Shown here piece after piece: positions 1 to 64,000 of a DNA stretch of 64,000 nt. The first letter of the stretch is position 1. Each line of letters opens with the position of its first letter. A model generated the notes under the pieces. That model had not been told where the DNA came from. It did not search any database and was given only the letters and a program-made list of their open reading frames with translations. The stretch is from positions 419,162 to 483,161 of the forward strand of contig NZ_QRAP01000001.1 of the NCBI RefSeq assembly GCF_003363015.1, given 5' to 3'. Position numbers and translations under genes: made by a program. Source of the stretch: Enterobacillus tribolii (lineage in GTDB: Bacteria > Pseudomonadota > Gammaproteobacteria > Enterobacterales > Enterobacteriaceae).

Positions 1-1896
1 CATCTGCGTCAGCGGCATATGCGCGCCCAAATCCCAGACGCAGACAAACTGCGCCTGCGGCGCATGGCTGCGCAGGATCAGATAGCTGATGTCGCGAACC
101 GCCGGGTTGGCCGGCGCTTTGCCCTGAAACAGCGTCGCGTCGCCGTGCAGCCACAGCGCCAGGCCGTGATGCGCGGCGGAAAAGTTGCGCGGCTGGCTGC
201 CCGTCAGCGGCGTGGCCGTGACGTTATGCATCGCCGTCAGAGGTCCGCTTTGCGCGAAGACGGCGGGTTCGCCGTCGGCGTCGAGCGCCTTGCCGTCCGG
301 ATGCAGGGTCCAGTCCAACTGGCGTTGGTGCGGGTTTTCCACGCTACTGATGTCGATAATCGCGTCGTCCAGCCACAGCAGTCGCCGGCGGAAGCGGATA
401 TCACGGTAGGCTTCGTCGTTCCATTCCATGCGGGCATGGCTGTCGGGGCAGGCGTCAGGCGCAGGCCACTCCACCTGTGTGTCCAGCCAGCAAAAATCAT
501 CCCCCTGCCGCCAGTGCAGTACCCGGGGAATCGCGGGCGGCTGGTTTTGCTGATCTACGCACAGCGTGTTGTGGGTGGCGCTGTTTTTATAGTAGGCGTA
601 GTGCATTTTGGCGCCGTACCCGGTGGTGCCGAGATCGGGCAGGATGGCCTTTCCCTGATGGTACAGGATCAGGCTCAGGCGGTCGTAATGGTCATGTTCG
701 CCGCCGAAAGGCGAGTGTTTGATCAGCAGCGCCCGGCCTTTTTGCGCATTACGCAGCAACGTCAGGCCGCTGCCGGGGGCGTGTACGTGTTCCTGTGGTT
801 CGAGTGGGAGCGGCTGCGCTGGCAGTGTGTCGGCGCCGTACAGCAGCGCGTCGATATTGCGGCGCGGCGCGTCGCGGTAAATGTGCTGTAACGCCGCCGC
901 ATAGCGTTCATTGCCGTAAACCTGCCAGGCGAACTCATAGATATGGCTGTGCGTCAGGCGTTCCTGCCCGGCGATGCAGTCGTTGATGTTGGGAAAGGTG
1001 CCGTCGGGCAACAGCAGTTGCAGCGGAAAATCGAGCATCTTGCGGTAGCCGGGGTGCGCGAGCAGGCTCCATGGCGTGTCGCGCGCCAGTTTTTCGAACG
1101 ATAAAAAGCCCTGTAAGGCGTAGAAATGGTAGTGAACGGAGCCTTCAAACCATAATCCTTCGGCAAACAACCCGTGCTCAAGCTGATAGCGCAGCCCGTA
1201 TTTGCCGTCGAGCGCGAACGTCAGCAGCGCCGGATCTTCCAGAATCAGCCCGATAACCCCGATGGCGCTGCCGATTTTTACCTCATGGTTGTGCAACTGC
1301 GGCGCGCGGTGCGCCATCAGGAACTGCGCCCCGGCGCTCAGTAAGCGTGAGGCGATGTAATCACGTTCATCATCGCTGAGATCATCGGCGATAAAATCAT
1401 AGCCGAGGGCGAAATCAAGCAGACAATTGGCTTCGCACAGCGTCTGGGCGTTCATTTTCCCCGGCCCGTTGCAGGGAATGCCGCCGTGTTCCTGATAGCC
1501 GGGGTAATGGGTTGCGTAGCGCATCAGCAGGTCAGTGACCTTCTCCAGATAGCGGGCTTCCCCGGTCAGTTGCCACAGCAGCCCCAGTTGATAACAGGCT
1601 TTGGCGTTCAGCCCGTTCATCTGGCGCCACCAGGCGCCGTCATACGGTTCGCCGCGAAACACATGCCCGTCGACCGGGCAGCGGTGCGCGCGGGGCGAGG
1701 CGCGATCCCAGTGCAGGCGCACGCCGTGTTCCGGGCAGAAATAGTAAAGATTCCACGTGGCGATGCCGGTTTCCGGCACGTTAGACGGCATGTTCAGCAC
1801 CACGTCGTTGTCCTGCGCCAGAAAGGTTACGATTTCCGGCTGCCGGGCAACGCGCTGCCGGATAACGTCGAGTTGCGCTGGGGTAAACTGCTTCAT
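1..1896 (-). CDS. Heparinase II/III family polysaccharide lyase (partial, C-terminus outside window)
   Basis: The frame is open from ATG 1896 to the window edge, giving 632 residues without a stop. Residues 51-77 hold the Cys/His-rich entry motif of this superfamily (YFCPEHG, then LHWD and HRCP). An NHE triad lies at 203-205 and an EGSVHYHFY block with a candidate catalytic Tyr near 256, both in the helical toroid domain. The C-terminal beta-sandwich shows GGEHDHYDRLSL (398-409) and a Y..SATHNTL block (about 435-446). These are hallmarks of exo- and oligo-uronide lyases of the heparinase II/III fold (PL12/15/17/21-like). There is no signal peptide, so it is probably cytoplasmic and acts on imported oligomers. 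The start lies 24 nt after the stop of the upstream lyase gene, so the two are likely co-transcribed. Exact PL family and substrate (alginate, glucuronan, other uronan) cannot be told from motifs. Confidence 0.85.
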   Translation of the reverse strand, partial: MKQFTPAQLDVIRQRVARQPEIVTFLAQDNDVVLNMPSNVPETGIATWNLYYFCPEHGVRLHWDRASPRAHRCPVDGHVFRGEPYDGAWWRQMNGLNAKACYQLGLLWQLTGEARYLEKVTDLLMRYATHYPGYQEHGGIPCNGPGKMNAQTLCEANCLLDFALGYDFIADDLSDDERDYIASRLLSAGAQFLMAHRAPQLHNHEVKIGSAIGVIGLILEDPALLTFALDGKYGLRYQLEHGLFAEGLWFEGSVHYHFYALQGFLSFEKLARDTPWSLLAHPGYRKMLDFPLQLLLPDGTFPNINDCIAGQERLTHSHIYEFAWQVYGNERYAAALQHIYRDAPRRNIDALLYGADTLPAQPLPLEPQEHVHAPGSGLTLLRNAQKGRALLIKHSPFGGEHDHYDRLSLILYHQGKAILPDLGTTGYGAKMHYAYYKNSATHNTLCVDQQNQPPAIPRVLHWRQGDDFCWLDTQVEWPAPDACPDSHARMEWNDEAYRDIRFRRRLLWLDDAIIDISSVENPHQRQLDWTLHPDGKALDADGEPAVFAQSGPLTAMHNVTATPLTGSQPRNFSAAHHGLALWLHGDATLFQGKAPANPAVRDISYLILRSHAPQAQFVCVWDLGAHMPLTQM

Positions 1897-1920
1897 GACG
1901 ATTTTGCCCTCGTTCGGCGG

Positions 1921-3150
1921 TTATTGCTGTTTCAGCGGGTAGATCAGAACGGAAACGGAGTCCGGGTAGCGGGAGATCAGGTACTCCGCTTTCTGGCGGA
2001 ATTCGCCGTCGTCCGGCCAGGCATGAGCGGCGGCGAGCATGTTGATCAGCGCTTTCTTTTCATCGACGGTTTTGCCGTCCAGATCGGGATAGGGCCACGC
2101 CGCATCGGAATGGATGTATTGCGCCACGTAGCGGTAACCTTTTTGCAGGCTGTGCTCGTCCAGCGTGAAGTTCCAGACATCGACGCCGGCCAGTTCACCG
2201 AGGCGGCCCAGCTGGTTGTAGGCTTCCAGGTGGAAATTGCTGTAGTGCCAGGGTCGGGTGCGTTCCAGCTCCGCGGTTTGCCTGCCTTCACGGTCGAAAT
2301 GCGCGGCGATGCGCCGCAGCTGGGTGATTTGCAGGCGCTTTTTCGCTTCTTCCTTTTGCCCGCTGAACAGGGCGAACGCGGCGGCCTGCAGGTCGAAATA
2401 GGTGCCGTGGTTGTTATGCCAGTTATCTTCTTCAAAACCGTTCTGGCTGGTGGTCATCCAGCGGTAAAAATCGCCGAACCATGCGCGGATTTGCTGATAT
2501 TCCGCTTCGCTGAGAACATCGGCGGGGCGCAGAAGCTCGACGGCGTCAATCGCCCGCACCAGCGCCCGGCTGTCGATCAGGCCGATTCCGCGCCCGTCGT
2601 TGATGCCGGGGATCGCCTGCGCATATTGCAGGTTCGGGTTCATGCGCGTTTGCTCTGCGATGAACCAGGCCAGCAGTTGTTCGCGCGCTTTTTCCGCGTA
2701 GGCTGGTTTTTGCGTCAGCTGCCAGGCCAGCGCCAGATACCAGACATCGTCGCTCATACTGACCAGGCGTTTTTTGTCCGTGGCGTCGCTGTTGGCGTCC
2801 GGGTTGGTTTGCCCGTCTTTGCGGATGTAGGGCAAGCCGTCCTTTTTCTCCGGGTCCGGCCACCAGTAAGGCGGGAAGCTGTAATAATCGTGTTTGTCGC
2901 CGCTGGCGGCAACCAGGGTTTTATCCATCACGGAATAGGGCGGACGGGTCAGCGCTTTATCGGCGGCGGCGATCAGGCGCTGATAGGCCTGGAGGAAAAC
3001 CGGGTCCTTCTGCGCGATTTTTTGTTTGCTGTAGCCGAGATCGTCCAGGCGCACGATAAGAGGATGGGCCTCTGCCGCACAGGCGGAATAGCCGGCGATA
3101 AGCGGGAAAACGAACGCGCAGGACAATAACAGCGGTTTAATCGGGGGCAT
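1921..3150 (-). CDS. Secreted alginate-lyase-fold polysaccharide lyase (PF05426/PL38-like)
   Basis: 409 residues. An N-terminal signal peptide (hydrophobic residues 5-20, likely cleavage near CAA-EA at 26) predicts a periplasmic enzyme. Visible family motifs are SGDKHDYYS (83-91), YWWPDP (95-100), GLPYIR (105-110), WHNNHGT (244-250) and ELERTRPWHYS (294-304). The Asn-His pair and the later Arg and His/Tyr match the catalytic layout of (alpha/alpha) toroid uronate lyases. It is the first gene of a minus-strand unit followed by the heparinase-type lyase. It stands divergent from the ABC importer, with a KdgR-like operator in the shared intergenic region. A paralogue without signal peptide lies at 7895-9034. 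Substrate is inferred to be a uronic acid polymer; the sequence does not say which. Confidence 0.85.
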   Translation of the reverse strand: MPPIKPLLLSCAFVFPLIAGYSACAAEAHPLIVRLDDLGYSKQKIAQKDPVFLQAYQRLIAAADKALTRPPYSVMDKTLVAASGDKHDYYSFPPYWWPDPEKKDGLPYIRKDGQTNPDANSDATDKKRLVSMSDDVWYLALAWQLTQKPAYAEKAREQLLAWFIAEQTRMNPNLQYAQAIPGINDGRGIGLIDSRALVRAIDAVELLRPADVLSEAEYQQIRAWFGDFYRWMTTSQNGFEEDNWHNNHGTYFDLQAAAFALFSGQKEEAKKRLQITQLRRIAAHFDREGRQTAELERTRPWHYSNFHLEAYNQLGRLGELAGVDVWNFTLDEHSLQKGYRYVAQYIHSDAAWPYPDLDGKTVDEKKALINMLAAAHAWPDDGEFRQKAEYLISRYPDSVSVLIYPLKQQ

Positions 3151-3259
3151 AAGCTCTCCATCACGGATAAACGTGTTTATTCAATAATAAGTCTGGCGCT
3201 GGCGTTAATTATAAATATACGGGGCGCGATAATATTATTGTTAAGTTTATTAACAAGGG

Positions 3260-3274
3260 TGAAATAATGTTTCA
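3260..3274. promoter_or_regulatory. Candidate KdgR operator
   Basis: TGAAATAATGTTTCA fits the core consensus TRAAAYNNYRTTTYA at every position. KdgR is the enterobacterial repressor of pectin and ketodeoxyuronate genes. The site lies 110 bp upstream of the secreted lyase start and about 385 bp upstream of the importer. Recognition is by eye, without a scored matrix. Confidence 0.6.
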
Positions 3275-3519
3275 ATCGGTCGCTGGGGAGTTTGTAAGAA
3301 CGATTAAGTTTTTTTTGTGATGCGATTCAAAAATAATTCCTAATTATTAAAATGAGGTTTTTTATGTGTGCTGACTCACGAAAATGAAGTGGTTTTAGGA
3401 ATTTCTTTAAATTAAGTCATTAAATGAACGATTTTTAATTCATTGAAAAATATGAATATTAATTTGACTGGGTTTTTTGTTGGCAATTTCGGTGTGATGC
3501 AAAGCAAATTTATTGATTC

Positions 3520-3534
3520 TGAAACGCTATTTCT
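3520..3534. promoter_or_regulatory. Second, weaker KdgR-like operator
   Basis: TGAAACGCTATTTCT matches the KdgR core except for the last base. It lies about 125 bp upstream of the binding-protein start, a sensible place for repression of the importer operon. Confidence 0.4.
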
Positions 3535-3657
3535 GTTTTGGAAGCTTGTTTTTACGTCAGCCATTGGATTAAATGATTTCACCAGCCAGATAATAAAAGA
3601 AAATGGCTATTCGTCCTGCTGCGTTAATAAAACTCCAACCAAAGGATGCAAATTATA

Positions 3658-4950
3658 ATGTCTGGAATAAAAATAAACTCTTTATTGCTGTTAACCACGC
3701 TGGGGCTGAGTGCCGGTGTGACGTATGCAGCGGAAACGCTTGATGTATGGATCCGGGCCAGTAACGACTCTAAAAACATTTATAACCGGGAAGCGGAAAC
3801 GTTTGAGAAAAAGACCGGGATTAAGATCAATTACTTCAACGCCACCACCGACTTCGAGCAGCGCCTGGCGCGGGCCGCAGCGGGTAATGCGTTGCCGGAC
3901 CTGATTTTCAACGATGCGGTTTCCATCGGCCAGTTCGTGCAGTTGGGCATCGTTGAGGAGATTGACCCGGCAGCGATAAAGGGCGGCGGCGATCTGTATC
4001 CGACCGCCTGGGAAAGCGCGCGTTATACCGACGGTAAATATTACGGCGTTCCCACTTCGGCCCAGACGTTCGCGCTGTTTGTGCGTAAGGACTGGCGGGA
4101 AAAGTTGGGTATGCCGGCGCCGGAAAGCTGGGACGACGTAGCGAAGCTGGCGAAAGCGTTCACCACGCAGGACCCGGACGGCAACGGTAAAGACGATACC
4201 TACGGCTTCCTGCTGCCCGGCTCAACCACGCGCGGCTATGCCAGCTGGTTTATCGCGCCGTTCCTGTGGCAGGCCGGCGGGGACTTTATCCGCCCGTCCG
4301 GCGAGGGGAAATACAAGGCGTCGCTGGATGAACCGGCGGCGGCGCAAACGCTGAACTTCATGCGCGGCATGCTGTGCGACAAAGTGGTGCAGCCGGGTGC
4401 GATCAACGCCACGACGGCGGACGTGATCCCCTCCTTCCGCGCCGGGCAGAGCGGGATGTTCTTTACCGGCCCGTATCACATTGCGCTGTTCGACAAAGAT
4501 CCCGGCAAAGATAAGTTTGAAGTCGTTGCCCTGAAAGGGCCGCAAAGCGCCGCGACGCTGGCCGAAGGGACGACGGTCTTTATGATGAAGGGCAGTAAGA
4601 AGAAAGAGGCGGCGCGTCAGTTTATTGAATTCATGATTTCGGCCGAAGGGCAGGAGATCGGCATGGGCAAGGGCAGCAAAAACATGCCGGTGGTGCGGCT
4701 GGCGGTGAACAAAAACATCGACACCAAAGCCGTGTACAACGATGAACGCTGGGCCACCTTCGCCAATCTGTATACCGGGCATGGCCGCTACGTTCCCCAG
4801 GTGCCGAACTGGACGCCCATACGGCAGGTGACGGCAGACGGCTTTAACCGCATTCTGGCCGACTGCCAGTCCGACATTGCCGCGGAACTGAAGTCCCTGA
4901 ATGAAAAAGTCAACGCTGAACACGCCAAACAACAGGTTCTGGCGCAGTAA
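3658..4950 (+). CDS. Sugar ABC transporter, extracellular solute-binding protein (family 1)
   Basis: 430 residues from ATG 3658. This start follows AAAGGA (3639-3644) and yields a clean signal peptide ending near TYAAE. An in-frame ATG 12 bp upstream overlaps that Shine-Dalgarno sequence and is less likely. The mature part has the carbohydrate-binding type 1 layout (FEKKTGIKINYFNA near the N-terminus, LPDLIFNDA, then GMFFTGPYH in the middle). Two permeases and an ATPase follow on the same strand. The flanking lyases suggest that it captures unsaturated oligouronides in the periplasm, but the ligand is inference. Confidence 0.88.
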   Translation: MSGIKINSLLLLTTLGLSAGVTYAAETLDVWIRASNDSKNIYNREAETFEKKTGIKINYFNATTDFEQRLARAAAGNALPDLIFNDAVSIGQFVQLGIVEEIDPAAIKGGGDLYPTAWESARYTDGKYYGVPTSAQTFALFVRKDWREKLGMPAPESWDDVAKLAKAFTTQDPDGNGKDDTYGFLLPGSTTRGYASWFIAPFLWQAGGDFIRPSGEGKYKASLDEPAAAQTLNFMRGMLCDKVVQPGAINATTADVIPSFRAGQSGMFFTGPYHIALFDKDPGKDKFEVVALKGPQSAATLAEGTTVFMMKGSKKKEAARQFIEFMISAEGQEIGMGKGSKNMPVVRLAVNKNIDTKAVYNDERWATFANLYTGHGRYVPQVPNWTPIRQVTADGFNRILADCQSDIAAELKSLNEKVNAEHAKQQVLAQ

Positions 4951-5040
4951 CGTCCCGCACTGATGCGCCGCCGTCGCGGCGCAGTTTTCCACCTCCGGCG
5001 CGTCGCCACGCGGACGCGCTACTGTTTGCGAGCGATGAGA

Positions 5041-5922
5041 ATGATGTTAACCCCCCGTCAGAAGCGGCACCTGGTGCCATGGCTGTTCCTTGCGCCGGCG
5101 CTGATTATTTTCACCTGGTTTAAGTTCATCCCGATGTTGCAGGGGCTGGTGATGAGCTTCTACAAGGTGAACTTCAACCAGGACGATGAATGGGTCGGCC
5201 TGAGTAACTTTTCCCGTGCGTTTGCCGACGACGCCCTGCATTCCGCGGTATTCAACACGTTTTTATATGTAGTGGTGACGATGGTTGTGGCGGCGCTGAT
5301 CGCCTTCTTTCTGGCGATGCTGCTGGAAGGCCCGGCCCGCCATCTGCGTTTTATCCGTACGGCGATCTTTTTACCGGCGGTCACCAGCGCGGCCATCGTG
5401 GCGGAAATGTGGCGTATTTTGTTCAACCCCACCAGTAACGGCGTGGTCAACCACGTGCTGAGCTGGTTCGGCGCCGATGAGCAGGGTTTCCTGGCGAGCA
5501 CCGATCAGGCGCTGTGGGTCATTATGCTGCTGCACATCTGGAAGGCGGTACCGTACAACATGGTGATTTTTATCGCCGGTCTGGCCGGTATCAGCCGCGA
5601 TTTGTACGACGCCGCCAACGTGGACGGTGCCAACTGGTGGAACCGGCTGCGTTACGTCACGCTGCCCGGCATGATCCCGGCGCTCTCGGTAGTGCTGATG
5701 CTGTCGTTCATCCGCGGTTTCCGCGTGTTCGCCGAAGTGTACGCCACCACCGGCGGCGGCCCGTCCAACGCCACGGAGATGATCATGACGCATATCTACA
5801 AGCTGGGCTTCGAGCAGTTTGATTACGGCTACGCATCAGCGGTTTCTTTCCTGCTGTTCGCGTTCACCGTGGTGCTGACGGTGTGCCACCTCACGCTGAA
5901 AAAGCGTCTCGTTAAATACTGA
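5041..5922 (+). CDS. Sugar ABC transporter permease (MalF/UgpA type)
   Basis: 293 residues from ATG 5041; ATGs at 5035 and 5044 are also in frame and the ribosome site is weak (GA-rich), so the start is uncertain by a few codons. About six membrane segments are visible, starting at LVPWLFLAPALIIF. The cytoplasmic EAA loop appears as DAANVDGANWWNRLRYVTLPGM. It pairs with the next gene to form the heterodimeric channel of the importer. It lies about 90 nt after the binding-protein gene and 15 nt before the second permease. Confidence 0.87.
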   Translation: MMLTPRQKRHLVPWLFLAPALIIFTWFKFIPMLQGLVMSFYKVNFNQDDEWVGLSNFSRAFADDALHSAVFNTFLYVVVTMVVAALIAFFLAMLLEGPARHLRFIRTAIFLPAVTSAAIVAEMWRILFNPTSNGVVNHVLSWFGADEQGFLASTDQALWVIMLLHIWKAVPYNMVIFIAGLAGISRDLYDAANVDGANWWNRLRYVTLPGMIPALSVVLMLSFIRGFRVFAEVYATTGGGPSNATEMIMTHIYKLGFEQFDYGYASAVSFLLFAFTVVLTVCHLTLKKRLVKY

Positions 5923-5937
5923 TGCCGGGAGCCGGAC

Positions 5938-6777
5938 ATGAAAAATAAACACTGGAATACCGCAGGCCGCTGGATCATCTATGCGTTGCTGCTGGTGGTA
6001 TTCGTCGGCCCGTTCTGGGGCATCGTCGCCACCGCGTTCAGCGGCGCGCCGGTAAAACCCGGCGAACTGCTGGCTTGGCCGCATGAATTTTCCTGGGACA
6101 ACTTTATCTTCGCCTGGCAGGACATCGGCGTGTGGCAGTACCTGCTTAACTCCGTCATCGTGGTGTTCTTCGGCACCATTTTGCAGGTTTCCGTCAGCGC
6201 GCTGGCGGCCTATGCGCTGGCGCGTAAAAAATTCGTCGGCGTGTCGCTGGTCAGCCTGGTGATTCTGTCGACGATGATGCTGCCGGAAGAGGTCATCGCC
6301 ATTCCGCTGTACATGATCATTAACTGGCGGCTGCCATTAATTGATGCCTCGCTGTACAACAGCTACCTCGGCATGATTTTGCCGCTGGTCGGCTGGGCGT
6401 TTTCCATTTTCGTGCTCAGCGAATTTATGGCGGCCATTCCCAAAGAGCTGGAAGAGGCTGCGCGCATTGATGGCGCCAATGAGTGGCAGGTGTTTTTCCA
6501 CGTCATCCTGCCGCTGGTCAAGCCTGCGCTGGGCACCGTGGTGACGTTCGGTTTCATCATGATCTGGGATCAGTACCTGTTGCCGATGATCGTGGTGAAT
6601 CAGGACAACCTGAATACCATCCCCGTCATTCTCGGTACGTTGCGCACCGACGAAAGCATTACGCCGAACATTTTTATCGCCATCACGCTGCTGGCGATGC
6701 TGCCGAGCATCATCGTGTATCTGGGTCTGCAAAAACACTTCAACCGCGGGATTATGTCCGGCGCCGTTAAGGGATAA
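5938..6777 (+). CDS. Sugar ABC transporter permease (MalG/UgpE type)
   Basis: 279 residues with about six membrane segments and the EAA loop motif EEAARIDGANEWQVFFHVILP about two thirds along. This is the expected second half of a MalFG-like pair. It ends with a short basic tail (RGIMSGAVKG) typical of MalG-type subunits. The ATPase gene starts 12 nt downstream, so the order is binding protein, permease, permease, ATPase, lyase, consistent with one operon. Confidence 0.87.
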   Translation: MKNKHWNTAGRWIIYALLLVVFVGPFWGIVATAFSGAPVKPGELLAWPHEFSWDNFIFAWQDIGVWQYLLNSVIVVFFGTILQVSVSALAAYALARKKFVGVSLVSLVILSTMMLPEEVIAIPLYMIINWRLPLIDASLYNSYLGMILPLVGWAFSIFVLSEFMAAIPKELEEAARIDGANEWQVFFHVILPLVKPALGTVVTFGFIMIWDQYLLPMIVVNQDNLNTIPVILGTLRTDESITPNIFIAITLLAMLPSIIVYLGLQKHFNRGIMSGAVKG

Positions 6778-6789
6778 GAGGAATACGAA

Positions 6790-7881
6790 ATGGGTTCTGT
6801 TGTACTGAAGAATGTCTGTAAATCCTGGGGCGATGTCCACGTTATTCGCGACGTTTCGCTGGAAATTCCCGACGGTGAGTTTTGCGTGCTGGTCGGGCCG
6901 AGCGGCTGCGGTAAATCGACCCTGCTGCGGATGATCGCCGGGCTGGAGGAGGTGACGTCCGGCCAGGTGGCGATCAACGCCCGCGATGTGACCGAGGTGG
7001 AGCCGAAGCTGCGCGATATTGCGATGGTGTTTCAGAGTTATGCGCTCTATCCGCAGATGACCGTGCGCGAAAATATGGGCTTTGCCCTGAAAATGGCCCG
7101 TTTGCCGAAGGCGGAAATCAGCGCCAAGGTGGAAAGCGCCGCGCAGTTGTTGGGGCTGGAGGCGCTGCTGGAGCGTTTGCCGAAGGATCTGTCCGGCGGG
7201 CAGCGCCAGCGCGTGGCGATGGGACGGGCTATTGTGCGTAATCCGCAGGTGTTTCTGTTCGATGAACCGCTGTCGAACCTGGACGCCAAGCTGCGTACCC
7301 AGGTGCGCGGCGAAATCCGCGAGCTGCACCGTCGCCTGAAAACCACGTCGGTGTACGTGACCCATGATCAGATTGAAGCGATGACCATGGGGCAGATGAT
7401 CGTGGTTCTGCGCGAAGGGCGCATTGAGCAGGTCGGTACGCCGCTGGAGCTGTACGATCGCCCGGCTAACTTGTTCGTGGCTGGTTTCATCGGTTCGCCG
7501 GAGATCAACCAACTGAAGGGCGAGATCCGGCTTGGGCAGGGCGCGCCACAGCTGCAACTGGCGGACGGTTCGCTGTTGGGGCTGCCGGCGGGGCTTGAGG
7601 TCAGCGCGGGCCAGCACGTGGTGTACGCCATTCGCCCTGAGCAGGTTACCGTGGTTGACGACGACCGGCAGGGCGCCGCGCTGAAGGCGACGGTGACGGC
7701 GATTGAAAACACGGGATCGGACATGCAGTTATTCTGTGAAACCGGCGGCGGGGCGTTTACCTCGGTATTCAAGCAACGGCTGGAGGTGCGTGAAGGGGAA
7801 ACCGTCTGGCTGCTGCCGAAACTCAGCGGCATCCACGTATTTGATGCGGCAAGCGGTGAACGCATCGCGTGCGGCGGATAG
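6790..7881 (+). CDS. Sugar ABC transporter ATP-binding protein (MalK/UgpC/MsmK type)
   Basis: 363 residues. Walker A is GPSGCGKST, followed by the Q-loop (VFQSYALYP), signature LSGGQRQRV, Walker B VFLFDEP, the D-loop and switch His (VTHD). About 120 C-terminal residues form the TOBE/MalK regulatory domain. This family energises carbohydrate importers and some members serve several importers. Position within the operon argues that it powers the permease pair just upstream. Confidence 0.9.
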   Translation: MGSVVLKNVCKSWGDVHVIRDVSLEIPDGEFCVLVGPSGCGKSTLLRMIAGLEEVTSGQVAINARDVTEVEPKLRDIAMVFQSYALYPQMTVRENMGFALKMARLPKAEISAKVESAAQLLGLEALLERLPKDLSGGQRQRVAMGRAIVRNPQVFLFDEPLSNLDAKLRTQVRGEIRELHRRLKTTSVYVTHDQIEAMTMGQMIVVLREGRIEQVGTPLELYDRPANLFVAGFIGSPEINQLKGEIRLGQGAPQLQLADGSLLGLPAGLEVSAGQHVVYAIRPEQVTVVDDDRQGAALKATVTAIENTGSDMQLFCETGGGAFTSVFKQRLEVREGETVWLLPKLSGIHVFDAASGERIACGG

Positions 7882-7894
7882 CGGGGAGGCGGAG

Positions 7895-9034
7895 ATGAAG
7901 TTGTATACGCTGGACCCTGCCGAGCTTGAGCGGGCGAAACGGAGTCTGCAAAACGCGTCGTCGCCGCTGCGTCCGGCGCTGGAGCGTTTGGTCAGCGACG
8001 CGAATGCGTTGCTGAATCTCGCGCCGGAGAGCGTGGTGCACAAAAAGCTGCGCCCGGTCAGCGGCGATCCCCATGATTATTACAGCCTGGGGACGTACTG
8101 GTGGCCCAATCCGCGCCGCCCGAAAGGGCTGCCCTATATCCGGCGCGACGGGCACACCAATCCGCAGAGCCAGAATAATGATACGGACACCGCGCGCATC
8201 GTGCGCATGTGCGAACGCTGCCTGACGCTGGGGCTGGCCTGGTACTTCACCGGGCAGCATAAGTACGCCCGTGCGGCGGCGGCGCAGATCCGCTGCTGGT
8301 TTCTGGATGCGGATACCCTGATGAACCCGCATCTGAACTACGGTCAGGCGATCCCCGGCATTGTTTCCGGGCGCGGAACCGGCCTTATCGATACGCGCCT
8401 GATGTGGATGGTGATCGACACGGTAGGGCTGATTGGCGCTACCGGCGTGCTGGAAACCGACGATATTATCGTGCTGCATCAGTGGTTCCGGGATTTTAAC
8501 CACTGGATGTACTTCAGTGACGTCGGGCATTCGGAGTATGTGTGGCACAACAACCATGGCACCTGGTACGACGCCCAGCGCACCGTGAACGCGTTGTTTT
8601 ACGGCGATAAAGGGCTGGCGGAGCGGATTATCCGCCAGGGCATTACTCAGCGCATGGCGGCGCAGATTGATCAGGAAGGCAAGCAGACGATGGAGCTGGA
8701 GCGCCCGGTGCCTTTTCATTATTCGCTGTTCAACCTGGAGGCGCATCTGCTGCTGAACCGTTACGCGGAGCACGTAGAGTTCGATCGTTGGAACGCAGTG
8801 CAGGACGGGCGCAGCGTCAAGCTGGGGATTGACTACCTGGTGCCGTTTATCGCCGAGCCGGAGCTGTGGCCGTACCGGGATTTACAGGGCATCGTGTGGG
8901 ACAGCGCGTTGCGTTTGCTGTTGCAGTCGGCGCGCGGTTATCCCAAAGACGCGGTGCGCTACCGGCTGGTGCTGGAGCGTTTTCCGCAGGAAACGCGCAG
9001 CCTGCGGGAATGGCTGATGTGGTGCATGGGGTAA
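7895..9034 (+). CDS. Cytoplasmic alginate-lyase-fold lyase, paralogue of the secreted enzyme
   Basis: 379 residues from ATG 7895, preceded by GGAGGCGGAG, 13 nt after the ATPase stop. The open frame runs further upstream inside the ATPase gene, but nothing supports that longer form. Family motifs recur in the same order as in the secreted paralogue: SGDPHDYYS (56-64), YWWPNP (68-73), GLPYIRRDG (78-86), WHNNHGT (217-223) and ELERPVPFHYS (268-277). No signal peptide is present, so it should act on imported oligosaccharides. Likely a uronan oligomer lyase; substrate unknown. Confidence 0.82.
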   Translation: MKLYTLDPAELERAKRSLQNASSPLRPALERLVSDANALLNLAPESVVHKKLRPVSGDPHDYYSLGTYWWPNPRRPKGLPYIRRDGHTNPQSQNNDTDTARIVRMCERCLTLGLAWYFTGQHKYARAAAAQIRCWFLDADTLMNPHLNYGQAIPGIVSGRGTGLIDTRLMWMVIDTVGLIGATGVLETDDIIVLHQWFRDFNHWMYFSDVGHSEYVWHNNHGTWYDAQRTVNALFYGDKGLAERIIRQGITQRMAAQIDQEGKQTMELERPVPFHYSLFNLEAHLLLNRYAEHVEFDRWNAVQDGRSVKLGIDYLVPFIAEPELWPYRDLQGIVWDSALRLLLQSARGYPKDAVRYRLVLERFPQETRSLREWLMWCMG

Positions 9035-9155
9035 TTGTACGGGGCAGAGCGGCCAGGATGTGATCTGGATCAAAACTCTCTTGCCCCGCCATTGGAAAGG
9101 CGCCGCTTTCTCGCCACAATTACCGCAATATTTGTATGAATGTCAGGAAGTTATT

Positions 9156-9407
9156 GTGTGTATTTGTGATATCAGCGTTGAAGATACCTATGTGCGCCTG
9201 CCGCTGTCGACGTCGGCGGCGTGGGTGTTGGATCGCCAGGCTGAGCGCAGCCTGGGTTGGCGGCGTTTTCTGAAGCCCAAGCGTCAGCAGCATTCGCGCT
9301 GGCGGCTGGAGCCGGTGCGCGATCGTTATGAGGTTAGGTTTGCGCCGAACCGGGCGCCGGAGCTGTGGCTGTTTAGTGCGGATAATTTGGGGAAGAAGCG
9401 GTTGTAG
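9156..9407 (+). CDS. Small basic protein of unknown function
   Basis: 83 residues from GTG 9156, preceded by AGGAAG at 9145-9150. The frame extends upstream to 9060 but without a ribosome site. The product is rich in Arg, Leu and Trp (for example LGWRRFLKPKRQQ) with no recognisable domain, signal peptide or membrane segment. It follows the cytoplasmic lyase by about 120 bp in the same direction. It may be a real small gene or a fortuitous GC-rich frame. Confidence 0.35.
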   Translation: MCICDISVEDTYVRLPLSTSAAWVLDRQAERSLGWRRFLKPKRQQHSRWRLEPVRDRYEVRFAPNRAPELWLFSADNLGKKRL

Positions 9408-9541
9408 CCAGGGGAGAGGGGGTGTAGATACGCCGGATACGCATGCTTCCTCCGAGCATTCAGTTTCTGAGTAACCCGGAAGTGTCCCCTCCCTGCCATC
9501 TGAAGTCTTTCAGCTATAGCTCCTTTCGGTAACAGACCGAG

Positions 9542-9985
9542 CTATTTTAGGAATTTGTTATAGACATAGAAATCCGTGTCCCGCACATATCCGTTCTTCT
9601 CATAAAGGGATTGTGCTTTGACGTTGTCGGTTGCCGTGCTTAGCATGATAAATGCGGAGTCTGTCTCTTTTGCTAATTGCTCCGCTCTTTCAAGCAGCTT
9701 CTGAGCGACGCCCTCTTTTCTGGCTTCAGGGAGGACAAAGAGATCGTACAGCAGCCAAATTCGTTTCATTTCCAGAGAGCAGAACAGAGGGTAGAGCTGT
9801 GTGAAGCCGACGGGCGTACCGTTAAGTTCGACGTAAAAAATAACGGATTCGCCCAGCGTGACCCGCTCCCTGAGGAATTTTTCTGCGTTATCCGCCTGCT
9901 TTTCAACGTTGTAAAACTCCCTGTAACCGAGATAAAGCGGAAGAATTTTCGTGATATCCTGCGGTTGTGCCTTGAATAATTTCAT
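9542..9985 (-). CDS. GNAT-family N-acetyltransferase
   Basis: 147 residues from ATG 9985, chosen over GTG 9994 because GGTGA is well spaced before it. The fold is a single GNAT domain: a central VGFTQLYPLF strand, then LYDLFVLPEARKEGVAQKLLERAE, which includes the acetyl-CoA pyrophosphate loop (here RKEGVA, a variant of Q/RxxGxG/A). The C-terminal part reads ATDNVKAQSLYEKNGY, the usual N..A...Y...GF pattern. Substrate cannot be predicted. Codon use is somewhat more AT-rich than in the lyase operon, consistent with the start of a patchwork accessory stretch. Confidence 0.75.
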   Translation of the reverse strand: MKLFKAQPQDITKILPLYLGYREFYNVEKQADNAEKFLRERVTLGESVIFYVELNGTPVGFTQLYPLFCSLEMKRIWLLYDLFVLPEARKEGVAQKLLERAEQLAKETDSAFIMLSTATDNVKAQSLYEKNGYVRDTDFYVYNKFLK

Positions 9986-10143
9986 TTTTTTCACCAGTGA
10001 TGGATGATCGTTCTTTTATGATAGTCTGTGTTATTGCTACCGGTAAGTTATTTTTAGTGAGGTTTATTTGTAGCAGTGTTGCGGGATTTCTTGAGCTTTA
10101 GCAGGCCAGTTACTCAGTCATTTTTAAAAAAACAGGGAAAAGC

Positions 10144-11100
10144 ATGTGGTCTAAGATATCAAAAGAATTATGGCTTAAATATTGTGACGGTTATTCCTTT
10201 ACGGACTGTGCACTACGTAATGAGAAAATGATTTATTTGCTCGCAGAGGAAGATGGAATAACAGAAGAGCAAAATACAAAAATGCGAATGTTATTGTTGG
10301 CTCAGAGGAATGGGAAAATAGAATATGGCGAAGTGACTTTTAATGAGTCATTCTTGGCTGTGATAGAAAGTACCGATGTACCTGAGCAGCAAGGTTTGGT
10401 TTTTCAGGTGATTGGGGGTTCGGTTGTTCCAACAGGTGGTTCAAAAAGAATTTGGCCAGTTGAAAAAATTAATAAAGATGACATAAGCGTTATCCGTAAA
10501 TCAAAAAAAATTGATGGCTATGCATGGGCTGTAGGGCGTCGAAGAGGCGTGTTTAAAAGAATAAATACCGATGATTGGATATCAATTGATAATGGCCTGA
10601 AAGAAAGCAGTGCTTCACCCAAGGCGCGGGATATCGGTTTTTTAGGGATTGATGGATTTAATAGTAAAGATATATATGCTGTAGGTGGCAAAGGTGATAT
10701 TTGGCATTATGATGGTGATTTGTGGACGCAATGTGGATTTCCAACTAATGATAAACTGACGGCGGTCTGTTGCGCTAAGGATGATTTTGTATATGTAGCG
10801 GCGAATCGTAAACTTTGGAAGGGTCGCTTAAACCAGTGGGAGTCAGTACATGATTTAGATCTGGCAGAAAATATTGATGATTTATGCTGGTTTGATAATA
10901 AATTATGGGGATGTGGTCAGTATGATTTTTTCTGTTGGGATGGGATTAGTTTAGATACATCAATTAGCATCCAGGGCAGTCCAGCCTCACTGATGGGAAG
11001 TATGGCGTGCAGTGAACATTTTATGCTGGTTGCTTGCCATAAAAGTGCATGGATTTATGATGGTCAACAATGGGTTAATATTGTGCCTGAAAGTATGTAA
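10144..11100 (+). CDS. AT-rich beta-propeller-like protein of unknown function
   Basis: 318 residues, clearly richer in A+T than anything around it, which suggests horizontal acquisition. No signal peptide and no membrane segment. Residues 125-312 contain about five repeats of a strand pattern with Trp and Gly: YAWAVGRRRGVFKRI (126), IYAVGGKGDIWHYDG (177), FVYVAANRKLWKG (215), LWGCGQYDFFCWDG (254), MLVACHKSAWIYDG (294). This resembles blades of a WD40/YCF48-like propeller. Residues 1-100 lack such repeats. No catalytic motif is seen. Such soluble propellers are sometimes immunity or adaptor proteins next to toxins, but no toxin gene is visible here. Confidence 0.6.
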   Translation: MWSKISKELWLKYCDGYSFTDCALRNEKMIYLLAEEDGITEEQNTKMRMLLLAQRNGKIEYGEVTFNESFLAVIESTDVPEQQGLVFQVIGGSVVPTGGSKRIWPVEKINKDDISVIRKSKKIDGYAWAVGRRRGVFKRINTDDWISIDNGLKESSASPKARDIGFLGIDGFNSKDIYAVGGKGDIWHYDGDLWTQCGFPTNDKLTAVCCAKDDFVYVAANRKLWKGRLNQWESVHDLDLAENIDDLCWFDNKLWGCGQYDFFCWDGISLDTSISIQGSPASLMGSMACSEHFMLVACHKSAWIYDGQQWVNIVPESM

Positions 11101-11115
11101 CTCCGATTACAAGTG

Positions 11116-11205
11116 ATATTCTCTACGTGCGTGGAGGTGTTTCTCAGACCGCTTGACAAGATGCGCAATGTGCAGTGTCTTCTCCACGTACATAGAGGTG
11201 TTTCC
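11116..11205. CRISPR. Relict type I-E-like CRISPR unit: two degenerate repeats and one spacer
   Basis: Two 29-bp related sequences at 11116-11144 and 11177-11205 share TTCTC.ACGT and AGAGGTGTTTC or GGAGGTGTTTC blocks. They are separated by 32 bp (11145-11176), giving the 61-bp period of type I-E arrays. The first copy keeps the hairpin CTCTACG/CGTGGAG (with one G-T pair); the second starts GTCTTCTCCACG but its right arm is decayed. No third repeat occurs one period up or down, and no cas gene is in the window. The unit lies in the short gap between the propeller gene and kduD. Confidence 0.55.
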
Positions 11206-11222
11206 AGCATGCCGCTAACCTA

Positions 11223-11984
11223 TCAACGTACTAACCACCCCCCATCCACGGCCAGCGTATACCCATTCACATAATCAGACGCCGCTGAAGCCAAAAATAC
11301 CACCGGCCCCATCATGTCTGAAGGTAATCCCCAGCGCCCGGCGGGAATGCGATCCAGTATTTCCTGGCTGCGATCTTCATCAGTGCGCAATTGTTGGGTG
11401 TTATTGGTCGACATATAACCGGGCGCCAGCGCGTTGACATTAATGCCGTACTTCGCCCATTCATTCGCCAACAGGCGCGTAACGCCCATCACGGCGCTTT
11501 TGGATGCGGTGTAAGAGGGAACGCGCACGCCGCCCTGGTAAGAGAGCATGGAGGCGACATTAATGATTTTCCCGCCTGCGCCCCGGGCGATAAAGTGGCG
11601 CGCCACGGCCTGAGAGAGAAAGAACACCGTCTTGATGTTCAGATCCATCACCTCATCCCAGTCCTTTTCGGTAAACGCCAACGCATCCTGCCGGCGGATA
11701 ATCCCGGCGTTGTTGACCAAAATATCAACGTGGCCGAATTCTGCCACGGCGCGTTCCACCACATCGTCAATTACGCCAGTGTCGCCCAGATCGGCATGCA
11801 GGCTGAAAAAACGGCGTCCCAGCGCACTGACCTGTTCGATGGTTTCGGCCGGTTCACGGCGGTTAACCCCGATAATGTCGCAGCCCGCCTGCGCCAGCCC
11901 GATAGCCATACCCTGACCCAGCCCGGTATTGCAGCCGGTGACGATGGCGACTTTGCCCTTCAGGGAATATGCGTCAAGAATCAT
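11223..11984 (-). CDS. kduD: 2-dehydro-3-deoxy-D-gluconate 5-dehydrogenase
   Basis: 253 residues, a classical short-chain dehydrogenase. It has TGCNTGLGQG (NAD-binding glycine motif, about 17-26), NNAG (about 90), a catalytic Ser in the ASMLSYQGG region, YTASK (catalytic Tyr and Lys) and the C-terminal DGGW typical of KduD. It reduces 3-deoxy-D-glycero-2,5-hexodiulosonate to 2-keto-3-deoxygluconate using NADH. The gene lies 60 nt downstream of kduI on the same strand, so the two are likely one operon. KDG would then enter the KdgK/Eda route, which is outside the window. Confidence 0.92.
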   Translation of the reverse strand: MILDAYSLKGKVAIVTGCNTGLGQGMAIGLAQAGCDIIGVNRREPAETIEQVSALGRRFFSLHADLGDTGVIDDVVERAVAEFGHVDILVNNAGIIRRQDALAFTEKDWDEVMDLNIKTVFFLSQAVARHFIARGAGGKIINVASMLSYQGGVRVPSYTASKSAVMGVTRLLANEWAKYGINVNALAPGYMSTNNTQQLRTDEDRSQEILDRIPAGRWGLPSDMMGPVVFLASAASDYVNGYTLAVDGGWLVR

Positions 11985-12044
11985 ATTGCTTACCTTACTG
12001 TACGACCAGGCCCGCCGCGGCGGGCCGTGATAATGCGGGAAACG

Positions 12045-12881
12045 TTAACGCAGGTCTTGCGCGGCCACGTGGTCCATGTCGTCGAATACCTGATTTTCGC
12101 CGACCATGCCCCAAATGAAGGTATAGCGGCGGGTGCCGACGCCGGAGTGGATCGACCAGCTCGGCGAGATGACCGCCTGTTCGTTGCGAACCACGATATG
12201 ACGGGTTTCCTGCGGTTGCCCCATCATGTGGAACACGCAGGTGTCTTCATCCATATCGAAGTAGAAATAGACCTCCATGCGCCGCTCATGGGTGTGGCAG
12301 GGCATGGTGTTCCACAGGTTGCCTTCTTCCAGGCGGGTGAGACCCATGGAAAGCTGGCAGGTTTGCAGCACATCGGGAACCATATATTTGTTGATGGTGC
12401 GGCGGTTGCTGGTGGCCGGATCGCCCAGCGTCTGCGGCGATGCGTCCGCCGGGGTGATTTTTTTCGTCGGGTAGGTGGTATGCGCCGGGGCGCAGTTGTA
12501 GTAGAAGCGGGCGGGTTTGTCGGCGCTGACGCTGGCGAATACTATGTCGCGCGCGCCTTTGCCCACGTACAGCGCCTCTTCCGTGCCGATTTCGTAGCAC
12601 TGGCCGTCAACGGTGATGGTTCCGGCGCCGCCGATGTTGATGACGCCCAGCTCGCGGCGCTCGAGGAAGTAGCTGACGCCAAGCTGTTTTCCGACTTCCG
12701 TACCGATGGTGACGGTCTGCGCCAGCGGCATTACGCCGCCGACGATAATGCGGTCAATGTGGCTGTAGACCATGGTGTATTGGTCGGCTTCGAAAATCTT
12801 TTCGATCAGAAATTCGCGGCGCAGTTGCGTGGTATCCAGCTGTTTGGCATGTTCGCTATGTATGCTCTGACGGACGTCCAT
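12045..12881 (-). CDS. kduI: 5-dehydro-4-deoxy-D-glucuronate isomerase
   Basis: 278 residues, the usual KduI length. This cupin metalloenzyme isomerises 5-keto-4-deoxyuronate (the product of unsaturated uronate ring opening) to 2,5-diketo-3-deoxygluconate. Recognisable blocks are [13 protein letters not shown] at the start, [14 protein letters not shown], and the metal-binding stretch [16 protein letters not shown] with His and Glu ligands. A KdgR-like box lies about 130 bp upstream. KduI handles the monomer that pectin lyases as well as alginate or glucuronan lyases generate, which links it to the lyase operon at 1-9 kb. Confidence 0.93.
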
Positions 12882-13399
12882 CGTTCACCTCATCTGTTAT
12901 TAACGCCATGTTTCAGGCAGTGTCCGGTATGCGCCGCGCCTGGGTCGTCTGAGGCCATTCAGCGGCTGTGTGAGCAGGATAAGACTGTTCGGCACACAAT
13001 TCAATATAAAATAAAACGCTGTTTTGATTTTGTGATTTTGACCGATGCTTGCCGAGCAGTCTGCCTGACCGGCGGTGGGGGATGACGCAGAGAGAATAGC
13101 GGAAATAAATAGAACGAGATCGCCGGAAATTATTTTCGCTATAGACGTTGAAATTTGAAAAGGGATATAATCGGGAGGTCACAATACCCGGTGCAATCCG
13201 TTTTTTTTCTTCTTCAGGGCCAAAGCTCCATATTTTCTTCATAATTGGCCAATAACTGATGTTCTTGCTTTCATATATTTACTTCTGCGCGTAACTACTT
13301 TAATAAAAACGCTTTAGAATTATTTCCATCAACCGCAAACGGGTTGCCCAGATAACTGTCTGGTTCACGACGAAATGAAACCACTTGAGGATTTATAAT
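12882..13399. other. Intergenic region between kduI and spy
   Basis: 518 bp without a convincing gene. A 109-codon minus-strand frame at 12913-13242 has no protein-like composition or ribosome site. The left part holds the kduI promoter and KdgR-like box. The right part, AT-rich, should hold the spy promoter, but I cannot place a CpxR or BaeR site with confidence. A small inverted repeat (CCAGA/TCTGG) lies at 13350-13365. Confidence 0.5.
13010..13029. promoter_or_regulatory. Candidate KdgR operator of kduID
   Basis: AATAAAACGCTGTTTTGATT fits the KdgR consensus AATRAAAYNNYRTTTYATT, apart from one inserted or changed G near the right end. It lies about 130 bp upstream of kduI. AT-rich promoter-like sequence (TATATT) lies just downstream on the minus strand. 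KdgR control of kduI and kduD is established in Dickeya and Pectobacterium. Confidence 0.6.
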
Positions 13400-13951
13400 A
13401 TGCGTAAATTAACGGCTTTAGTGTTGGCTTCTTCCCTGACGATGGGCATGTCGGCGGCTTACGCGGCAGATACCGCAACCACCACTACGGCACCGGCGGC
13501 GCAGAGCGACACGCAGCAGACCATGCCGATGCAGCATCACATGAAGCGCGGTATGCACCACAACGGCAAGATGAAAGGCGGCCCGCACGGCGGCATGTTC
13601 GCCGGGCTGAACCTGACCGAGCAGCAGAGAGAGCAGATGCGTGCCATCAGCAATGATTTCCGCAACAGCCACCATCAGATGCCGGGAATGGGGATGGGCC
13701 ATATGCAGGAAATGCATAAGTTCGTTGCTTCCGACACCTTTGATGAAGCCGCTGCCCGTGCGCAAATTGAGTCTACCAATAAAGCACGCAACGATATGAT
13801 GCTCGATCGCATGAAAATGGAGAACAAGATGTATAACGTCCTGACTCCGGAGCAGAAAAAACAGTTTGCCCAGAATTATGAGCAGCGCATGAAGCAATGG
13901 CAGGATCGCGCTAACAATGCCGGCAAAGCACCGGCTCCGGCCACTAACTGA
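13400..13951 (+). CDS. spy: Periplasmic chaperone Spy (LTxxQ family)
   Basis: 183 residues from ATG 13400 with TGAGGA upstream; a longer TTG start at 13385 would remove the Shine-Dalgarno sequence. It has a signal peptide (residues 1-23, cleavage after AYA). The mature protein is His- and Met-rich (MQHHMKRGMHHNGKMKGG) and carries LTEQQREQ and LTPEQKKQ, the two LTxxQ motifs of the cradle-shaped Spy/CpxP fold. Spy is an ATP-independent chaperone that limits aggregation in the stressed periplasm; in E. coli it is controlled by Cpx and Bae. The length is slightly above E. coli Spy owing to the Met/His-rich insert. Confidence 0.88.
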   Translation: MRKLTALVLASSLTMGMSAAYAADTATTTTAPAAQSDTQQTMPMQHHMKRGMHHNGKMKGGPHGGMFAGLNLTEQQREQMRAISNDFRNSHHQMPGMGMGHMQEMHKFVASDTFDEAAARAQIESTNKARNDMMLDRMKMENKMYNVLTPEQKKQFAQNYEQRMKQWQDRANNAGKAPAPATN

Positions 13952-13972
13952 TAGTCGTGAATAAATAATGCC

Positions 13973-14006
13973 AAACGGCGGGATTAATTCCCGCCGTTTT
14001 GTTTTT
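13973..14006 (+). terminator. Rho-independent terminator of spy
   Basis: AAACGGCGGG and CCCGCCGTTT (13973-13999) form a 10-bp stem around a 7-nt loop, followed by TGTTTTT. Confidence 0.85.
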
Positions 14007-14350
14007 CCTGCTACGTACAAAATCAGAATATTATGAGCGCCTGACCGCCGTTATTTTTTGCTCCGGCGATGGCGTGAAGAGTTTCGTTATTTTCTCTCCG
14101 GCTGTTTCCATTGGCTGCATAACCAGGAAATATCCTATCAAGATATTACTGCTCTCCGTATCACCCGGACAGATAATTCGCCGGGTTTATTGTCACGCGC
14201 CAGACCCTTTTTGATATGTCTCACCTATGATTGTTATCAAAACGTTGCCGTATGTTTGTGTTATCTTTAATAGTAAACATAGCGTTCGCAGGGCTTTTGC
14301 CACTTTGTGGCCGGGTGCGAACGCGGTGTCATAACGAAAATGGAGGAGCT
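14007..14350. other. acnA upstream region
   Basis: About 345 bp with no credible gene. The open frame continuing upstream of the acnA ATG has no independent start signal. A spaced inverted repeat ATGTTT/AAACAT lies around 14250-14280 in an AT-rich stretch that could be the promoter. I see no clear FNR or SoxS site. Confidence 0.4.
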
Positions 14351-17023
<2,673 letters not shown>

Positions 17024-17169
17024 TACGCACCGTGGCGGAAGGGTTCCTTCCGCCCGCGTCGCCGGAAAAACATCCGATTATTCGTCTCGTTGCGCGCCGG
17101 ACTTGAAAGGCAGGCGCGCTCTCACTCATACTGCGTTCACACTTCTTTTTTGATTAAAGGATATATGTC

Positions 17170-17520
17170 ATGGCAGAAGAAACTATTTTCAGCAAAATCA
17201 TCCGGCGTGAAATCCCTTCCGATATCGTGTATCAGGATGAACTGGTCACCGCGTTTCGTGACATCGCGCCGCAGGCGCCGAGCCATATCCTGATCATCCC
17301 CAACGTATTGATTCCCACCGTAAACGACGTGCAGCCGGAACATGAGGCTGCGCTGGGCCGTATGCTGACCGTGGCGGCGAAAATCGCCCGTCAGGAAGGT
17401 ATCGATGAAGACGGCTATCGCCTGATCATCAACTGCAACCGTCACGGCGGACAAGAGGTCTACCATATTCATATGCATTTGCTGGGCGGACGGGCGCTGG
17501 GACCGATGCTGTCACGCTGA
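17170..17520 (+). CDS. hinT: HIT-family purine nucleoside phosphoramidase
   Basis: 116 residues from ATG 17170 with AAAGGA 8 nt upstream. The histidine triad HIHMHLLGG lies near residues 99-107, and the N-terminal [19 protein letters not shown] is the standard HinT signature. It hydrolyses adenosine 5'-phosphoramidates and aminoacyl-adenylates. It opens the hinT-ycfL-lpoB-thiK-nagZ-ycfP block, whose order is conserved in E. coli. Confidence 0.95.
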
Positions 17521-17542
17521 AATTTGTCCGGAGAGCGGTGAG

Positions 17543-17941
17543 ATGAGCGTTTTCAACAGAAGAGCCAGGCTGGCGGCGGCGCTATTGCCGCTGCTGATGC
17601 TGGCCGGATGCGGGGGTCATAAACCGGAGCGCATCGCCGTGAATGAAAATCAGAGCGTGGTGATGGACGCCCCGGTGCTCAGCGCCGGCGTGGTTGCCGA
17701 CCGGCCTGATGTCTCCCGCAGCGGTTTGTATCCCACCGCCCGCGCCAGGGTGAGCTACGGTCAGGAAAGCCGTCCGCTGACCCTGCATTACCGTTTCCTT
17801 TGGTATGACGCCAAGGGGCTGGATATTTTGCCGCACGAGCAGGCACGCAGCGTGACGCTTCAGCCGGGGCAGGAAATTGTGCTGCAAACCCGCAGCGGCG
17901 ACGATCGTGCTCAGCAGGTGCGGCTTTATCTTTATTTGTAA
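17543..17941 (+). CDS. ycfL: YcfL family lipoprotein
   Basis: 132 residues. The N-terminus has a signal peptide with lipobox LMLAGC (Cys near residue 24), so it is a predicted lipoprotein. The rest matches the YcfL/DUF1425 pattern (LTLHYRFLWYDAKGLDILP and TLQPGQEIVLQ). Function is unknown; it always sits beside the penicillin-binding-protein activator gene lpoB. It starts 22 nt after hinT and ends 50 nt before lpoB. Confidence 0.85.
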   Translation: MSVFNRRARLAAALLPLLMLAGCGGHKPERIAVNENQSVVMDAPVLSAGVVADRPDVSRSGLYPTARARVSYGQESRPLTLHYRFLWYDAKGLDILPHEQARSVTLQPGQEIVLQTRSGDDRAQQVRLYLYL

Positions 17942-17991
17942 GCCGGCGCAGCCGGTCGATTTTGTGATTATCCGCTAGCGGAGAGGGAGCA

Positions 17992-18585
17992 ATGAAAAAG
18001 TTTCTGTTCGTGTCGTTTGCCGCGCTGTTGCTGGCCGGCTGTACCCTGAATCAGGAGCCGGTGGGCACCACCCCGGCGACCCCTGAAGGGCCGGAGACGC
18101 CCGCCGGGCAACAGCCCGTGACGCCGCCGCCGGTTCAGCCGCCGCCGACCGTGCCGCAACCGCCGAAGCTGCCGACCTATAACTGGAGCGGCAGCGTCAC
18201 GCCGCTGGTGAATCAGATGCTGCAATCGCCGGAGATTAACGCCGGCAGCGTACTGCTGGTCAATAACGTGCAGAACAACACCAACGGTCGCCTGGTGACG
18301 GCCAACGCCACGTCGGCGCTGAAGAAAGCGCTGCGTCAGGTGCAGAAGTTCTCACTGGTGCCGGAGGCGCAACTGAGCGCGGCGCGTCAGTCGCTGGGGT
18401 TGTCGGCGGAGGACAGCCTGGAGTCGCGCAGTAAGGCAATCGGCCTGGCGCGCGCGGTGGATGCCCAGTACGTGCTGTACAGCGCGCTGAGCGGCGATGT
18501 GCAGGCGCCGGAGATGGCGATGCAGCTGATGCTGGTGCAGAGCGGCGAGATTATCTGGTCCGGCGAAGGGGCGGTAAAACGCTGA
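17992..18585 (+). CDS. lpoB: Penicillin-binding protein activator LpoB
   Basis: 197 residues, preceded by GGAGAGGGAGCA. Signal peptide with lipobox LLAGC (Cys near 17) anchors it in the outer membrane. Then comes a Pro-rich disordered linker (about residues 20-60) that spans the periplasm. The globular domain begins around TYNWSGSVTPLVNQML. LpoB contacts PBP1b to stimulate glycan polymerisation. Somewhat shorter than E. coli LpoB, with the difference in the linker. Confidence 0.92.
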   Translation: MKKFLFVSFAALLLAGCTLNQEPVGTTPATPEGPETPAGQQPVTPPPVQPPPTVPQPPKLPTYNWSGSVTPLVNQMLQSPEINAGSVLLVNNVQNNTNGRLVTANATSALKKALRQVQKFSLVPEAQLSAARQSLGLSAEDSLESRSKAIGLARAVDAQYVLYSALSGDVQAPEMAMQLMLVQSGEIIWSGEGAVKR

Positions 18586-18595
18586 TCCCGCTGCC

Positions 18596-19432
18596 GTGCT
18601 GAGCGACATTTTTTCTGTATTACGGGCCGTTATGGCCCGTTGTTGTCCCGGCCGCGATCCGGCGGACTGGCGTTTTGAACCGGTCAGCGGGCTGAGTGGC
18701 GTGAACTGGCGGGCAATATATGGTGACAGTGTCACTTTTATGCTGCGCCCGGAGAATGCCGAAAAGCGGCTGCTGGGCATTTCCCGTCGCCGGGAGTTAC
18801 GGGTTCTGCGCCGGCTGGCCGGGCAGCAATTGGCGCCCGGCGTGCACGGAATCTGGCACGGCTGGCTGGTGTGCGACTGGGTGGCGGGGCAGACGCCCGA
18901 TGCACTGCCGGAACATGAGCGCCTGGCGGCGCTGATGGCGAAGGTGCACCGTAATGCCTGGGAGCAGCCGCGTGTCGATTTGCGCCGGCAGTATGAAATT
19001 TATTGGCAGGCGCTCGATCGCCGCCGGATAATACCCGCCATGCTGCGCCGTCACCGGAGCCTGTTGCGTTTGCCTGAACCGCGGGTGAGTCGCCCGGTGT
19101 TGCTGCATATGGACGTTCATCCGGCCAACCTGGTGGCAACGGAAGCGGGCTGGCGGCTGATTGACTGGGAGTATGCCGGCGGAGGCGACGCGGCTCTGGA
19201 ACTGGCTGCGCTGGCGCGCGGCAATGACTGGAGCGGCGAACAAATACGGGCGTTTACGGCGGCGTATTGCCGCCACAGCGCGCAGGCGGAACGGGCGCTG
19301 CGGCAGCGGGTTTTGCAATGGCTGCCGCGGGTCGATTACCTGATGTGGCTGTGGTACGGGGTACGCTGGCAGCAGACCCGTGACGCACATTTCAATGAGC
19401 TGGCTGCACGGGTGTGGCAACGGCTTGAATAA
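18596..19432 (+). CDS. thiK: Thiamine kinase
   Basis: 278 residues if it starts at GTG 18596, 10 nt after lpoB; an ATG at 18632 would give 266. It is an aminoglycoside/choline-kinase-fold phosphotransferase. The catalytic loop reads LLHMDVHPANLVAT and the metal-binding motif reads LIDWEYAG, both intact. It phosphorylates salvaged thiamine to thiamine phosphate. Position between lpoB and nagZ is as in E. coli. The start codon is the main uncertainty. Confidence 0.88.
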   Translation: MLSDIFSVLRAVMARCCPGRDPADWRFEPVSGLSGVNWRAIYGDSVTFMLRPENAEKRLLGISRRRELRVLRRLAGQQLAPGVHGIWHGWLVCDWVAGQTPDALPEHERLAALMAKVHRNAWEQPRVDLRRQYEIYWQALDRRRIIPAMLRRHRSLLRLPEPRVSRPVLLHMDVHPANLVATEAGWRLIDWEYAGGGDAALELAALARGNDWSGEQIRAFTAAYCRHSAQAERALRQRVLQWLPRVDYLMWLWYGVRWQQTRDAHFNELAARVWQRLE

Positions 19433-19483
19433 TGAATGACTGTTTTCCGGGCATTGCCCGGCACTGATAAAAGAGGGATAAAA

Positions 19484-20512
19484 GTGAGCGTGGGTCCCGT
19501 AATGCTGGACGTGGCCGGTTATGAACTGGACGCGGAAGATCGTGAAGTTTTGCAACACCCGCTGGTTGGCGGGCTGATTCTGTTTACCCGCAATTACCAT
19601 GATCCGGAGCAGTTGCGTGAACTGGTGCGTCAAATCCGCGCCGCATCGCACGATCGGCTGGTGGTGGCGGTAGATCAGGAAGGCGGGCGCGTGCAGCGTT
19701 TCCGTGAGGGCTTTACCCGCCTTCCGGCGGCGCAGTCCTATGCCGCGTTGAATGCCGAACCGGAGGCGCGGCGTTTGGCGAAGGAAGCCGGATGGCTGAT
19801 GGCCTGTGAGATGATGGCGATGGACATCGACATCAGCTTCGCGCCGGTGCTGGATCTCGGACATACCAGCGCCGCCATCGGCGAGCGTTCTTTCCATGAA
19901 GAGGCCGCCGTGGCAGCGCGCATGGCGGAATGCGTTATCGACGGCATGCATCAGGCCGGAATGAAAACCACCGGCAAACACTTTCCCGGCCACGGCGCGG
20001 TGAGCACGGATTCGCATAAAGAAACGCCGGTTGATAATCGGCCGCTGGCGGAAATCATTAATCATGATATGGTTATTTTCAGGCAATTGATGGCGAAGCT
20101 GGATGCCATAATGCCGGCCCATGTTATCTATCCGCAGGCGGACGCCCGTCCGGCCAGCGGTTCCCCCTACTGGTTGCAACAGGTGCTGCGCGGGCAGATG
20201 GGATTCGGCGGCGTGATTTTCTCCGACGATCTCTCGATGGAAGGCGCCGCGATCATGGGGAGTTATGCCGAGCGCGGTCAGGCGTCGCTGGACGCAGGTT
20301 GCGACATGATCCTGGTGTGCAACAACCGTCGGGGCGCGACGGACGTACTGGATAATTTGGCCTTCGTCACCGCAGAGCGGGTGACGCATCTGTATCATAA
20401 TGATAACGGGAATCTGACGCGTGAGGCGCTGATGTCCTCTGAACGATGGAAAAAAGCGCATCTGGAGCTGGAGCAGCTTCATCAGCGTTGGCAGGAGAGT
20501 CAGCAGGCGTAA
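19484..20512 (+). CDS. nagZ: Beta-N-acetylhexosaminidase
   Basis: 342 residues from GTG 19484, preceded by AGAGGG; E. coli NagZ has 341 and begins with the same MGPVMLDV-like sequence. The frame continues upstream to 19436 without support. This cytoplasmic GH3 enzyme removes GlcNAc from anhydromuropeptides in cell-wall recycling. The family motif KHFPGHG with the catalytic DSH loop and the [10 protein letters not shown] nucleophile region are present. It works upstream of the murein-tripeptide enzymes found at 57-64 kb. Confidence 0.95.
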
Positions 20513-20613
20513 ACGGCGCGATGGGAATGATGAGATCCGCGGCGCATACATAATGGTTAAGGCGATGACGGCGCAGGGAGAAGGCGCCCGTCTGTGGTAA
20601 GCGTGAGGTTAAC

Positions 20614-21156
20614 ATGATTATTTACCTGCATGGATTTGATTCAACCAGCCCTGGAAATCACGAGAAGATAATGCAGTTGCAGTTTATCGATCCGGACGTG
20701 CGTTTTCTCAGCTACAGCACGTTGCATCCGCGTCACGATATGAAGCATCTGCTCAAAGAGGTGGATAAGGCGATACAGCTGGGCAGCGATGAAAACCCGC
20801 TGATTTGCGGCGTTGGTCTGGGCGGGTTTTGGGCGGAGCGCATCGGTTTCCTGTGCGGCATCCGTCAGGTGATGTTTAATCCGAACCTGTTTCCGCAGGA
20901 AAACATGAGTGGGAAGATCGATCGCCCCGAAGAGTATGCGGACATCGCCACCAAGTGCGTGGAAAACTTCCGCGAGAAAAACCGCGATCGTTGCCTGGTG
21001 GTGTTGTCACGCCATGATGAGGTGCTCGACAGCCGGCGCAGCGCGGAGTATTTGCATCCCTTTTATGAAATCATCTGGGATGACGAACAGACCCACAAGT
21101 TCCGTAATATCTCTCCGCATTTGCAGAAAATACGGGCATTCAAGACCGTCGTTTGA
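20614..21156 (+). CDS. ycfP: YcfP family alpha/beta-hydrolase-fold protein
   Basis: 180 residues, the family length (UPF0227). It starts [18 protein letters not shown], the oxyanion-type HG motif of an alpha/beta hydrolase. The nucleophile-elbow position reads [10 protein letters not shown], where the usual Ser is Gly, so classical esterase activity is doubtful. A late SRHDEVLD block may supply acid residues. Last gene of the block; a strong terminator follows. Confidence 0.85.
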
Positions 21157-21170
21157 GAGCGGCGCAAATA

Positions 21171-21203
21171 AAAAACCGCGGTTGCTGAGGCCGCGGTTTT
21201 TTT
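21171..21203. terminator. Bidirectional terminator between ycfP and potD
   Basis: AAAAACCGCGG (21171-21181) pairs perfectly with CCGCGGTTTTT (21191-21201), loop 9 nt, with A- and T-runs on both sides. It serves the convergent genes ycfP (+) and potD (-). Confidence 0.9.
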
Positions 21204-21219
21204 ATGCTCTGAACGGGGC

Positions 21220-22278
21220 TCAGCGGCCGGCTTTCAGCTTCTGATAATAGGTTTCGTACAGTTCGCTGGCGCTGCCCACATCGTTCTGCCATTCGCCTTT
21301 GGCGATGGTTTCCGCGTCGGGGTAGAGGGACTTATCACCCGAGATTTCCGGCGGCAGGCGCTTCCTGGCTTCCAGGTTCGGCGTCGGATAGCCGATGGTT
21401 CTCGCCACCTGTTCCGCGATTTCAGGACGCAGCAGGAAGTCGATCAACTTCATCGCGCCTTCTACGTTACGCGCGTTGGCGGGGATTGCCAGGCTGTCCA
21501 TCCAGAATATCCCGCCTTCCTTCGGCCAGATAACCTCAATGGGCGTACCGGCTTCACGGGCGACGAAGGCGGAGCCGTTCCAGATCATCCCCAGGTTGAT
21601 TTCACCTTCCATGAAGGGATTCGCCGGGTTGTCGGAGTTGAAGGCCAGCACGTTGGGCATCAGCTTCTGCAACTCGTGATAGGCGGCTTCGATCTCTTTG
21701 GGATCGGTGGTGTTGCCGGACAGGCCCAGCTTGAGCAGCGCCATCTGGAACACTTCGCGCGCGTCGTCGGTCAGCAGCAGCTGGCCTTTGTACTCGGGCT
21801 TCCACAGGTCGGCCCAACTGGTGACGCTTTTCGGATCGATAGCCTCGGAATTGATGCCGATAGCGGTAGCGCCCCAGATATACGGAATGGAGTAGTCGTT
21901 ATTTGGGTCGAACGGCTTGTGCAGCAGGCTGGGATCGAGATCCTTAAAGTGGGACAGCTTACTCTTGTCGATTTTCTGGATCATGCCCTCTTTGCTCATC
22001 TTGGCGATGAAATAGGTTGAGGGAACGACCAGGTCATATGCGCCTTCTTTGTAGGTTTTCAGCTTGGCGTACATGGTTTCGTTGGACTCATAGGTGGAGT
22101 AAATCACCTTGATGCCGGTTTCTTTGGTGAACTGTTCCAGCAGGCCGGGTGGAACGTATTCCGTCCAGTTGTAGAAGTAGAGCGTGTTGCTGTCGGTTTT
22201 CGGCGCATCGGCAGCGCTGGCGGCGTTAATGCCCATAGCCAGCAGACCTGCGGCTACCAGAGGTGACCACTTTTTCAT
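21220..22278 (-). CDS. potD: Spermidine/putrescine ABC transporter, periplasmic binding protein
   Basis: 352 residues with a signal peptide (cleavage near ASAAD). The mature start TLYFYNWTEYVPPGLLEQF is the PotD/PotF polyamine-binding signature. Acidic and aromatic pocket residues appear in VPSTYFIAKM, YIWGATAIG and MIWNGSAF. It works with PotA, PotB and PotC at 24-27 kb. Normally the four are one potABCD operon, but here cadB separates potC from potD. A good promoter (22375-22403) suggests that potD is transcribed on its own. Confidence 0.95.
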   Translation of the reverse strand: MKKWSPLVAAGLLAMGINAASAADAPKTDSNTLYFYNWTEYVPPGLLEQFTKETGIKVIYSTYESNETMYAKLKTYKEGAYDLVVPSTYFIAKMSKEGMIQKIDKSKLSHFKDLDPSLLHKPFDPNNDYSIPYIWGATAIGINSEAIDPKSVTSWADLWKPEYKGQLLLTDDAREVFQMALLKLGLSGNTTDPKEIEAAYHELQKLMPNVLAFNSDNPANPFMEGEINLGMIWNGSAFVAREAGTPIEVIWPKEGGIFWMDSLAIPANARNVEGAMKLIDFLLRPEIAEQVARTIGYPTPNLEARKRLPPEISGDKSLYPDAETIAKGEWQNDVGSASELYETYYQKLKAGR

Positions 22279-22374
22279 TCAGCGTGTATCCCCATAGTGA
22301 AGGTCGAAACAAGAGACGGAGTGTCCGGAGATTCCGTTCGTGAGTAAAGCACCCTGTTTATCGGCAGGGCGGCC

Positions 22375-22403
22375 ATTATAGGAGCCGCGGGGCGGTGGGT
22401 AAA
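22375..22403 (-). promoter_or_regulatory. Sigma-70 promoter of potD
   Basis: On the minus strand, TTTACC (complement of 22398-22403) is followed after 17 nt by a perfect TATAAT (complement of 22375-22380). It lies about 100 bp upstream of the potD start. Confidence 0.75.
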
Positions 22404-22431
22404 GAAAAGGGGGGAATTTATGCCTTATTTC

Positions 22432-22467
22432 TGCATAAAAATGGGGCGGAAATGTTGTTTTCCGCCC
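22432..22467 (-). terminator. Terminator downstream of cadB
   Basis: On the minus strand GGGCGGAAA and TTTCCGCCC (22444-22467) form a 9-bp stem with a 6-nt loop, followed by a CATTTTTAT run. It lies 14 bp after the cadB stop and upstream of the potD promoter. Confidence 0.75.
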
Positions 22468-22480
22468 GTATTGTTATGCT

Positions 22481-23824
22481 TTAGTCGTTGTTCACCGGTG
22501 GATTGCGGGCGTCGAGCCGGGCATAGGCTTTTTCATGCTCGCTTTGTTTGCGGGCATAAAACATCAGGATGGTCAGGCTGATGATAAACGTGGCGGCCAG
22601 CTTGACGGAGTCTGCGCCGGAGAGGGCGACGAAGCAAAACAGGCAGCCGAGTACCGCGGCGCACACGCTGACGATGTTACGCAGCGATGCGCCTTCCATG
22701 CGGATCAGCGCCACGCAGGAGTAGAAATACGGCAGCATGGTGAGCAGCACCGCAATGCCGATCAGATCGCCGAAGATGTCCGACGTATTGGAACCGCTGG
22801 CGCTCAGGAAGGTCATCAGCGCCATCAGGGCGGTCATTTTCAGCGCGGACAGGATGATGCCTTTGCGCGGTACGCCGTGGGAGTCCACCTCGCCGTAAAT
22901 GCGGGGGAAGTTGCCGTCACGCGCGGCGCGTACGCCGGCCTGACCGACCAGCATCATCCAGGAGCCAAGCGCCGCCAGGCAGGCGAAGGCGGTGAAGGCC
23001 GACACCACCGGCGCGGCCCAGGCGCCGATCATCATTGAAGCGCTGGCGGCAAACGGCGCGCCGGTGTGCGCCATGGTTTGCGCCGGGAACATCCCGCTCA
23101 TCACCTGGGTTGCCATGATGTAGACGATGCCGGCGAGCAGCGTGCCAAGCAGGGTCGCCAGCGGGACGGTGCGCTGCGGGTTTTTTACCAGCCCGGAACT
23201 GACGGCCGCGCTCTCCACGCCGACGAACGCCCACAGGCAAATCAGGATGCTGTGCATGACGGCACGCCCGTCGCCCAGCCCGGAGGTATTCCAGTTCGCC
23301 TGATAAACGGCGGGATCGAACCAGTGCCAGCCAGCGACGGCGGTACCGATGACCGGGATTAACACCAGAATCAGCCCCAGGGTGGTCAGCCGGCTCACCC
23401 AGTTCCCGCCCATCATGTTAACCAGCGCCATGATCCAAATGATAACGATGCTGGCGATGCCTGCGGGCACCGGCTGGTTCAGCATGGGGAAAAACACCGA
23501 GAGGTAGGCGATACCGGCCAGGCAGTCCGCCAGGTTGCCGATCCAGTTGGCGTGGTAGTACAGCACCGCGGTTTGAAACCCGAAGGCCGGCCCCAGGCGT
23601 CCGGCGTAGGCGATAGGGCCGCCCACCTGCGGATCGCGCGTGGTCAGCCGGGCGAAAACGAACGCCAGCGACATGGCGCCGACCAGGGTGATAAGCCAAC
23701 CGAAAAGAGAGATAGAGCCGATTTTAGCCAGATTGGCGGGTAGCAGGGCAATACCGCTGCCCATCATATTTCCCGCCACGATACCCGTACAGGCAAACAG
23801 CCCGATTTGTTTTGAAGACGCCAT
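22481..23824 (-). CDS. cadB: Cadaverine/lysine antiporter
   Basis: 447 residues from ATG 23824 (E. coli CadB has 444); a GTG 42 bp upstream adds residues not seen in the family. The N-terminus MASSKQIGLFACTGIVAGNMMGSGIALLP... is close to E. coli CadB. Other shared blocks are VLYYHANWIGNLAD, LWAFVGVESAAVSSG and FTAFACLAALGSWMM. About 12 membrane segments of the APC superfamily are visible. CadB exchanges lysine for cadaverine, usually beside lysine decarboxylase cadA. No cadA lies here; instead the gene sits between potC and potD on the same strand, which is unusual. Confidence 0.93.
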   Translation of the reverse strand: MASSKQIGLFACTGIVAGNMMGSGIALLPANLAKIGSISLFGWLITLVGAMSLAFVFARLTTRDPQVGGPIAYAGRLGPAFGFQTAVLYYHANWIGNLADCLAGIAYLSVFFPMLNQPVPAGIASIVIIWIMALVNMMGGNWVSRLTTLGLILVLIPVIGTAVAGWHWFDPAVYQANWNTSGLGDGRAVMHSILICLWAFVGVESAAVSSGLVKNPQRTVPLATLLGTLLAGIVYIMATQVMSGMFPAQTMAHTGAPFAASASMMIGAWAAPVVSAFTAFACLAALGSWMMLVGQAGVRAARDGNFPRIYGEVDSHGVPRKGIILSALKMTALMALMTFLSASGSNTSDIFGDLIGIAVLLTMLPYFYSCVALIRMEGASLRNIVSVCAAVLGCLFCFVALSGADSVKLAATFIISLTILMFYARKQSEHEKAYARLDARNPPVNND

Positions 23825-24160
23825 TCCAGCCCCGTTAACGTCAGCACTTGTGCTGCGGTCCTTCACGGCTTGCTTCTGTTTTTATGAAAAGTATTCCTGA
23901 CGGATATTATATGACAAATTGGGATGTGCATCACAATAGATAACTGTGGGAAGGGGGGCAGTGCTGTCTGTACATTTTAAGGTTGAAATTACACTCTTTT
24001 GCTGGCGATGAAGAGTGTCAGCATGATGCTGTTGTAACAGGCGGTCGGCAAATGGCGAAAATATGTTTTTCCGCCATTTGGCTTGTGAGTTTTCAGGCAG
24101 GACAGACAACCAGGTAATGCTCCTTTGATAACCGGAGCATCCAGCGTAATCCCCCTGTGA
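23825..24160. promoter_or_regulatory. potC-cadB gap with cadB promoter candidate
   Basis: 336 bp. On the minus strand a perfect TATAAT (complement of 23906-23911) lies about 80 nt before cadB, with a weak -35 (TTGTGA at 19 nt). TGTGATGCACATCCC just upstream resembles half a CRP site. Further left, 24049-24080 forms a 9-bp hairpin (CAAATGGCG/CGCCATTTG) extended by A/T pairs. ATGCTCC/GGAGCAT (24118-24141) forms another hairpin after potC. Neither has a strong U-run. The 75-codon frame at 23882-24109 does not look coding. Confidence 0.5.
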
Positions 24161-24940
24161 TTACTGACCTTTCGTTCTGTCGCGCAAAATAAACTGGCTG
24201 GTCAGCACCAATACCAATGACAGCACTAACAGGATCGTCGCCAGCGCATTCACCTCCGGCGAAACCCCGACTTTCACCATTGAGTAAATCTTCAGCGGTA
24301 AAATTTCATAGCTCGGACCGGTCACGAACGAAGAAACCACTACGTCATCCATCGACAGCGTGAAGCTCAGCAGCCAGCCGGCGGCGATGGCCGGCATTGC
24401 CAGCGGCAGCAGGATTTTACGCAGAATGGTGACTTCGCCGGCGCCCAGATCTTTGGCGGCTTCGAGCATACGCACGTCGAAGCCCTTCAGGCGCGAGTAG
24501 ACCGTCACTACCACGAACGGCAGGCAGAAGGTGATATGGGAGAACAGCAGCGACCAGAAGCCCAGTGAGACGCCCAGCAGCATAAACAGCACCAGCAGCG
24601 AGATCGCCATCACGATGTCCGGGGACATCATCACCACGAACAGCATGCCGCTGACGAACGGCTTGCCGCGAAAGCGGTAGCGGAACAGCGCGACGGCGGT
24701 CAGCGAGCCGATCAGCGTGGCGAATGTGGCGGAACACACCGCCATCGTGATGGAGTGGCCGGCGGCCTGCAGCAGGCTGTCGTTGTTGACCAGCGTGCTG
24801 TACCAGTCCAGCGTGAAGCTTTTCCAGTTGATACCGAAACGCGAACTGTTGAACGAGTTGGCGATCAAAATGATTATCGGGATATAGAGATACGCATAAA
24901 CCAGGCTCATGAAGCCGCCGCGCAGTAAACGTCCGATCAT
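24161..24940 (-). CDS. potC: Spermidine/putrescine ABC transporter permease PotC
   Basis: 259 residues, about six membrane segments. It opens [31 protein letters not shown], typical of PotC/PotI. The EAA loop reads EAAKDLGAGEVTILRKILLP. It overlaps potB by 4 bp (ATGA), implying translational coupling. Together with PotB it forms the polyamine channel. Confidence 0.95.
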   Translation of the reverse strand: MIGRLLRGGFMSLVYAYLYIPIIILIANSFNSSRFGINWKSFTLDWYSTLVNNDSLLQAAGHSITMAVCSATFATLIGSLTAVALFRYRFRGKPFVSGMLFVVMMSPDIVMAISLLVLFMLLGVSLGFWSLLFSHITFCLPFVVVTVYSRLKGFDVRMLEAAKDLGAGEVTILRKILLPLAMPAIAAGWLLSFTLSMDDVVVSSFVTGPSYEILPLKIYSMVKVGVSPEVNALATILLVLSLVLVLTSQFILRDRTKGQ

Positions 24941-25797
24941 TCCAGTTCCACCTTCTTGTTCATCATCTTGCCCACCCGGTAATACACCAGCAGCAACAGC
25001 CCCATGACCAGCGTCAGGCAGATGCTGGTGGCAGCGCCGAACGGCCAGTCGCGGATGTTAAGAAACTGACTTTTGATGACGTTGCCGATCAGCAGGTTTT
25101 TGGCGCCGCCCAGCAGGTCGGAGACGTAAAACAGGCCCATCGCGGGCAGCATCACCAGCAGGCAGCCGGCGATAATGCCCGGCATGGTCAGCGGAATAAC
25201 AATGCGCAGGAAGGTCTGCAGGCGGTTGGCGCCCAAATCGCGCGCGGCCTCCAGCAGTGGTTTGTCGAGTTTCTCAATGCTGGAGTAAAGCGGCATCACC
25301 ATAAACGGCAGCAGGATGTAAACCAGACCCAGCACCACCGCCGACGAAGTGTACATGATGCGCATCGGCTCGTTGATAATGCCGGCCCAGAGTAAAAATT
25401 CGTTGAGATAACCGCGGGTGCTGAGGAAAATTTTCAGCCCGTAGATCCGGATCAGGGAATTGGTCCAGAAGGGGACGATCAGTAAAAACAGCAACAGCGG
25501 CTGCATGCGTTTGGGCAGCCGCGCCAGAATAAAGGCAAATGGATACCCGATCACCAAACAGCATAACGTCGCCGCCAGCGCCATATTGATGGAGTGCAGC
25601 AGCACCTGGGCGTAAAGCGGATCGAACAGCCGGGTATAGTTATCCAGGGTGAAAACCATCTGAATCAGATTGGCGTCGTCGCGGGTCAGGAAGCTGGTGA
25701 TGATAATCATCAGGTTCGGCATAAAGACGAACAGTACCAGCCAGGCGACGACGGTGGTGATGACGATGTTCTGAAAAAGTTTACGTGTTTTTTTCAT
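24937..25797 (-). CDS. potB: Spermidine/putrescine ABC transporter permease PotB
   Basis: 286 residues from ATG 25797, which overlaps the end of potA by 17 bp; a longer start at 25824 lies deeper in potA and is not favoured. Blocks such as [19 protein letters not shown] and [18 protein letters not shown] (EAA loop) are nearly identical to E. coli PotB. It ends NKKVELE as in E. coli. Inner-membrane subunit. Confidence 0.95.
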
Positions 25798-26920
25798 CAG
25801 GCAGCACCACCTCCCAGCTTTCAACCCAGGTTACCGCCATTTTTTGGTTCAGCGAGTGGTCGAAGTCGGGATCGTCTTCGTTAAAGAATTCGCTGACCAT
25901 CACGATTTTGCCGTTCTCCAGTTCGACGGTGGAGTCCAGCGTCATGCCTTTATAGTTGCGCTCGCGTACGTAGCCGATCAGGCCGTCCACCTGCTCGTTG
26001 TCGTTGATTTCCTCGACCCGCAGGTCTTCAGGACGCAGCAATACGTGCAGCTTCTCGCCGGGCGCTACCGTCAGATCGGCGCTGACGTAAATATCGCACT
26101 CGCGGCCTTCCACGTTGGCGCGCACGCGCTGTTCGTCGATGCGGTGCAACACTGTAGCGTCGAACATGTTGATTTCGCCGATAAAGTCAGCGACAAACAG
26201 GTTCTTCGGCTCTTCATAAATTTCACGCGGCGTGCCGTCTTGCTCGATGCGTCCTTCGCGCATCACCACGATGCGGTCGGACATGGTCAGCGCTTCTTCC
26301 TGATCGTGGGTGACGAAAACGAAGGTAATGCCCAGCTTGCGCTGCAACGCTTTGAGTTCGTTCTGCATCTGCTTGCGCAGCTTATAGTCCAGCGCTGACA
26401 ACGACTCGTCCAGCAACAGTACGTGCGGCTTGTTGACCACGGCGCGGGCGATAGCCACGCGCTGCTGCTGGCCGCCGGAAAGCTGGTGCGGCTTGCGCTG
26501 GGCAAACTCTTCCAACTGCACCATGCGCAGGGCGTCGGTGACGCGCGGGGCGATCTCATCGGCCGGCTTTTTTTGCATCCGCAGGCCGAAAGCGACGTTT
26601 TCAAAAACCGTCATGTGCGGGAACAGGGCGTAGCTCTGAAATACGGTGTTAACGTGACGGTGTTCGGCCGGGACGTTGGTGATGTCTTCGCCATCCAGCA
26701 CCACGCGCCCGTCGTCCGCGCTTTCCAGCCCGGCGATAAGACGCAGCACGGTAGTTTTACCGCAGCCGGACGGGCCGAGGATGGTCAGAAATTCACCGTG
26801 CTTGATGGTTAGATCGAGGCCGGAAATGATGTTTTTACCGTCAAAACTTTTGCTGATGTTGCTCAGTTCAACGACAGGCCGTATTAAACCGGCCGAATGC
26901 AGAGAGGATGTCTCAGTCAT
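25781..26920 (-). CDS. potA: Spermidine/putrescine ABC transporter ATPase PotA
   Basis: 379 residues. Walker [11 protein letters not shown]-loop FQSYALFPH, signature LSGGQQQRV, Walker B VLLLDE followed by SLSALD, and switch VTHD are all intact. The C-terminal third is the TOBE-type regulatory domain, where spermidine feedback inhibits transport in E. coli. First gene of potABC, divergent from pepT. Confidence 0.95.
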
Positions 26921-27282
26921 TTATTTTGCTACTCTATCCCGTTAAGTGTGCAGATAGAACCGCCGCCGGAAAAAGACTGCGGGAGAGCCAGGCATGTTCC
27001 AGGGCTCTAAACCGGCGGCGCCAATCGAAATTTTAGAGCGCGCATGATAGACCGTGCAGGCCGGAATGAAAAGCCGCAAGGCCAACAAAAGGCAGATTTT
27101 CCCGGCAAAAGTACCATATCGCCCAAGCGGATACCCCTGTTTTGAGTTGTAGTCGTATTTTATGCTTTTTTGTCGTCCGCGTTATTTTCTGGCTCAGGCA
27201 AATGTAAATAAAACTGACCTGACGCAATATATCCTCGGCGGCCGCTCCGCATAATGAGTTGCTGCATAACGAGGATACGCCG
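26921..27282. other. Divergent potA/pepT promoter region
   Basis: 362 bp with no credible gene; a 92-codon minus-strand frame that overlaps pepT is spurious. It must carry both promoters. I could not place a clear FNR site, although pepT is FNR-dependent in Salmonella. Confidence 0.4.
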
Positions 27283-28515
27283 ATGAATAATTTACTCGAT
27301 CGCTTTTTCAACTACGTTGCGGTTGATACCCAGTCCAAACCGAATGTGCGTTCGGTGCCGAGTACTGACGGCCAGATGAAACTGGCGCGCGCGCTGCAAA
27401 AAGAGTTGACGGAGTTGGGGCTGGAGCAGGTCAGCCTGAGCGAGCATGGTTGCCTGACGGCGACGCTTCCCGCCAACGTGACCTGGAAAACCCCGGTGAT
27501 CGGGTTTATTTCCCATCTCGATACCGCGCCGGACAGCAGCGGGAAAAACGTAAATCCGCAGGTGCTGGAGAATTACCGCGGCGGCGATATCGCATTGGGC
27601 ATCGGCGACGAAGTGCTTTCACCGGTGATGTTTCCGGTGCTGCATACGCTGCTCGGGCAAACGCTGATCACCACCGACGGCAAAACCTTGCTGGGCGCGG
27701 ACGACAAAGCGGGCATCGCCGAAATTATCACCGCGATGGTGCGCCTGAAGCACCAGCAGATCCCGCACGGCGAGATCCGCATCGCCTTCACGCCGGACGA
27801 AGAAGTGGGCAAGGGCGCGCATTATTTCGACGTGGAATCCTTCGGCGCCGACTGGGCGTATACCGTTGATGGCGGCGGCGTGGGAGAGCTGGAGTGCGAG
27901 AACTTCAACGCGGCGTCGGTGACGATAAAGATCGTCGGTAACAACGTGCATCCCGGCAGCGCCAAGGGCGTGATGGTGAACGCGCTGTCGCTGGCTAACC
28001 GCATTCATCAGGCGCTGCCGCCGGAAGAAACGCCGGAGCATACCGAAGGCTATGAAGGCTTTTACCACCTGAATTCGATGAAGGGTACGGTGGATAAAGC
28101 GGAAATGCACTATATCATCCGTGATTTCAGCCGTGACGGCTTCGAGGCGCGCAAGAAACGTATGCTGGACATCGCCAAAAAGGTCGGCAAAGGGCTGCAT
28201 CGCGATTGCTACATCGAAGTGACGCTAGACGATACCTACTACAACATGCGCGATGAAGTAGCAAAGCATCCGCACGTGATCGAACTGGCGCGTCAGGCGA
28301 TGCTGGACCTGGACATTGAGCCGGTGATGCGGCCGATTCGCGGCGGCACCGACGGCGCGCAGCTTTCTTTCCGCGGTTTGCCCTGCCCGAATTTGTTCAC
28401 CGGCGGCTATAACTTCCACGGCAAGCATGAGTTCATTACGCTGGAAGGTATGGAGAAGGCGGTGTCGGTGATTATGCGCATCGCGGAACTGACGGCGCAG
28501 CGGGTGAAGCCGTAA
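27283..28515 (+). CDS. pepT: Tripeptidase T (peptidase T)
   Basis: 410 residues from ATG 27283, preceded by AACGAGGA; E. coli PepT has 408. M20 metallopeptidase that removes the N-terminal residue from tripeptides. Zinc ligands and catalytic residues are visible in [28 protein letters not shown] and [10 protein letters not shown]-like C-terminal motifs ([15 protein letters not shown]). Divergent from potABC as in E. coli. Confidence 0.96.
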
Positions 28516-28550
28516 GGCGTTTTTTCTTTTCTTCGTAAGACATAAACAAT

Positions 28551-28583
28551 AAAAAACCGGGTTCATATGAACCCGGTTTTTTT
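28551..28583. terminator. Bidirectional terminator between pepT and gntT
   Basis: A near-perfect palindrome: AAAAAACCGGGTTCAT pairs with ATGAACCCGGTTTTTT. Long A and T tracts flank the stem on both strands; the genes are convergent. Confidence 0.92.
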
Positions 28584-28601
28584 GTGCGCACTAGAAGGCG
28601 A

Positions 28602-29918
28602 TCAGATGACGTTAGCCAGTAACAGACAACCGATCAGGCCGCAGACGGAGATGATGGTTTCCAGCACGGACCAGGACTTGATGGTCTCGCCGATGCTCAG
28701 GTTAAAGTACTCTTTAAACAGCCAGAAGCCCGGATCGTTCACGTGAGAGAAGATAACGCTGCCGGAGCCGACGGCCAGTACCATCAGTTCCGGGCTGACG
28801 CCGGTGGTGGCGATCAGCGGGGTAACGATGCCGCCGGTGGTGATCGCTGCGACGGTAGCGGAACCCAGCGCCAGACGCAGGGCGGCGGCAATGGTCCAGG
28901 CCATCAGGATCGGGGAGGCGGCTGAACCGGCCATCAGCGCAGCGATGTATTTCTCAACGCCGCCGTCGACCAGAATCTGTTTGAAGGCGCCGCCGCCGCC
29001 GATGATCAACAGCATCATGGCGATGATTTTGATGGAGTCGGTGATCGTGTCCATCACCTGATCCATGCTGCGACCGCGCAGCAGGCCGAAGGTGAAGATA
29101 GCAATCAGGACCGCGATCAGCGTCGCCATTACCGGGTCGCCGAGGAATTCAGCGTAGGGCAGGAACGCATGGCCTTTCGGCAGGGTCATTTCGGCAACCG
29201 CACGGCCAGCCATCAGGATAACCGGCACCAGGGTGGTGGCGACGCTGATGCCAAAGCTCGGCATTTCTTCTTCGGTAAAGGTTTTGGTGCTGTGCAGGCC
29301 AGCCGGAACCGGCTTATCGATTTTCTTCAGCATACGGGCATACACCGGACCGGCCAGAATAACGGTCGGGATGGCGATCAGCGTACCGTAGAGCAGGGTA
29401 CGGCCCATGTCGGCGTTGAAGATGATGGCGATAGCCGTCGGGCCGGGGTGCGGCGGCAACAGGGCGTGCGTCACGGACAGCGCCGCAGCCATGGGAACGC
29501 CGATATACAGCAGCGGAATGCGCGCGGTAACTGCGATGGTGAAGACCAGCGGCAGCAACAGCACGAAGCCGACCTCGTAGAACAGGGCGAAACCGACCAC
29601 GAAGCCGGTCAGGACGATAGCCCATTGAATATGCTTCACGCCGAATTTATCGATCAGCGTGGTGGCGATGCGCTGGGCGCCGCCACAGTCAGCCAGCAGT
29701 TTGCCCAGCATGGCGCCGAAACCCATGATCAGCGCCAGGCTGCCCAGCGTGCCGCCGACGCCAGCCTTGATAGAGCCGATGACTTTATCGACGGGCATGC
29801 CCTGTAACAGGCCAACAACTAATGCGACAAGAATCAGAGAGAGAAATCCGTTCAGTTTAAAACGGATCATGAGCAGCAGTAGCAGTGCCACACCTATCGC
29901 TACGATCACTAATGGCAT
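28602..29918 (-). CDS. gntT: High-affinity gluconate permease
   Basis: 438 residues, the GntP-family length, with 12 or more hydrophobic segments. Start MPLVIVAIGVALLLLLM and blocks GFALFYEVGFVLLLPL, LLPPHPGPTAIA and FSHVNDPGFWLFKEYF match E. coli GntT closely, better than GntU or IdnT as I recall them. It imports gluconate by proton symport. GGAGATG lies before the ATG. A strong palindrome that fits GntR is 135 bp upstream. It may supply ketogluconate metabolism that converges with the kdu pathway at KDG. Confidence 0.9.
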   Translation of the reverse strand: MPLVIVAIGVALLLLLMIRFKLNGFLSLILVALVVGLLQGMPVDKVIGSIKAGVGGTLGSLALIMGFGAMLGKLLADCGGAQRIATTLIDKFGVKHIQWAIVLTGFVVGFALFYEVGFVLLLPLVFTIAVTARIPLLYIGVPMAAALSVTHALLPPHPGPTAIAIIFNADMGRTLLYGTLIAIPTVILAGPVYARMLKKIDKPVPAGLHSTKTFTEEEMPSFGISVATTLVPVILMAGRAVAEMTLPKGHAFLPYAEFLGDPVMATLIAVLIAIFTFGLLRGRSMDQVMDTITDSIKIIAMMLLIIGGGGAFKQILVDGGVEKYIAALMAGSAASPILMAWTIAAALRLALGSATVAAITTGGIVTPLIATTGVSPELMVLAVGSGSVIFSHVNDPGFWLFKEYFNLSIGETIKSWSVLETIISVCGLIGCLLLANVI

Positions 29919-30247
29919 ACGTCATCTCCAGAAGAACAGTCCGCCGACAGTTCGGACTCATTCATTAAAATTATACTGCTTATCAGCAGATTATGTTTCT
30001 ACCCTGTGGTGTTACTTAATCAGTGTTTAGATCCGCTTACCGGAATCCTTTGTTGTTACCCGTATCATGATACGGGTAACAATGGTGGAAATGGAATGCT
30101 CTGATCAGGGGGAATTTTGGTTTTGAGAGAACGATCATATTTATTTGCACCGGAGGGTCCGGAACAAATAAATAACTGCGGATTAACAAACGGGAGAGTT
30201 GCTAAACGAGGAGGGGCAGGCGCGTGATGTGTCCTGCCCTCAGGTGA
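29919..30247. other. gntT upstream region
   Basis: 329 bp between gntT and ygiN. It holds the GntR-type palindrome (30053-30082) and, near its right end, a hairpin GGGCAGG/CCTGCCC (about 30214-30239) that could end the mdaB-ygiN transcript. Confidence 0.5.
30053..30082. promoter_or_regulatory. GntR-type operator, 30-bp perfect palindrome
   Basis: Each half reads TTGTTACCCGTATCA towards the centre. TGTTACC...GTATCAT resembles the known GntR operators of E. coli gluconate genes, here in two inverted, abutting copies. It is about 135 bp upstream of gntT. Confidence 0.65.
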
Positions 30248-30565
30248 TTACCGGCCCGGTGAACGGTCTTCCAGAATACGGAGTTCTACGCTGGTGACGA
30301 TACCCTGCGTTTCCTGATGGTGTTTCACCATGTGCGGTGTTTGCAGGTGGCGCTCAAGATGCGCCTGCGACTCCCAGCGCTCCAGCATGAAAAGCGTATC
30401 CGGCGCCAGCGTTTGGTCAGGCAGAGGGTTGGCGCTGTCGGTCAGCGGGGTGTATTGATAACACCCGTCTTCCGCCAGTACCTGCGCTTGCAGCGCCTGA
30501 AAACGGGTCACCAATGCGCCGAGCTGCCCCGGATGTGTTTTAATTTCAGCAATAACGGTAATCAT
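30248..30565 (-). CDS. ygiN: Quinol monooxygenase YgiN
   Basis: 105 residues from ATG 30565 (AAGGTG 5 nt upstream); a GTG immediately before is less likely. Antibiotic-biosynthesis-monooxygenase (ABM) fold, with the typical start MITVIAEIKTHPG and ERWESQAHLERHLQTPH. In E. coli it acts with MdaB in a quinone redox cycle. It starts 9 nt after the mdaB stop, so the operon is conserved. Confidence 0.9.
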   Translation of the reverse strand: MITVIAEIKTHPGQLGALVTRFQALQAQVLAEDGCYQYTPLTDSANPLPDQTLAPDTLFMLERWESQAHLERHLQTPHMVKHHQETQGIVTSVELRILEDRSPGR

Positions 30566-30574
30566 CACCGCACC

Positions 30575-31162
30575 TTAACGTTGGGCAAAAACGGTTGCCA
30601 GGTGATCGCGGTAGCGGGCGATGTTGTTTTCCACGTCCGGATTCTTAATCACGTCGGTGCACAGGAAAGTCGGCAGCGCGGTCATTCCCAGGAACTCGTT
30701 GGCTTTGTGGAAATGCATGTACAGGCCGTCAACGCCCTGACCGTGGAAAAACTGAGCCGGATCGTCAAAGGCTTCCTGCGGTGCGTTCCAGGTCAGGGAA
30801 AGCATATGTTTTTTGCCCTGAATCAGACCACCGGAGCCGTATTTTTTGCTGGCGTCGGAGCGGGTACGGCCGTCGTTGGCGTACAGGCGGCCATGACCGG
30901 CGGTGAAAACGTCATCGATGTATTTTTTCACGATCCAGGGTTCACCCATCCACCAACCGGGCATCTGATAGATAACCACGTCGGCCCACAGGTATTTCTC
31001 AATTTCCTGCTCAATGTCGTAGCCGTGATCGATCGTCGTTTCACGCAGCTCATGCCCCATAGCGGAAAGGGTATCGCGTGCAACTTCGTGCAGCGTGGTG
31101 TTCAACTGACCATTGGAATGGCCAAATTTTTTCATGCCGTTAAGCAGCAGAATTTTGCTCAT
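30575..31162 (-). CDS. mdaB: NADPH:quinone reductase MdaB
   Basis: 195 residues from ATG 31162, with GGAGTT upstream; the longer frame to 31321 is not supported. Flavodoxin-like fold: MSKILLLNGMKKFGHSNGQLN binds FAD, and YQMPGWWMGEPWIVKKYID and LTWNAPQEAFDD are MdaB-specific blocks. Two-electron quinone reduction protects from redox cycling. Operon with ygiN. Confidence 0.93.
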   Translation of the reverse strand: MSKILLLNGMKKFGHSNGQLNTTLHEVARDTLSAMGHELRETTIDHGYDIEQEIEKYLWADVVIYQMPGWWMGEPWIVKKYIDDVFTAGHGRLYANDGRTRSDASKKYGSGGLIQGKKHMLSLTWNAPQEAFDDPAQFFHGQGVDGLYMHFHKANEFLGMTALPTFLCTDVIKNPDVENNIARYRDHLATVFAQR

Positions 31163-31486
31163 GATAACTCCTTGTCGGTCCGGGCAACGCCGGCCGGTGA
31201 TGATATAAAAAACGATGGGGCAGATTATCAACCGGGATAACCGGGATGAAAAGAGGACGTGAGTCACAACACCCTTGACTGAAATGCAATAATCCTCGGC
31301 ATCACAACGCGCTTTTTTCATTTTTGACTAACAGGCAAAACATAATTTCAATTATTGCTGTTTATGTCAATAAATCCGCCGGGCATACTTCCTGTCATCC
31401 GACAGCGGGGAAAACGTAGGTAATCGATTGATATCCCAAACTTTCCCTGAACAACAACGCTTCAATGATAAAACAGGAAAAAGATA
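31163..31486. other. Divergent mdaB/dkgB promoter region
   Basis: 324 bp, AT-rich in the centre, no credible gene. Both promoters should lie here but no operator is recognisable. Confidence 0.35.
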
Positions 31487-32293
31487 ATGAGCATTGCTAT
31501 GCCGGTTCTCGGATTGGGAACCTTTCGTCTGAAAGATCAGGTGGTGATTGATTCCGTGCGCCAGGGGCTGGAGCTGGGCTACCGCCACATTGATACCGCG
31601 CAGATTTACGGCAATGAAGCCGAAGTCGGCGAAGCGCTGGCGCAAAGCGGCGTGGCGCGTGATGAGCTGTTCATCACCACCAAAATCTGGCTGGAAAACC
31701 TGGCGCCGGAGCAATTGTTGACCAGCCTGCGCGACAGCCTGCAAAAACTGCGCGTCGATCAGGTCGATTTGACGCTGATTCACTGGCCTAATCCGCAGAC
31801 AACACCCTCCCTGGCCGACAGCATGAAGGCGTTGCTTCAGGCGCGGGAAGAGGGGCTGACCAGGGCCATCGGCATTTCTAACTTTACCGTGGCTCAGATG
31901 CAGCAGGCGATCGATGCCGTTGGCGCGGAGAATATCGCCAGCCAGCAAATCGAACTGCACCCGTTCCTGCAAAACCGTACGGTGGCGGATTTCTCCCGTC
32001 GCAACGGCATTCCCGTCACGGCCTATATGCCGCTGGCATATGGCAAAGTAATGAGCGATCCGGTGATTGGCCGTATCGCCGCACAGCACGGGGTAACGGC
32101 CGCTCAGGTGGCGCTGGCATGGTCATTGCAGATGGGATACTCGGTGATTCCGTCGTCCACCAAACGGGAAAACCTGGCTTCGAACCTGCAAGCGACGTCG
32201 CTGCGCTTAACGGAACAGGATATGGCGGATATCGCGGCGCTGGATCGCAATGAGCGCTTGGTCAGCCCGGAATTTGCGCCTGAGTGGGATTAA
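31487..32293 (+). CDS. dkgB: Aldo-keto reductase, 2,5-diketo-D-gluconate/methylglyoxal reductase type
   Basis: 268 residues (E. coli DkgB 267) after AGGAAA. The start [16 protein letters not shown], tetrad-containing blocks [13 protein letters not shown] (Asp, Tyr), ITTKIW (Lys), LTLIHWP (His), and the C-terminus [13 protein letters not shown] (NADPH) are all present. It reduces 2,5-diketogluconate, methylglyoxal and other aldehydes. Ends with SPEFAPEWD as in E. coli. Confidence 0.92.
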
Positions 32294-32301
32294 GCATGAA
32301 A

Positions 32302-32330
32302 CGGGCAGCCTTCGTCATGCAGGCTGCCCG
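32302..32330. terminator. Hairpin between convergent dkgB and rnb
   Basis: CGGGCAGCC (32302-32310) pairs with GGCTGCCCG (32322-32330), followed by AATTTATTA. It stops 6 bp before the rnb stop codon. Confidence 0.7.
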
Positions 32331-32336
32331 AATTTA

Positions 32337-34271
32337 TTACGCCGCAGGTTTGGCAATAATACTGCGGGTTTCCAGACGAACTTCCGTCAGCGTTACCAGC
32401 AGGGTATCGCCGAGACGATAGACGACGTCTCCCTTCACCTGAACGCTGCCGGTTTCCTGACTGGAAACCAGCTCATCGCGCACCGCATGAATAAACGAGG
32501 CCGGTATAAAGGCTACCGCGCCGTTCTCCAGCAAACGCACGCGCATACCGCCGCGTGAAATATCAATGATTTCCGCATTAAAGGTGATCGCCGGATCCAC
32601 TTTATTCTTCAGGAAACGGGCATACAGCCAGTCGCCGACATCGCGTTCGGCCATACGGTTCAGACGGCGGCGCTCCGCCAGTTGCAACGTCAGCGCTTCG
32701 GAAGGACGTGAGGTCGGGTGACCGGCAATCAGCGCTTTCAGCAGGCGGTGGTTTACCATATCGCCATATTTACGAATCGGCGAAGTCCAGGTGGCATAGG
32801 CTTCCAGCCCCAGGCCGAAGTGCGGGCCGGGCTCGGTGCTGATTTCGGCGAAGGACTGGAAGCGGCGGATACGGCTGTCCAGGTACGTCGTGGGCAGGGA
32901 ATCGAGATGGCGGCGCAGCTCGCAGAACCCTTGCAGCGTCATTAAGGCTTCGGCGTTGGCCGCGACGTCATTGGCTTGCAGAATGCTGACGGCCTGTTCT
33001 ACCAGCGCCGGATCAAAACCGCTGTGAACGTTATATATGCCGAACCCGAGGCGCTCGCGCAGCACGATGGCGGCGCAGACGTTGGCGGTAATCATCGCCT
33101 CTTCCACGATGCGGTTGGCAACGCGGCGCGGCTCAGCCACGATATCCAGCACGTTGCCTTTCTCGCCGAGGATAAAGCGGTAATCGGGGCGGTCGCGGAA
33201 CACCAGCGCGTGCGCCTGACGCCACTGGGCGCGCGACTCTGCCAACTGGTGCAACAGCGTGATTTGCTCTTCAACCACGGCGTCCTGCGGCTGCCAGGCG
33301 CCCGTTTTTTCCAGCCAGTCGGAAACTTCATCGTAAACCAGCTTGGCGCGGGACTCGATCCACCCGGCAAAGAAGCGGATGTCGTCGCCCAGTGAGCCAT
33401 CCTGACGGATAGTGACCCGGCAGGCCAGCACCGGGCGGCGCTGTTGCGGGCGCAGGGAGCAGAGGTCATCCGACAGATCGCGCGGCAGCATCGGGATATT
33501 GAAGCCCGGCAGGTAGTTGGTAAAGGCACGGGCGCGGGCAATGGTGTCCAGCTCCGAACCTTCTTCCACGAAGGCGGTAGGATCGGCGATAGCGATGGTC
33601 AGCGCCAGCGAACCGTCGTTGTTGCGCGTAACGTGCAGGGCATCGTCCATATCTTCAGTGCTGGCGCTGTCGATGGTGACGAACGGCAGGCTGGTCAGAT
33701 CTTCACGCGGCAGATCGGCGTCGTGCATGTCGCCGCCGGCCCACTGCGGGGCGTCGCGCTCAAGCGCATGGCGGGCCAGCGTGACCCACCAGGGGACGAA
33801 ATCGTCCTGGCCGTCGGTGATGTATTCGGTGATGTCGGCAAAGAAAGTGCGGTCGCCTTTCAGCGGGTGGCGGCTCATTTGCGCCACGACCCAGTCGCCG
33901 GCGCGGAAATCATGTTCCAGCCCTTTTACCGGGCGGCAGGGGATGGCATCTTTCAGCAACGGATGGTCGGGGATGACGGAAAGCCGGTCGTCTTTCTTCT
34001 GTATCCGGCCGACGAAGCGCGACAGAAACGGTTCAATAAGCGCTTCCGGCTCAGCCACTTCCCGCTCTTTTTCCGTGTGAACGGCGGCGGTTACGCGGTC
34101 GCCGTGCATCACTTTTTTCATATATGGCGGGGGGATAAAGTAACTTTTCTGTGCGTCGACTTCCAGGAAGCCGAAGCCCTTGTCCGTCCCTTTCACGACC
34201 CCTTCTACGCGTGGGGTTTGGGAGTGAAGTTGCTGTTTTAGCTGCGCCAGCAGCGGGTTGTCTTGAAACAT
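32337..34271 (-). CDS. rnb: Exoribonuclease II
   Basis: 644 residues, equal to E. coli RNase II. Two N-terminal cold-shock domains are followed by the RNB catalytic domain with [17 protein letters not shown] (conserved Asp residues binding magnesium), then a C-terminal S1 domain ([22 protein letters not shown]). It degrades single-stranded RNA 3' to 5' processively. The N-terminus [15 protein letters not shown] matches E. coli. Confidence 0.96.
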
Positions 34272-34386
34272 AGATACCAGCAGGTTCGTAAATGGATGGG
34301 GGCGGCCCCTCGTTAGCGGCAGACATTTTTACGCAAATCCGCCCTGAGGGGCAAGTATCCCATGAATCTGCCGGCGGAGAGAGAAA

Positions 34387-35502
34387 TTATTCCCCCAGCG
34401 AGACCAGCAACCGTTGCGTCCAGGCCGCCGTCGCCACGGCTACGATCAGCTCAAGGGATTCGGCGTCGCTCAATTCTGCCTGGCGGAGTGCGGTGATGAG
34501 TTCGGGTGAAAAACGGGCGGGGGTGCGGGCCAGCGTGAGGGTGGCATTAATAATGGCGTGGTCGCGGCGGGCGCAGTGCTCCATGGCCGCGAGCGGATCG
34601 CGGTATATTGCTTCCGCCTGATCGCGGTGCTTGCTTAACAGCAGGTAGCGTGTCAGGTGGTGATGCGCGCTGTGCGGGCAATGGTTAGCTCTGGCGCCGA
34701 TCAGAAAAGCCAGTTCCCGCAAAGGTTGGCGCAGCCGGTCATTGCAGTTGAAGCCCTCGCTGAACAGCAGCCTGCTTTCCGCCGCCGCGTCGGCCTGGTG
34801 CATCTCCAGCAACATCAGCGCGTATGCCAGGCTCTGAGGTGCGCCGCATACCGGCAGCGGGCGGCAATCCGCCGTGGGCGCCAGGGGCAGAAAAGGGCGC
34901 CAGACCGCCGTTTTTTCCTGCTCCGGCGGTGAAATCTGGGGTGTGGGAAGATCGTCCGGCGCGGGTGCAAAGGCGTGTTGCGCCAGCGCCACCGTGGCGG
35001 CGATCATCCGGGCTTGCAGGCTAACGAAGCCAACTATCTGTGACAGTGTCACAATATCATGCAGCGTCAGCTTGGCCTGGCGCAGAGCGCTGATGTCCTG
35101 CACCCCGGCGCGGCCGGGATTCCAGGCCAGCAGACGGGCGTGTTGGGTCAACTGCGTCAGGCGGTTATTGCCCTCGCGGCTGTTGTGCGGGTAGTCGAGC
35201 GGTGCGAGCCGGGTGGCATAGAAAGAGCAGAGAGGCTGTAACTGTGTGACCTGCGCGACCGTCAGGGCGACGCTGAGACGGTCGTAGCGTGACAGCGTGC
35301 GTTCCCGGCTCAGGAGCGGTTCGTCGTCCAGCAATTGCCGGTAACAGCGTTCGATAGCGTGAAAAAAGGGCTGGCGTTCCTGCAGCAGCAGGCCGTATGA
35401 AGCGGGATGCGACGAAAAGATGCCGTAACGGAATCCGGCGGTATCGTTGCCGTGTACGGGAGGCGTGGAGGAAGTTACGTGTGGAAATACAAGTCGCTCC
35501 AT
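34387..35502 (-). CDS. yciW: YciW, CMD/AhpD-fold domain protein
   Basis: 371 residues from ATG 35502; an ATG six bases earlier is too close to the AAGG ribosome site. Syntenic with E. coli yciW (between rnb and fabI). Contains two helical halves of the carboxymuconolactone-decarboxylase/AhpD type, with RYDRLSVALTVAQ and VGFVSLQARMIA. The usual CxxC peroxidase motif is not evident. E. coli YciW has been linked to cysteine metabolism; the biochemical role is unclear. Confidence 0.8.
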   Translation of the reverse strand: MERLVFPHVTSSTPPVHGNDTAGFRYGIFSSHPASYGLLLQERQPFFHAIERCYRQLLDDEPLLSRERTLSRYDRLSVALTVAQVTQLQPLCSFYATRLAPLDYPHNSREGNNRLTQLTQHARLLAWNPGRAGVQDISALRQAKLTLHDIVTLSQIVGFVSLQARMIAATVALAQHAFAPAPDDLPTPQISPPEQEKTAVWRPFLPLAPTADCRPLPVCGAPQSLAYALMLLEMHQADAAAESRLLFSEGFNCNDRLRQPLRELAFLIGARANHCPHSAHHHLTRYLLLSKHRDQAEAIYRDPLAAMEHCARRDHAIINATLTLARTPARFSPELITALRQAELSDAESLELIVAVATAAWTQRLLVSLGE

Positions 35503-35620
35503 GGACATCCTTCGGTTTCATCAGGTTACGGTAATGGCGATATACCGTCAGATCCTTACCGATGGGGGGCGGGAGATAAAATAATCTTATGCCATATCAC
35601 ATAGCAGAAACGAATAATGC

Positions 35621-35638
35621 CCGGCCCACAAGGGCCGG
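35621..35638 (-). terminator. Hairpin after higA
   Basis: CCGGCCC (35621-35627) pairs with GGGCCGG (35632-35638), loop 4 nt. A short T-containing stretch follows on the minus strand. It lies 8 bp after the higA stop and before yciW. Confidence 0.55.
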
Positions 35639-35645
35639 TTGCGTT

Positions 35646-35948
35646 TCAGCCGGGGAGCGTCGTGAGATTATGCAGAATTCTTAATTGTGAAACGTCCACT
35701 TCTTTCGCGGCCTTTTCCAGGCTGTAGCGGGTCTGCAAACGCATCCACATCTCGGGTGTGCTGCCCAAAACCGCCGCCAGACGGATCGCCATTTCCGGCG
35801 AGATGGCCGCCTGCCCGGAAACCAGACGCTGCGCGGTAGAGGGCGCGATGTTCAGCGCTCTGGCCAGCTCGCGGATGCCGATGTTCAGTTCTTCCAGTAT
35901 CCCGGCGATGATTTCTCCGGGATGGGGGGGGTTATGCATAGCCATCAA
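35646..35948 (-). CDS. higA: HigA-type antitoxin
   Basis: 100 residues. Starts NPPHPGEIIAGILEELNIG, the HigA/VapI signature, then a helix-turn-helix (IRELARALNIAPSTAQRLVSG) and the conserved MAIRLAAVLGSTPEMWMRLQ. It should neutralise HigB and repress the operon. The start overlaps higB by 4 bp (ATGA), so toxin and antitoxin are translationally coupled, toxin gene first, as is usual for higBA. Confidence 0.9.
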   Translation of the reverse strand: MMAMHNPPHPGEIIAGILEELNIGIRELARALNIAPSTAQRLVSGQAAISPEMAIRLAAVLGSTPEMWMRLQTRYSLEKAAKEVDVSQLRILHNLTTLPG

Positions 35949-36223
35949 TGATAGTCCTCATAGTTTAATATATGCGCGTTGCCGTCCCTGAATTCAAAGG
36001 TTAAGCGCCAGTTGCCGCTTACCATGACGGACCAGATTCCCGCACGTTCACCCTTTAACGGATGCAGCCGGTAGCCGTTAAAACCGATGTCTTCGATTTT
36101 CTCGGCAACGTCGATAACCCAAAGCCGTTCACGCAATTTTTTAGCATGTTCCGGCTGGATTTTTGCCACGCAGCCGGTTTCAAAAAACAGTTGCAGCCCT
36201 TTATGTTGCCAGCTTTTTATCAC
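35945..36223 (-). CDS. higB: HigB-type mRNA interferase toxin
   Basis: 92 residues from GTG 36223, preceded by GGGGAG 8 nt upstream; this gives the typical start (V/M)IKSWQHKGLQLFFETG. The longer frame to 36286 has no support. RelE superfamily fold with KLRERLWVIDVA, YRLHPLKGERAGIWSVMVSGNWRL (split here: LHPLKGER, then GNWRLTFEF) and terminal LNYEDYH. Expected ribosome-dependent endonuclease. The pair interrupts the yciW-fabI synteny. Confidence 0.9.
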   Translation of the reverse strand: MIKSWQHKGLQLFFETGCVAKIQPEHAKKLRERLWVIDVAEKIEDIGFNGYRLHPLKGERAGIWSVMVSGNWRLTFEFRDGNAHILNYEDYH

Positions 36224-36449
36224 CGCAATCGCTCCCCGTTGCGGAACAAGGAGCACTTTACCTGAGTGTCCCGCCACACGCAACATTTTTTAAAAGTCCT
36301 CAATAACGCCTGATCACAGGCACCTGCCGATCGTCGCGGCGGTCTCTATCCTGAGGCCGTTGCCATTTTCCGTGAAGGGGGGAACAGCATTTACAAAGGG
36401 GTTGCAGCGAATGTTGGAAAGCGTCTCGAAAAAGTGGGGGGAGAAAGCA

Positions 36450-36473
36450 TGAGCCGCCGGGCGGCGGCTCATT
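36450..36473 (-). terminator. Terminator of fabI
   Basis: ATGAGCCGCC and GGCGGCTCAT form a 10-bp stem with a 4-nt loop. It lies 15 bp after the fabI stop on the minus strand; the following T-run is short (CTTTCT). Confidence 0.65.
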
Positions 36474-36487
36474 GATGAGAGCGGGGA

Positions 36488-37273
36488 TTAGCTCTCCAGT
36501 TCATTCATCGCGGCAATATTGAAGCCGCCATCGACGTGCAGAACTTCACCGGAGATCCCGGCTGCCAGATCGGAGCACAGGAACGCGGCAGAGTTGCCAA
36601 CGTCTTCGATGGTGACGGTACGGCGAATCGGGGTAACCGCTTCGCAATGCGCCAGCATTTTACGGAAGTTTTTGATGCCGGAAGCCGCAAGGGTGCGGAT
36701 CGGACCGGCGGAAACGGCGTTGACGCGCACGCCTTCCGGACCCATCGCGTTCGCCATGTAGCGCACGTTGGCTTCCAGAGAGGCTTTCGCCAGACCCATC
36801 ACGTTGTAGTTGGGGATTGCGCGCTCTGCGCCCAGGTAGGAGAGCGTCAGCAGGGCGGAACCCTTATTCAGCATGCCGCGGCAGGCTTTCGCCATTGCTA
36901 CGAAGCTGTAGGAACTGATGTCATGAGCGATTTTGAAGCCTTCGCGGTTTACCGCGTCAACGTAATCGCCGTCTAACTGATCGCCGGGGGCAAAACCGAT
37001 GGAGTGAACGAAACCGTCAAATTTCGGCCAGGTTTTTGCCAGTTCGACAAACAGGGCATCGATGCTGGCATCTTCGGCGACGTCGCACGGCAGCACCAGG
37101 CTGGAACCCAGCTCGGCGGCGAACTCTTCCACGCGCGGTTTCAGTTTGTCGTTCTGGTAGGTGAAAGCGAGCTCGGCGCCTTCGCGGTGCATGGCCTGAG
37201 CGATACCGAAGGCGATGGAACGGTTGCTGGCAACGCCGGTGACCAGAATGCGCTTACCGGTAAGAAAACCCAT
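36488..37273 (-). CDS. fabI: Enoyl-[acyl-carrier-protein] reductase (NADH)
   Basis: 261 residues from ATG 37273 (E. coli FabI 262). Starts [25 protein letters not shown], the divergent SDR glycine motif of FabI. The catalytic Tyr-Lys pair is in [15 protein letters not shown] with the preceding [10 protein letters not shown]. It carries out the last reduction of each fatty acid elongation cycle and is the target of triclosan. The frame to 37342 upstream is not supported. Confidence 0.96.
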
Positions 37274-37398
37274 AGCATTAATCCTTATTATTACTGTTCG
37301 TGAGGAACGTCGTGGTTGATAAACCCCGTTCTTGAGGAACATTAGTTCTTGCGGGGCGGCTCCGCGCCGGGGGCGAAGAACCGGCCTGCGTTAATAAA

Positions 37399-37421
37399 CC
37401 GGGCGATTCTAACACGCCCGG
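37399..37421 (-). terminator. Probable terminator of the sap operon
   Basis: CCGGGCG (37399-37405) pairs with CGCCCGG (37415-37421). It lies 55 bp after the sapF stop, just upstream of fabI. The T-run on the minus strand is weak. Confidence 0.45.
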
Positions 37422-37475
37422 CCCTGAGTTGAAGTCTTTTGATGCGCTGCTCGGAGCAGTACCGTGCCGTTTGTA

Positions 37476-38288
37476 TCAGAATCCGCCGCCGTCGCGGCGC
37501 CAGGCGTCGGCGGTAAGGGCTTCGCCGAAGTGACTGGCGATCAGGCGCTTGGTTTGTTCGTGCAACGGCGCGGCGAGCACGTCGGCGGTGCTGCCGCGCT
37601 CCACCACTTCGCCGTTGTGCATCACCATCACCTGATCGCTGATGTGTTTCATCATGCCGAGGTGCTGGGTCACATAAATATAGGCGATGCGCTGTTTTTG
37701 CTGCAGTTCCAGCATCAGGTTGATGATTTGCGAGCGCATGGACATGTCCAGCGAGGCCAGAGCTTCATCGGCGACGATGACCTGCGGTTGCAGGATCAGC
37801 GCCCGCGCCAGCGCGACGCGCTGCTTCTGACCGGCGGCCAGCATATGCGGATAATAGTACGCATGATCGGGGCGCAGCCCGACCTGGCGCAGCGTCTGAT
37901 TGATGCGTTCTTCCCGTTCCGGCGCGGCCAGATCCGTGTTGAGGCGCAGCGGGACGTCGAGAATCTGGCCGATGCGCTGGCGCGGGTTGAGTGAAGTGCT
38001 CGGGTCCTGAAAAATCATGCGGATGCGCTGGCTGCGGTAGCGGTAATCACCGAAGCGCAGCGGAACGTCGTCAATCAGGATCTCGCCGGCCGTCGGTTCG
38101 GTCATGCCGGAGATCATTTTGGCGAGCGTCGACTTACCGGAGCCGTTCTCCCCGATGATCGCCAGTGTTTGCCCGGCCTGCAGGGTAAAGCTGACCGGCT
38201 GCACCGCATCGAGGTGCTGGCGACGAAACCAGCCGGTGCGGTAACGAAACGTTTTTTGCAGGTTACGCACCTCCAGAAAGGTGGTCAT
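37476..38288 (-). CDS. sapF: Peptide ABC transporter ATPase SapF
   Basis: 270 residues. Walker [10 protein letters not shown], Walker [13 protein letters not shown]. The signature loop reads LAAGQKQRV instead of LSGGQ, a change also typical of E. coli SapF (APGQKQR). Blocks [13 protein letters not shown] and [14 protein letters not shown] are SapF-specific. Last gene of sapABCDF, overlapping sapD by 4 bp. The Sap system relates to antimicrobial peptide resistance in Salmonella; in E. coli SapBCDF exports putrescine. Confidence 0.95.
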
Positions 38289-39283
38289 TGCGGCGTCTCC
38301 TCCGTGTTCAGCGGGAAATGGCAGGCGAAAGCATGGTTCTTAACGCTGCGCAACTGCGGGGTTTCAATGCATTTCTTCTGCGCATAGGGGCAACGCGGAC
38401 CGAGGCGGCAGCCGATCGGCAGGTGCTCCAGCGACGGAATCGCGCCCGGCAGGGTGTTCAGGCGGCTTTTATGCGGCAGGGCGCTGCCGAAATCCGGCAT
38501 GGCGCGGATCAGCGCCTGGGTGTAAGGGTGATGCGGCGCTGCCAGCAGGTCGCCGCAGGCGGCGCTTTCCACCGTCTGGCCGCAGTACATCACGTTGATG
38601 CGGTCGGCCCATTTGCTCATCATTTGCAGGTCATGGCTGATCAGCAGGATGGTGGTGTTGTTATTCTGGTTCATGCGCGCCAGCAGGCGGAAAATCTGCG
38701 CCTGTGTGGTGGGTTCCATCGCGTTGGTCGGTTCGTCGGCGATCAGCAGGCGCGGCTGATTAGCCAGGGCGATGGCGATCATCACCTTCTGGCATTCCCC
38801 TTCGGTGAGTTCATAAGGGAAGCTGCGCATAATGTCTTTATGGTCCTTGATGCCGACCCGGTGCAGCAATTCGATGGCGCGTCGTTTGCGCCAGTGAAAG
38901 CGCTGCCACCAGCGGCCTTTGTAGGTCCAGCCGGGAATGGCCTGTATCAGCTGACGGCCAATGCTTTCGGATGGATCAAGGCAGGACTGCGGTTCCTGGA
39001 AAATCATCGAAACGTTGTGGCCGACCAAACGTCGGCGCTCGCGCGGCGAAAGGCGCAGCAGGTCGATGTCGTTAAAGCGCAGGCGGTCGGCGGTGACGCG
39101 CCAGTTATCTTTGGTGACGCCGCAGATAGCTTTGGCGATCAGGCTTTTGCCCGAGCCGGACTCGCCCACCAAACCGCGGATTTCCCCTTCATTAAGGGTG
39201 AAGCTGACGCGATCAACCGCTTTTACCGGGCCGTCGGCGGTTATAAATTCAATCGTCAGATTACGGATATCAAGTAACGGCAT
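38285..39283 (-). CDS. sapD: Peptide ABC transporter ATPase SapD
   Basis: 332 residues (E. coli 330). Walker A GESGSGKS, Walker [14 protein letters not shown]; the signature reads [12 protein letters not shown], again degenerate as in known SapD. The C-terminal Cys-containing oligopeptide-ABC domain ([13 protein letters not shown]) resembles DppD. SapD also stimulates Trk potassium uptake in E. coli. Start overlaps the sapC stop by one base. Confidence 0.95.
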
Positions 39284-40173
39284 TATTCCACCCCCGCATC
39301 AATGGCGCGCCGCAGGCCGTCGCCGAGCAGGTTGACGAACAGAACGCTGATCATGATGGCGGCGCCGGGCAGCATAACGGTCCAGGGCGCGACGTACACC
39401 AGTTCGAGGGAGTCGCCCAGCATAGCGCCCCATTCCGGCGAGGGCAGTTGGGCGCCCAGGTCAAGAAAACCGAGCGCGGCGATGTCCAGAATCGCCATGG
39501 ATAAGCCGCGGGTAAACTCCCCGACCAGCACGCCGGCGATGTTGGGCAGCACGGCGTCACGCAGCACGAACAGTGTAGACGCTCCGTCAAGGCGGGCGGC
39601 GACCACGTACTCTTTTTCCAGCTCGTCATGCACTGCGCTGTAGACGGCGCGCACCATGTGCGGCAGCAGCGCCAGCCATACGGCCAGCATCGCATGCTCC
39701 AGGCGCGGGCCGATAAACGCCACCACCACGATGGCGAGCAGCAGCGTCGGAATGGAGAGTAAGGTGTCCAGAATGTGGTTCAGTATGGCGGAACGCAGGC
39801 CGTGGGTTACGCCGGCCATCACCCCGAGCAGCACGCCGAACAGGCTGGCCGCGATGGTGATCACCAGCGCGGAGCCGAAGGTCGGCGCAACCCCGCACAA
39901 CAGGCGGCTGAGCACGTCGCGGCCCAGATCGTCGGTGCCGAGGAAAAACGAGACGTTGCCGTAGCGCGACCAGGAAGGCGGCAGTAACTGGTAGCCGAGG
40001 AACTGCTGGTCAAGCGCGTAGGGCGCCAGCCAGGAGCCGATCAGGCAGAGAACGATCAGCGCCAGAACGCCGTACAGGCCAACCATCGCCAGCATGTCGT
40101 CATGAAACAGCTGCCACGTGTAGCGCAACGGGCTGGGCGTGCGTTTCTCGCGGTATACGTTATCGAAGGGCAT
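39283..40173 (-). CDS. sapC: Peptide ABC transporter permease SapC
   Basis: 296 residues. DppC/OppC-type permease with about six membrane segments, [14 protein letters not shown] near residue 90 and the EAA-like loop [21 protein letters not shown]. It overlaps sapB by 14 bp. Inner membrane. Confidence 0.94.
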
Positions 40174-41125
40174 ACCATACCTTATGTTTCAGCGGGTTGG
40201 TCAGCGCGCCGAGAATGTCGGAAAGCACGTTAACGATCAAAACCAGTGAGCCGACCACCATCACCCCGGCGGAAATTGCCGCGAAGTCCTGCTGGCGGAT
40301 GGCGTTAATCAGCCAGCGCCCCAGCCCCGGCCAACTGAACACCACTTCGGTGATCATCGCCAGCGTCAGCATGGTGGAGAACTGTAACCCCAGTTTGGGA
40401 ATGATAGGCGGCAGGGCGTTGTGCAGCACGTGACGGCGGATAATGGTAAAACGCGACAGGCCGCGGGTCGCCGCCGCCTTAATGTAGTTCTGGCTGGTCA
40501 CGTTATCGGTGCTCAGGCGCATCAGGCGAATGACCTCCGTCATCGGCACCAGCGCCAGCGTGGCGATAGGCAACACCATATGACGCAGCACGCTGTAGAG
40601 CATTTCATCCCGGTAAGGCGATTTTGACAGCCAGGTATCGACCAGCGATAACCCGGTGATATTTTGCACCGGGTACAGCAGATCATAACGGCCGGAAACC
40701 GGCAGCCAGCCGAGATGCAGGGAGAAAAACAGCATCAGCAGCAGCGCCAGCCAAAAGACCGGCATCGACAGGCCGAGCAGCGCCAGCGTGCTGATGATGC
40801 CGTCCGGCCATTTACCGCGCATGACGCCGGCAATAATCCCAAGCGGCAGCCCCAGCACCAGCGCCAGGATAAAGGCCAGCACGCACAGTTCCATGGTTGC
40901 CGGAAATACCTGCATCAGTTGCTGGCTGATGGGCTGGCCGTTGATGCTGGAAACGCCGAAGTCGCCGGACAGTACGCCCTTAATGAAGAAAAGGTAGCCG
41001 TCCATCAGGGAAACGCCTTCCAGCGGGGCATGCGGCGTGAAATAGAGCAGGCTGAAGCCCACCAGCGTCAGGAAGAACAGGGTGATGAGCAACAACAACA
41101 GACGGCGCAGGGTGAAGATGATCAT
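40160..41125 (-). CDS. sapB: Peptide ABC transporter permease SapB
   Basis: 321 residues, DppB-type permease. It starts [24 protein letters not shown] and has the loop [21 protein letters not shown]. It overlaps sapA by 4 bp (ATGA) and sapC by 14 bp, so the operon is tightly coupled. Confidence 0.94.
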
Positions 41126-42825
41126 GGCGTGCTCTCCGTTTGCGGTTGTGTTTTCGGCCCGGCGTCGGGATCGTTGGTGCCGTCCTGTTCACCCGCATCG
41201 CGATAAACGCCGGCAAAGGACGCGTTGCCGAACGGGCTGAGCACCAGTCCCTTAATATCATAGCGGTAAGCCTGCAAACGCAGCGAGGAAGCCAGCGGCA
41301 AAATGGGAAGCTGTTCTTCCAGGATTTTTTGCGCGTCCTGATAGTCCTCAATACGTTGTGACAGTTGCTGCGACAACAGCGCCTTATGCAGCAGGGAATC
41401 AAATCCCGGTTCGCACCAGTGTGCCAGGTTAGTCTGGGACTGAATCGCCGCGCAGCTCAGCAGCGGACGGAAGAAGCTGTCGGGATCGTTGCTGTCGGTG
41501 GCCCAGCCGGAAAGCGTCATATCGTGGCTCAGATCGCTCAGCCGCGCCTCCTGGAAACGCCCCTCCACGGGAATGATGTTGACGCGGATGCCCACCTGCG
41601 CCAAATCCGCCTGAATCAGCTCCGCGGTTTTCAGCGGGCTGGGGTTATAAGCCTGCGAGGCGCTGGGCACCCACAGTTGCAGGCTCAGGTTGGTCAGGCC
41701 CAATTGCCGCAGCAGATCCCGCGATTTTTGCGGGTTGTATTCGCTGATGCGCGCATCGTCGTCGTAGGCCCAGGAAGCGCGGGGCAGCAGCGACGCGGCG
41801 GTTTCCGCGGTACCGTAATATATGGACTGCATCAGGCGCTGGTTATTGATGGCATAGGCGATGGCGCGGCGTACGTCGACGTTATCCAGCGGGGGCTTGC
41901 GGGTGTTGAACGCCAGATAGGCGACGTTCATGCCCGGTCGCAACGTCAGGCGCAGGCGCGGGTCGTCGCGCAGGATGCTGAGCTGGCTGGCCGCCGGGTA
42001 GGCCAGTACGTCGCATTCACCGGTCAGCAGTTTAGACAGACGACCGGTGCCTCCGGCGCCGAGATCGATCACCACCTGCGACATGCGCGGTTTTCCTTTC
42101 CAGAATGCGTCATTGCGCGCCAGGCGGATAAACTGGCCGGTGTGATATTCGCTCAGGGTAAAGGGGCCGGTGCCTATCGGCAGGCGGTCGATTTGCTCCT
42201 GATTACCGCTTTTGCTCAGTGTGTCGGCGTATTCGGCGGACAGCACCGGCGCATAGTGGGTCGCCAGGTGCCAGAGAAATGACGCATCCGGCGTTTTCAG
42301 CCGCATTTCTACGGTGTAGTTGTCCAGCTTGCGTACGCTTTCCACCGCGTCGTCGAAACGCAGGCTGTCGAAATAGGGATAATGCCCGCCGTTGATCTCA
42401 TGGTAGGGATGCTGCGGGTCAAAGACGCGTCCGAAGCTGAAGACCACGTCGTCGGCGTTCATCTTGCGTGTAGGGGCAAACCAGTCGGCGCGCTGAAATG
42501 AAACATTGCGCCGCAGGTGGAAAATGTACGTCGCGCCGCCGTCGCGAACCTCCCAGCTCTGCGCCAGTTCGGGGATCAGCCGGTAGGTATAGGGGTCGAC
42601 ATCCAGCAGGCGGTTATAGAGTTGGGCGGACAGGGTATCCACCGCCAGGCCGCTGCTGGCCATCTGCGGATTGAAGGTATTCAGGATACCGTTGACGCAA
42701 TAAATAAAGCCGCTCTGCCGGATATCCGGCAACGGTCCGGGGCTGTGAGGGGCTGACTGTTCCGCCGCGTTAACCGGGGCGATAAAACAACCCAGCATCA
42801 GCGCCAGGCTTTTTAAACCACGCAT
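41122..42825 (-). CDS. sapA: Peptide ABC transporter periplasmic binding protein SapA
   Basis: 567 residues from ATG 42825, giving a signal peptide ending near PVNAAE; a TTG 21 bp upstream is also in frame. Family 5 binding protein: [15 protein letters not shown] near the N-terminus, [34 protein letters not shown]. The C-terminus has an extra polar tail (about 20 residues, [17 protein letters not shown]). It binds antimicrobial peptides or haem in some species. First gene of sapABCDF. Confidence 0.93.
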
Positions 42826-42992
42826 CGGAGGCTCATACGTTATCAAGCAAAGTGTGTAGTGTAACTTACATTAACATTTAGCCCAATCGATCCCGCGTTG
42901 CGTTGCTGCCGTCTGCGGGGGAATTGAACATTTTTCATGACCGGCATTGATGTTCTATTTAATGAGAATGAGAACGTGATGCAATAAACTGC

Positions 42993-43022
42993 TTTACAAG
43001 TGCTAGTGATAACCATTATCAT
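42993..43022 (+). promoter_or_regulatory. ryhB promoter with overlapping Fur box
   Basis: TTTACA (42993-42998) and TATCAT (43017-43022) with an 18-nt spacer form a plausible sigma-70 promoter. TGATAACCATTATCA (43007-43021) matches the Fur 7-1-7 box TGATAATnATTATCA with one mismatch and covers the -10. A second, partial Fur-like stretch (GAGAATGAGAACG) lies at 42964-42976. Confidence 0.8.
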
Positions 43023-43028
43023 CCAATC

Positions 43029-43134
43029 GTTCTTTGGACAGCGCCGGTACCCGTCGTCATGATTCAAAGAGCACGACATTGCTCACATTGCTTCCAGTAT
43101 TATTTCAGCCAGCGGATTCCGCTGGCTTTTTTTA
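43029..43134 (+). ncRNA. ryhB: RyhB small regulatory RNA
   Basis: The segment at about 43071-43101 (starting GCACGACATTGCTCACATTG and continuing CTTCCAGTATTA) is identical to the pairing core of E. coli RyhB as I know it. It is followed by CAGCCAGCGGATTCCGCTGG and a seven-T run, the Hfq-binding terminator. The 5' part can fold via TCTTTG/CAAAGA (about 43030-43070). The start is set about 7 nt after the -10 and is approximate. RyhB is made when iron is low and represses mRNAs of iron-using proteins such as sodB and sdh. The terminator overlaps the stop codon of convergent pspF. Confidence 0.9.
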
Positions 43135-44130
43135 TTCCCCGTCGCCGCCGATTTCCAGTTTTTTCATGATGCCGCGCAGTTGATGATAGGTCAGATTCAG
43201 CAACACGGCGGCACGACGCTGATTAAAGCGTGCTTCCTGCAAGGCCTGCTCCACCAGTTGCTTCTCGCTTTGCGCCAGCCATGCCTTGAGGTCCAGGGGC
43301 AGGGCCGGCAACGCACGGGTTTGTTCCGCGGGGGGCGTGACCGGCGGCGGCGCATCGCTGCGGCGGAACGGGTTGATCACGATGGCGTCCAGCGGCGTTA
43401 CGGCGTTGCCGTGCCGGTAAACCGAACGCTCCACCACGTTTTTCAGTTCACGGATATTGCCGGGCCAGGGATAGGCTTGCAGGGTTTGCTGTGCGCGGTC
43501 GCTGAAACCCGGGAACAGCGGCAGGCCCAGTTCCCGGCACATCTGAATGGCGAAGTGCTCCGCCATCAGCATGATATCGCTGCGCCGTTCGCGCAGCGGC
43601 GGGATCTGAATGACGTCAAAAGCCAGCCGGTCAAGCAGGTCGGCGCGGAATTTATCCTCCGCCGCCAGCGCGGGCAGGTCGGCATTGGTGGCGCACACCA
43701 GGCGCACGTCCACCCGCAGCGGCTGGCTGCCGCCGACGCGCTCCAACTGCCCGTATTCGATAACGCGCAGCAGTTTTTCCTGTACCAGCATCGGCGCCGT
43801 CGCCAGTTCATCGAGAAACAGCGTGCCGCCGTCTGCCCGTTCAAAGCGCCCCAGATGGCGCTTCTGGGCGCCGGTAAAGGCGCCGGCTTCGTGGCCGAAC
43901 AGCTCGGAGTCCAGCAAATTGTCGTTTAACGCCGCGCAGTTAAGGGAAATAAACGGCCCCGACCAACGTTCGGAGAGGTAGTGCAGGCGGTGGGCGATCA
44001 ACTCTTTGCCGGTGCCGCGTTCGCCGATAATCAGCACCGGCTTGTTCAGCCTGGCGAGCTGCGAGGTTTGTTCCAGCACTTCAAGGAACGCATTGTCTTC
44101 GCCCAGGATGTTATCAAGGCTGTCCGTCAT
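43132..44130 (-). CDS. pspF: Phage-shock-protein operon transcriptional activator
   Basis: 332 residues (E. coli 325). A sigma-54 enhancer-binding protein without an N-terminal sensor domain. AAA+ motifs: GERGTGKEL (Walker A), GAFTGAQ (sigma-54 contact), GGTLFLDELA (Walker B), then PLRERRSDI. A C-terminal FIS-type helix-turn-helix ends QRRAAVLLNLTYHQLRGIMKKL. PspA binds and inhibits it. Divergent from pspA. Confidence 0.96.
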   Translation of the reverse strand: MTDSLDNILGEDNAFLEVLEQTSQLARLNKPVLIIGERGTGKELIAHRLHYLSERWSGPFISLNCAALNDNLLDSELFGHEAGAFTGAQKRHLGRFERADGGTLFLDELATAPMLVQEKLLRVIEYGQLERVGGSQPLRVDVRLVCATNADLPALAAEDKFRADLLDRLAFDVIQIPPLRERRSDIMLMAEHFAIQMCRELGLPLFPGFSDRAQQTLQAYPWPGNIRELKNVVERSVYRHGNAVTPLDAIVINPFRRSDAPPPVTPPAEQTRALPALPLDLKAWLAQSEKQLVEQALQEARFNQRRAAVLLNLTYHQLRGIMKKLEIGGDGE

Positions 44131-44257
44131 AAAAATATCCTGATATTGGTGAAATTCACCATATTTTGGTTAAGTTAATCACACCATGAAATGCTTCGTT
44201 GCGCCATACTATTTTTATAATTATTTTAAAATCAATCTAATAGCTGTTTTTGAAAAG

Positions 44258-44275
44258 TTGGCACGGGAATTGATT
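44258..44275 (+). promoter_or_regulatory. Sigma-54 promoter of pspA
   Basis: TTGGCACGGGAATTGATT carries the -24 element TTGGCACG. The -12 element reads TTGA, not the consensus TTGC, but correct spacing and place in front of pspA make it convincing. The AT-rich stretch up to pspF should hold the PspF enhancer and IHF sites. Confidence 0.75.
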
Positions 44276-44356
44276 ATACGTAAGGGACTAACGATGACTA
44301 CCGGCGGAGTGTCATTTCAGGATGAGATTCCGCAATTCAAAAAGAGGAAGCTAAAG

Positions 44357-45022
44357 ATGGGTATTTTTTCTCGTTTCGCCGACATTGTGAACGCCAACAT
44401 CAACGCGCTGCTGGATAAAGCAGAGGATCCGCAGAAACTGGTGCGCCTGATGATTCAGGAAATGGAAGACACGCTGGTGGAAGTCCGCTCCACGTCCGCG
44501 CGTGCGCTGGCGGAGAAAAAACAGCTGACGCGCCGTATTGAGCAGGCCAGGGCGCAGGTCAGCGAATGGCAGGAAAAGGCGGAACTGGCCCTGCGCAAAG
44601 GAAAAGAAGATCTGGCCCGTGCGGCGCTGGTGGAAAAGCAGCGTGTCAGCGGTCTGTCTGATTCATTGCAGCACGAAGTGGACGCCGTTGAGGAAACGCT
44701 GGCGCGCATGAAGCGTGAAATCAGCGAACTGGAGGTTAAACTGACGGAAACCCGCGCTCGCCAGCAGGCGTTGGCGCTGCGTCAGCAGGCCGCTGCGTCG
44801 TCACGCGATGTACGCCGTCAGCTCGACAGCGGTAAGCTGGACGAAGCAATGGCCCGTTTCGAGCAGTTTGAACGCCGTATCGACCATATGGAAGCCGAAG
44901 CGGAAAGCGTGAGTTTGGGTAAAAAGAAAAACCTGGATCAAGAGTTCGCCGATCTGAAAGCCGACGATGAAATCAGTCAGCAACTGGCTGCGCTGAAAGA
45001 AAAGATGAATCGCAGCGAATAA
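44357..45022 (+). CDS. pspA: Phage shock protein A
   Basis: 221 residues from ATG 44357 (E. coli 222), with GAGGAAG upstream; the longer frame to 44186 crosses the promoter and is wrong. ESCRT-III-like coiled-coil protein. The amphipathic helix [25 protein letters not shown] is split by family-typical Pro at the end (MGIFSRFAD and LLDKAEDP). It inhibits PspF and, under membrane stress, oligomerises on the inner membrane to limit proton leakage. Confidence 0.96.
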
Positions 45023-45028
45023 GGCGCG

Positions 45029-45059
45029 GACGCTGTTGCAATTATTCGGCAACAGCGTC
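45029..45059 (+). other. Strong hairpin between pspA and pspB
   Basis: GACGCTGTTGC (45029-45039) pairs with GCAACAGCGTC (45049-45059), an 11-bp perfect stem, without a T-run. It probably protects the pspA 3' end or dampens downstream expression; this is inference. Confidence 0.6.
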
Positions 45060-45133
45060 AGCCTGTATCACGGCCGTTCACGGCGAGCGGCCCGATGCAA
45101 TGACCACCGATGCAATATATTTAAGGAAAAACT

Positions 45134-45361
45134 ATGGCTGCCTTGTTTCTCGCGATTCCCCTGACCATTTTTGTGCTGTTTGTTTTGCCGGTTTGGCTAT
45201 GGCTGCACTATCAGGGTAAACGACAGAATGGCGGACAGTTGAACGTACAAGAGCGGCAGGAACTGCTGCGACTGACGGAAGACGCCCAGCGTATGCGTCA
45301 GCGGATTAATGCGCTGGAAGACATTCTGGATGCGCAACACCCGAACTGGAGAGACGCATAA
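45134..45361 (+). CDS. pspB: Phage shock protein B
   Basis: 75 residues. One N-terminal membrane segment (LFLAIPLTIFVLFVLPVWLWLHY) followed by a leucine-zipper-like cytoplasmic helix (LNVQERQELLRLTEDAQRMRQRI). With PspC it senses secretin mislocalisation and recruits PspA. Confidence 0.94.
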   Translation: MAALFLAIPLTIFVLFVLPVWLWLHYQGKRQNGGQLNVQERQELLRLTEDAQRMRQRINALEDILDAQHPNWRDA

Positions 45362-45492
45362 ACGGCCGTTATCCCGGCAGGAATTGCTGCATTACTGCCG
45401 CAGCCGGGCCGGGAACGAATAACCGCCAACCGATTTTTACCGCGCCGGACGCAGAACGGCGCGATGGCAACGATGCCGGATGAGACCTGACG

Positions 45493-45840
45493 ATGAATAA
45501 CAGAACGTTGTACCGTATCCCGGAAGAAGGGGTGATTAAGGGCGTATGCGCCGGCCTTGCGGATTACCTCGGCGTACCCGCCGCGCTGGTGCGGGTGATC
45601 GCTCTGCTGGCCGTGCTTTGCGGACTGTTTGTTTTGCCCGTGGCGCTGTACGCCGCGCTGGCTATTTTCCTGCCGGTCGCCCATGAAACGGGCCGCAGCG
45701 GGGAGGACGGCGTAACGTCCGCACGCCGCCTGAGCGAGACGGCGCAAACGCTGGATGAATGTGAGCAGCGCCTGCGCCGCGTGGAACGCTACGTGACGTC
45801 CGATGCCTTCGGCGTCCGCAGCCGCTTCCGCGATCTGTAA
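45493..45840 (+). CDS. pspC: Phage shock protein C
   Basis: 115 residues (E. coli 119). Contains the PspC domain: LYRIPEEGVIKGVCAGLADYLGV then a membrane segment VIALLAVLCGLFVLPVALYAAL, and a C-terminal coiled region. Sits 131 bp after pspB, a wider gap than usual, with no recognised element in it. Confidence 0.93.
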   Translation: MNNRTLYRIPEEGVIKGVCAGLADYLGVPAALVRVIALLAVLCGLFVLPVALYAALAIFLPVAHETGRSGEDGVTSARRLSETAQTLDECEQRLRRVERYVTSDAFGVRSRFRDL

Positions 45841-45871
45841 TATATCGCCGTCGTTAACGGAGGAAGATATC

Positions 45872-46102
45872 GTGTCGTTTATCACTCTCGCTAAGTCCGG
45901 CCTGCCGCGTTTGCTGCGCCAGGGCCTGCTGCTGGGACTGACTTTAGCGCCGGCCGGCATTGCCGCGGGCGCGCTGCGTTTTATCACGTATCGCCCTCTG
46001 CGCTGGCTGATTGTCTGGGGGCTGGAGCCGCTGTTGCAGCGCGGTTTTCAACGGGCCGCCGCACGTTACCGGGCGCGTGATGCGCAAAACGGGGCGCGCT
46101 GA
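45872..46102 (+). CDS. pspD: Phage shock protein D
   Basis: 76 residues from GTG 45872, preceded by GGAGGAAG; E. coli PspD has 73. The frame open to 45803 overlaps pspC and has no ribosome site. Visible features are two hydrophobic stretches and the family-like GLEPLLQRGFQRAAARYRAR end (compare ALEPLLSRA in E. coli). Peripheral inner-membrane protein of unknown exact role. Confidence 0.8.
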   Translation: MSFITLAKSGLPRLLRQGLLLGLTLAPAGIAAGALRFITYRPLRWLIVWGLEPLLQRGFQRAAARYRARDAQNGAR

Positions 46103-46178
46103 ACCGGCGCATCTGGCCCGGAGGCCGGGATATCGTTACACTTTCCTGATGCCGGCCTCCCGTCGCGAAAGGATATGA

Positions 46179-47576
46179 ATGAAAAGGCTACAAAACGAAA
46201 TCACCTCGCTGGTCAATCGCGGTATTGACCGTCATTTGCGCCTGGCCGTTACCGGCCTGAGCCGCAGCGGAAAAACGGCTTTTATCACCTCGCTGGTCAA
46301 TCAACTTCTGCACGTTCACAGCGGCGCACGCCTGCCGCTGTTTTCTGCCGTGCGCGAGGAGCGGTTGCTGGGCATAAAACGCATTCCGCAACGCGATCTC
46401 GGCGTGGCGCGCTTCACTTATGATGAAGGGCTGGCGCAACTGTACGGCACGCCGCCCGCATGGCCGACGCCGACCCGCGGCGTCAGCGAAATTCGCCTGG
46501 CGCTGCGCTACCGCAGCGATGATTCCCTGATGCGTTATTTCAAGGATACATCCACCCTGTATCTGGAAATCGTGGATTATCCCGGCGAATGGCTGCTGGA
46601 TCTGCCGATGCTGGAGCAGGAGTATCTGAGCTGGTCGCGGCAGATGAACGGGCTGTTGCAGGGCGACAGGAAAACCTGGGCGGCGGAGTGGCTGGCGCTC
46701 TGTGCGCAGTGCGACCCGCTGGCGCCGGCCGATGAAAAACAGTTAGCCGCGATTGCGCAGGCCTACACCGATTACCTCACGCGCTGTAAGCAGGAAGGGC
46801 TGCACTTTATCCAGCCCGGTCGCTTCGTGCTGCCCGGCGATCTGGCCGGCGCGCCGGCGCTGCAGTTTTTCCCCTGGCCCGATGTGGATGCTTTGGGGGA
46901 AACCCGCTTGGCGCAGGCGGATAAGAGCACCAACATCGGCATGTTGCGTTCGCGCTTTAACTACTATTGCCGCGAAGTGGTGAAGGGCTTCTATAAAGAG
47001 CATTTCGTTCGTTTTGATCGCCAGGTGGTGCTGGTTGATTGCCTGCAACCGCTGAACAGCGGCCCGCAGGCCTTCAACGACATGCGCCTGGCGCTGACGC
47101 AGCTGATGCAGAGTTTCCATTACGGCAAGCGTACGCTTTACCGGCGGTTGTTTTCCCCCTGCATTGACCGGCTGATGTTCGCGGCCACCAAGGCGGATCA
47201 CATTACCGCGGATCAGCACGCCAATATGGTGTCGCTGTTGCAGCAACTGGTGCAGGACGCCTGGCAGAATGCGGCGTTTGAGGGCATCAGCATGGACTGC
47301 GCCGGCATCGCTTCGGTGCAGGCTACCCAGAGCGGCATCGTCGATCATCACGGGCAAAAAATTCCGGCGCTGAAAGGCCACCGGCTGGACGACGGCGAGC
47401 CGCTCACCGTGTTCCCCGGTGAAGTGCCCGCGCGTTTGCCCGGCCCGGCGTTCTGGCAACAGCAGGGCTTCCGTTTTGAACAGTTCCGTCCGCAGGCGAT
47501 GAGCGTGGATACGCCGCTGCCTCATATTCGGATGGATTCGGTGATGGAATTTTTACTGGGAGATAAATTGCGATGA
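46179..47576 (+). CDS. ycjX: YcjX, P-loop NTPase of the psp regulon
   Basis: 465 residues, equal to E. coli YcjX (DUF463). Walker [13 protein letters not shown] near residue 30 and [13 protein letters not shown] (G3-like switch) indicate a GTPase-like fold. NTP-dependent role in membrane stress is suspected but not established. Overlaps ycjF by 4 bp. Confidence 0.93.
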
Positions 47577-48637
47577 GCGAACCGATAAAGCCGCGCATTG
47601 ACTTCGCGCAGCCGCTTGAGCCGGTTCAGGAACCGGTGCTGAAGGCCGGTCAGTCTTTCGACAGCGGCAGTGAAACATTCTTTCCCGCGGCGCCGGAACT
47701 GGAGGAAGAACAGGAGGAAGGGCGCGCCGAAGGCATCATCAACGCGGCGCTGAAGCCGAAGCGCAGCCTGTGGCGGCGCATGGTGGGCGCCGGGCTGGCG
47801 TTGTTCGGCGTCAGCGTGGTGGCGCAGGGCGTGCAGTGGGTTTATCAGTCCTGGGCGCAACAGGACTGGATCGCGCTGGGCGGCGGCGTGGCCGGAGGTT
47901 TGATTGTCGCCGCCGGCGTCGGTTCCGTAGTGACGGAATGGCGGCGGTTATATCGCCTGCGCCAGCGTGCGGAAGAGCGCGACGTGGCGCGTGATTTGCT
48001 GCACAGCCACGGGCTGGGGCAGGGAAAGGCGTTTTGTGAAAAGCTGATGCGCCAGGCCGGGCTGGACAACAGCCACCCTGCGGTGCAGCGTTTTCAGGCG
48101 GCGCTGCATGACACGCATAACGACCGTGAGGTTGTCGCGCTGTACGGCAAGCTGGTGCAGCCGGTGCTGGACATGCAGGCCCGGCGGGAAATCAGCCGCT
48201 ATGCGGCGGAGTCTGCGCTGATGATCGCCGTCAGTCCGCTGGCGCTGGTGGACATGGCCTTTATCGCCTGGCGTAACCTGCGCCTGATTAACCGGATCGC
48301 GACGTTGTACGGCATTGAACTGGGGTATTTCAGCCGCATCCGGCTGTTCCGGCTGGTGTTGCTGAATATCGCGTTTGCCGGGGCTTCCGAACTGGTCAGG
48401 GAAGTGGGGATGGACTGGCTGTCGCAGGATATCACGGCCCGCCTGTCGGCGCGTGCGGCGCAGGGTATCGGCGCCGGGTTGCTGACCGCGCGGCTGGGGA
48501 TCAAGGCGATGGAGCTGTGCCGCCCGCTGCCCTGGATGGACGGGGATAAACCCCGCCTGGGCGACTTCCGTAAGGAGCTGATCGATCAGCTGAAACGGGC
48601 GTTGCCGAACAAAAAGGACGAGAAAAAGCCGCTGTAA
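47573..48637 (+). CDS. ycjF: YcjF inner-membrane protein (DUF697)
   Basis: 354 residues (E. coli 353). An acidic N-terminal region (about 1-60) is followed by two membrane segments ([18 protein letters not shown] and [19 protein letters not shown]) and a C-terminal DUF697 domain ([23 protein letters not shown]). Part of the psp regulon with ycjX. Confidence 0.93.
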
Positions 48638-48644
48638 TGCGCCA

Positions 48645-48671
48645 GGCGGCGCGTCGAACGACTGCGCCGCC
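48645..48671. terminator. Hairpin between convergent ycjF and the sulfurtransferase gene
   Basis: GGCGGCGC (48645-48652) pairs with GCGCCGCC (48664-48671), loop 11 nt. Only short T/A stretches flank it. Confidence 0.5.
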
Positions 48672-48700
48672 GGGTTTCTGCACTATCCCCTCACCACGTT

Positions 48701-49552
48701 TTACCGGTTGCCGGTTTCCACGATCGTATCCTGACGCGAACCCCATTCGCTCCAGGAACCGTCATACAGTTTCACGTCTTTAACGCCCAGCGTATGCAAT
48801 GCCAGCGCCAGCACAGAGGCGGTGACGCCGGAGCCGCAGCTCACCGTGATCGGTTCGTCCAGCGCCACGCCGTGCGCGGTGAAAACATCGCGCAGGGCGT
48901 CGGGAGACTTGAGGGCGCCAGAGTCGGTCAGTTCGGTCCACGGTACGTTAAAGCTGCCGGGAATGTGTCCTGCCCGCAGGCCGGGACGCGGTTCCGGTTC
49001 GCTGCCGCTGAAACGGGCGGCGGCGCGGGCGTCGACGATTTGCCGCGAGCCGTCCTGTACCAGCAGCTGCATATCGTCGAGGGAGGCGATGCGCGCAGGA
49101 TTCAGGCGCGCGGTGAACGCCGTCGGTTCTGGCGAGATTTCACCCAGCTGCAGCGGCAGGCGTTGCAGTTTCCAGGCGGCTAATCCGCCGGCGAGAATGG
49201 ATACCTGCGCCACACCGAACGTCTTCAGCATCCACCAGGCGCGTGGCGCGGAGAACAGGGTGCCGTCGTCATAGATCACCAGATGATGCCTGTCGCTGAT
49301 GCCGAGGTTGCCCATCGCGCGGGCGAAATACCCGGCGTCCGGCATCATGTGGGGAAGGCCGGTGTCATGATCGGAAAGGGCTTCGATGTCGAAAAAACGC
49401 GCGCCGGGGATGTGTCCGGCAAGATATTCGGCAGCCATATCGCGCGTACCGCCCTGTCCGGGAGGCGCCATGCGCGCGTCCAGAATGTGAACGTCTTCGT
49501 CATGCAGGTGATCGGCCAGCCACGCCGGGCTGACAAAAGTACTTTGCATCAT
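48701..49552 (-). CDS. sseA: 3-mercaptopyruvate sulfurtransferase (two-domain rhodanese)
   Basis: 283 residues from ATG 49552 (an ATG three bases in is also possible); E. coli SseA has 281. Two rhodanese domains. The second has the active-site loop SCGSGVTASV with the catalytic Cys followed by Gly-Ser-Gly-Val-Thr-Ala, the signature of mercaptopyruvate rather than thiosulfate sulfurtransferases. The inter-domain EYLAGHIPGARFFDIEALSD is typical. It lies away from the sseB-linked position of E. coli sseA. Confidence 0.88.
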   Translation of the reverse strand: MMQSTFVSPAWLADHLHDEDVHILDARMAPPGQGGTRDMAAEYLAGHIPGARFFDIEALSDHDTGLPHMMPDAGYFARAMGNLGISDRHHLVIYDDGTLFSAPRAWWMLKTFGVAQVSILAGGLAAWKLQRLPLQLGEISPEPTAFTARLNPARIASLDDMQLLVQDGSRQIVDARAAARFSGSEPEPRPGLRAGHIPGSFNVPWTELTDSGALKSPDALRDVFTAHGVALDEPITVSCGSGVTASVLALALHTLGVKDVKLYDGSWSEWGSRQDTIVETGNR

Positions 49553-49610
49553 AGTGTATCTGTCCTTAATAAAAGTGGGGCAAAGCCGGTATGTCAGGGA
49601 TATCGTTGTT

Positions 49611-50171
49611 CTAAATCCGGAATGCCACCAGGTGATACATTTTGTCCGCGCAGCGGAAGCGGACAATATCGTGCATCCCCAGCCCCTGAACGTGCGCCGC
49701 CAGAGAGCGGGGATTATCATCGGCGATAAACGCCAGCCCGGCGTCGTAGGCGCCGCGCAGATGCGTTTTTACCGCGTTATACAACAACTTCAGTAGCCCC
49801 CGGCCGCGAAAGGCGGCCGCAATGCACACCGGGCCGTAAAGAAATGTGCGCAATTCACTGAGGTGATCCTGTCCCAGCGTCTGACCGTTGGCGGCTTCCA
49901 GCATGACGTCCACCACCGCCGGGCGGGGGCGGGTATCTGGCGGCATCAGGCAAACGAACCCCGCCAATTCCCCGTCATGCACTGCCACGAGAATGCCCAG
50001 TTGCCGGTTAATCACGTCCAGCTGGCGGTGATCCATGCGGGAAACGATGTATCCCTGTTGGCGTGCCGACGCATCCAGGTGGTCCGGCGTGTTGAGCGAC
50101 TGTAAAGTCAGAATATCATCAAAGTCCGCTTCCGTTGCCTGACGGAGAATGAAGGGTGAGGTCCGGGGCAT
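49611..50171 (-). CDS. GNAT-family N-acetyltransferase
   Basis: 186 residues from ATG 50171, with AAAGGA 7 nt upstream; an ATG 6 bases earlier is too near. The N-terminal FILRQATEADFDDILTLQ and the acetyl-CoA-binding stretch PVCIAAAFRGRGLLKLLYNAVK (RGRG loop) define GNAT. Substrate unknown. It precedes the sulfurtransferase gene on the same strand. Confidence 0.8.
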   Translation of the reverse strand: MPRTSPFILRQATEADFDDILTLQSLNTPDHLDASARQQGYIVSRMDHRQLDVINRQLGILVAVHDGELAGFVCLMPPDTRPRPAVVDVMLEAANGQTLGQDHLSELRTFLYGPVCIAAAFRGRGLLKLLYNAVKTHLRGAYDAGLAFIADDNPRSLAAHVQGLGMHDIVRFRCADKMYHLVAFRI

Positions 50172-50415
50172 GTACATATCCTTTCGGTTAACGGTGATAT
50201 TCACAGATAAAGTGTCTGGAATATCTTTCATTAATAGCGGTTTACACTAATCATTGAATGACATACAGTTTGTCTCGGGTGAGCGAAGGTAAAAAAATTG
50301 CGAATTAATGGAGGTCTGTCAACTTTTGCTGACAGACGGCTTCTTCCCCCGCAGGTGAGAGAGTATCATCTGCAACGGACAATCACACCGCATTTGCTGA
50401 GTAAGGTTGAAACTG

Positions 50416-52002
50416 ATGCGTTTGGAAGTGTTTTGTGAAGACCGAATCGGTCTGACCCGCGAGCTGCTTGAACTGCTTGCGACCCGCAATATTGACCTGC
50501 GCGGTATTGAGATTGACGTCATCGGTCGTATCTATCTGAATTTTACCGAACTGGATTTTGAGACGTTCCGTCAGCTGATGGTGGAGATCCGCCGCATCAA
50601 GGGCGTAACGGACGTGCGGACGGTGCCTTATATGCCTTCCGAACGCGAGCACCGTGCGATGCGCGCCCTGCTGGAATCCCTGCCGGAACCGGTTTTCTCC
50701 ATCGATATGAAAGGAAAGGTGGAACTGGCCAACCAGGCCGCACTGACGCTGTTCGGCACCAGCGAAGAAAAAATCAGCAATCAAACGGTAAATAACCTGA
50801 TAAGCGGCTACAACTTCCTGCGTTGGCTGGAAAGCGAGGACGTGAAACCGCATGCGGAGAAGGTGGTGATCCGCGGGCAGGACTACCTGATGGACATCAC
50901 GCCGATTAACCTGGGCGAAGGGCAGGCTGCCGATGCGCCGGTCGGCGCCGTCGTGGTGCTGAAGTCGGCCATTCGCATCGGGCGGCAGTTGCAGAACCTG
51001 AGCGTTAATGATGACAGCGAGTTCGGCCATGTGATTGCCGTCAGCGCAAAAATGCGTCAGGTACTGGATCAGGCGCGCAAACTGGCGATGCTGGATGCGC
51101 CGCTGCTGATCACGGGCGATACCGGCACCGGCAAAGATTTGCTGGCGCACGCCTGCCATCTGCGCAGCCCGCGCGGCAAACAGCCGTTTCTGGCGCTGAA
51201 CTGTGCGGCGTTGCCGGATGAAGTGGCGGAAAGCGAGCTGTTCGGCCACGCTCCCGGTGCGTATCCCAATGCCCTGGAAGGAAAAAAAGGCTTTTTCGAG
51301 CAGGCTAACGGCGGCTCGGTGTTGCTTGACGAAATCGGCGAAATGTCGCCGCGTATGCAGACCAAACTGCTGCGTTTCCTCAATGACGGTACATTCCGGC
51401 GCGTTGGCGAAGATCATGAGATTCGTGTGGACGTGCGCGTTATCTGCGCCACGCAGAAGAACCTGATCGATCTGGTGCAACAGGGGCAGTTCCGCGAAGA
51501 CCTTTATTACCGCCTTAACGTGCTGACCATTACGATCCCGCCGCTGCGCGAGCGTCAGCAGGACATCATGCCGCTGACCGAACTGTTTGTTTCCCGCTTT
51601 GCCGATGAGCAGGGGCTGCCGCGGCCGAAGCTGGCGCCGGAGCTGAACGCGTTTCTCAGCCAGTACGGCTGGCCGGGCAACGTGCGCCAGCTCAAGAACG
51701 CCATCTACCGGGCGCTGACGCAGCTGGAAGGTTATGAGCTGCGGCCGCAGGATATCGTATTGCCGGCCTTTGAAGCCGAAATGACGATGGGCGACGAAGT
51801 GCTCGACGGTTCGCTGGATGAGATCTGCAAGCGCTTTGAGCGCTCGGTGCTGACCCGCCTGTACCGCAACTATCCCAGCACCCGCAAGCTGGCGAAACGT
51901 CTGGGCGTGTCTCATACGGCCATCGCCAATAAACTGCGCGAATACGGTTTGAGCGCACGCAAGACGGGCGATACGGCGATGACGGAAGACGCTGAAGAGT
52001 AG
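50416..52002 (+). CDS. tyrR: Aromatic amino acid transcriptional regulator TyrR
   Basis: 528 residues from ATG 50416 (E. coli 513). An N-terminal ACT domain (MRLEVFCEDRIGLTRELLELL) is followed by a PAS domain (LLESLPEPVFSIDMKGKVELAN), an AAA+ domain with Walker A GDTGTGKDL, and a FIS-type HTH (LAKRLGVSHTAIANKLREYG). The GAFTGA sigma-54 loop is replaced (GHAPGAYPNAL), as in E. coli TyrR, which works with sigma-70. It regulates aromatic biosynthesis and transport genes. The extra length is a C-terminal tail. Confidence 0.96.
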   Translation: MRLEVFCEDRIGLTRELLELLATRNIDLRGIEIDVIGRIYLNFTELDFETFRQLMVEIRRIKGVTDVRTVPYMPSEREHRAMRALLESLPEPVFSIDMKGKVELANQAALTLFGTSEEKISNQTVNNLISGYNFLRWLESEDVKPHAEKVVIRGQDYLMDITPINLGEGQAADAPVGAVVVLKSAIRIGRQLQNLSVNDDSEFGHVIAVSAKMRQVLDQARKLAMLDAPLLITGDTGTGKDLLAHACHLRSPRGKQPFLALNCAALPDEVAESELFGHAPGAYPNALEGKKGFFEQANGGSVLLDEIGEMSPRMQTKLLRFLNDGTFRRVGEDHEIRVDVRVICATQKNLIDLVQQGQFREDLYYRLNVLTITIPPLRERQQDIMPLTELFVSRFADEQGLPRPKLAPELNAFLSQYGWPGNVRQLKNAIYRALTQLEGYELRPQDIVLPAFEAEMTMGDEVLDGSLDEICKRFERSVLTRLYRNYPSTRKLAKRLGVSHTAIANKLREYGLSARKTGDTAMTEDAEE

Positions 52003-52008
52003 GGCGAA

Positions 52009-52037
52009 AAAAATCCCGGTCACTGACCGGGATTTTT
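52009..52037. terminator. Bidirectional terminator between tyrR and yciA
   Basis: AAAAATCCCGGTC pairs with GACCGGGATTTTT around a 3-nt centre, with A and T tracts on both sides; the flanking genes are convergent. Confidence 0.9.
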
Positions 52038-52041
52038 ATAT

Positions 52042-52470
52042 TTAGTCTTTGGCGCCGAGCCTGAAGTTTTCTTTGCCGGGCGGCAGGCTGCGCGGCTTGT
52101 TATTATCGTCCACGGCGACATAGGTGAAAATGGCTTCGGTGACGCAGTAGCGCTGCCCGATGGGGTTGGAAGAGACCTTCTTGACCCACACTTCAATATT
52201 AATCGTAATAGAGCTGCGGCCGGTCTGGATGCAGCGTGCGTAGCAGCACACCACGTCGCCCACGGCGACCGGTTTCAGGAACGTAATGCCGTTAACGGCG
52301 ACCGTCACTACCCGGCCTTCCGCTACTTCTTTGGCCTGAATCGCGCCGCCAATATCCATTTGCGACATGATCCAGCCGCCGAAAATATCTCCGTTGGCAT
52401 TGGTGTCGGCCGGCATCGCCAGGGTCCGCAATACCAGCTCGCCCTGAGGTAAACGCAGTTTCTCGCTCAT
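52042..52470 (-). CDS. yciA: Acyl-CoA thioester hydrolase YciA
   Basis: 142 residues (E. coli 132, difference in the C-terminal tail). Hotdog-fold thioesterase with RTLAMPADTNANGDIFGGWIMSQMD, where Asn and Asp form the active site of this family. It hydrolyses a broad range of acyl-CoAs. Lies just after yciB on the same strand. Confidence 0.94.
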   Translation of the reverse strand: MSEKLRLPQGELVLRTLAMPADTNANGDIFGGWIMSQMDIGGAIQAKEVAEGRVVTVAVNGITFLKPVAVGDVVCCYARCIQTGRSSITINIEVWVKKVSSNPIGQRYCVTEAIFTYVAVDDNNKPRSLPPGKENFRLGAKD

Positions 52471-52507
52471 AATGTCAATTGTATCAATCTTTCAGGTTAG
52501 TAAATTT

Positions 52508-53095
52508 TTAAGGGTCGTTTTTCGCCGGCGGCTGTTCCTGGCTTTCTGCAACGCCGCTCCCTTTCTGCTCCGGCGACATGTGACGGTAGATGTAAACGCC
52601 GCTCAGCAGCGTAAAGACCAGCGTGGCCGCCGTCAGTCCGAATACCTTGAAGTTCACCCATACGTTCTGCGGCAGCCAGAAGGCGACGTAGATATTGACC
52701 AGGCCGCACGCCAGAAAGAACAGGGACCAGGCGATGTTGAGGCGGGACCAGACCATATCCGGCAGGCTGATTTCCTTGCCGAGCATGCGCTGAATCAGCG
52801 GTTTCTTCATGATTACCTGACTGACCAGCAGCGCCAGGGCAAACAGGGCATAGATGATGGTTACTTTCCATTTAATAAACAGATCGTTGTGGAACACCAG
52901 CGTCAGCGTGCCGAAGATCGCGACCATGACAAACGTCACCAGCGTCATCTTTTCCACTTTACGGTACTTCACCCAGGTGATGATCAGCGCCACTGCAGTC
53001 GCGGCGATCAGCGCGCCGGAGGCGACAAAAATGTCGTAAAGCTTGTAACAAGCAAAGAAGACGATCAGGGGGAGAAAATCCAGGAGTTGCTTCAT
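52508..53095 (-). CDS. yciB: Inner-membrane-spanning protein YciB (IspZ family)
   Basis: 195 residues, five or more membrane segments, starting [23 protein letters not shown], the family signature. The C-terminal 16 residues are a polar tail absent in shorter members. Implicated in envelope integrity and septation. Between yciA and the SulP gene; in E. coli yciC follows directly. Confidence 0.94.
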
Positions 53096-53343
53096 ATATC
53101 AATCCATAAAACGATAACTGCGGAACTATACCTGATTAAGGCGGCGGAGTGTACCGCACATGTGCCGCCCGTGTATGTCTTATTATGTCGCTCCCCGGTG
53201 CGTACGGCCCGCTTTTTTGCATAACATTACAAGCTGGCATACCGCTTGCTACTCACTTGCGTAGTTGGAGGGGAACACGCATGATATAACCATTGCCCTG
53301 CTAACTTCGCGGGGCGGAAGATTTTTAAAGCGGGTGGACTGGC

Positions 53344-55095
53344 ATGCAAATTAAATGGGTTCAGGGATGGATGCCCGGACTTAGTCACTTGATGGGGTAT
53401 CAGAAAGAGTGGCTGAAATGCGACATGCGCGCGGGGTTGTCGGTTGCGGCGGTGGCGTTGCCGGTGGCGATCGCCTATGCGGAACTGGCGGGCGTAAATG
53501 CCATCGTGGGGCTTTACTCCTGCGTGCTGCCGATGATTGCCTATGCGCTTTTCGGTTCGTCCCGGCAGGTGATTGTCGGGCCGGACACCGCGACCTGCGC
53601 GGTGATTGCCGCGGTGGTTACGCCGCTGGCGGCGGGCAACGAGGTGTTGCACTGGCAGCTCTGTATCATGATGACGCTGATGACCGGATTCTGGTGCCTG
53701 ATTGCCAGCCGTTTCCGGCTCGGCGCGCTGGCAGACCTGCTGTCGCGCCCGATTCTGACCGGGCTGCTTAACGGCCTGACCATCACCATCATCGTTTCTC
53801 AATTGGGGAAAATTTTCGGCTTCCACTCCAGCGCCTCGCAACTGATCGAACGGCTCATTGCCTTGCCGTTTGATATTCTCAACAGCGAGTGGCCGACCCT
53901 GTTGCTGTCCGCCGGAACGCTGCTGATCCTGATCGGCGTGAAGAAGCTGCGCCCCGGCTGGCCGGGGCCGTTGCTGGCGATGCTGGTGGCGATGCTGCTG
54001 GTGTGGGGATTCGATCTGTCTCAGCACGGCATTGAAACCATCGGCAGCTTCAGCGCCGGTTTGCCGGTCGTGGAACTGCCGAGCTTCCAGCCCGGCCTGC
54101 TGCGTGATTTGGTGCTTCCCTCGTTTAACCTGGCGTTGATCAGCTTTGTCAGCCTGATGCTGACCGCGCGCAGCTTCGGGGCGCGAAATGGTTATGACGT
54201 CGACGCCGATACCGAATTCCGTGCGCTGGGCGTCGCTAATATCGTTTCCGGCCTGTCGCTGGGGTTTGCCATCAGCGGCACCAGCTCCCGCACGGCGGTG
54301 AATGACGCCAACGGCGGCAAGAGCCAGCTGGTTTCCATTATCGCCGCGCTGGTCATCGGCGTGGTGCTGCTGTTTTTTACTTCGCCGCTGCAATATATCC
54401 CGGTTTCGTCGCTGGGCATCATTCTGGTGTATGCGTCCTGGTCGCTGCTGGACATCAAAACCATCGTACAACTGCGTAAACGTAACCCGTCTGCCTACGG
54501 GTTGGCGTTGTTTACCTTTATCAGCGTGTTGCTGGTCGGCGTTATGCCCGGCATCGGGCTGGCGGTGCTGCTTGGCCTGATGCAGTTTTTCCGCACCGTG
54601 TTCCGCCCGACCGAGCAATTGCTGGGCACCAATGAAGAGGGGATGATTCATTCATTGGGTAACGGCAATCAGGTCCGGGCGGTGGAGGGCGTGCTGATGT
54701 ACCGCTTTAACTCGCCGCTGACCTACTTCAACGCCGCCTATTTTAAGCGCCGCATCCTGAACCTGGTGGACGGCATGCCGTTTCAGGCCCATTGGGTGGT
54801 GATTGATGCGGTGCCTTGCTTTACCTACGCCGACATCAGCGTGCTGGCAATGATTGAAGAACTGAAGCGCGATTTGCGTTTGCGTAACGTCAAGCTGGTG
54901 CTGGCGGGGCGTAAAACGGAGCTGAAGCGCTGGTTTGGCGAAAACCGTAAATCCGGGGAGGAGAAGGGGCTGACTTTCGTCTCCGACCTCTACTTGGCGC
55001 TGAAGCTGATTCAGAGCAGCGAGCGGGCGAAAGAAGATGAACCGGAGCAGGATGCGGAAGAGATAAAGACGGAAGGTATCGCAGCGGGGGCCTGA
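53344..55095 (+). CDS. SulP-family anion transporter with STAS domain
   Basis: 583 residues, no clear Shine-Dalgarno. About 12-14 membrane segments with the SLC26 signature YAELAGVNAIVGLYSCVLP near residue 45 and ALFGSSRQVIVGPDTAT. A cytoplasmic STAS domain (about 435-555) includes VLMYRFNSPLTYFNAAYF and VIDAVPCFTYADISVLAMI. Candidate substrates are sulfate, bicarbonate or dicarboxylates; E. coli DauA (YchM) is the nearest known type but this gene is not in that locus. It interrupts yciB-yciC synteny. Confidence 0.88.
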   Translation: MQIKWVQGWMPGLSHLMGYQKEWLKCDMRAGLSVAAVALPVAIAYAELAGVNAIVGLYSCVLPMIAYALFGSSRQVIVGPDTATCAVIAAVVTPLAAGNEVLHWQLCIMMTLMTGFWCLIASRFRLGALADLLSRPILTGLLNGLTITIIVSQLGKIFGFHSSASQLIERLIALPFDILNSEWPTLLLSAGTLLILIGVKKLRPGWPGPLLAMLVAMLLVWGFDLSQHGIETIGSFSAGLPVVELPSFQPGLLRDLVLPSFNLALISFVSLMLTARSFGARNGYDVDADTEFRALGVANIVSGLSLGFAISGTSSRTAVNDANGGKSQLVSIIAALVIGVVLLFFTSPLQYIPVSSLGIILVYASWSLLDIKTIVQLRKRNPSAYGLALFTFISVLLVGVMPGIGLAVLLGLMQFFRTVFRPTEQLLGTNEEGMIHSLGNGNQVRAVEGVLMYRFNSPLTYFNAAYFKRRILNLVDGMPFQAHWVVIDAVPCFTYADISVLAMIEELKRDLRLRNVKLVLAGRKTELKRWFGENRKSGEEKGLTFVSDLYLALKLIQSSERAKEDEPEQDAEEIKTEGIAAGA

Positions 55096-55112
55096 GGCCC
55101 CCATGTTTTTTT
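55086..55112 (+). terminator. Terminator overlapping the SulP gene end
   Basis: GGGGGCC (55086-55092) pairs with GGCCCCC (55096-55102); the loop is the TGA stop codon. A run of seven T follows. Confidence 0.85.
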
Positions 55113-55857
55113 ACGCTTTAACCAGCATGTAGAGCCGGAACAGATAGATAATCAGCATGGCGGAGATCACATTGCTGAGCGTATTCAGCAAGATGGTGCC
55201 GACGGTCGGATGCAGCGCCGTCATACCGCTCACCAGCAGCAGCAACGCCAGCTTGGCGGCCAGCCAGAGCAGGATCGCCGGGCTGATAAGGCGCACGTTG
55301 GCGAAAGAACGTTTGAAACTGGCGCGAATGGCGCTGAACACCCCAATCCGATCGTTCACCATCATAATTGGCGCCAGCGCCAGGCCAACGGCTAAAATAA
55401 TGCCCGGTACGATAAACAGCGTGATACCCAACTGAACCATCAGGGTGCACAGAAACATCAGCAGAAGCAGGCGCGGCAGCAACGGCGCTGAAAAGCCGAT
55501 GGCGCGCAGCGCGCTGACGCGATTTCCCTGAGAGGCCATCGGGATCAGCACCAGCATACCTCCCAGCAGCAACACGTTGCCGATCAGCGAAGCGAAGCTG
55601 GCGGCGGCGGAAACCTTCAGCAGCACCATCTGTTGTTCCGGCGACATCCGTTGGATCATCTCTTGCAGCCCGATACCACTCCCCAGGTCCGCACCGCCGG
55701 TCGTCAGAATTTTCAGCTCCTCCGCGCCGGGAGTAAACGTTTGATTCAGGATTACCGTGATGAACGCCGTTAACAGCGCCAATAACAGGATAGTCACCAG
55801 CTGATTGCGCAAAAAATTGAAGGTGTCACGATACAATGTGCTGGCCATAATTGGCAT
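55111..55857 (-). CDS. yciC: YciC family inner-membrane protein (UPF0259)
   Basis: 248 residues from ATG 55857 with AAGGAGC 6 nt upstream (E. coli 247). About six membrane segments and the family block [24 protein letters not shown] are visible; the end [22 protein letters not shown] is nearly the same as in E. coli. Role unknown. Confidence 0.92.
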
Positions 55858-56262
55858 GTAAATGCTCCTTGGCGTTAAAACAGAAAATCATTCAGGTGGA
55901 TAATTGTACCCGAACAATTGTACCTGAACATCCGCGCGGGAACATCCTGTCATAAAAACTGCCGGTGTTTATTTGAGCAATTTAGGGTAACCGCAGTATT
56001 TATAGTGACCCTTTAATTATTTTATCCGGAACGATAAGGCAATGTTTCATGCGTCAAAATTATTTTGAATAAATTCCTGTTTTATGTTAATTAGCGGTAA
56101 AATTTGATGTGAATCAATTTCATGCAGAACAAACTGTTAATTAAAATAATAAATGAGTCATATGGCATTAATTGATTAAAAAGATGTGATCTGGGTTAAA
56201 TCAAAAATAATCCCCAATAGGTATATTGCCCATGAAAAAAACCACACAAAAGGAAGGGGATG
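55858..56262. promoter_or_regulatory. AT-rich ompW control region
   Basis: 405 bp, strongly AT-rich. Contains a perfect FNR box (56104-56117) and a TGTGAT half-site at 56185-56190. TAAAAT at 56142-56147 is a possible -10. No gene is visible. Confidence 0.6.
56104..56117. promoter_or_regulatory. FNR box upstream of ompW
   Basis: TTGATGTGAATCAA matches the FNR consensus TTGATnnnnATCAA exactly. Its centre is about 43 bp upstream of the start site predicted from TAAAAT, close to a class II activator position. E. coli ompW is FNR-activated. Confidence 0.75.
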
Positions 56263-56916
56263 ATGAAAAAATTAACAGTTGCGCTTTTTATCGCCGCCGC
56301 ATTGGCGCCGTCTTTGGCCTCTGCACACGAAGCGGGTGATATTTTAGTGCGTGCCGGGAGCGCGACCGTGCGTCCGACCGCAGGGTCTGACAGCGTTCTG
56401 GGCGGGCTGGGTAGTTTTGACGTTGATAACAATACTCAGTTGGGACTGACCTTTGGCTATATGATCACCGACAACATCGGTGTGGAACTGCTGGCTGCAA
56501 CGCCGTTCCGTCATAAAGTCGCGCTGAAAAATGGTCCCGGTGCCGATCTGGGGACGCTGGCGACGGTAAGACACCTGCCGCCGACCCTGATGGCGCAGTA
56601 TTACTTCGGCAGTAAAGAAGACAAACTGCGTCCGTATATGGGTATCGGCGTAAACTACACCACGTTCTTTGACGAGAAGTTTAACAGCACCGGGAAAGAT
56701 GCCGGGCTGTCAAACCTGAGTCTGGATGATTCCTGGGGTGTAGCCGGTCAGGTAGGTCTGGATTATCTGGTTACCGACCGCTGGATGCTTAACGCCTCCG
56801 TTTGGTGGATGAACATCGAAACTGACGTTAAGTTTAAAGCGGGTCCGGACAGCCAGACCGTTAACACCCGTATCGACCCGTGGGTGTTCATGTTCGGCGC
56901 AGGCTATCGCTTCTGA
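56263..56916 (+). CDS. ompW: Outer membrane protein W
   Basis: 217 residues from the second of two adjacent ATGs, after AGGAAGGGG. Signal peptide cleaved after ASA. The mature start HEAGDILVRAGSATVRPT, then LTFGYMITDNIGVELLAATPF and the terminal Phe (FGAGYRF) are typical of the eight-stranded OmpW barrel. It carries small hydrophobic compounds; expression responds to oxygen and osmolarity. Confidence 0.94.
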   Translation: MKKLTVALFIAAALAPSLASAHEAGDILVRAGSATVRPTAGSDSVLGGLGSFDVDNNTQLGLTFGYMITDNIGVELLAATPFRHKVALKNGPGADLGTLATVRHLPPTLMAQYYFGSKEDKLRPYMGIGVNYTTFFDEKFNSTGKDAGLSNLSLDDSWGVAGQVGLDYLVTDRWMLNASVWWMNIETDVKFKAGPDSQTVNTRIDPWVFMFGAGYRF

Positions 56917-56966
56917 TAGATGCCCGGGAACAACCGGTAATACAGACAACGTTATACAGACAAATG

Positions 56967-56997
56967 AAAAACCCCACTTGCCCGGTGGGGTTTTTTT
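56967..56997. terminator. Bidirectional terminator between ompW and tpx
   Basis: AAAACCCCAC (56967-56976) pairs with GTGGGGTTTT (56985-56994), with a run of seven T. The genes are convergent. Confidence 0.9.
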
Positions 56998-57010
56998 ATG
57001 CCTGCGAAAC

Positions 57011-57514
57011 TTACTTCAGGGCGGCGAGTGCGGCGTCGTAATCCGGCTCTTCGGTGATTTCGCTGACCAGTTGGCTGTAAATCACGTTGTCATTATCATC
57101 AATCACCACCACGGCGCGGGCGGTAAGCCCGGCCAGCGGACCGTCGCTGATGGCGACGCCGTAGTCGTTTTTAAACTCGGCGCCGCGCAGCGTTGAAAGC
57201 GTGATAACGTTATTCAGCCCTTCCGCGCCGCAGAAACGGGACTGGGCGAAGGGCAGGTCGGCGGAGATGCACAGGACGGTCGTGTTCTCCAGCGTGCTGG
57301 CGAGTTGGTTGAATTTTCTCACCGACGCTGCGCATACGCCGGTGTCGATGCTGGGGAAAATGTTGAGCACTTTGCGCTTGCCTGCCAGACTGGAGAGCGC
57401 GACGTCGGAAAGGTCTTTGGCCACCAGTTTGAAGGCTTTGGCTTTTTCCCCCGGCTGCGGCAGTTTACCGGCAACGTGCACGGGGTTGCCCTGAAAATGA
57501 ACGGTCTGAGTCAT
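57011..57514 (-). CDS. tpx: Thiol peroxidase
   Basis: 167 residues from ATG 57514 (E. coli 168). Atypical two-Cys peroxiredoxin: peroxidatic Cys in [14 protein letters not shown] (about 61) and resolving Cys in [12 protein letters not shown] (about 95). Periplasm-associated in older reports but no signal peptide is visible here. It reduces hydrogen and alkyl peroxides with thioredoxin. Divergent from ycjG. Confidence 0.96.
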
Positions 57515-57671
57515 TGTTGGTTCTTCCTTCACAGTTGGTTAACACTTTGATGAGTTTATTCCAACACAAGTCACATTTATAGAGCCGTATCCGTAAATAA
57601 TTCTGCGGTATGGGCGTAAATCCCGGCGAATACCGGTACAGAGGCGTTCCCGTACGGTAAGGAAATAGAAG

Positions 57672-58646
57672 ATGAGAACGATTCGGAGTTATTCTGAGGT
57701 TTGGCCGTTACACACGCCGTTTGTGATTGCGCGCGGCAGCCGGACGGAAGCGCTGGTCGTCGTTGTGGAGATTGAACACGACGGCGTGGTTGGCTACGGC
57801 GAATGTACGCCCTATGCGCGTTACGGCGAAAGCGTTGAGTCGGTGCTGGCGCAACTGGCGGATATGCGCGGGCAGATTGAAAACGGCCTCGGTCGCACAG
57901 CGCTGTTGCAGGCGTTACCGCCTGGTGCGGCGCGCAATGCGCTGGACTGCGCATTGTGGGATCTGGAATGCCGCAGCAGCGGCGCATCATTGTGGCAGCG
58001 TTGCGGCGTGGAATCGCCGGCGCAGGTGATAACCGCCCAGACTGTGTCCATTGATGAACCGGAGCGGATGGCGGCGGTGGCAAAACGTCTGCATCAGACC
58101 GGCGCGACGTTGCTGAAGGTTAAACTGGATAACCGGCTGATTGCCGAAAGGCTGATCGCGATACGCAGCGCGGTGCCGGAAGCGACGCTGATCGTTGACG
58201 CCAATGAATCCTGGCAGGCTGATGGGCTGGCGGAGCGTTGCGTGCTGCTGGCTGAACTGGGCGTGGCGATGCTGGAGCAGCCGTTGCCTGCCGGTGATGA
58301 TGCCGTGCTGGCGAGTTTTACGCACCCGTTGCCGGTATGCGCGGACGAAAGCTGTCATACCCGTGCGGATTTAGCCGCGTTAGCCGGGCGTTACGACATG
58401 ATTAACATTAAGTTGGATAAAACCGGCGGGCTGACGGAAGCGCTGAGCCTGGCGCAGGACGCGCGGCAGCGGGGATTCGGCATCATGCTGGGCTGTATGA
58501 TCTGCACGTCGCGGGCCATCAGGGCGGCGCTGCCGCTGGCGCCCGCGGCGCGTTTCGTCGATCTCGACGGCCCGACATGGCTGGCCGGCGATGCGCAGCC
58601 GGCGCTGGACTTCGGCTGCGGCATTATTCGTCTCGATCAGGCGTAA
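57672..58646 (+). CDS. ycjG: L-Ala-D/L-Glu epimerase
   Basis: 324 residues (E. coli 321). Enolase superfamily: N-terminal capping domain, then KVKLD (catalytic Lys motif near 152), VDANESW (first metal ligand Asp), LEQPL (Glu), ADESC (Asp) and NIKLDKTGG (second Lys). It epimerises the L-Ala-D-Glu dipeptide released by MpaA so that murein peptides can be degraded. Convergent with mpaA, sharing 10 bp. Also called ykfB-like. Confidence 0.93.
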   Translation: MRTIRSYSEVWPLHTPFVIARGSRTEALVVVVEIEHDGVVGYGECTPYARYGESVESVLAQLADMRGQIENGLGRTALLQALPPGAARNALDCALWDLECRSSGASLWQRCGVESPAQVITAQTVSIDEPERMAAVAKRLHQTGATLLKVKLDNRLIAERLIAIRSAVPEATLIVDANESWQADGLAERCVLLAELGVAMLEQPLPAGDDAVLASFTHPLPVCADESCHTRADLAALAGRYDMINIKLDKTGGLTEALSLAQDARQRGFGIMLGCMICTSRAIRAALPLAPAARFVDLDGPTWLAGDAQPALDFGCGIIRLDQA

Positions 58647-59338
58647 GTCAGTAAATCCAGCGCGCCGGGCAGGTATTTCTCGCTGGCCTCATCCGCAGAA
58701 ACAGGCGGCAGCTCCAGCGTAATGCAGTGCAGGTTGATGTCGGCGCACCAACTGCCGAAAGAACCCGGTGTTTCGTAACCAACGGAAGAAACCAGCGGCA
58801 GACCGAAACCGGCGGCGAGCTGCTGGCCCAGCGCAGAGTGCGCAGGGTCTTCCACGCAGGCCAGCGGTTCATGCAGCGATACCACCCATGCCGGTTTCAG
58901 GCGGTGAATCAAATGACACAGCGCCTGGGTTTCCGGTTCGGAACCGGCGTACCCGCCGGTGGACAGACGCACATCGCGTTCGGGGCTGGCGCTGTTCCAG
59001 CGGTAAACGGTAGCGCCGGGCTGCCAGTTGGCGGCCGGGAAGTTACGGTTGAGATCCACGCCGCGTGAATTCGCGCGCAGCCCGAGCTGGCAGCCGTCGG
59101 GATTCACCGCCAGAATAACGGAGTGACGCAGCGGCTGTTGCAGGCTGCGCAGGGCGCAGGACAGGGTGACGACGGCGGCGGTTTCATCACCGTGCGTACC
59201 GGCGATAATCAATCCTGCATGGCGCTCGGCCGATTGCGCCGGGAAAAAAAGCAATGGCGCGCCTAAGTGCGAACGGCCGTAAGTTTCCGGCTCCAGCCTG
59301 AAGCAGCCGCGCTCAGTACGCGGGAGAAGGCGTGTCAT
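58637..59338 (-). CDS. mpaA: Murein peptide amidase A
   Basis: 233 residues, slightly shorter than E. coli MpaA. M14 metallocarboxypeptidase fold: GTHGDETAA (zinc ligands His and Glu), GVDLNRNFP (Arg and Asn substrate binding), SLHEP (third zinc His) and a late ITLELPP (catalytic Glu). It cleaves the gamma-D-Glu-diaminopimelate bond of murein tripeptide in the cytoplasm. Works with ycjG, mppA and nagZ in wall recycling. Confidence 0.93.
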   Translation of the reverse strand: MTRLLPRTERGCFRLEPETYGRSHLGAPLLFFPAQSAERHAGLIIAGTHGDETAAVVTLSCALRSLQQPLRHSVILAVNPDGCQLGLRANSRGVDLNRNFPAANWQPGATVYRWNSASPERDVRLSTGGYAGSEPETQALCHLIHRLKPAWVVSLHEPLACVEDPAHSALGQQLAAGFGLPLVSSVGYETPGSFGSWCADINLHCITLELPPVSADEASEKYLPGALDLLTYA

Positions 59339-59825
59339 TTTTCATTTCCTTTCATCGCTGTTCGTATCTGTATTAATCCTCAAGCGCCTAACGGAATCAA
59401 TATGATGATACCTAATCTGTTCTCTTTTTCCGCCGGATGAGGTCAGGTTGGTGAAATCTTGCATCAGGCGTTAAAAACGCCGTCATTATATTCAGAAAAA
59501 ATATAACAACGCTGAAAATTCATAAAAATATATTAACAATGGCGGGTGATAAAATATTTTTATCATGATGGCCTCATCGGTGAATAACCCGCGCTGCTAA
59601 GTTGGCTTCTTTATAACCTGCTGTTATTTATTGTAAATACCTCACTGCGAGTGTTGGTGATGAACATCATTTTTCCAAATGAGGATTTAACAGGTCTTAT
59701 GATTTAAGCGAAGTTCAGGCTGCTTATTATTCTCTCCGGGCGCCCTGATGGTGCAAATCATACTTGCAGGCGGCTCAACGCATCGTTGCTTAAACCTGCT
59801 TAAATCTTTTCTCAGGAGAAATCTC
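59339..59825. other. AT-rich region upstream of the 878-residue gene
   Basis: 487 bp with no credible gene. It must carry promoters for mpaA (minus) and for the downstream gene (plus). A short hairpin GGCGTTAAAAACGCC lies at about 59467-59481. I see no named operator. Confidence 0.4.
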
Positions 59826-62462
59826 ATGCAGCTCACCTTTTCGTTATCGATTAATGATAATGCCTGGTATCCGACGGCTGAACTGACCGGCTTTAAATCT
59901 GAATCCGGCGGTAGCGCTGACGTTCATAATAAAATGGTGCTGGTGTTTACCGGGCCAGGGAAAGTCGCAGAGGGGGATATCAACGTTGAATCCAGCCCCT
60001 GGCGCGAGTTTAAAAAGACGGTGGAGTCGAGCGAAGTCGGCAGCGGTCTATTCGACATCAAGGTTACGCTTGCGCCGGTTGACGGCCAGCCGCTTGGCGA
60101 CGCGGTGAGCAAGGTACATATCGGGCTGAATAAATCGTCGGATACGGCGCCGGAGTGGTCTGATTTCGCTGATACGTTTGCCGCTGCGGCTGATGAAGAT
60201 CCTGCGGTAGCCGGTATGCTGGTGGTGAATTGCGCTGCGGCGCCGGCAGGGCTGGACGGGACAGAGCTGGAACTGGTGCTGGTGCGCGGTGACAGCATTG
60301 AACGCCTGGCGCCGAAATTCGGACAGGTTTCCTCATTCCCGCTATCCATCGGGACTTACAGCGTCTCTGCGAATGCCCTGAAAACCGCGGACGCCACGCT
60401 GTGTGCCTCAACTACGCTGAGCAGCGGCGAAGTGGCGATTAAGAAAGGGGAGTCTGCGGCGCTTAACGTTGCTTTCGGCGCCGTCAAACGCGGGACGACC
60501 CTCGACGTGACTCTGGATTTGTCCGCGATCCCTGAACTGGCAGGTGAAGACCTGCAGGTACGCTATGCCGAAAATAATGTCGTGAAGATGAGCTTTACGC
60601 TGCAGTCAGGCCAGACGCAGCGCCTGGAAGGGCTGCCGGTGGCAGGGGGCTTTACCGTCAGCGTCGCCGGACTGAAGCTGAACAACACCGATTATCAGTT
60701 TAGTGACCGTGCCGGGAACCTGGATGGAAAATATCATCAGGTTGATTTTACCGGGCTTCAGGTCAGCCAGAAAGACGAGCGTGTTTCCGGCGCGCAAAAG
60801 CTCACTGTTAACGTGCGTGCGGAAAAAGCCGTCGCCGGTAAAGCGCTGACCCTGCGTTTGGTTGATACTTCTTCCTCCGTTGCGCGTGAGTACCGTATTG
60901 ACGCCATTCCGGCACAAAACGGCAGCGTGGTGTCGCCCTTTACCGTTGCGCCGGGGACTTACGCGGTGAAATCGGACTCCTTCATTCTCGACAGCATCGT
61001 GCATTATACCGACGTGACTCCCAGCCCCCTGACGGTTGTCAGCGGCGCAGCGGCGAGCCTGACGCTGGAAATTATTGAAGGGGCGGACCTGCGCGTTAAA
61101 GGCTTCCCGGATTATCTTTCCTTCGGCGCCTGCGCCAACATGTCACCTTCCAACGTAGATGATTTTGTTGCCGCGCGCGTGTCGTCGATCTTCAAATACT
61201 CCGGCGATGACGGCATGGGCGATGCGGATGTTTTCCTGGCGCCGGAAAAAGAACCGACGAACCAGGTGATCCAGATGGCGCGCAACGTGTCGGCCAAGCT
61301 GGGCGATGCTATGCCGGTGCTGCCGATGATGGTGTCTTACACCTGTAACCTGTCGCTCGGCGACGTAGAGAAAATCATCAAGGATCCGGTACGTCATAAA
61401 TACAGCTTTGCCAACTTCATTCAGGCGCTGCAAATGGCGCAGGCGATGAAAGATGATGAGCATCCGGTGCCGGCTGGTTTTATCGTTAACCCGGATTACC
61501 TTGGCGAATGTCAGAAGAGCGGTTTTGCGCCGACGCTGGCAATTCCGGTACGTGAACCGCTGGCTGAAGCGCTGGAACATCACGGCGTTGACATTGCTAT
61601 TCCGGCGGGCATCACCAATACCCTCAAAGGCTATGTTAAAGCGGTTAACTGGCTGACGCGCGTCGTCGCGCCGGACGTAGTGCTTGGCTGGCAGGTCAAC
61701 CTGTGGGGCGTGGCGGGTTCCCAGTGGATTTACCATGACTTTGAGTATGAAGTGGTATTCGATCCGGCAGACGGAAAGAACAAGAAAATGACCATCACGC
61801 CGCAGCGGGCTGGGCAGCTAACCGCCGAGTATGCGCTGCTGGTGGGGATTTTCGAGGATACCGCGTTTGAACGTCGCGATGGCACCAAGGATGTCGCCAA
61901 AGGTGCCGATTTCATGGCGATTGACCGCTATGAGGCGGATGACTTTACGCTGCGCTCTTATGCCAATGGCTATTGCTATTCACCTTACGAATGGGCACGC
62001 ACGTTTGATTTCTGCGCCGCGGTCAGCCGTTACCTGCGTAAACCGGTACTGCCCTGGCAGTTCCCGGCCAGCCACCTGGCGACGAAGATGGATCAGGTTG
62101 ATGCCGCCTTCGACGAACAACACTGGGGGAGCGGCGGCAGCTACATTCTGGGACATGCGGAGATCGGTTCCTCCGTTGACGCCATCAATGACACGCTGCT
62201 CGATCTGGCGTTCAGCCCGGCCTTCGTGGACATGATGGGGAATGATACCCGTGAGCTGTTCTCCCGCCATACGTGGGATCTGACTGAGCCTAAGTACATG
62301 GATTTCCCGGCAAGGGGGATTTTCCATGTTCAGCTGGGCGGCGGTGCGACCACCGGCGTTGTCAGCGCCGTCGGGGATACCAGCAACTGGGTACGTAACC
62401 GGCTGAATGTTTACCGTAATAACCCGGTGCCGTTCGCGGACCCGTCCGATAAGCGTAAATAA
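59826..62462 (+). CDS. Large protein of unknown function: beta-sandwich repeats plus a TIM-barrel-like domain
   Basis: 878 residues from ATG 59826, preceded by AGGAGA; the frame extends to 59748 without a ribosome site. No signal peptide or membrane segment. Residues 1-105 look like a beta-sandwich, perhaps carbohydrate-binding (WYPTAELTGF, VLVFTGPGK). Three Ig/CNA-B-like repeats follow (about 128-220, 222-320, 325-420), two with IGTYSVSAN/APGTYAVKSD motifs. Residues 425-878 alternate strands and helices in a TIM-barrel manner: GFIVNPDYLGE (551), VVLGWQVNLWG (618), ADFMAIDRYEADD (694), PVLPWQFPASH (740), YILGHAEIGS (773). Conserved-looking Glu, Asp and Trp suggest a glycosidase. I cannot assign a GH family. 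It replaces ycjY-ycjZ between mpaA and mppA. Confidence 0.7.
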   Translation: MQLTFSLSINDNAWYPTAELTGFKSESGGSADVHNKMVLVFTGPGKVAEGDINVESSPWREFKKTVESSEVGSGLFDIKVTLAPVDGQPLGDAVSKVHIGLNKSSDTAPEWSDFADTFAAAADEDPAVAGMLVVNCAAAPAGLDGTELELVLVRGDSIERLAPKFGQVSSFPLSIGTYSVSANALKTADATLCASTTLSSGEVAIKKGESAALNVAFGAVKRGTTLDVTLDLSAIPELAGEDLQVRYAENNVVKMSFTLQSGQTQRLEGLPVAGGFTVSVAGLKLNNTDYQFSDRAGNLDGKYHQVDFTGLQVSQKDERVSGAQKLTVNVRAEKAVAGKALTLRLVDTSSSVAREYRIDAIPAQNGSVVSPFTVAPGTYAVKSDSFILDSIVHYTDVTPSPLTVVSGAAASLTLEIIEGADLRVKGFPDYLSFGACANMSPSNVDDFVAARVSSIFKYSGDDGMGDADVFLAPEKEPTNQVIQMARNVSAKLGDAMPVLPMMVSYTCNLSLGDVEKIIKDPVRHKYSFANFIQALQMAQAMKDDEHPVPAGFIVNPDYLGECQKSGFAPTLAIPVREPLAEALEHHGVDIAIPAGITNTLKGYVKAVNWLTRVVAPDVVLGWQVNLWGVAGSQWIYHDFEYEVVFDPADGKNKKMTITPQRAGQLTAEYALLVGIFEDTAFERRDGTKDVAKGADFMAIDRYEADDFTLRSYANGYCYSPYEWARTFDFCAAVSRYLRKPVLPWQFPASHLATKMDQVDAAFDEQHWGSGGSYILGHAEIGSSVDAINDTLLDLAFSPAFVDMMGNDTRELFSRHTWDLTEPKYMDFPARGIFHVQLGGGATTGVVSAVGDTSNWVRNRLNVYRNNPVPFADPSDKRK

Positions 62463-62498
62463 GAAGGACGTCTGCCTGCGGCACGGACGCCGCCACTT

Positions 62499-62526
62499 CC
62501 GGGCATCATCGTTTGATGATGCCCGG
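62499..62526 (+). terminator. Terminator of the 878-residue gene
   Basis: CCGGGCATCATC and GATGATGCCCGG form a 12-bp stem with a GTTT loop, followed by AATATTTCT. It lies 36 bp after the stop. Confidence 0.75.
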
Positions 62527-62729
62527 AATATTTCTGCCAAAATGAATGCCGGCCATTGTTTCATCCTGCTTGCCTCCAGAGTAAAATATACGTAATTTTC
62601 CGACCATTACGCTCTCGTCTTCGTCTTTTCGGGTATCCGCACCGGCCATCATTGCCGCGTATGCGGATCAGCATGGATGCCGTAAAAAAACGGGAGTGCC
62701 GCTTAACCTCTATTTAGGATGTTGATGAC

Positions 62730-64000
62730 ATGCAAGGTTTTCGTCTCGCCGCGCTGGCGGCTTTGATCGGTTCGGGGGTAATGTCGGTACAGGCGGCCGT
62801 AGTGCCGCCGGGCACGCAGTTGGCGGATAAACAGGAAATTGTTCGTCATATTAAAGATGAGCCGGCCTCGCTGGATCCGGCCAAAGTGGTCGGGTTGCCG
62901 GAAGCGCAGGTGGTGCGCGATCTGTTCGAGGGGTTGGTGAATCAGGGGGCGGACGGGCAGCCGTTGCCCGGTGTGGCGGCCAGCTGGCAATCGACCGACA
63001 GTAAACGCTACGTCTTCAAACTGCGCGAAAATGCGCGCTGGTCCAACGGCGAGCCGGTGACGGCCTATGACTTCGTTTATAGCTGGCAGCGCCTGGTTGA
63101 CCCTAAAACGCTGTCGCCTTTTGCCTGGTTTGCGCAGATGGCGGGCATCGCCAAAGCTCAGGATATCATCGACGGCAAAGCGCCGCCGTCCAAGCTGGGC
63201 GTCGTCGCGCCGGATTCGCATACCCTGGTGGTGCAACTGAGTAAACCGGTGCCATATTTCGTCAGCCTGTTGGCGAATTTCAGCCTCTATCCGGTGCCGC
63301 AAAAAATCGTCGAACAATACGGCAATGACTGGACCAAGCCAGAGCATCTGGTCGGTAACGGCGCATTTATGATGTCTGCGCGGGTGGTGAATGAAAAAAT
63401 CGAGCTGAAGCCGAATCCCCATTATTGGGATCATGCCCATACTGTGCTGACGAAGGTGACTTTCCTGCCGATCAACCAGGAGTCGGCGGCGACCAAGCGC
63501 TATCTGGCCGATGATATCGATATCACCGAATCGTTCCCGAAAAACATGTACCAGAAGCTGCTGAAGGATATTCCGGGGCAGGTGTACACGCCCGATCAGT
63601 TGGGCACCTATTACTACGCTTTCAATACCCGCAAAGCGCCGCTGGACGACGCGCGCGTGCGCCGTGCGCTCTCTTACGCCATCGATCGTCAGGTGATTGC
63701 GCAGAAGGTGTTGGGCGCCGGTGAAAAACCGGCATGGCGCTTAACGCCTGACGTAACGGCGGGGTTTGAGCCGGAGCCGGGAGCGATGCAGAAGATGACC
63801 CAGGCTGAGCGCAACAAGCAGGCCAAAGCCTGGCTGAAAGAAGCGGGATACGGGCCGAACAAGCCGCTCAAGCTGACGCTGTTGTATAACTCTTCGGAGA
63901 ATCACCAGAAGATCGCGATTGCCGTGGCGTCGATGTGGAAGAAAGCGCTGGGCGTGCAGGTGAAGCTGGTTAACCAGGAGTGGAAAACCTATATCGACAG
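62730..64000 (+). CDS. mppA: Murein tripeptide-binding protein MppA (partial, C-terminus outside window)
   Basis: 423 residues are visible from ATG 62730 to the window end. Signal peptide cleaves near VQAA. The blocks LADKQEIVRHIKDEPASLDPA and DITESFPKNMYQKLLKDIPGQ (each cut short here), with LVNQEWKTYID at the edge, agree with E. coli MppA much better than with OppA. It hands L-Ala-gamma-D-Glu-mDap to the Opp permease for recycling. Synteny with mpaA and ycjG supports this. Confidence 0.92.
   Translation, partial: MQGFRLAALAALIGSGVMSVQAAVVPPGTQLADKQEIVRHIKDEPASLDPAKVVGLPEAQVVRDLFEGLVNQGADGQPLPGVAASWQSTDSKRYVFKLRENARWSNGEPVTAYDFVYSWQRLVDPKTLSPFAWFAQMAGIAKAQDIIDGKAPPSKLGVVAPDSHTLVVQLSKPVPYFVSLLANFSLYPVPQKIVEQYGNDWTKPEHLVGNGAFMMSARVVNEKIELKPNPHYWDHAHTVLTKVTFLPINQESAATKRYLADDIDITESFPKNMYQKLLKDIPGQVYTPDQLGTYYYAFNTRKAPLDDARVRRALSYAIDRQVIAQKVLGAGEKPAWRLTPDVTAGFEPEPGAMQKMTQAERNKQAKAWLKEAGYGPNKPLKLTLLYNSSENHQKIAIAVASMWKKALGVQVKLVNQEWKTYID

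Follow-up and report, generated by a model that had tools for sequence, protein, structure and literature searches.

The window analysed here is a stretch of 64,000 nucleotides from contig C1; the genome as a whole measures 4.93 Mb. Close to its end, an open reading frame without internal stops (59826..62462, +, stop included) encodes a leaderless protein of 878 residues, P0001, which relatives and the frame translation confirm as given in the preliminary description. Because nearly full-length relatives of P0001 exist at 56–62% identity, the frame is more than a chance one. The ribosome-binding site AGGAG (59814..59818, +), read from the sequence, lies ahead of the ATG at 59826, and the start codon followed by an aligned MQL start is present in all 14 extracted relatives of subfamily A, not all of which are independent; together they secure the start. 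An alternative ATG 78 bases upstream (904 residues) was rejected, since the extracted relatives lack that leader and the ribosome-binding site favours 59826. The gene has a G+C content of 57.1%, against 57.4% for the window and 39% for the upstream gap. It is flanked by a gene on the reverse strand (58637-59338) and a gene on the forward strand starting at 62730, which by their sequences are mpaA-like and mppA-like, respectively. The gene probably forms the end of a transcript, since a 14-pair terminator-like hairpin (62497..62528, +) lies 3' of it; the scan found four such sites against a mean of 3.9 in shuffles, the three others being stems of 5–6 pairs. P0001, like the rest of subfamily A, is encoded by a lone gene.

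P0001 belongs to an unannotated family with at least three subfamilies, namely A (about 60% identity to P0001), B (about 34%), and C (about 25%). A match to P0001 was found in 23 of the 295 genomes of an Enterobacteriaceae-level family set (own genome included), and the matches were sorted into subfamilies by identity and length. Subfamily A occurs in 11 genomes, ten besides our own at 58–62% identity, subfamily B in three (36–37%), and subfamily C in 14, where the matches come in pieces, mostly at 24–34%; A and C occur together in six genomes, and G153 matches P0001 only over residues 14–424. Subfamily A is also found in Superficieibacter electus, Klebsiella spallanzanii, Salmonella diarizonae, and Kluyvera ascorbata (56–60% identity), which may partly be the same species as genomes of the set. 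Subfamily B includes a copy on a Cupriavidus plasmid, split between two frames, and BEM41301.1 (L005) of the Serratia marcescens plasmid pE10, which is 32% identical over 98% and for which "chitinase" is an annotation name only. Subfamily C includes STM0019, a hypothetical protein of Salmonella Typhimurium, together with a paralogue from the same genome as the window. STM0019 was examined through its serovar Infantis counterpart SEENIN0B_00019 (L008), the record note of which gives STM0019. In alignment, it shares the barrel and the tandem beta domains of P0001; it has 26–27% identity to P0001 and no evident leader, but it is 120 residues longer, carries two copies of the N-terminal domain, and is located behind chiA. 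Furthermore, the class search returned distant members in 4 other genomes of 369, and the phylum search a match in 11 of 398 genomes, our own included. No relative was confirmed in viral contigs scanned with A2, P0003, P0006, and P0001. In E. coli, two of 5426 genomes match the Salmonella diarizonae gene, over 177 bases only, and a megablast with chiA and STM0019 together found nothing.

The front half of P0001 had been described as three Ig-like repeats. Tandem beta-sandwich domains are indeed seen in the AlphaFold model, which corrects their number to four, at about residues 1–126, 127–222, 223–320, and 321–420 (mean pLDDT of 10-residue blocks 45–87). The N-terminal beta domain (residues 1–126; 59826..60203, +) was delineated by hhalign to the STM0019-type domain and by the beta-rich model. 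Three probable Ig/CnaB-like beta-sandwiches follow, with approximate boundaries based on the AlphaFold model and Foldseek: residues 127–222 (60204..60491, +), 223–320 (60492..60785, +), and 321–420 (60786..61085, +). Pfam gave only a HYDIN-type Ig domain for P0001, at a chance-level E of 0.13 and below the cut-off. By profile comparison, residues 1–126 probably share ancestry with the N-terminal domain that is present twice in the STM0019-type (C) proteins, with an hhalign P of 2.2e-4 (probability 45%) for the C-type copies against A alone and 7.2e-5 (63%) against A plus B. This domain may perhaps bind carbohydrate; a CBM2-like domain was tried and rejected, with hhalign E of 0.21–0.58 against two CBM2 domains. 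The top Foldseek entries for the front half are tandem Ig/CnaB-type pilins and adhesins, and the match to PitA has an E of 1.5e-12, yet a TM of only 0.12 over the chain. Such pilins and adhesins, as the best fold matches, speak for P0001 being a non-catalytic chitin- or glycan-binding adhesin in which an inactive barrel and the Ig-like domains hold chitin or mucin, a reading that we consider unlikely in view of the conservation of the barrel.

The C-terminal half (residues 421–870; 61086..62435, +), the probable catalytic domain on the evidence of alignment, models, and identity, is probably a (beta/alpha) barrel. Its identity to four subfamily-A relatives is 70–73%, against 33–55% for the domains in front, and in our reading of the alignment eight strand-like conserved motifs follow one another in order along it. 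The full-length AlphaFold model is poor in this region. The barrel-only model reached a pLDDT of 48.9 and a pTM of 0.57 as the best of five (others 38–40), with block means of 32–90, mostly above 60, at residues about 100–285 of 462. All 50 listed matches of this low-confidence model in each of two structure comparisons are TIM-barrel proteins that come from many unrelated families. The PDB neighbours found by VIA-align have Z of at most 8.7 among the rows listed, values at which a shared overall arrangement may be all that is detected. The TIM-barrel-like domain of the preliminary description is therefore supported by the motifs and the low-confidence model rather than proven; a structure model without a TIM barrel, which it had named as contrary evidence, did not appear, but the model is poor.

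The residues D557, G621, P740, W744, Q745, P747, and Y863 are invariant over 14 divergent barrels. The motifs NPDYLGE, AIDRYEADD, and PWQFPASH singled out earlier are present, with conservation restricted to the D of NPD, D700, D705, W744, Q745, and P747. Among them, D557 of the NPD/EPD motif (61494..61496, +) and the W744-Q745 pair (62055..62060, +) are kept in 14/14 sequences, and the acidic strand end from D700 to D705 (DRYEAD; 61923..61940, +) keeps D705 in 13/14 and D700 in 12/14, with D700 replaced in the other two. The E of NPDYLGE is not general among the 14 barrels; E703 is kept in 16/16 sequences when subfamilies A, B, and C and Vibrio are taken together, but not in distant members. 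D557 is the best candidate, and the probable one, for a general acid. The invariance of D557, W744, and Q745 and the near-invariance of D700/D705 at strand ends in 14 divergent members argue against the adhesin reading, as does the much stronger conservation of the barrel relative to the front domains.

The reading of P0001 as a probable carbohydrate-active barrel protein is supported. The protein went unrecognised in every family library searched, in agreement with the earlier statement that it could not be placed in a known glycoside hydrolase family, and a clear match to a characterised family was not obtained, the resemblance to GH6 being weak. With P0001 as query, NCBIfam and PDB sequences gave no match at E<=10, PHROGs and PADLOC none at E<=0.1, and PF01341 (GH6) is not among its Pfam matches at E<=10. 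STM0019 has no PHROGs match and, in PADLOC, only AbiLi at E 0.044; a defence role was dropped on these results. GH18 (PF00704) was rejected, with no Pfam match for P0001 and hhalign scores of 12.9–19.0, and so were GH5 and GH114, with no Pfam match for P0001 and low control scores. The C paralogue L041 reaches an E of 0.047 against PF01341, below the cut-off. In the PDB profile search, profile A3 (11 relatives) matched Cel6 cellobiohydrolases at E 0.4, with VSYT paired with VIYN and NPDFLG with EPDSLG; profile A8 (14 relatives) gave chance-like matches only, and the Cel6 match was gone. The family profiles exclude L056 as well as L006, which lies in two frames, and L024, which carries one TAG.

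Against a set of seven actinobacterial GH6 proteins (A5, duplicate loci removed), the hhalign scores were 35.8 for A3, 32.9 for A6, 34.7 for the profile "big" with decayed copies, 34.2 for A8, and 45.0 for "big2", the last being the best of six versions, counting the EPD group (L122, L124, and L125), which alone scored 23.4, near its own GH5 score of 22.0. The barrel controls, run with profile versions other than A8, scored 20–22 for GH5 (15/15 loci), 15–19 for GH114 (5/5), and 12.9–19.0 for GH18 (16/20; four comparisons). Block-shuffled GH6 gave a mean of 20.3 and a maximum of 26.9 against A3 (n=100; reversed 15.1), 17.0 and 23.3 against A6 (n=100; reversed 13.6), and 19.9 and 27.6 against big2 (n=200). 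The GH6 alignment probability ranged from 14% to 67% over five profile versions, and the signal vanishes in global-mode hhalign (probability 0.04–0.07%). In alignments of this probability (14–67% only), D557 of NPD, kept in 14/14 sequences, falls on the aspartate of the GH6 EPD motif, the catalytic acid of that family, and EPD itself occurs in the relatives L122, L124, and L125. The aspartates of the other two GH6 acidic motifs, YDLPxRDC and PGESDG, are absent, with YTCNLSLG and LGGGATTG there instead (the second placed in a low-confidence stretch). Foldseek with the low-confidence barrel model returned several GH6 entries among many TIM barrels, and VIA-align no GH6 among the 50 rows listed, other TIM barrels only. 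Collectively, the strand motifs align, above all at the EPD/NPD aspartate, but the family differs from GH6 in having no significant PF01341 profile match and neither of the two other aspartate motifs; the barrel resembles GH6, remotely, more than GH5, GH18, or GH114 in these comparisons, GH6 membership is not claimed, and a shared distant ancestry is possible. The absence of the two other GH6 acidic motifs would suit an inactive barrel, and thus an adhesin. The weak GH6 resemblance itself points toward beta-1,4-glucan, as would be expected if P0001 were a hydrolase of another polymer (peptidoglycan, mucin-type or plant beta-glucan, or, as for GH6, cellulose) and its family were only a passenger of chitin loci; we regard this as rather improbable, given the company that its relatives keep.

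The claimed absence of a signal peptide holds as far as sequence and hydropathy go. The most hydrophobic 12-mer within the first 45 residues of P0001 has a mean Kyte-Doolittle value of 0.67, against 1.96 in a leader-bearing Vibrio relative; the Vibrio, L055, L057, and L060 relatives have N-terminal stretches that resemble signal peptides by eye. ChiA likewise starts without an evident leader in the sequences examined here. The Salmonella chitinase operon, as described in two reports (PMC10109510; PMC13284979), comprises chiA (stm0018) and genes for a holin (stm0015), a peptidoglycan hydrolase (stm0016), and the regulators stm0014 and stm0017, and ChiA secretion is described as abolished without the holin and the hydrolase, a route termed the type 10 secretion system (T10SS; PMC10109510). 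This type of release system is phage-derived. In Salmonella, the STM0019 gene immediately follows chiA, which encodes a GH18 chitinase. On contig C5 of the window's own genome, a gene of LysR type is followed directly by those for a holin (PF16083), a GH108 muramidase (PF05838), and a CadC-like regulator, and then by GH18 chiA and the C paralogue (gene order from the ORF list, regulators named by eye), which matches the layout reported for the Salmonella T10SS (PMC10109510).

The match to C lies 0.4–1.6 kb from the match to chiA in 10/14 C genomes (one, G061, with a short frame of 330 residues) and on a different contig in 4/14 (G051, G118, G228, and G301). G130 has a B gene, the gene for a holin (PF16931), and a chiA that includes CBM5/12 side by side on one strand, with the GH108 muramidase absent. 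This row (L042:4882-11497), next to which a LysR-type gene lies divergently, represents another T10SS-like arrangement of a chitin locus. A close chiA (E<=1e-100) is present in 9/11 A genomes versus 29/284 others (Fisher 1.8e-7, statistics that ignore relatedness) and, counted by genus, in 7/8 versus 17/146. The muramidase occurs in the same 9/11 A genomes, and the remaining two (G019 and G250) have neither. G072, G198, G257, and G277 carry two close chiA copies each. Beside the window gene, no chiA, holin, or muramidase was recognised in 52000-64000, which covers only 1.5 kb behind the gene, and the only muramidase match of the own genome is on a different contig from the P0001 gene. Around the A genes whose flanks were read, none of the three was recognised by eye, and the neighbours vary among genera. 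The lone unannotated gene turns out to represent one lineage within a family linked to chitin loci of the T10SS type, with activity and export predicted.

The preliminary description had left P0001 to an unusual export route or to the cytoplasm. This choice can be recast, as a holin and peptidoglycan hydrolase route is reported for Salmonella ChiA (PMC10109510); because of this leaderless precedent, and because C members and one B member lie beside such genes, the reading of export shifts to the T10SS. A cytoplasmic, non-exported enzyme for imported oligosaccharides would fit the missing signal peptide, the lone gene, and the two of 11 A genomes without muramidase or close chiA. We nevertheless find it very improbable, in light of the signal-peptide-like starts (by eye) of the Vibrio, L055, L057, and L060 relatives and the position of C genes and one B gene in loci with a holin. 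Furthermore, tandem beta-sandwiches ahead of a barrel are the usual architecture of extracellular proteins. ChiA, the reported cargo of the Salmonella T10SS (PMC10109510), is similarly a large chitin-locus enzyme without an evident leader, and the own genome has such a locus, but it differs in its GH18 catalytic domain, and no relation was found between the family profile and the own-genome ChiA (E 0.63).

Several relatives carry chitin-linked modules. The Vibrio relative L007, with a leader present, has PKD above and CBM5/12 below the Pfam cut-off, L058, read without its start, has ChitinaseA_N above it, and L116, L118, and L121 combine CBM_5_12_2 above the cut-off with a decayed barrel stretch. 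Pfam scans of L055, L057, L060, L115, L122, P0002, P0003, P0005, L041, and L029 gave no chitin-linked domain. The CBM5/12-type proteins L116-L121 (about 870–1200 residues) contain a degenerate stretch of the P0001-type barrel at profile positions about 94–308, but have FTKS instead of FDKY and another C-terminal domain, which has no Pfam name in the three tested (L116, L118, and L121). Vibrio chitodextrinase EndoI may perhaps be similar to them. A GH19 assignment for the C-terminal domain of L118 was unsupported (best PDB E 0.35, no Pfam name). The record note of the STM0019 homologue lists the chitodextrinase VF_A0715 at 0.0042. The decayed barrel (FTKS for FDKY) of L116-L121, with CBM5/12 in the three tested, again favours an adhesin. 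The EPD-barrel proteins L122 (from the same class), L124, and L125 have sources that include Streptomyces (annotated as a RICIN-domain protein) and Variovorax. They match the P0001 family firmly (probability 98%, E 3e-13); for L122, neither Pfam nor NCBIfam gave a match at E<=1.

The earlier suggestion of action on something new can be narrowed to chitin-type substrates, because the neighbours and attached domains of relatives are chitin-linked. The same company, kept by several relatives, argues against a hydrolase of another polymer, for which the RICIN-domain annotation of the L122-type Streptomyces relative and the reported modulation of the intestinal glycome by Salmonella chitinases (PMC9049507) would speak.

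Our favoured reading, which we hold to be somewhat probable, is that P0001 is a leaderless glycoside hydrolase of chitin type (beta-1,4-GlcNAc) that the T10SS releases and whose family is undescribed and perhaps bears a remote likeness to GH6. It is favoured because of the C genes near chiA, the own-genome chiA locus with holin and muramidase, the B gene row of G130, the co-occurrence of A and chiA, the chitin-linked domains, the invariant residues, and the GH6-like scores. Outside the cell, the C-terminal barrel would cleave chitin-type amino-sugar chains joined by beta-1,4 linkages, whether polymers or oligomers. D557 would probably be the general acid, D700 and D705 would sit at a different strand end, and W744 and Q745 would shape the site for the sugar. 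Ahead of the barrel, the four beta domains would serve as spacers and probably also as binding modules for the polymer. P0001 is predicted to exit without a signal peptide via the holin/GH108-muramidase T10SS encoded in its own genome. A more specific version, in which a new chitin-active family has a GH6-type barrel with the lone Asp acid D557 and a non-GH6 base and is co-released with GH18 ChiA through the T10SS, making STM0019 an overlooked second cargo, appears doubtful to us.

If enzymatic, the family would represent a new catalytic type for bacterial chitin use and a second cargo candidate for T10SS studies. No reported activity of any family member was found in the literature searched. 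The string STM0019 was found neither in three PLoS Pathogens papers on Salmonella chitinases, including the chiA T10SS operon paper (PMC10109510), nor in the 2026 T10SS paper (PMC13284979), and its occurrences in the literature searched were four potato papers and a study of the Salmonella Fis regulon (PMC3662779). The name is missing from these chitinase and T10SS papers although the gene comes right after chiA and its family has invariant residues resembling an active site. Five other locus tags gave an unrelated mention only in the literature searched, and a narrow search for a GH6-like chitinase family an unrelated result only.

Fragments of family members were also observed. L024 is broken by one TAG, L006 lies in two frames, and L033 is a fragment of about 130 residues. 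A C-terminal stub of about 65 residues of a subfamily-A-like gene occurs on Klebsiella, Enterobacter, and Citrobacter plasmids (L009:6001-9579, L011:10410-13988). Among the plasmid matches of P0001, 14 of the best 20 of 61 records contain the stub only, and 38/61 are conjugative. The stub of L009 lies near a Tn5403 transposase, ahead of genes for a P-type ATPase and a universal stress protein, and this segment is 91% identical to a Klebsiella spallanzanii segment with an intact gene.
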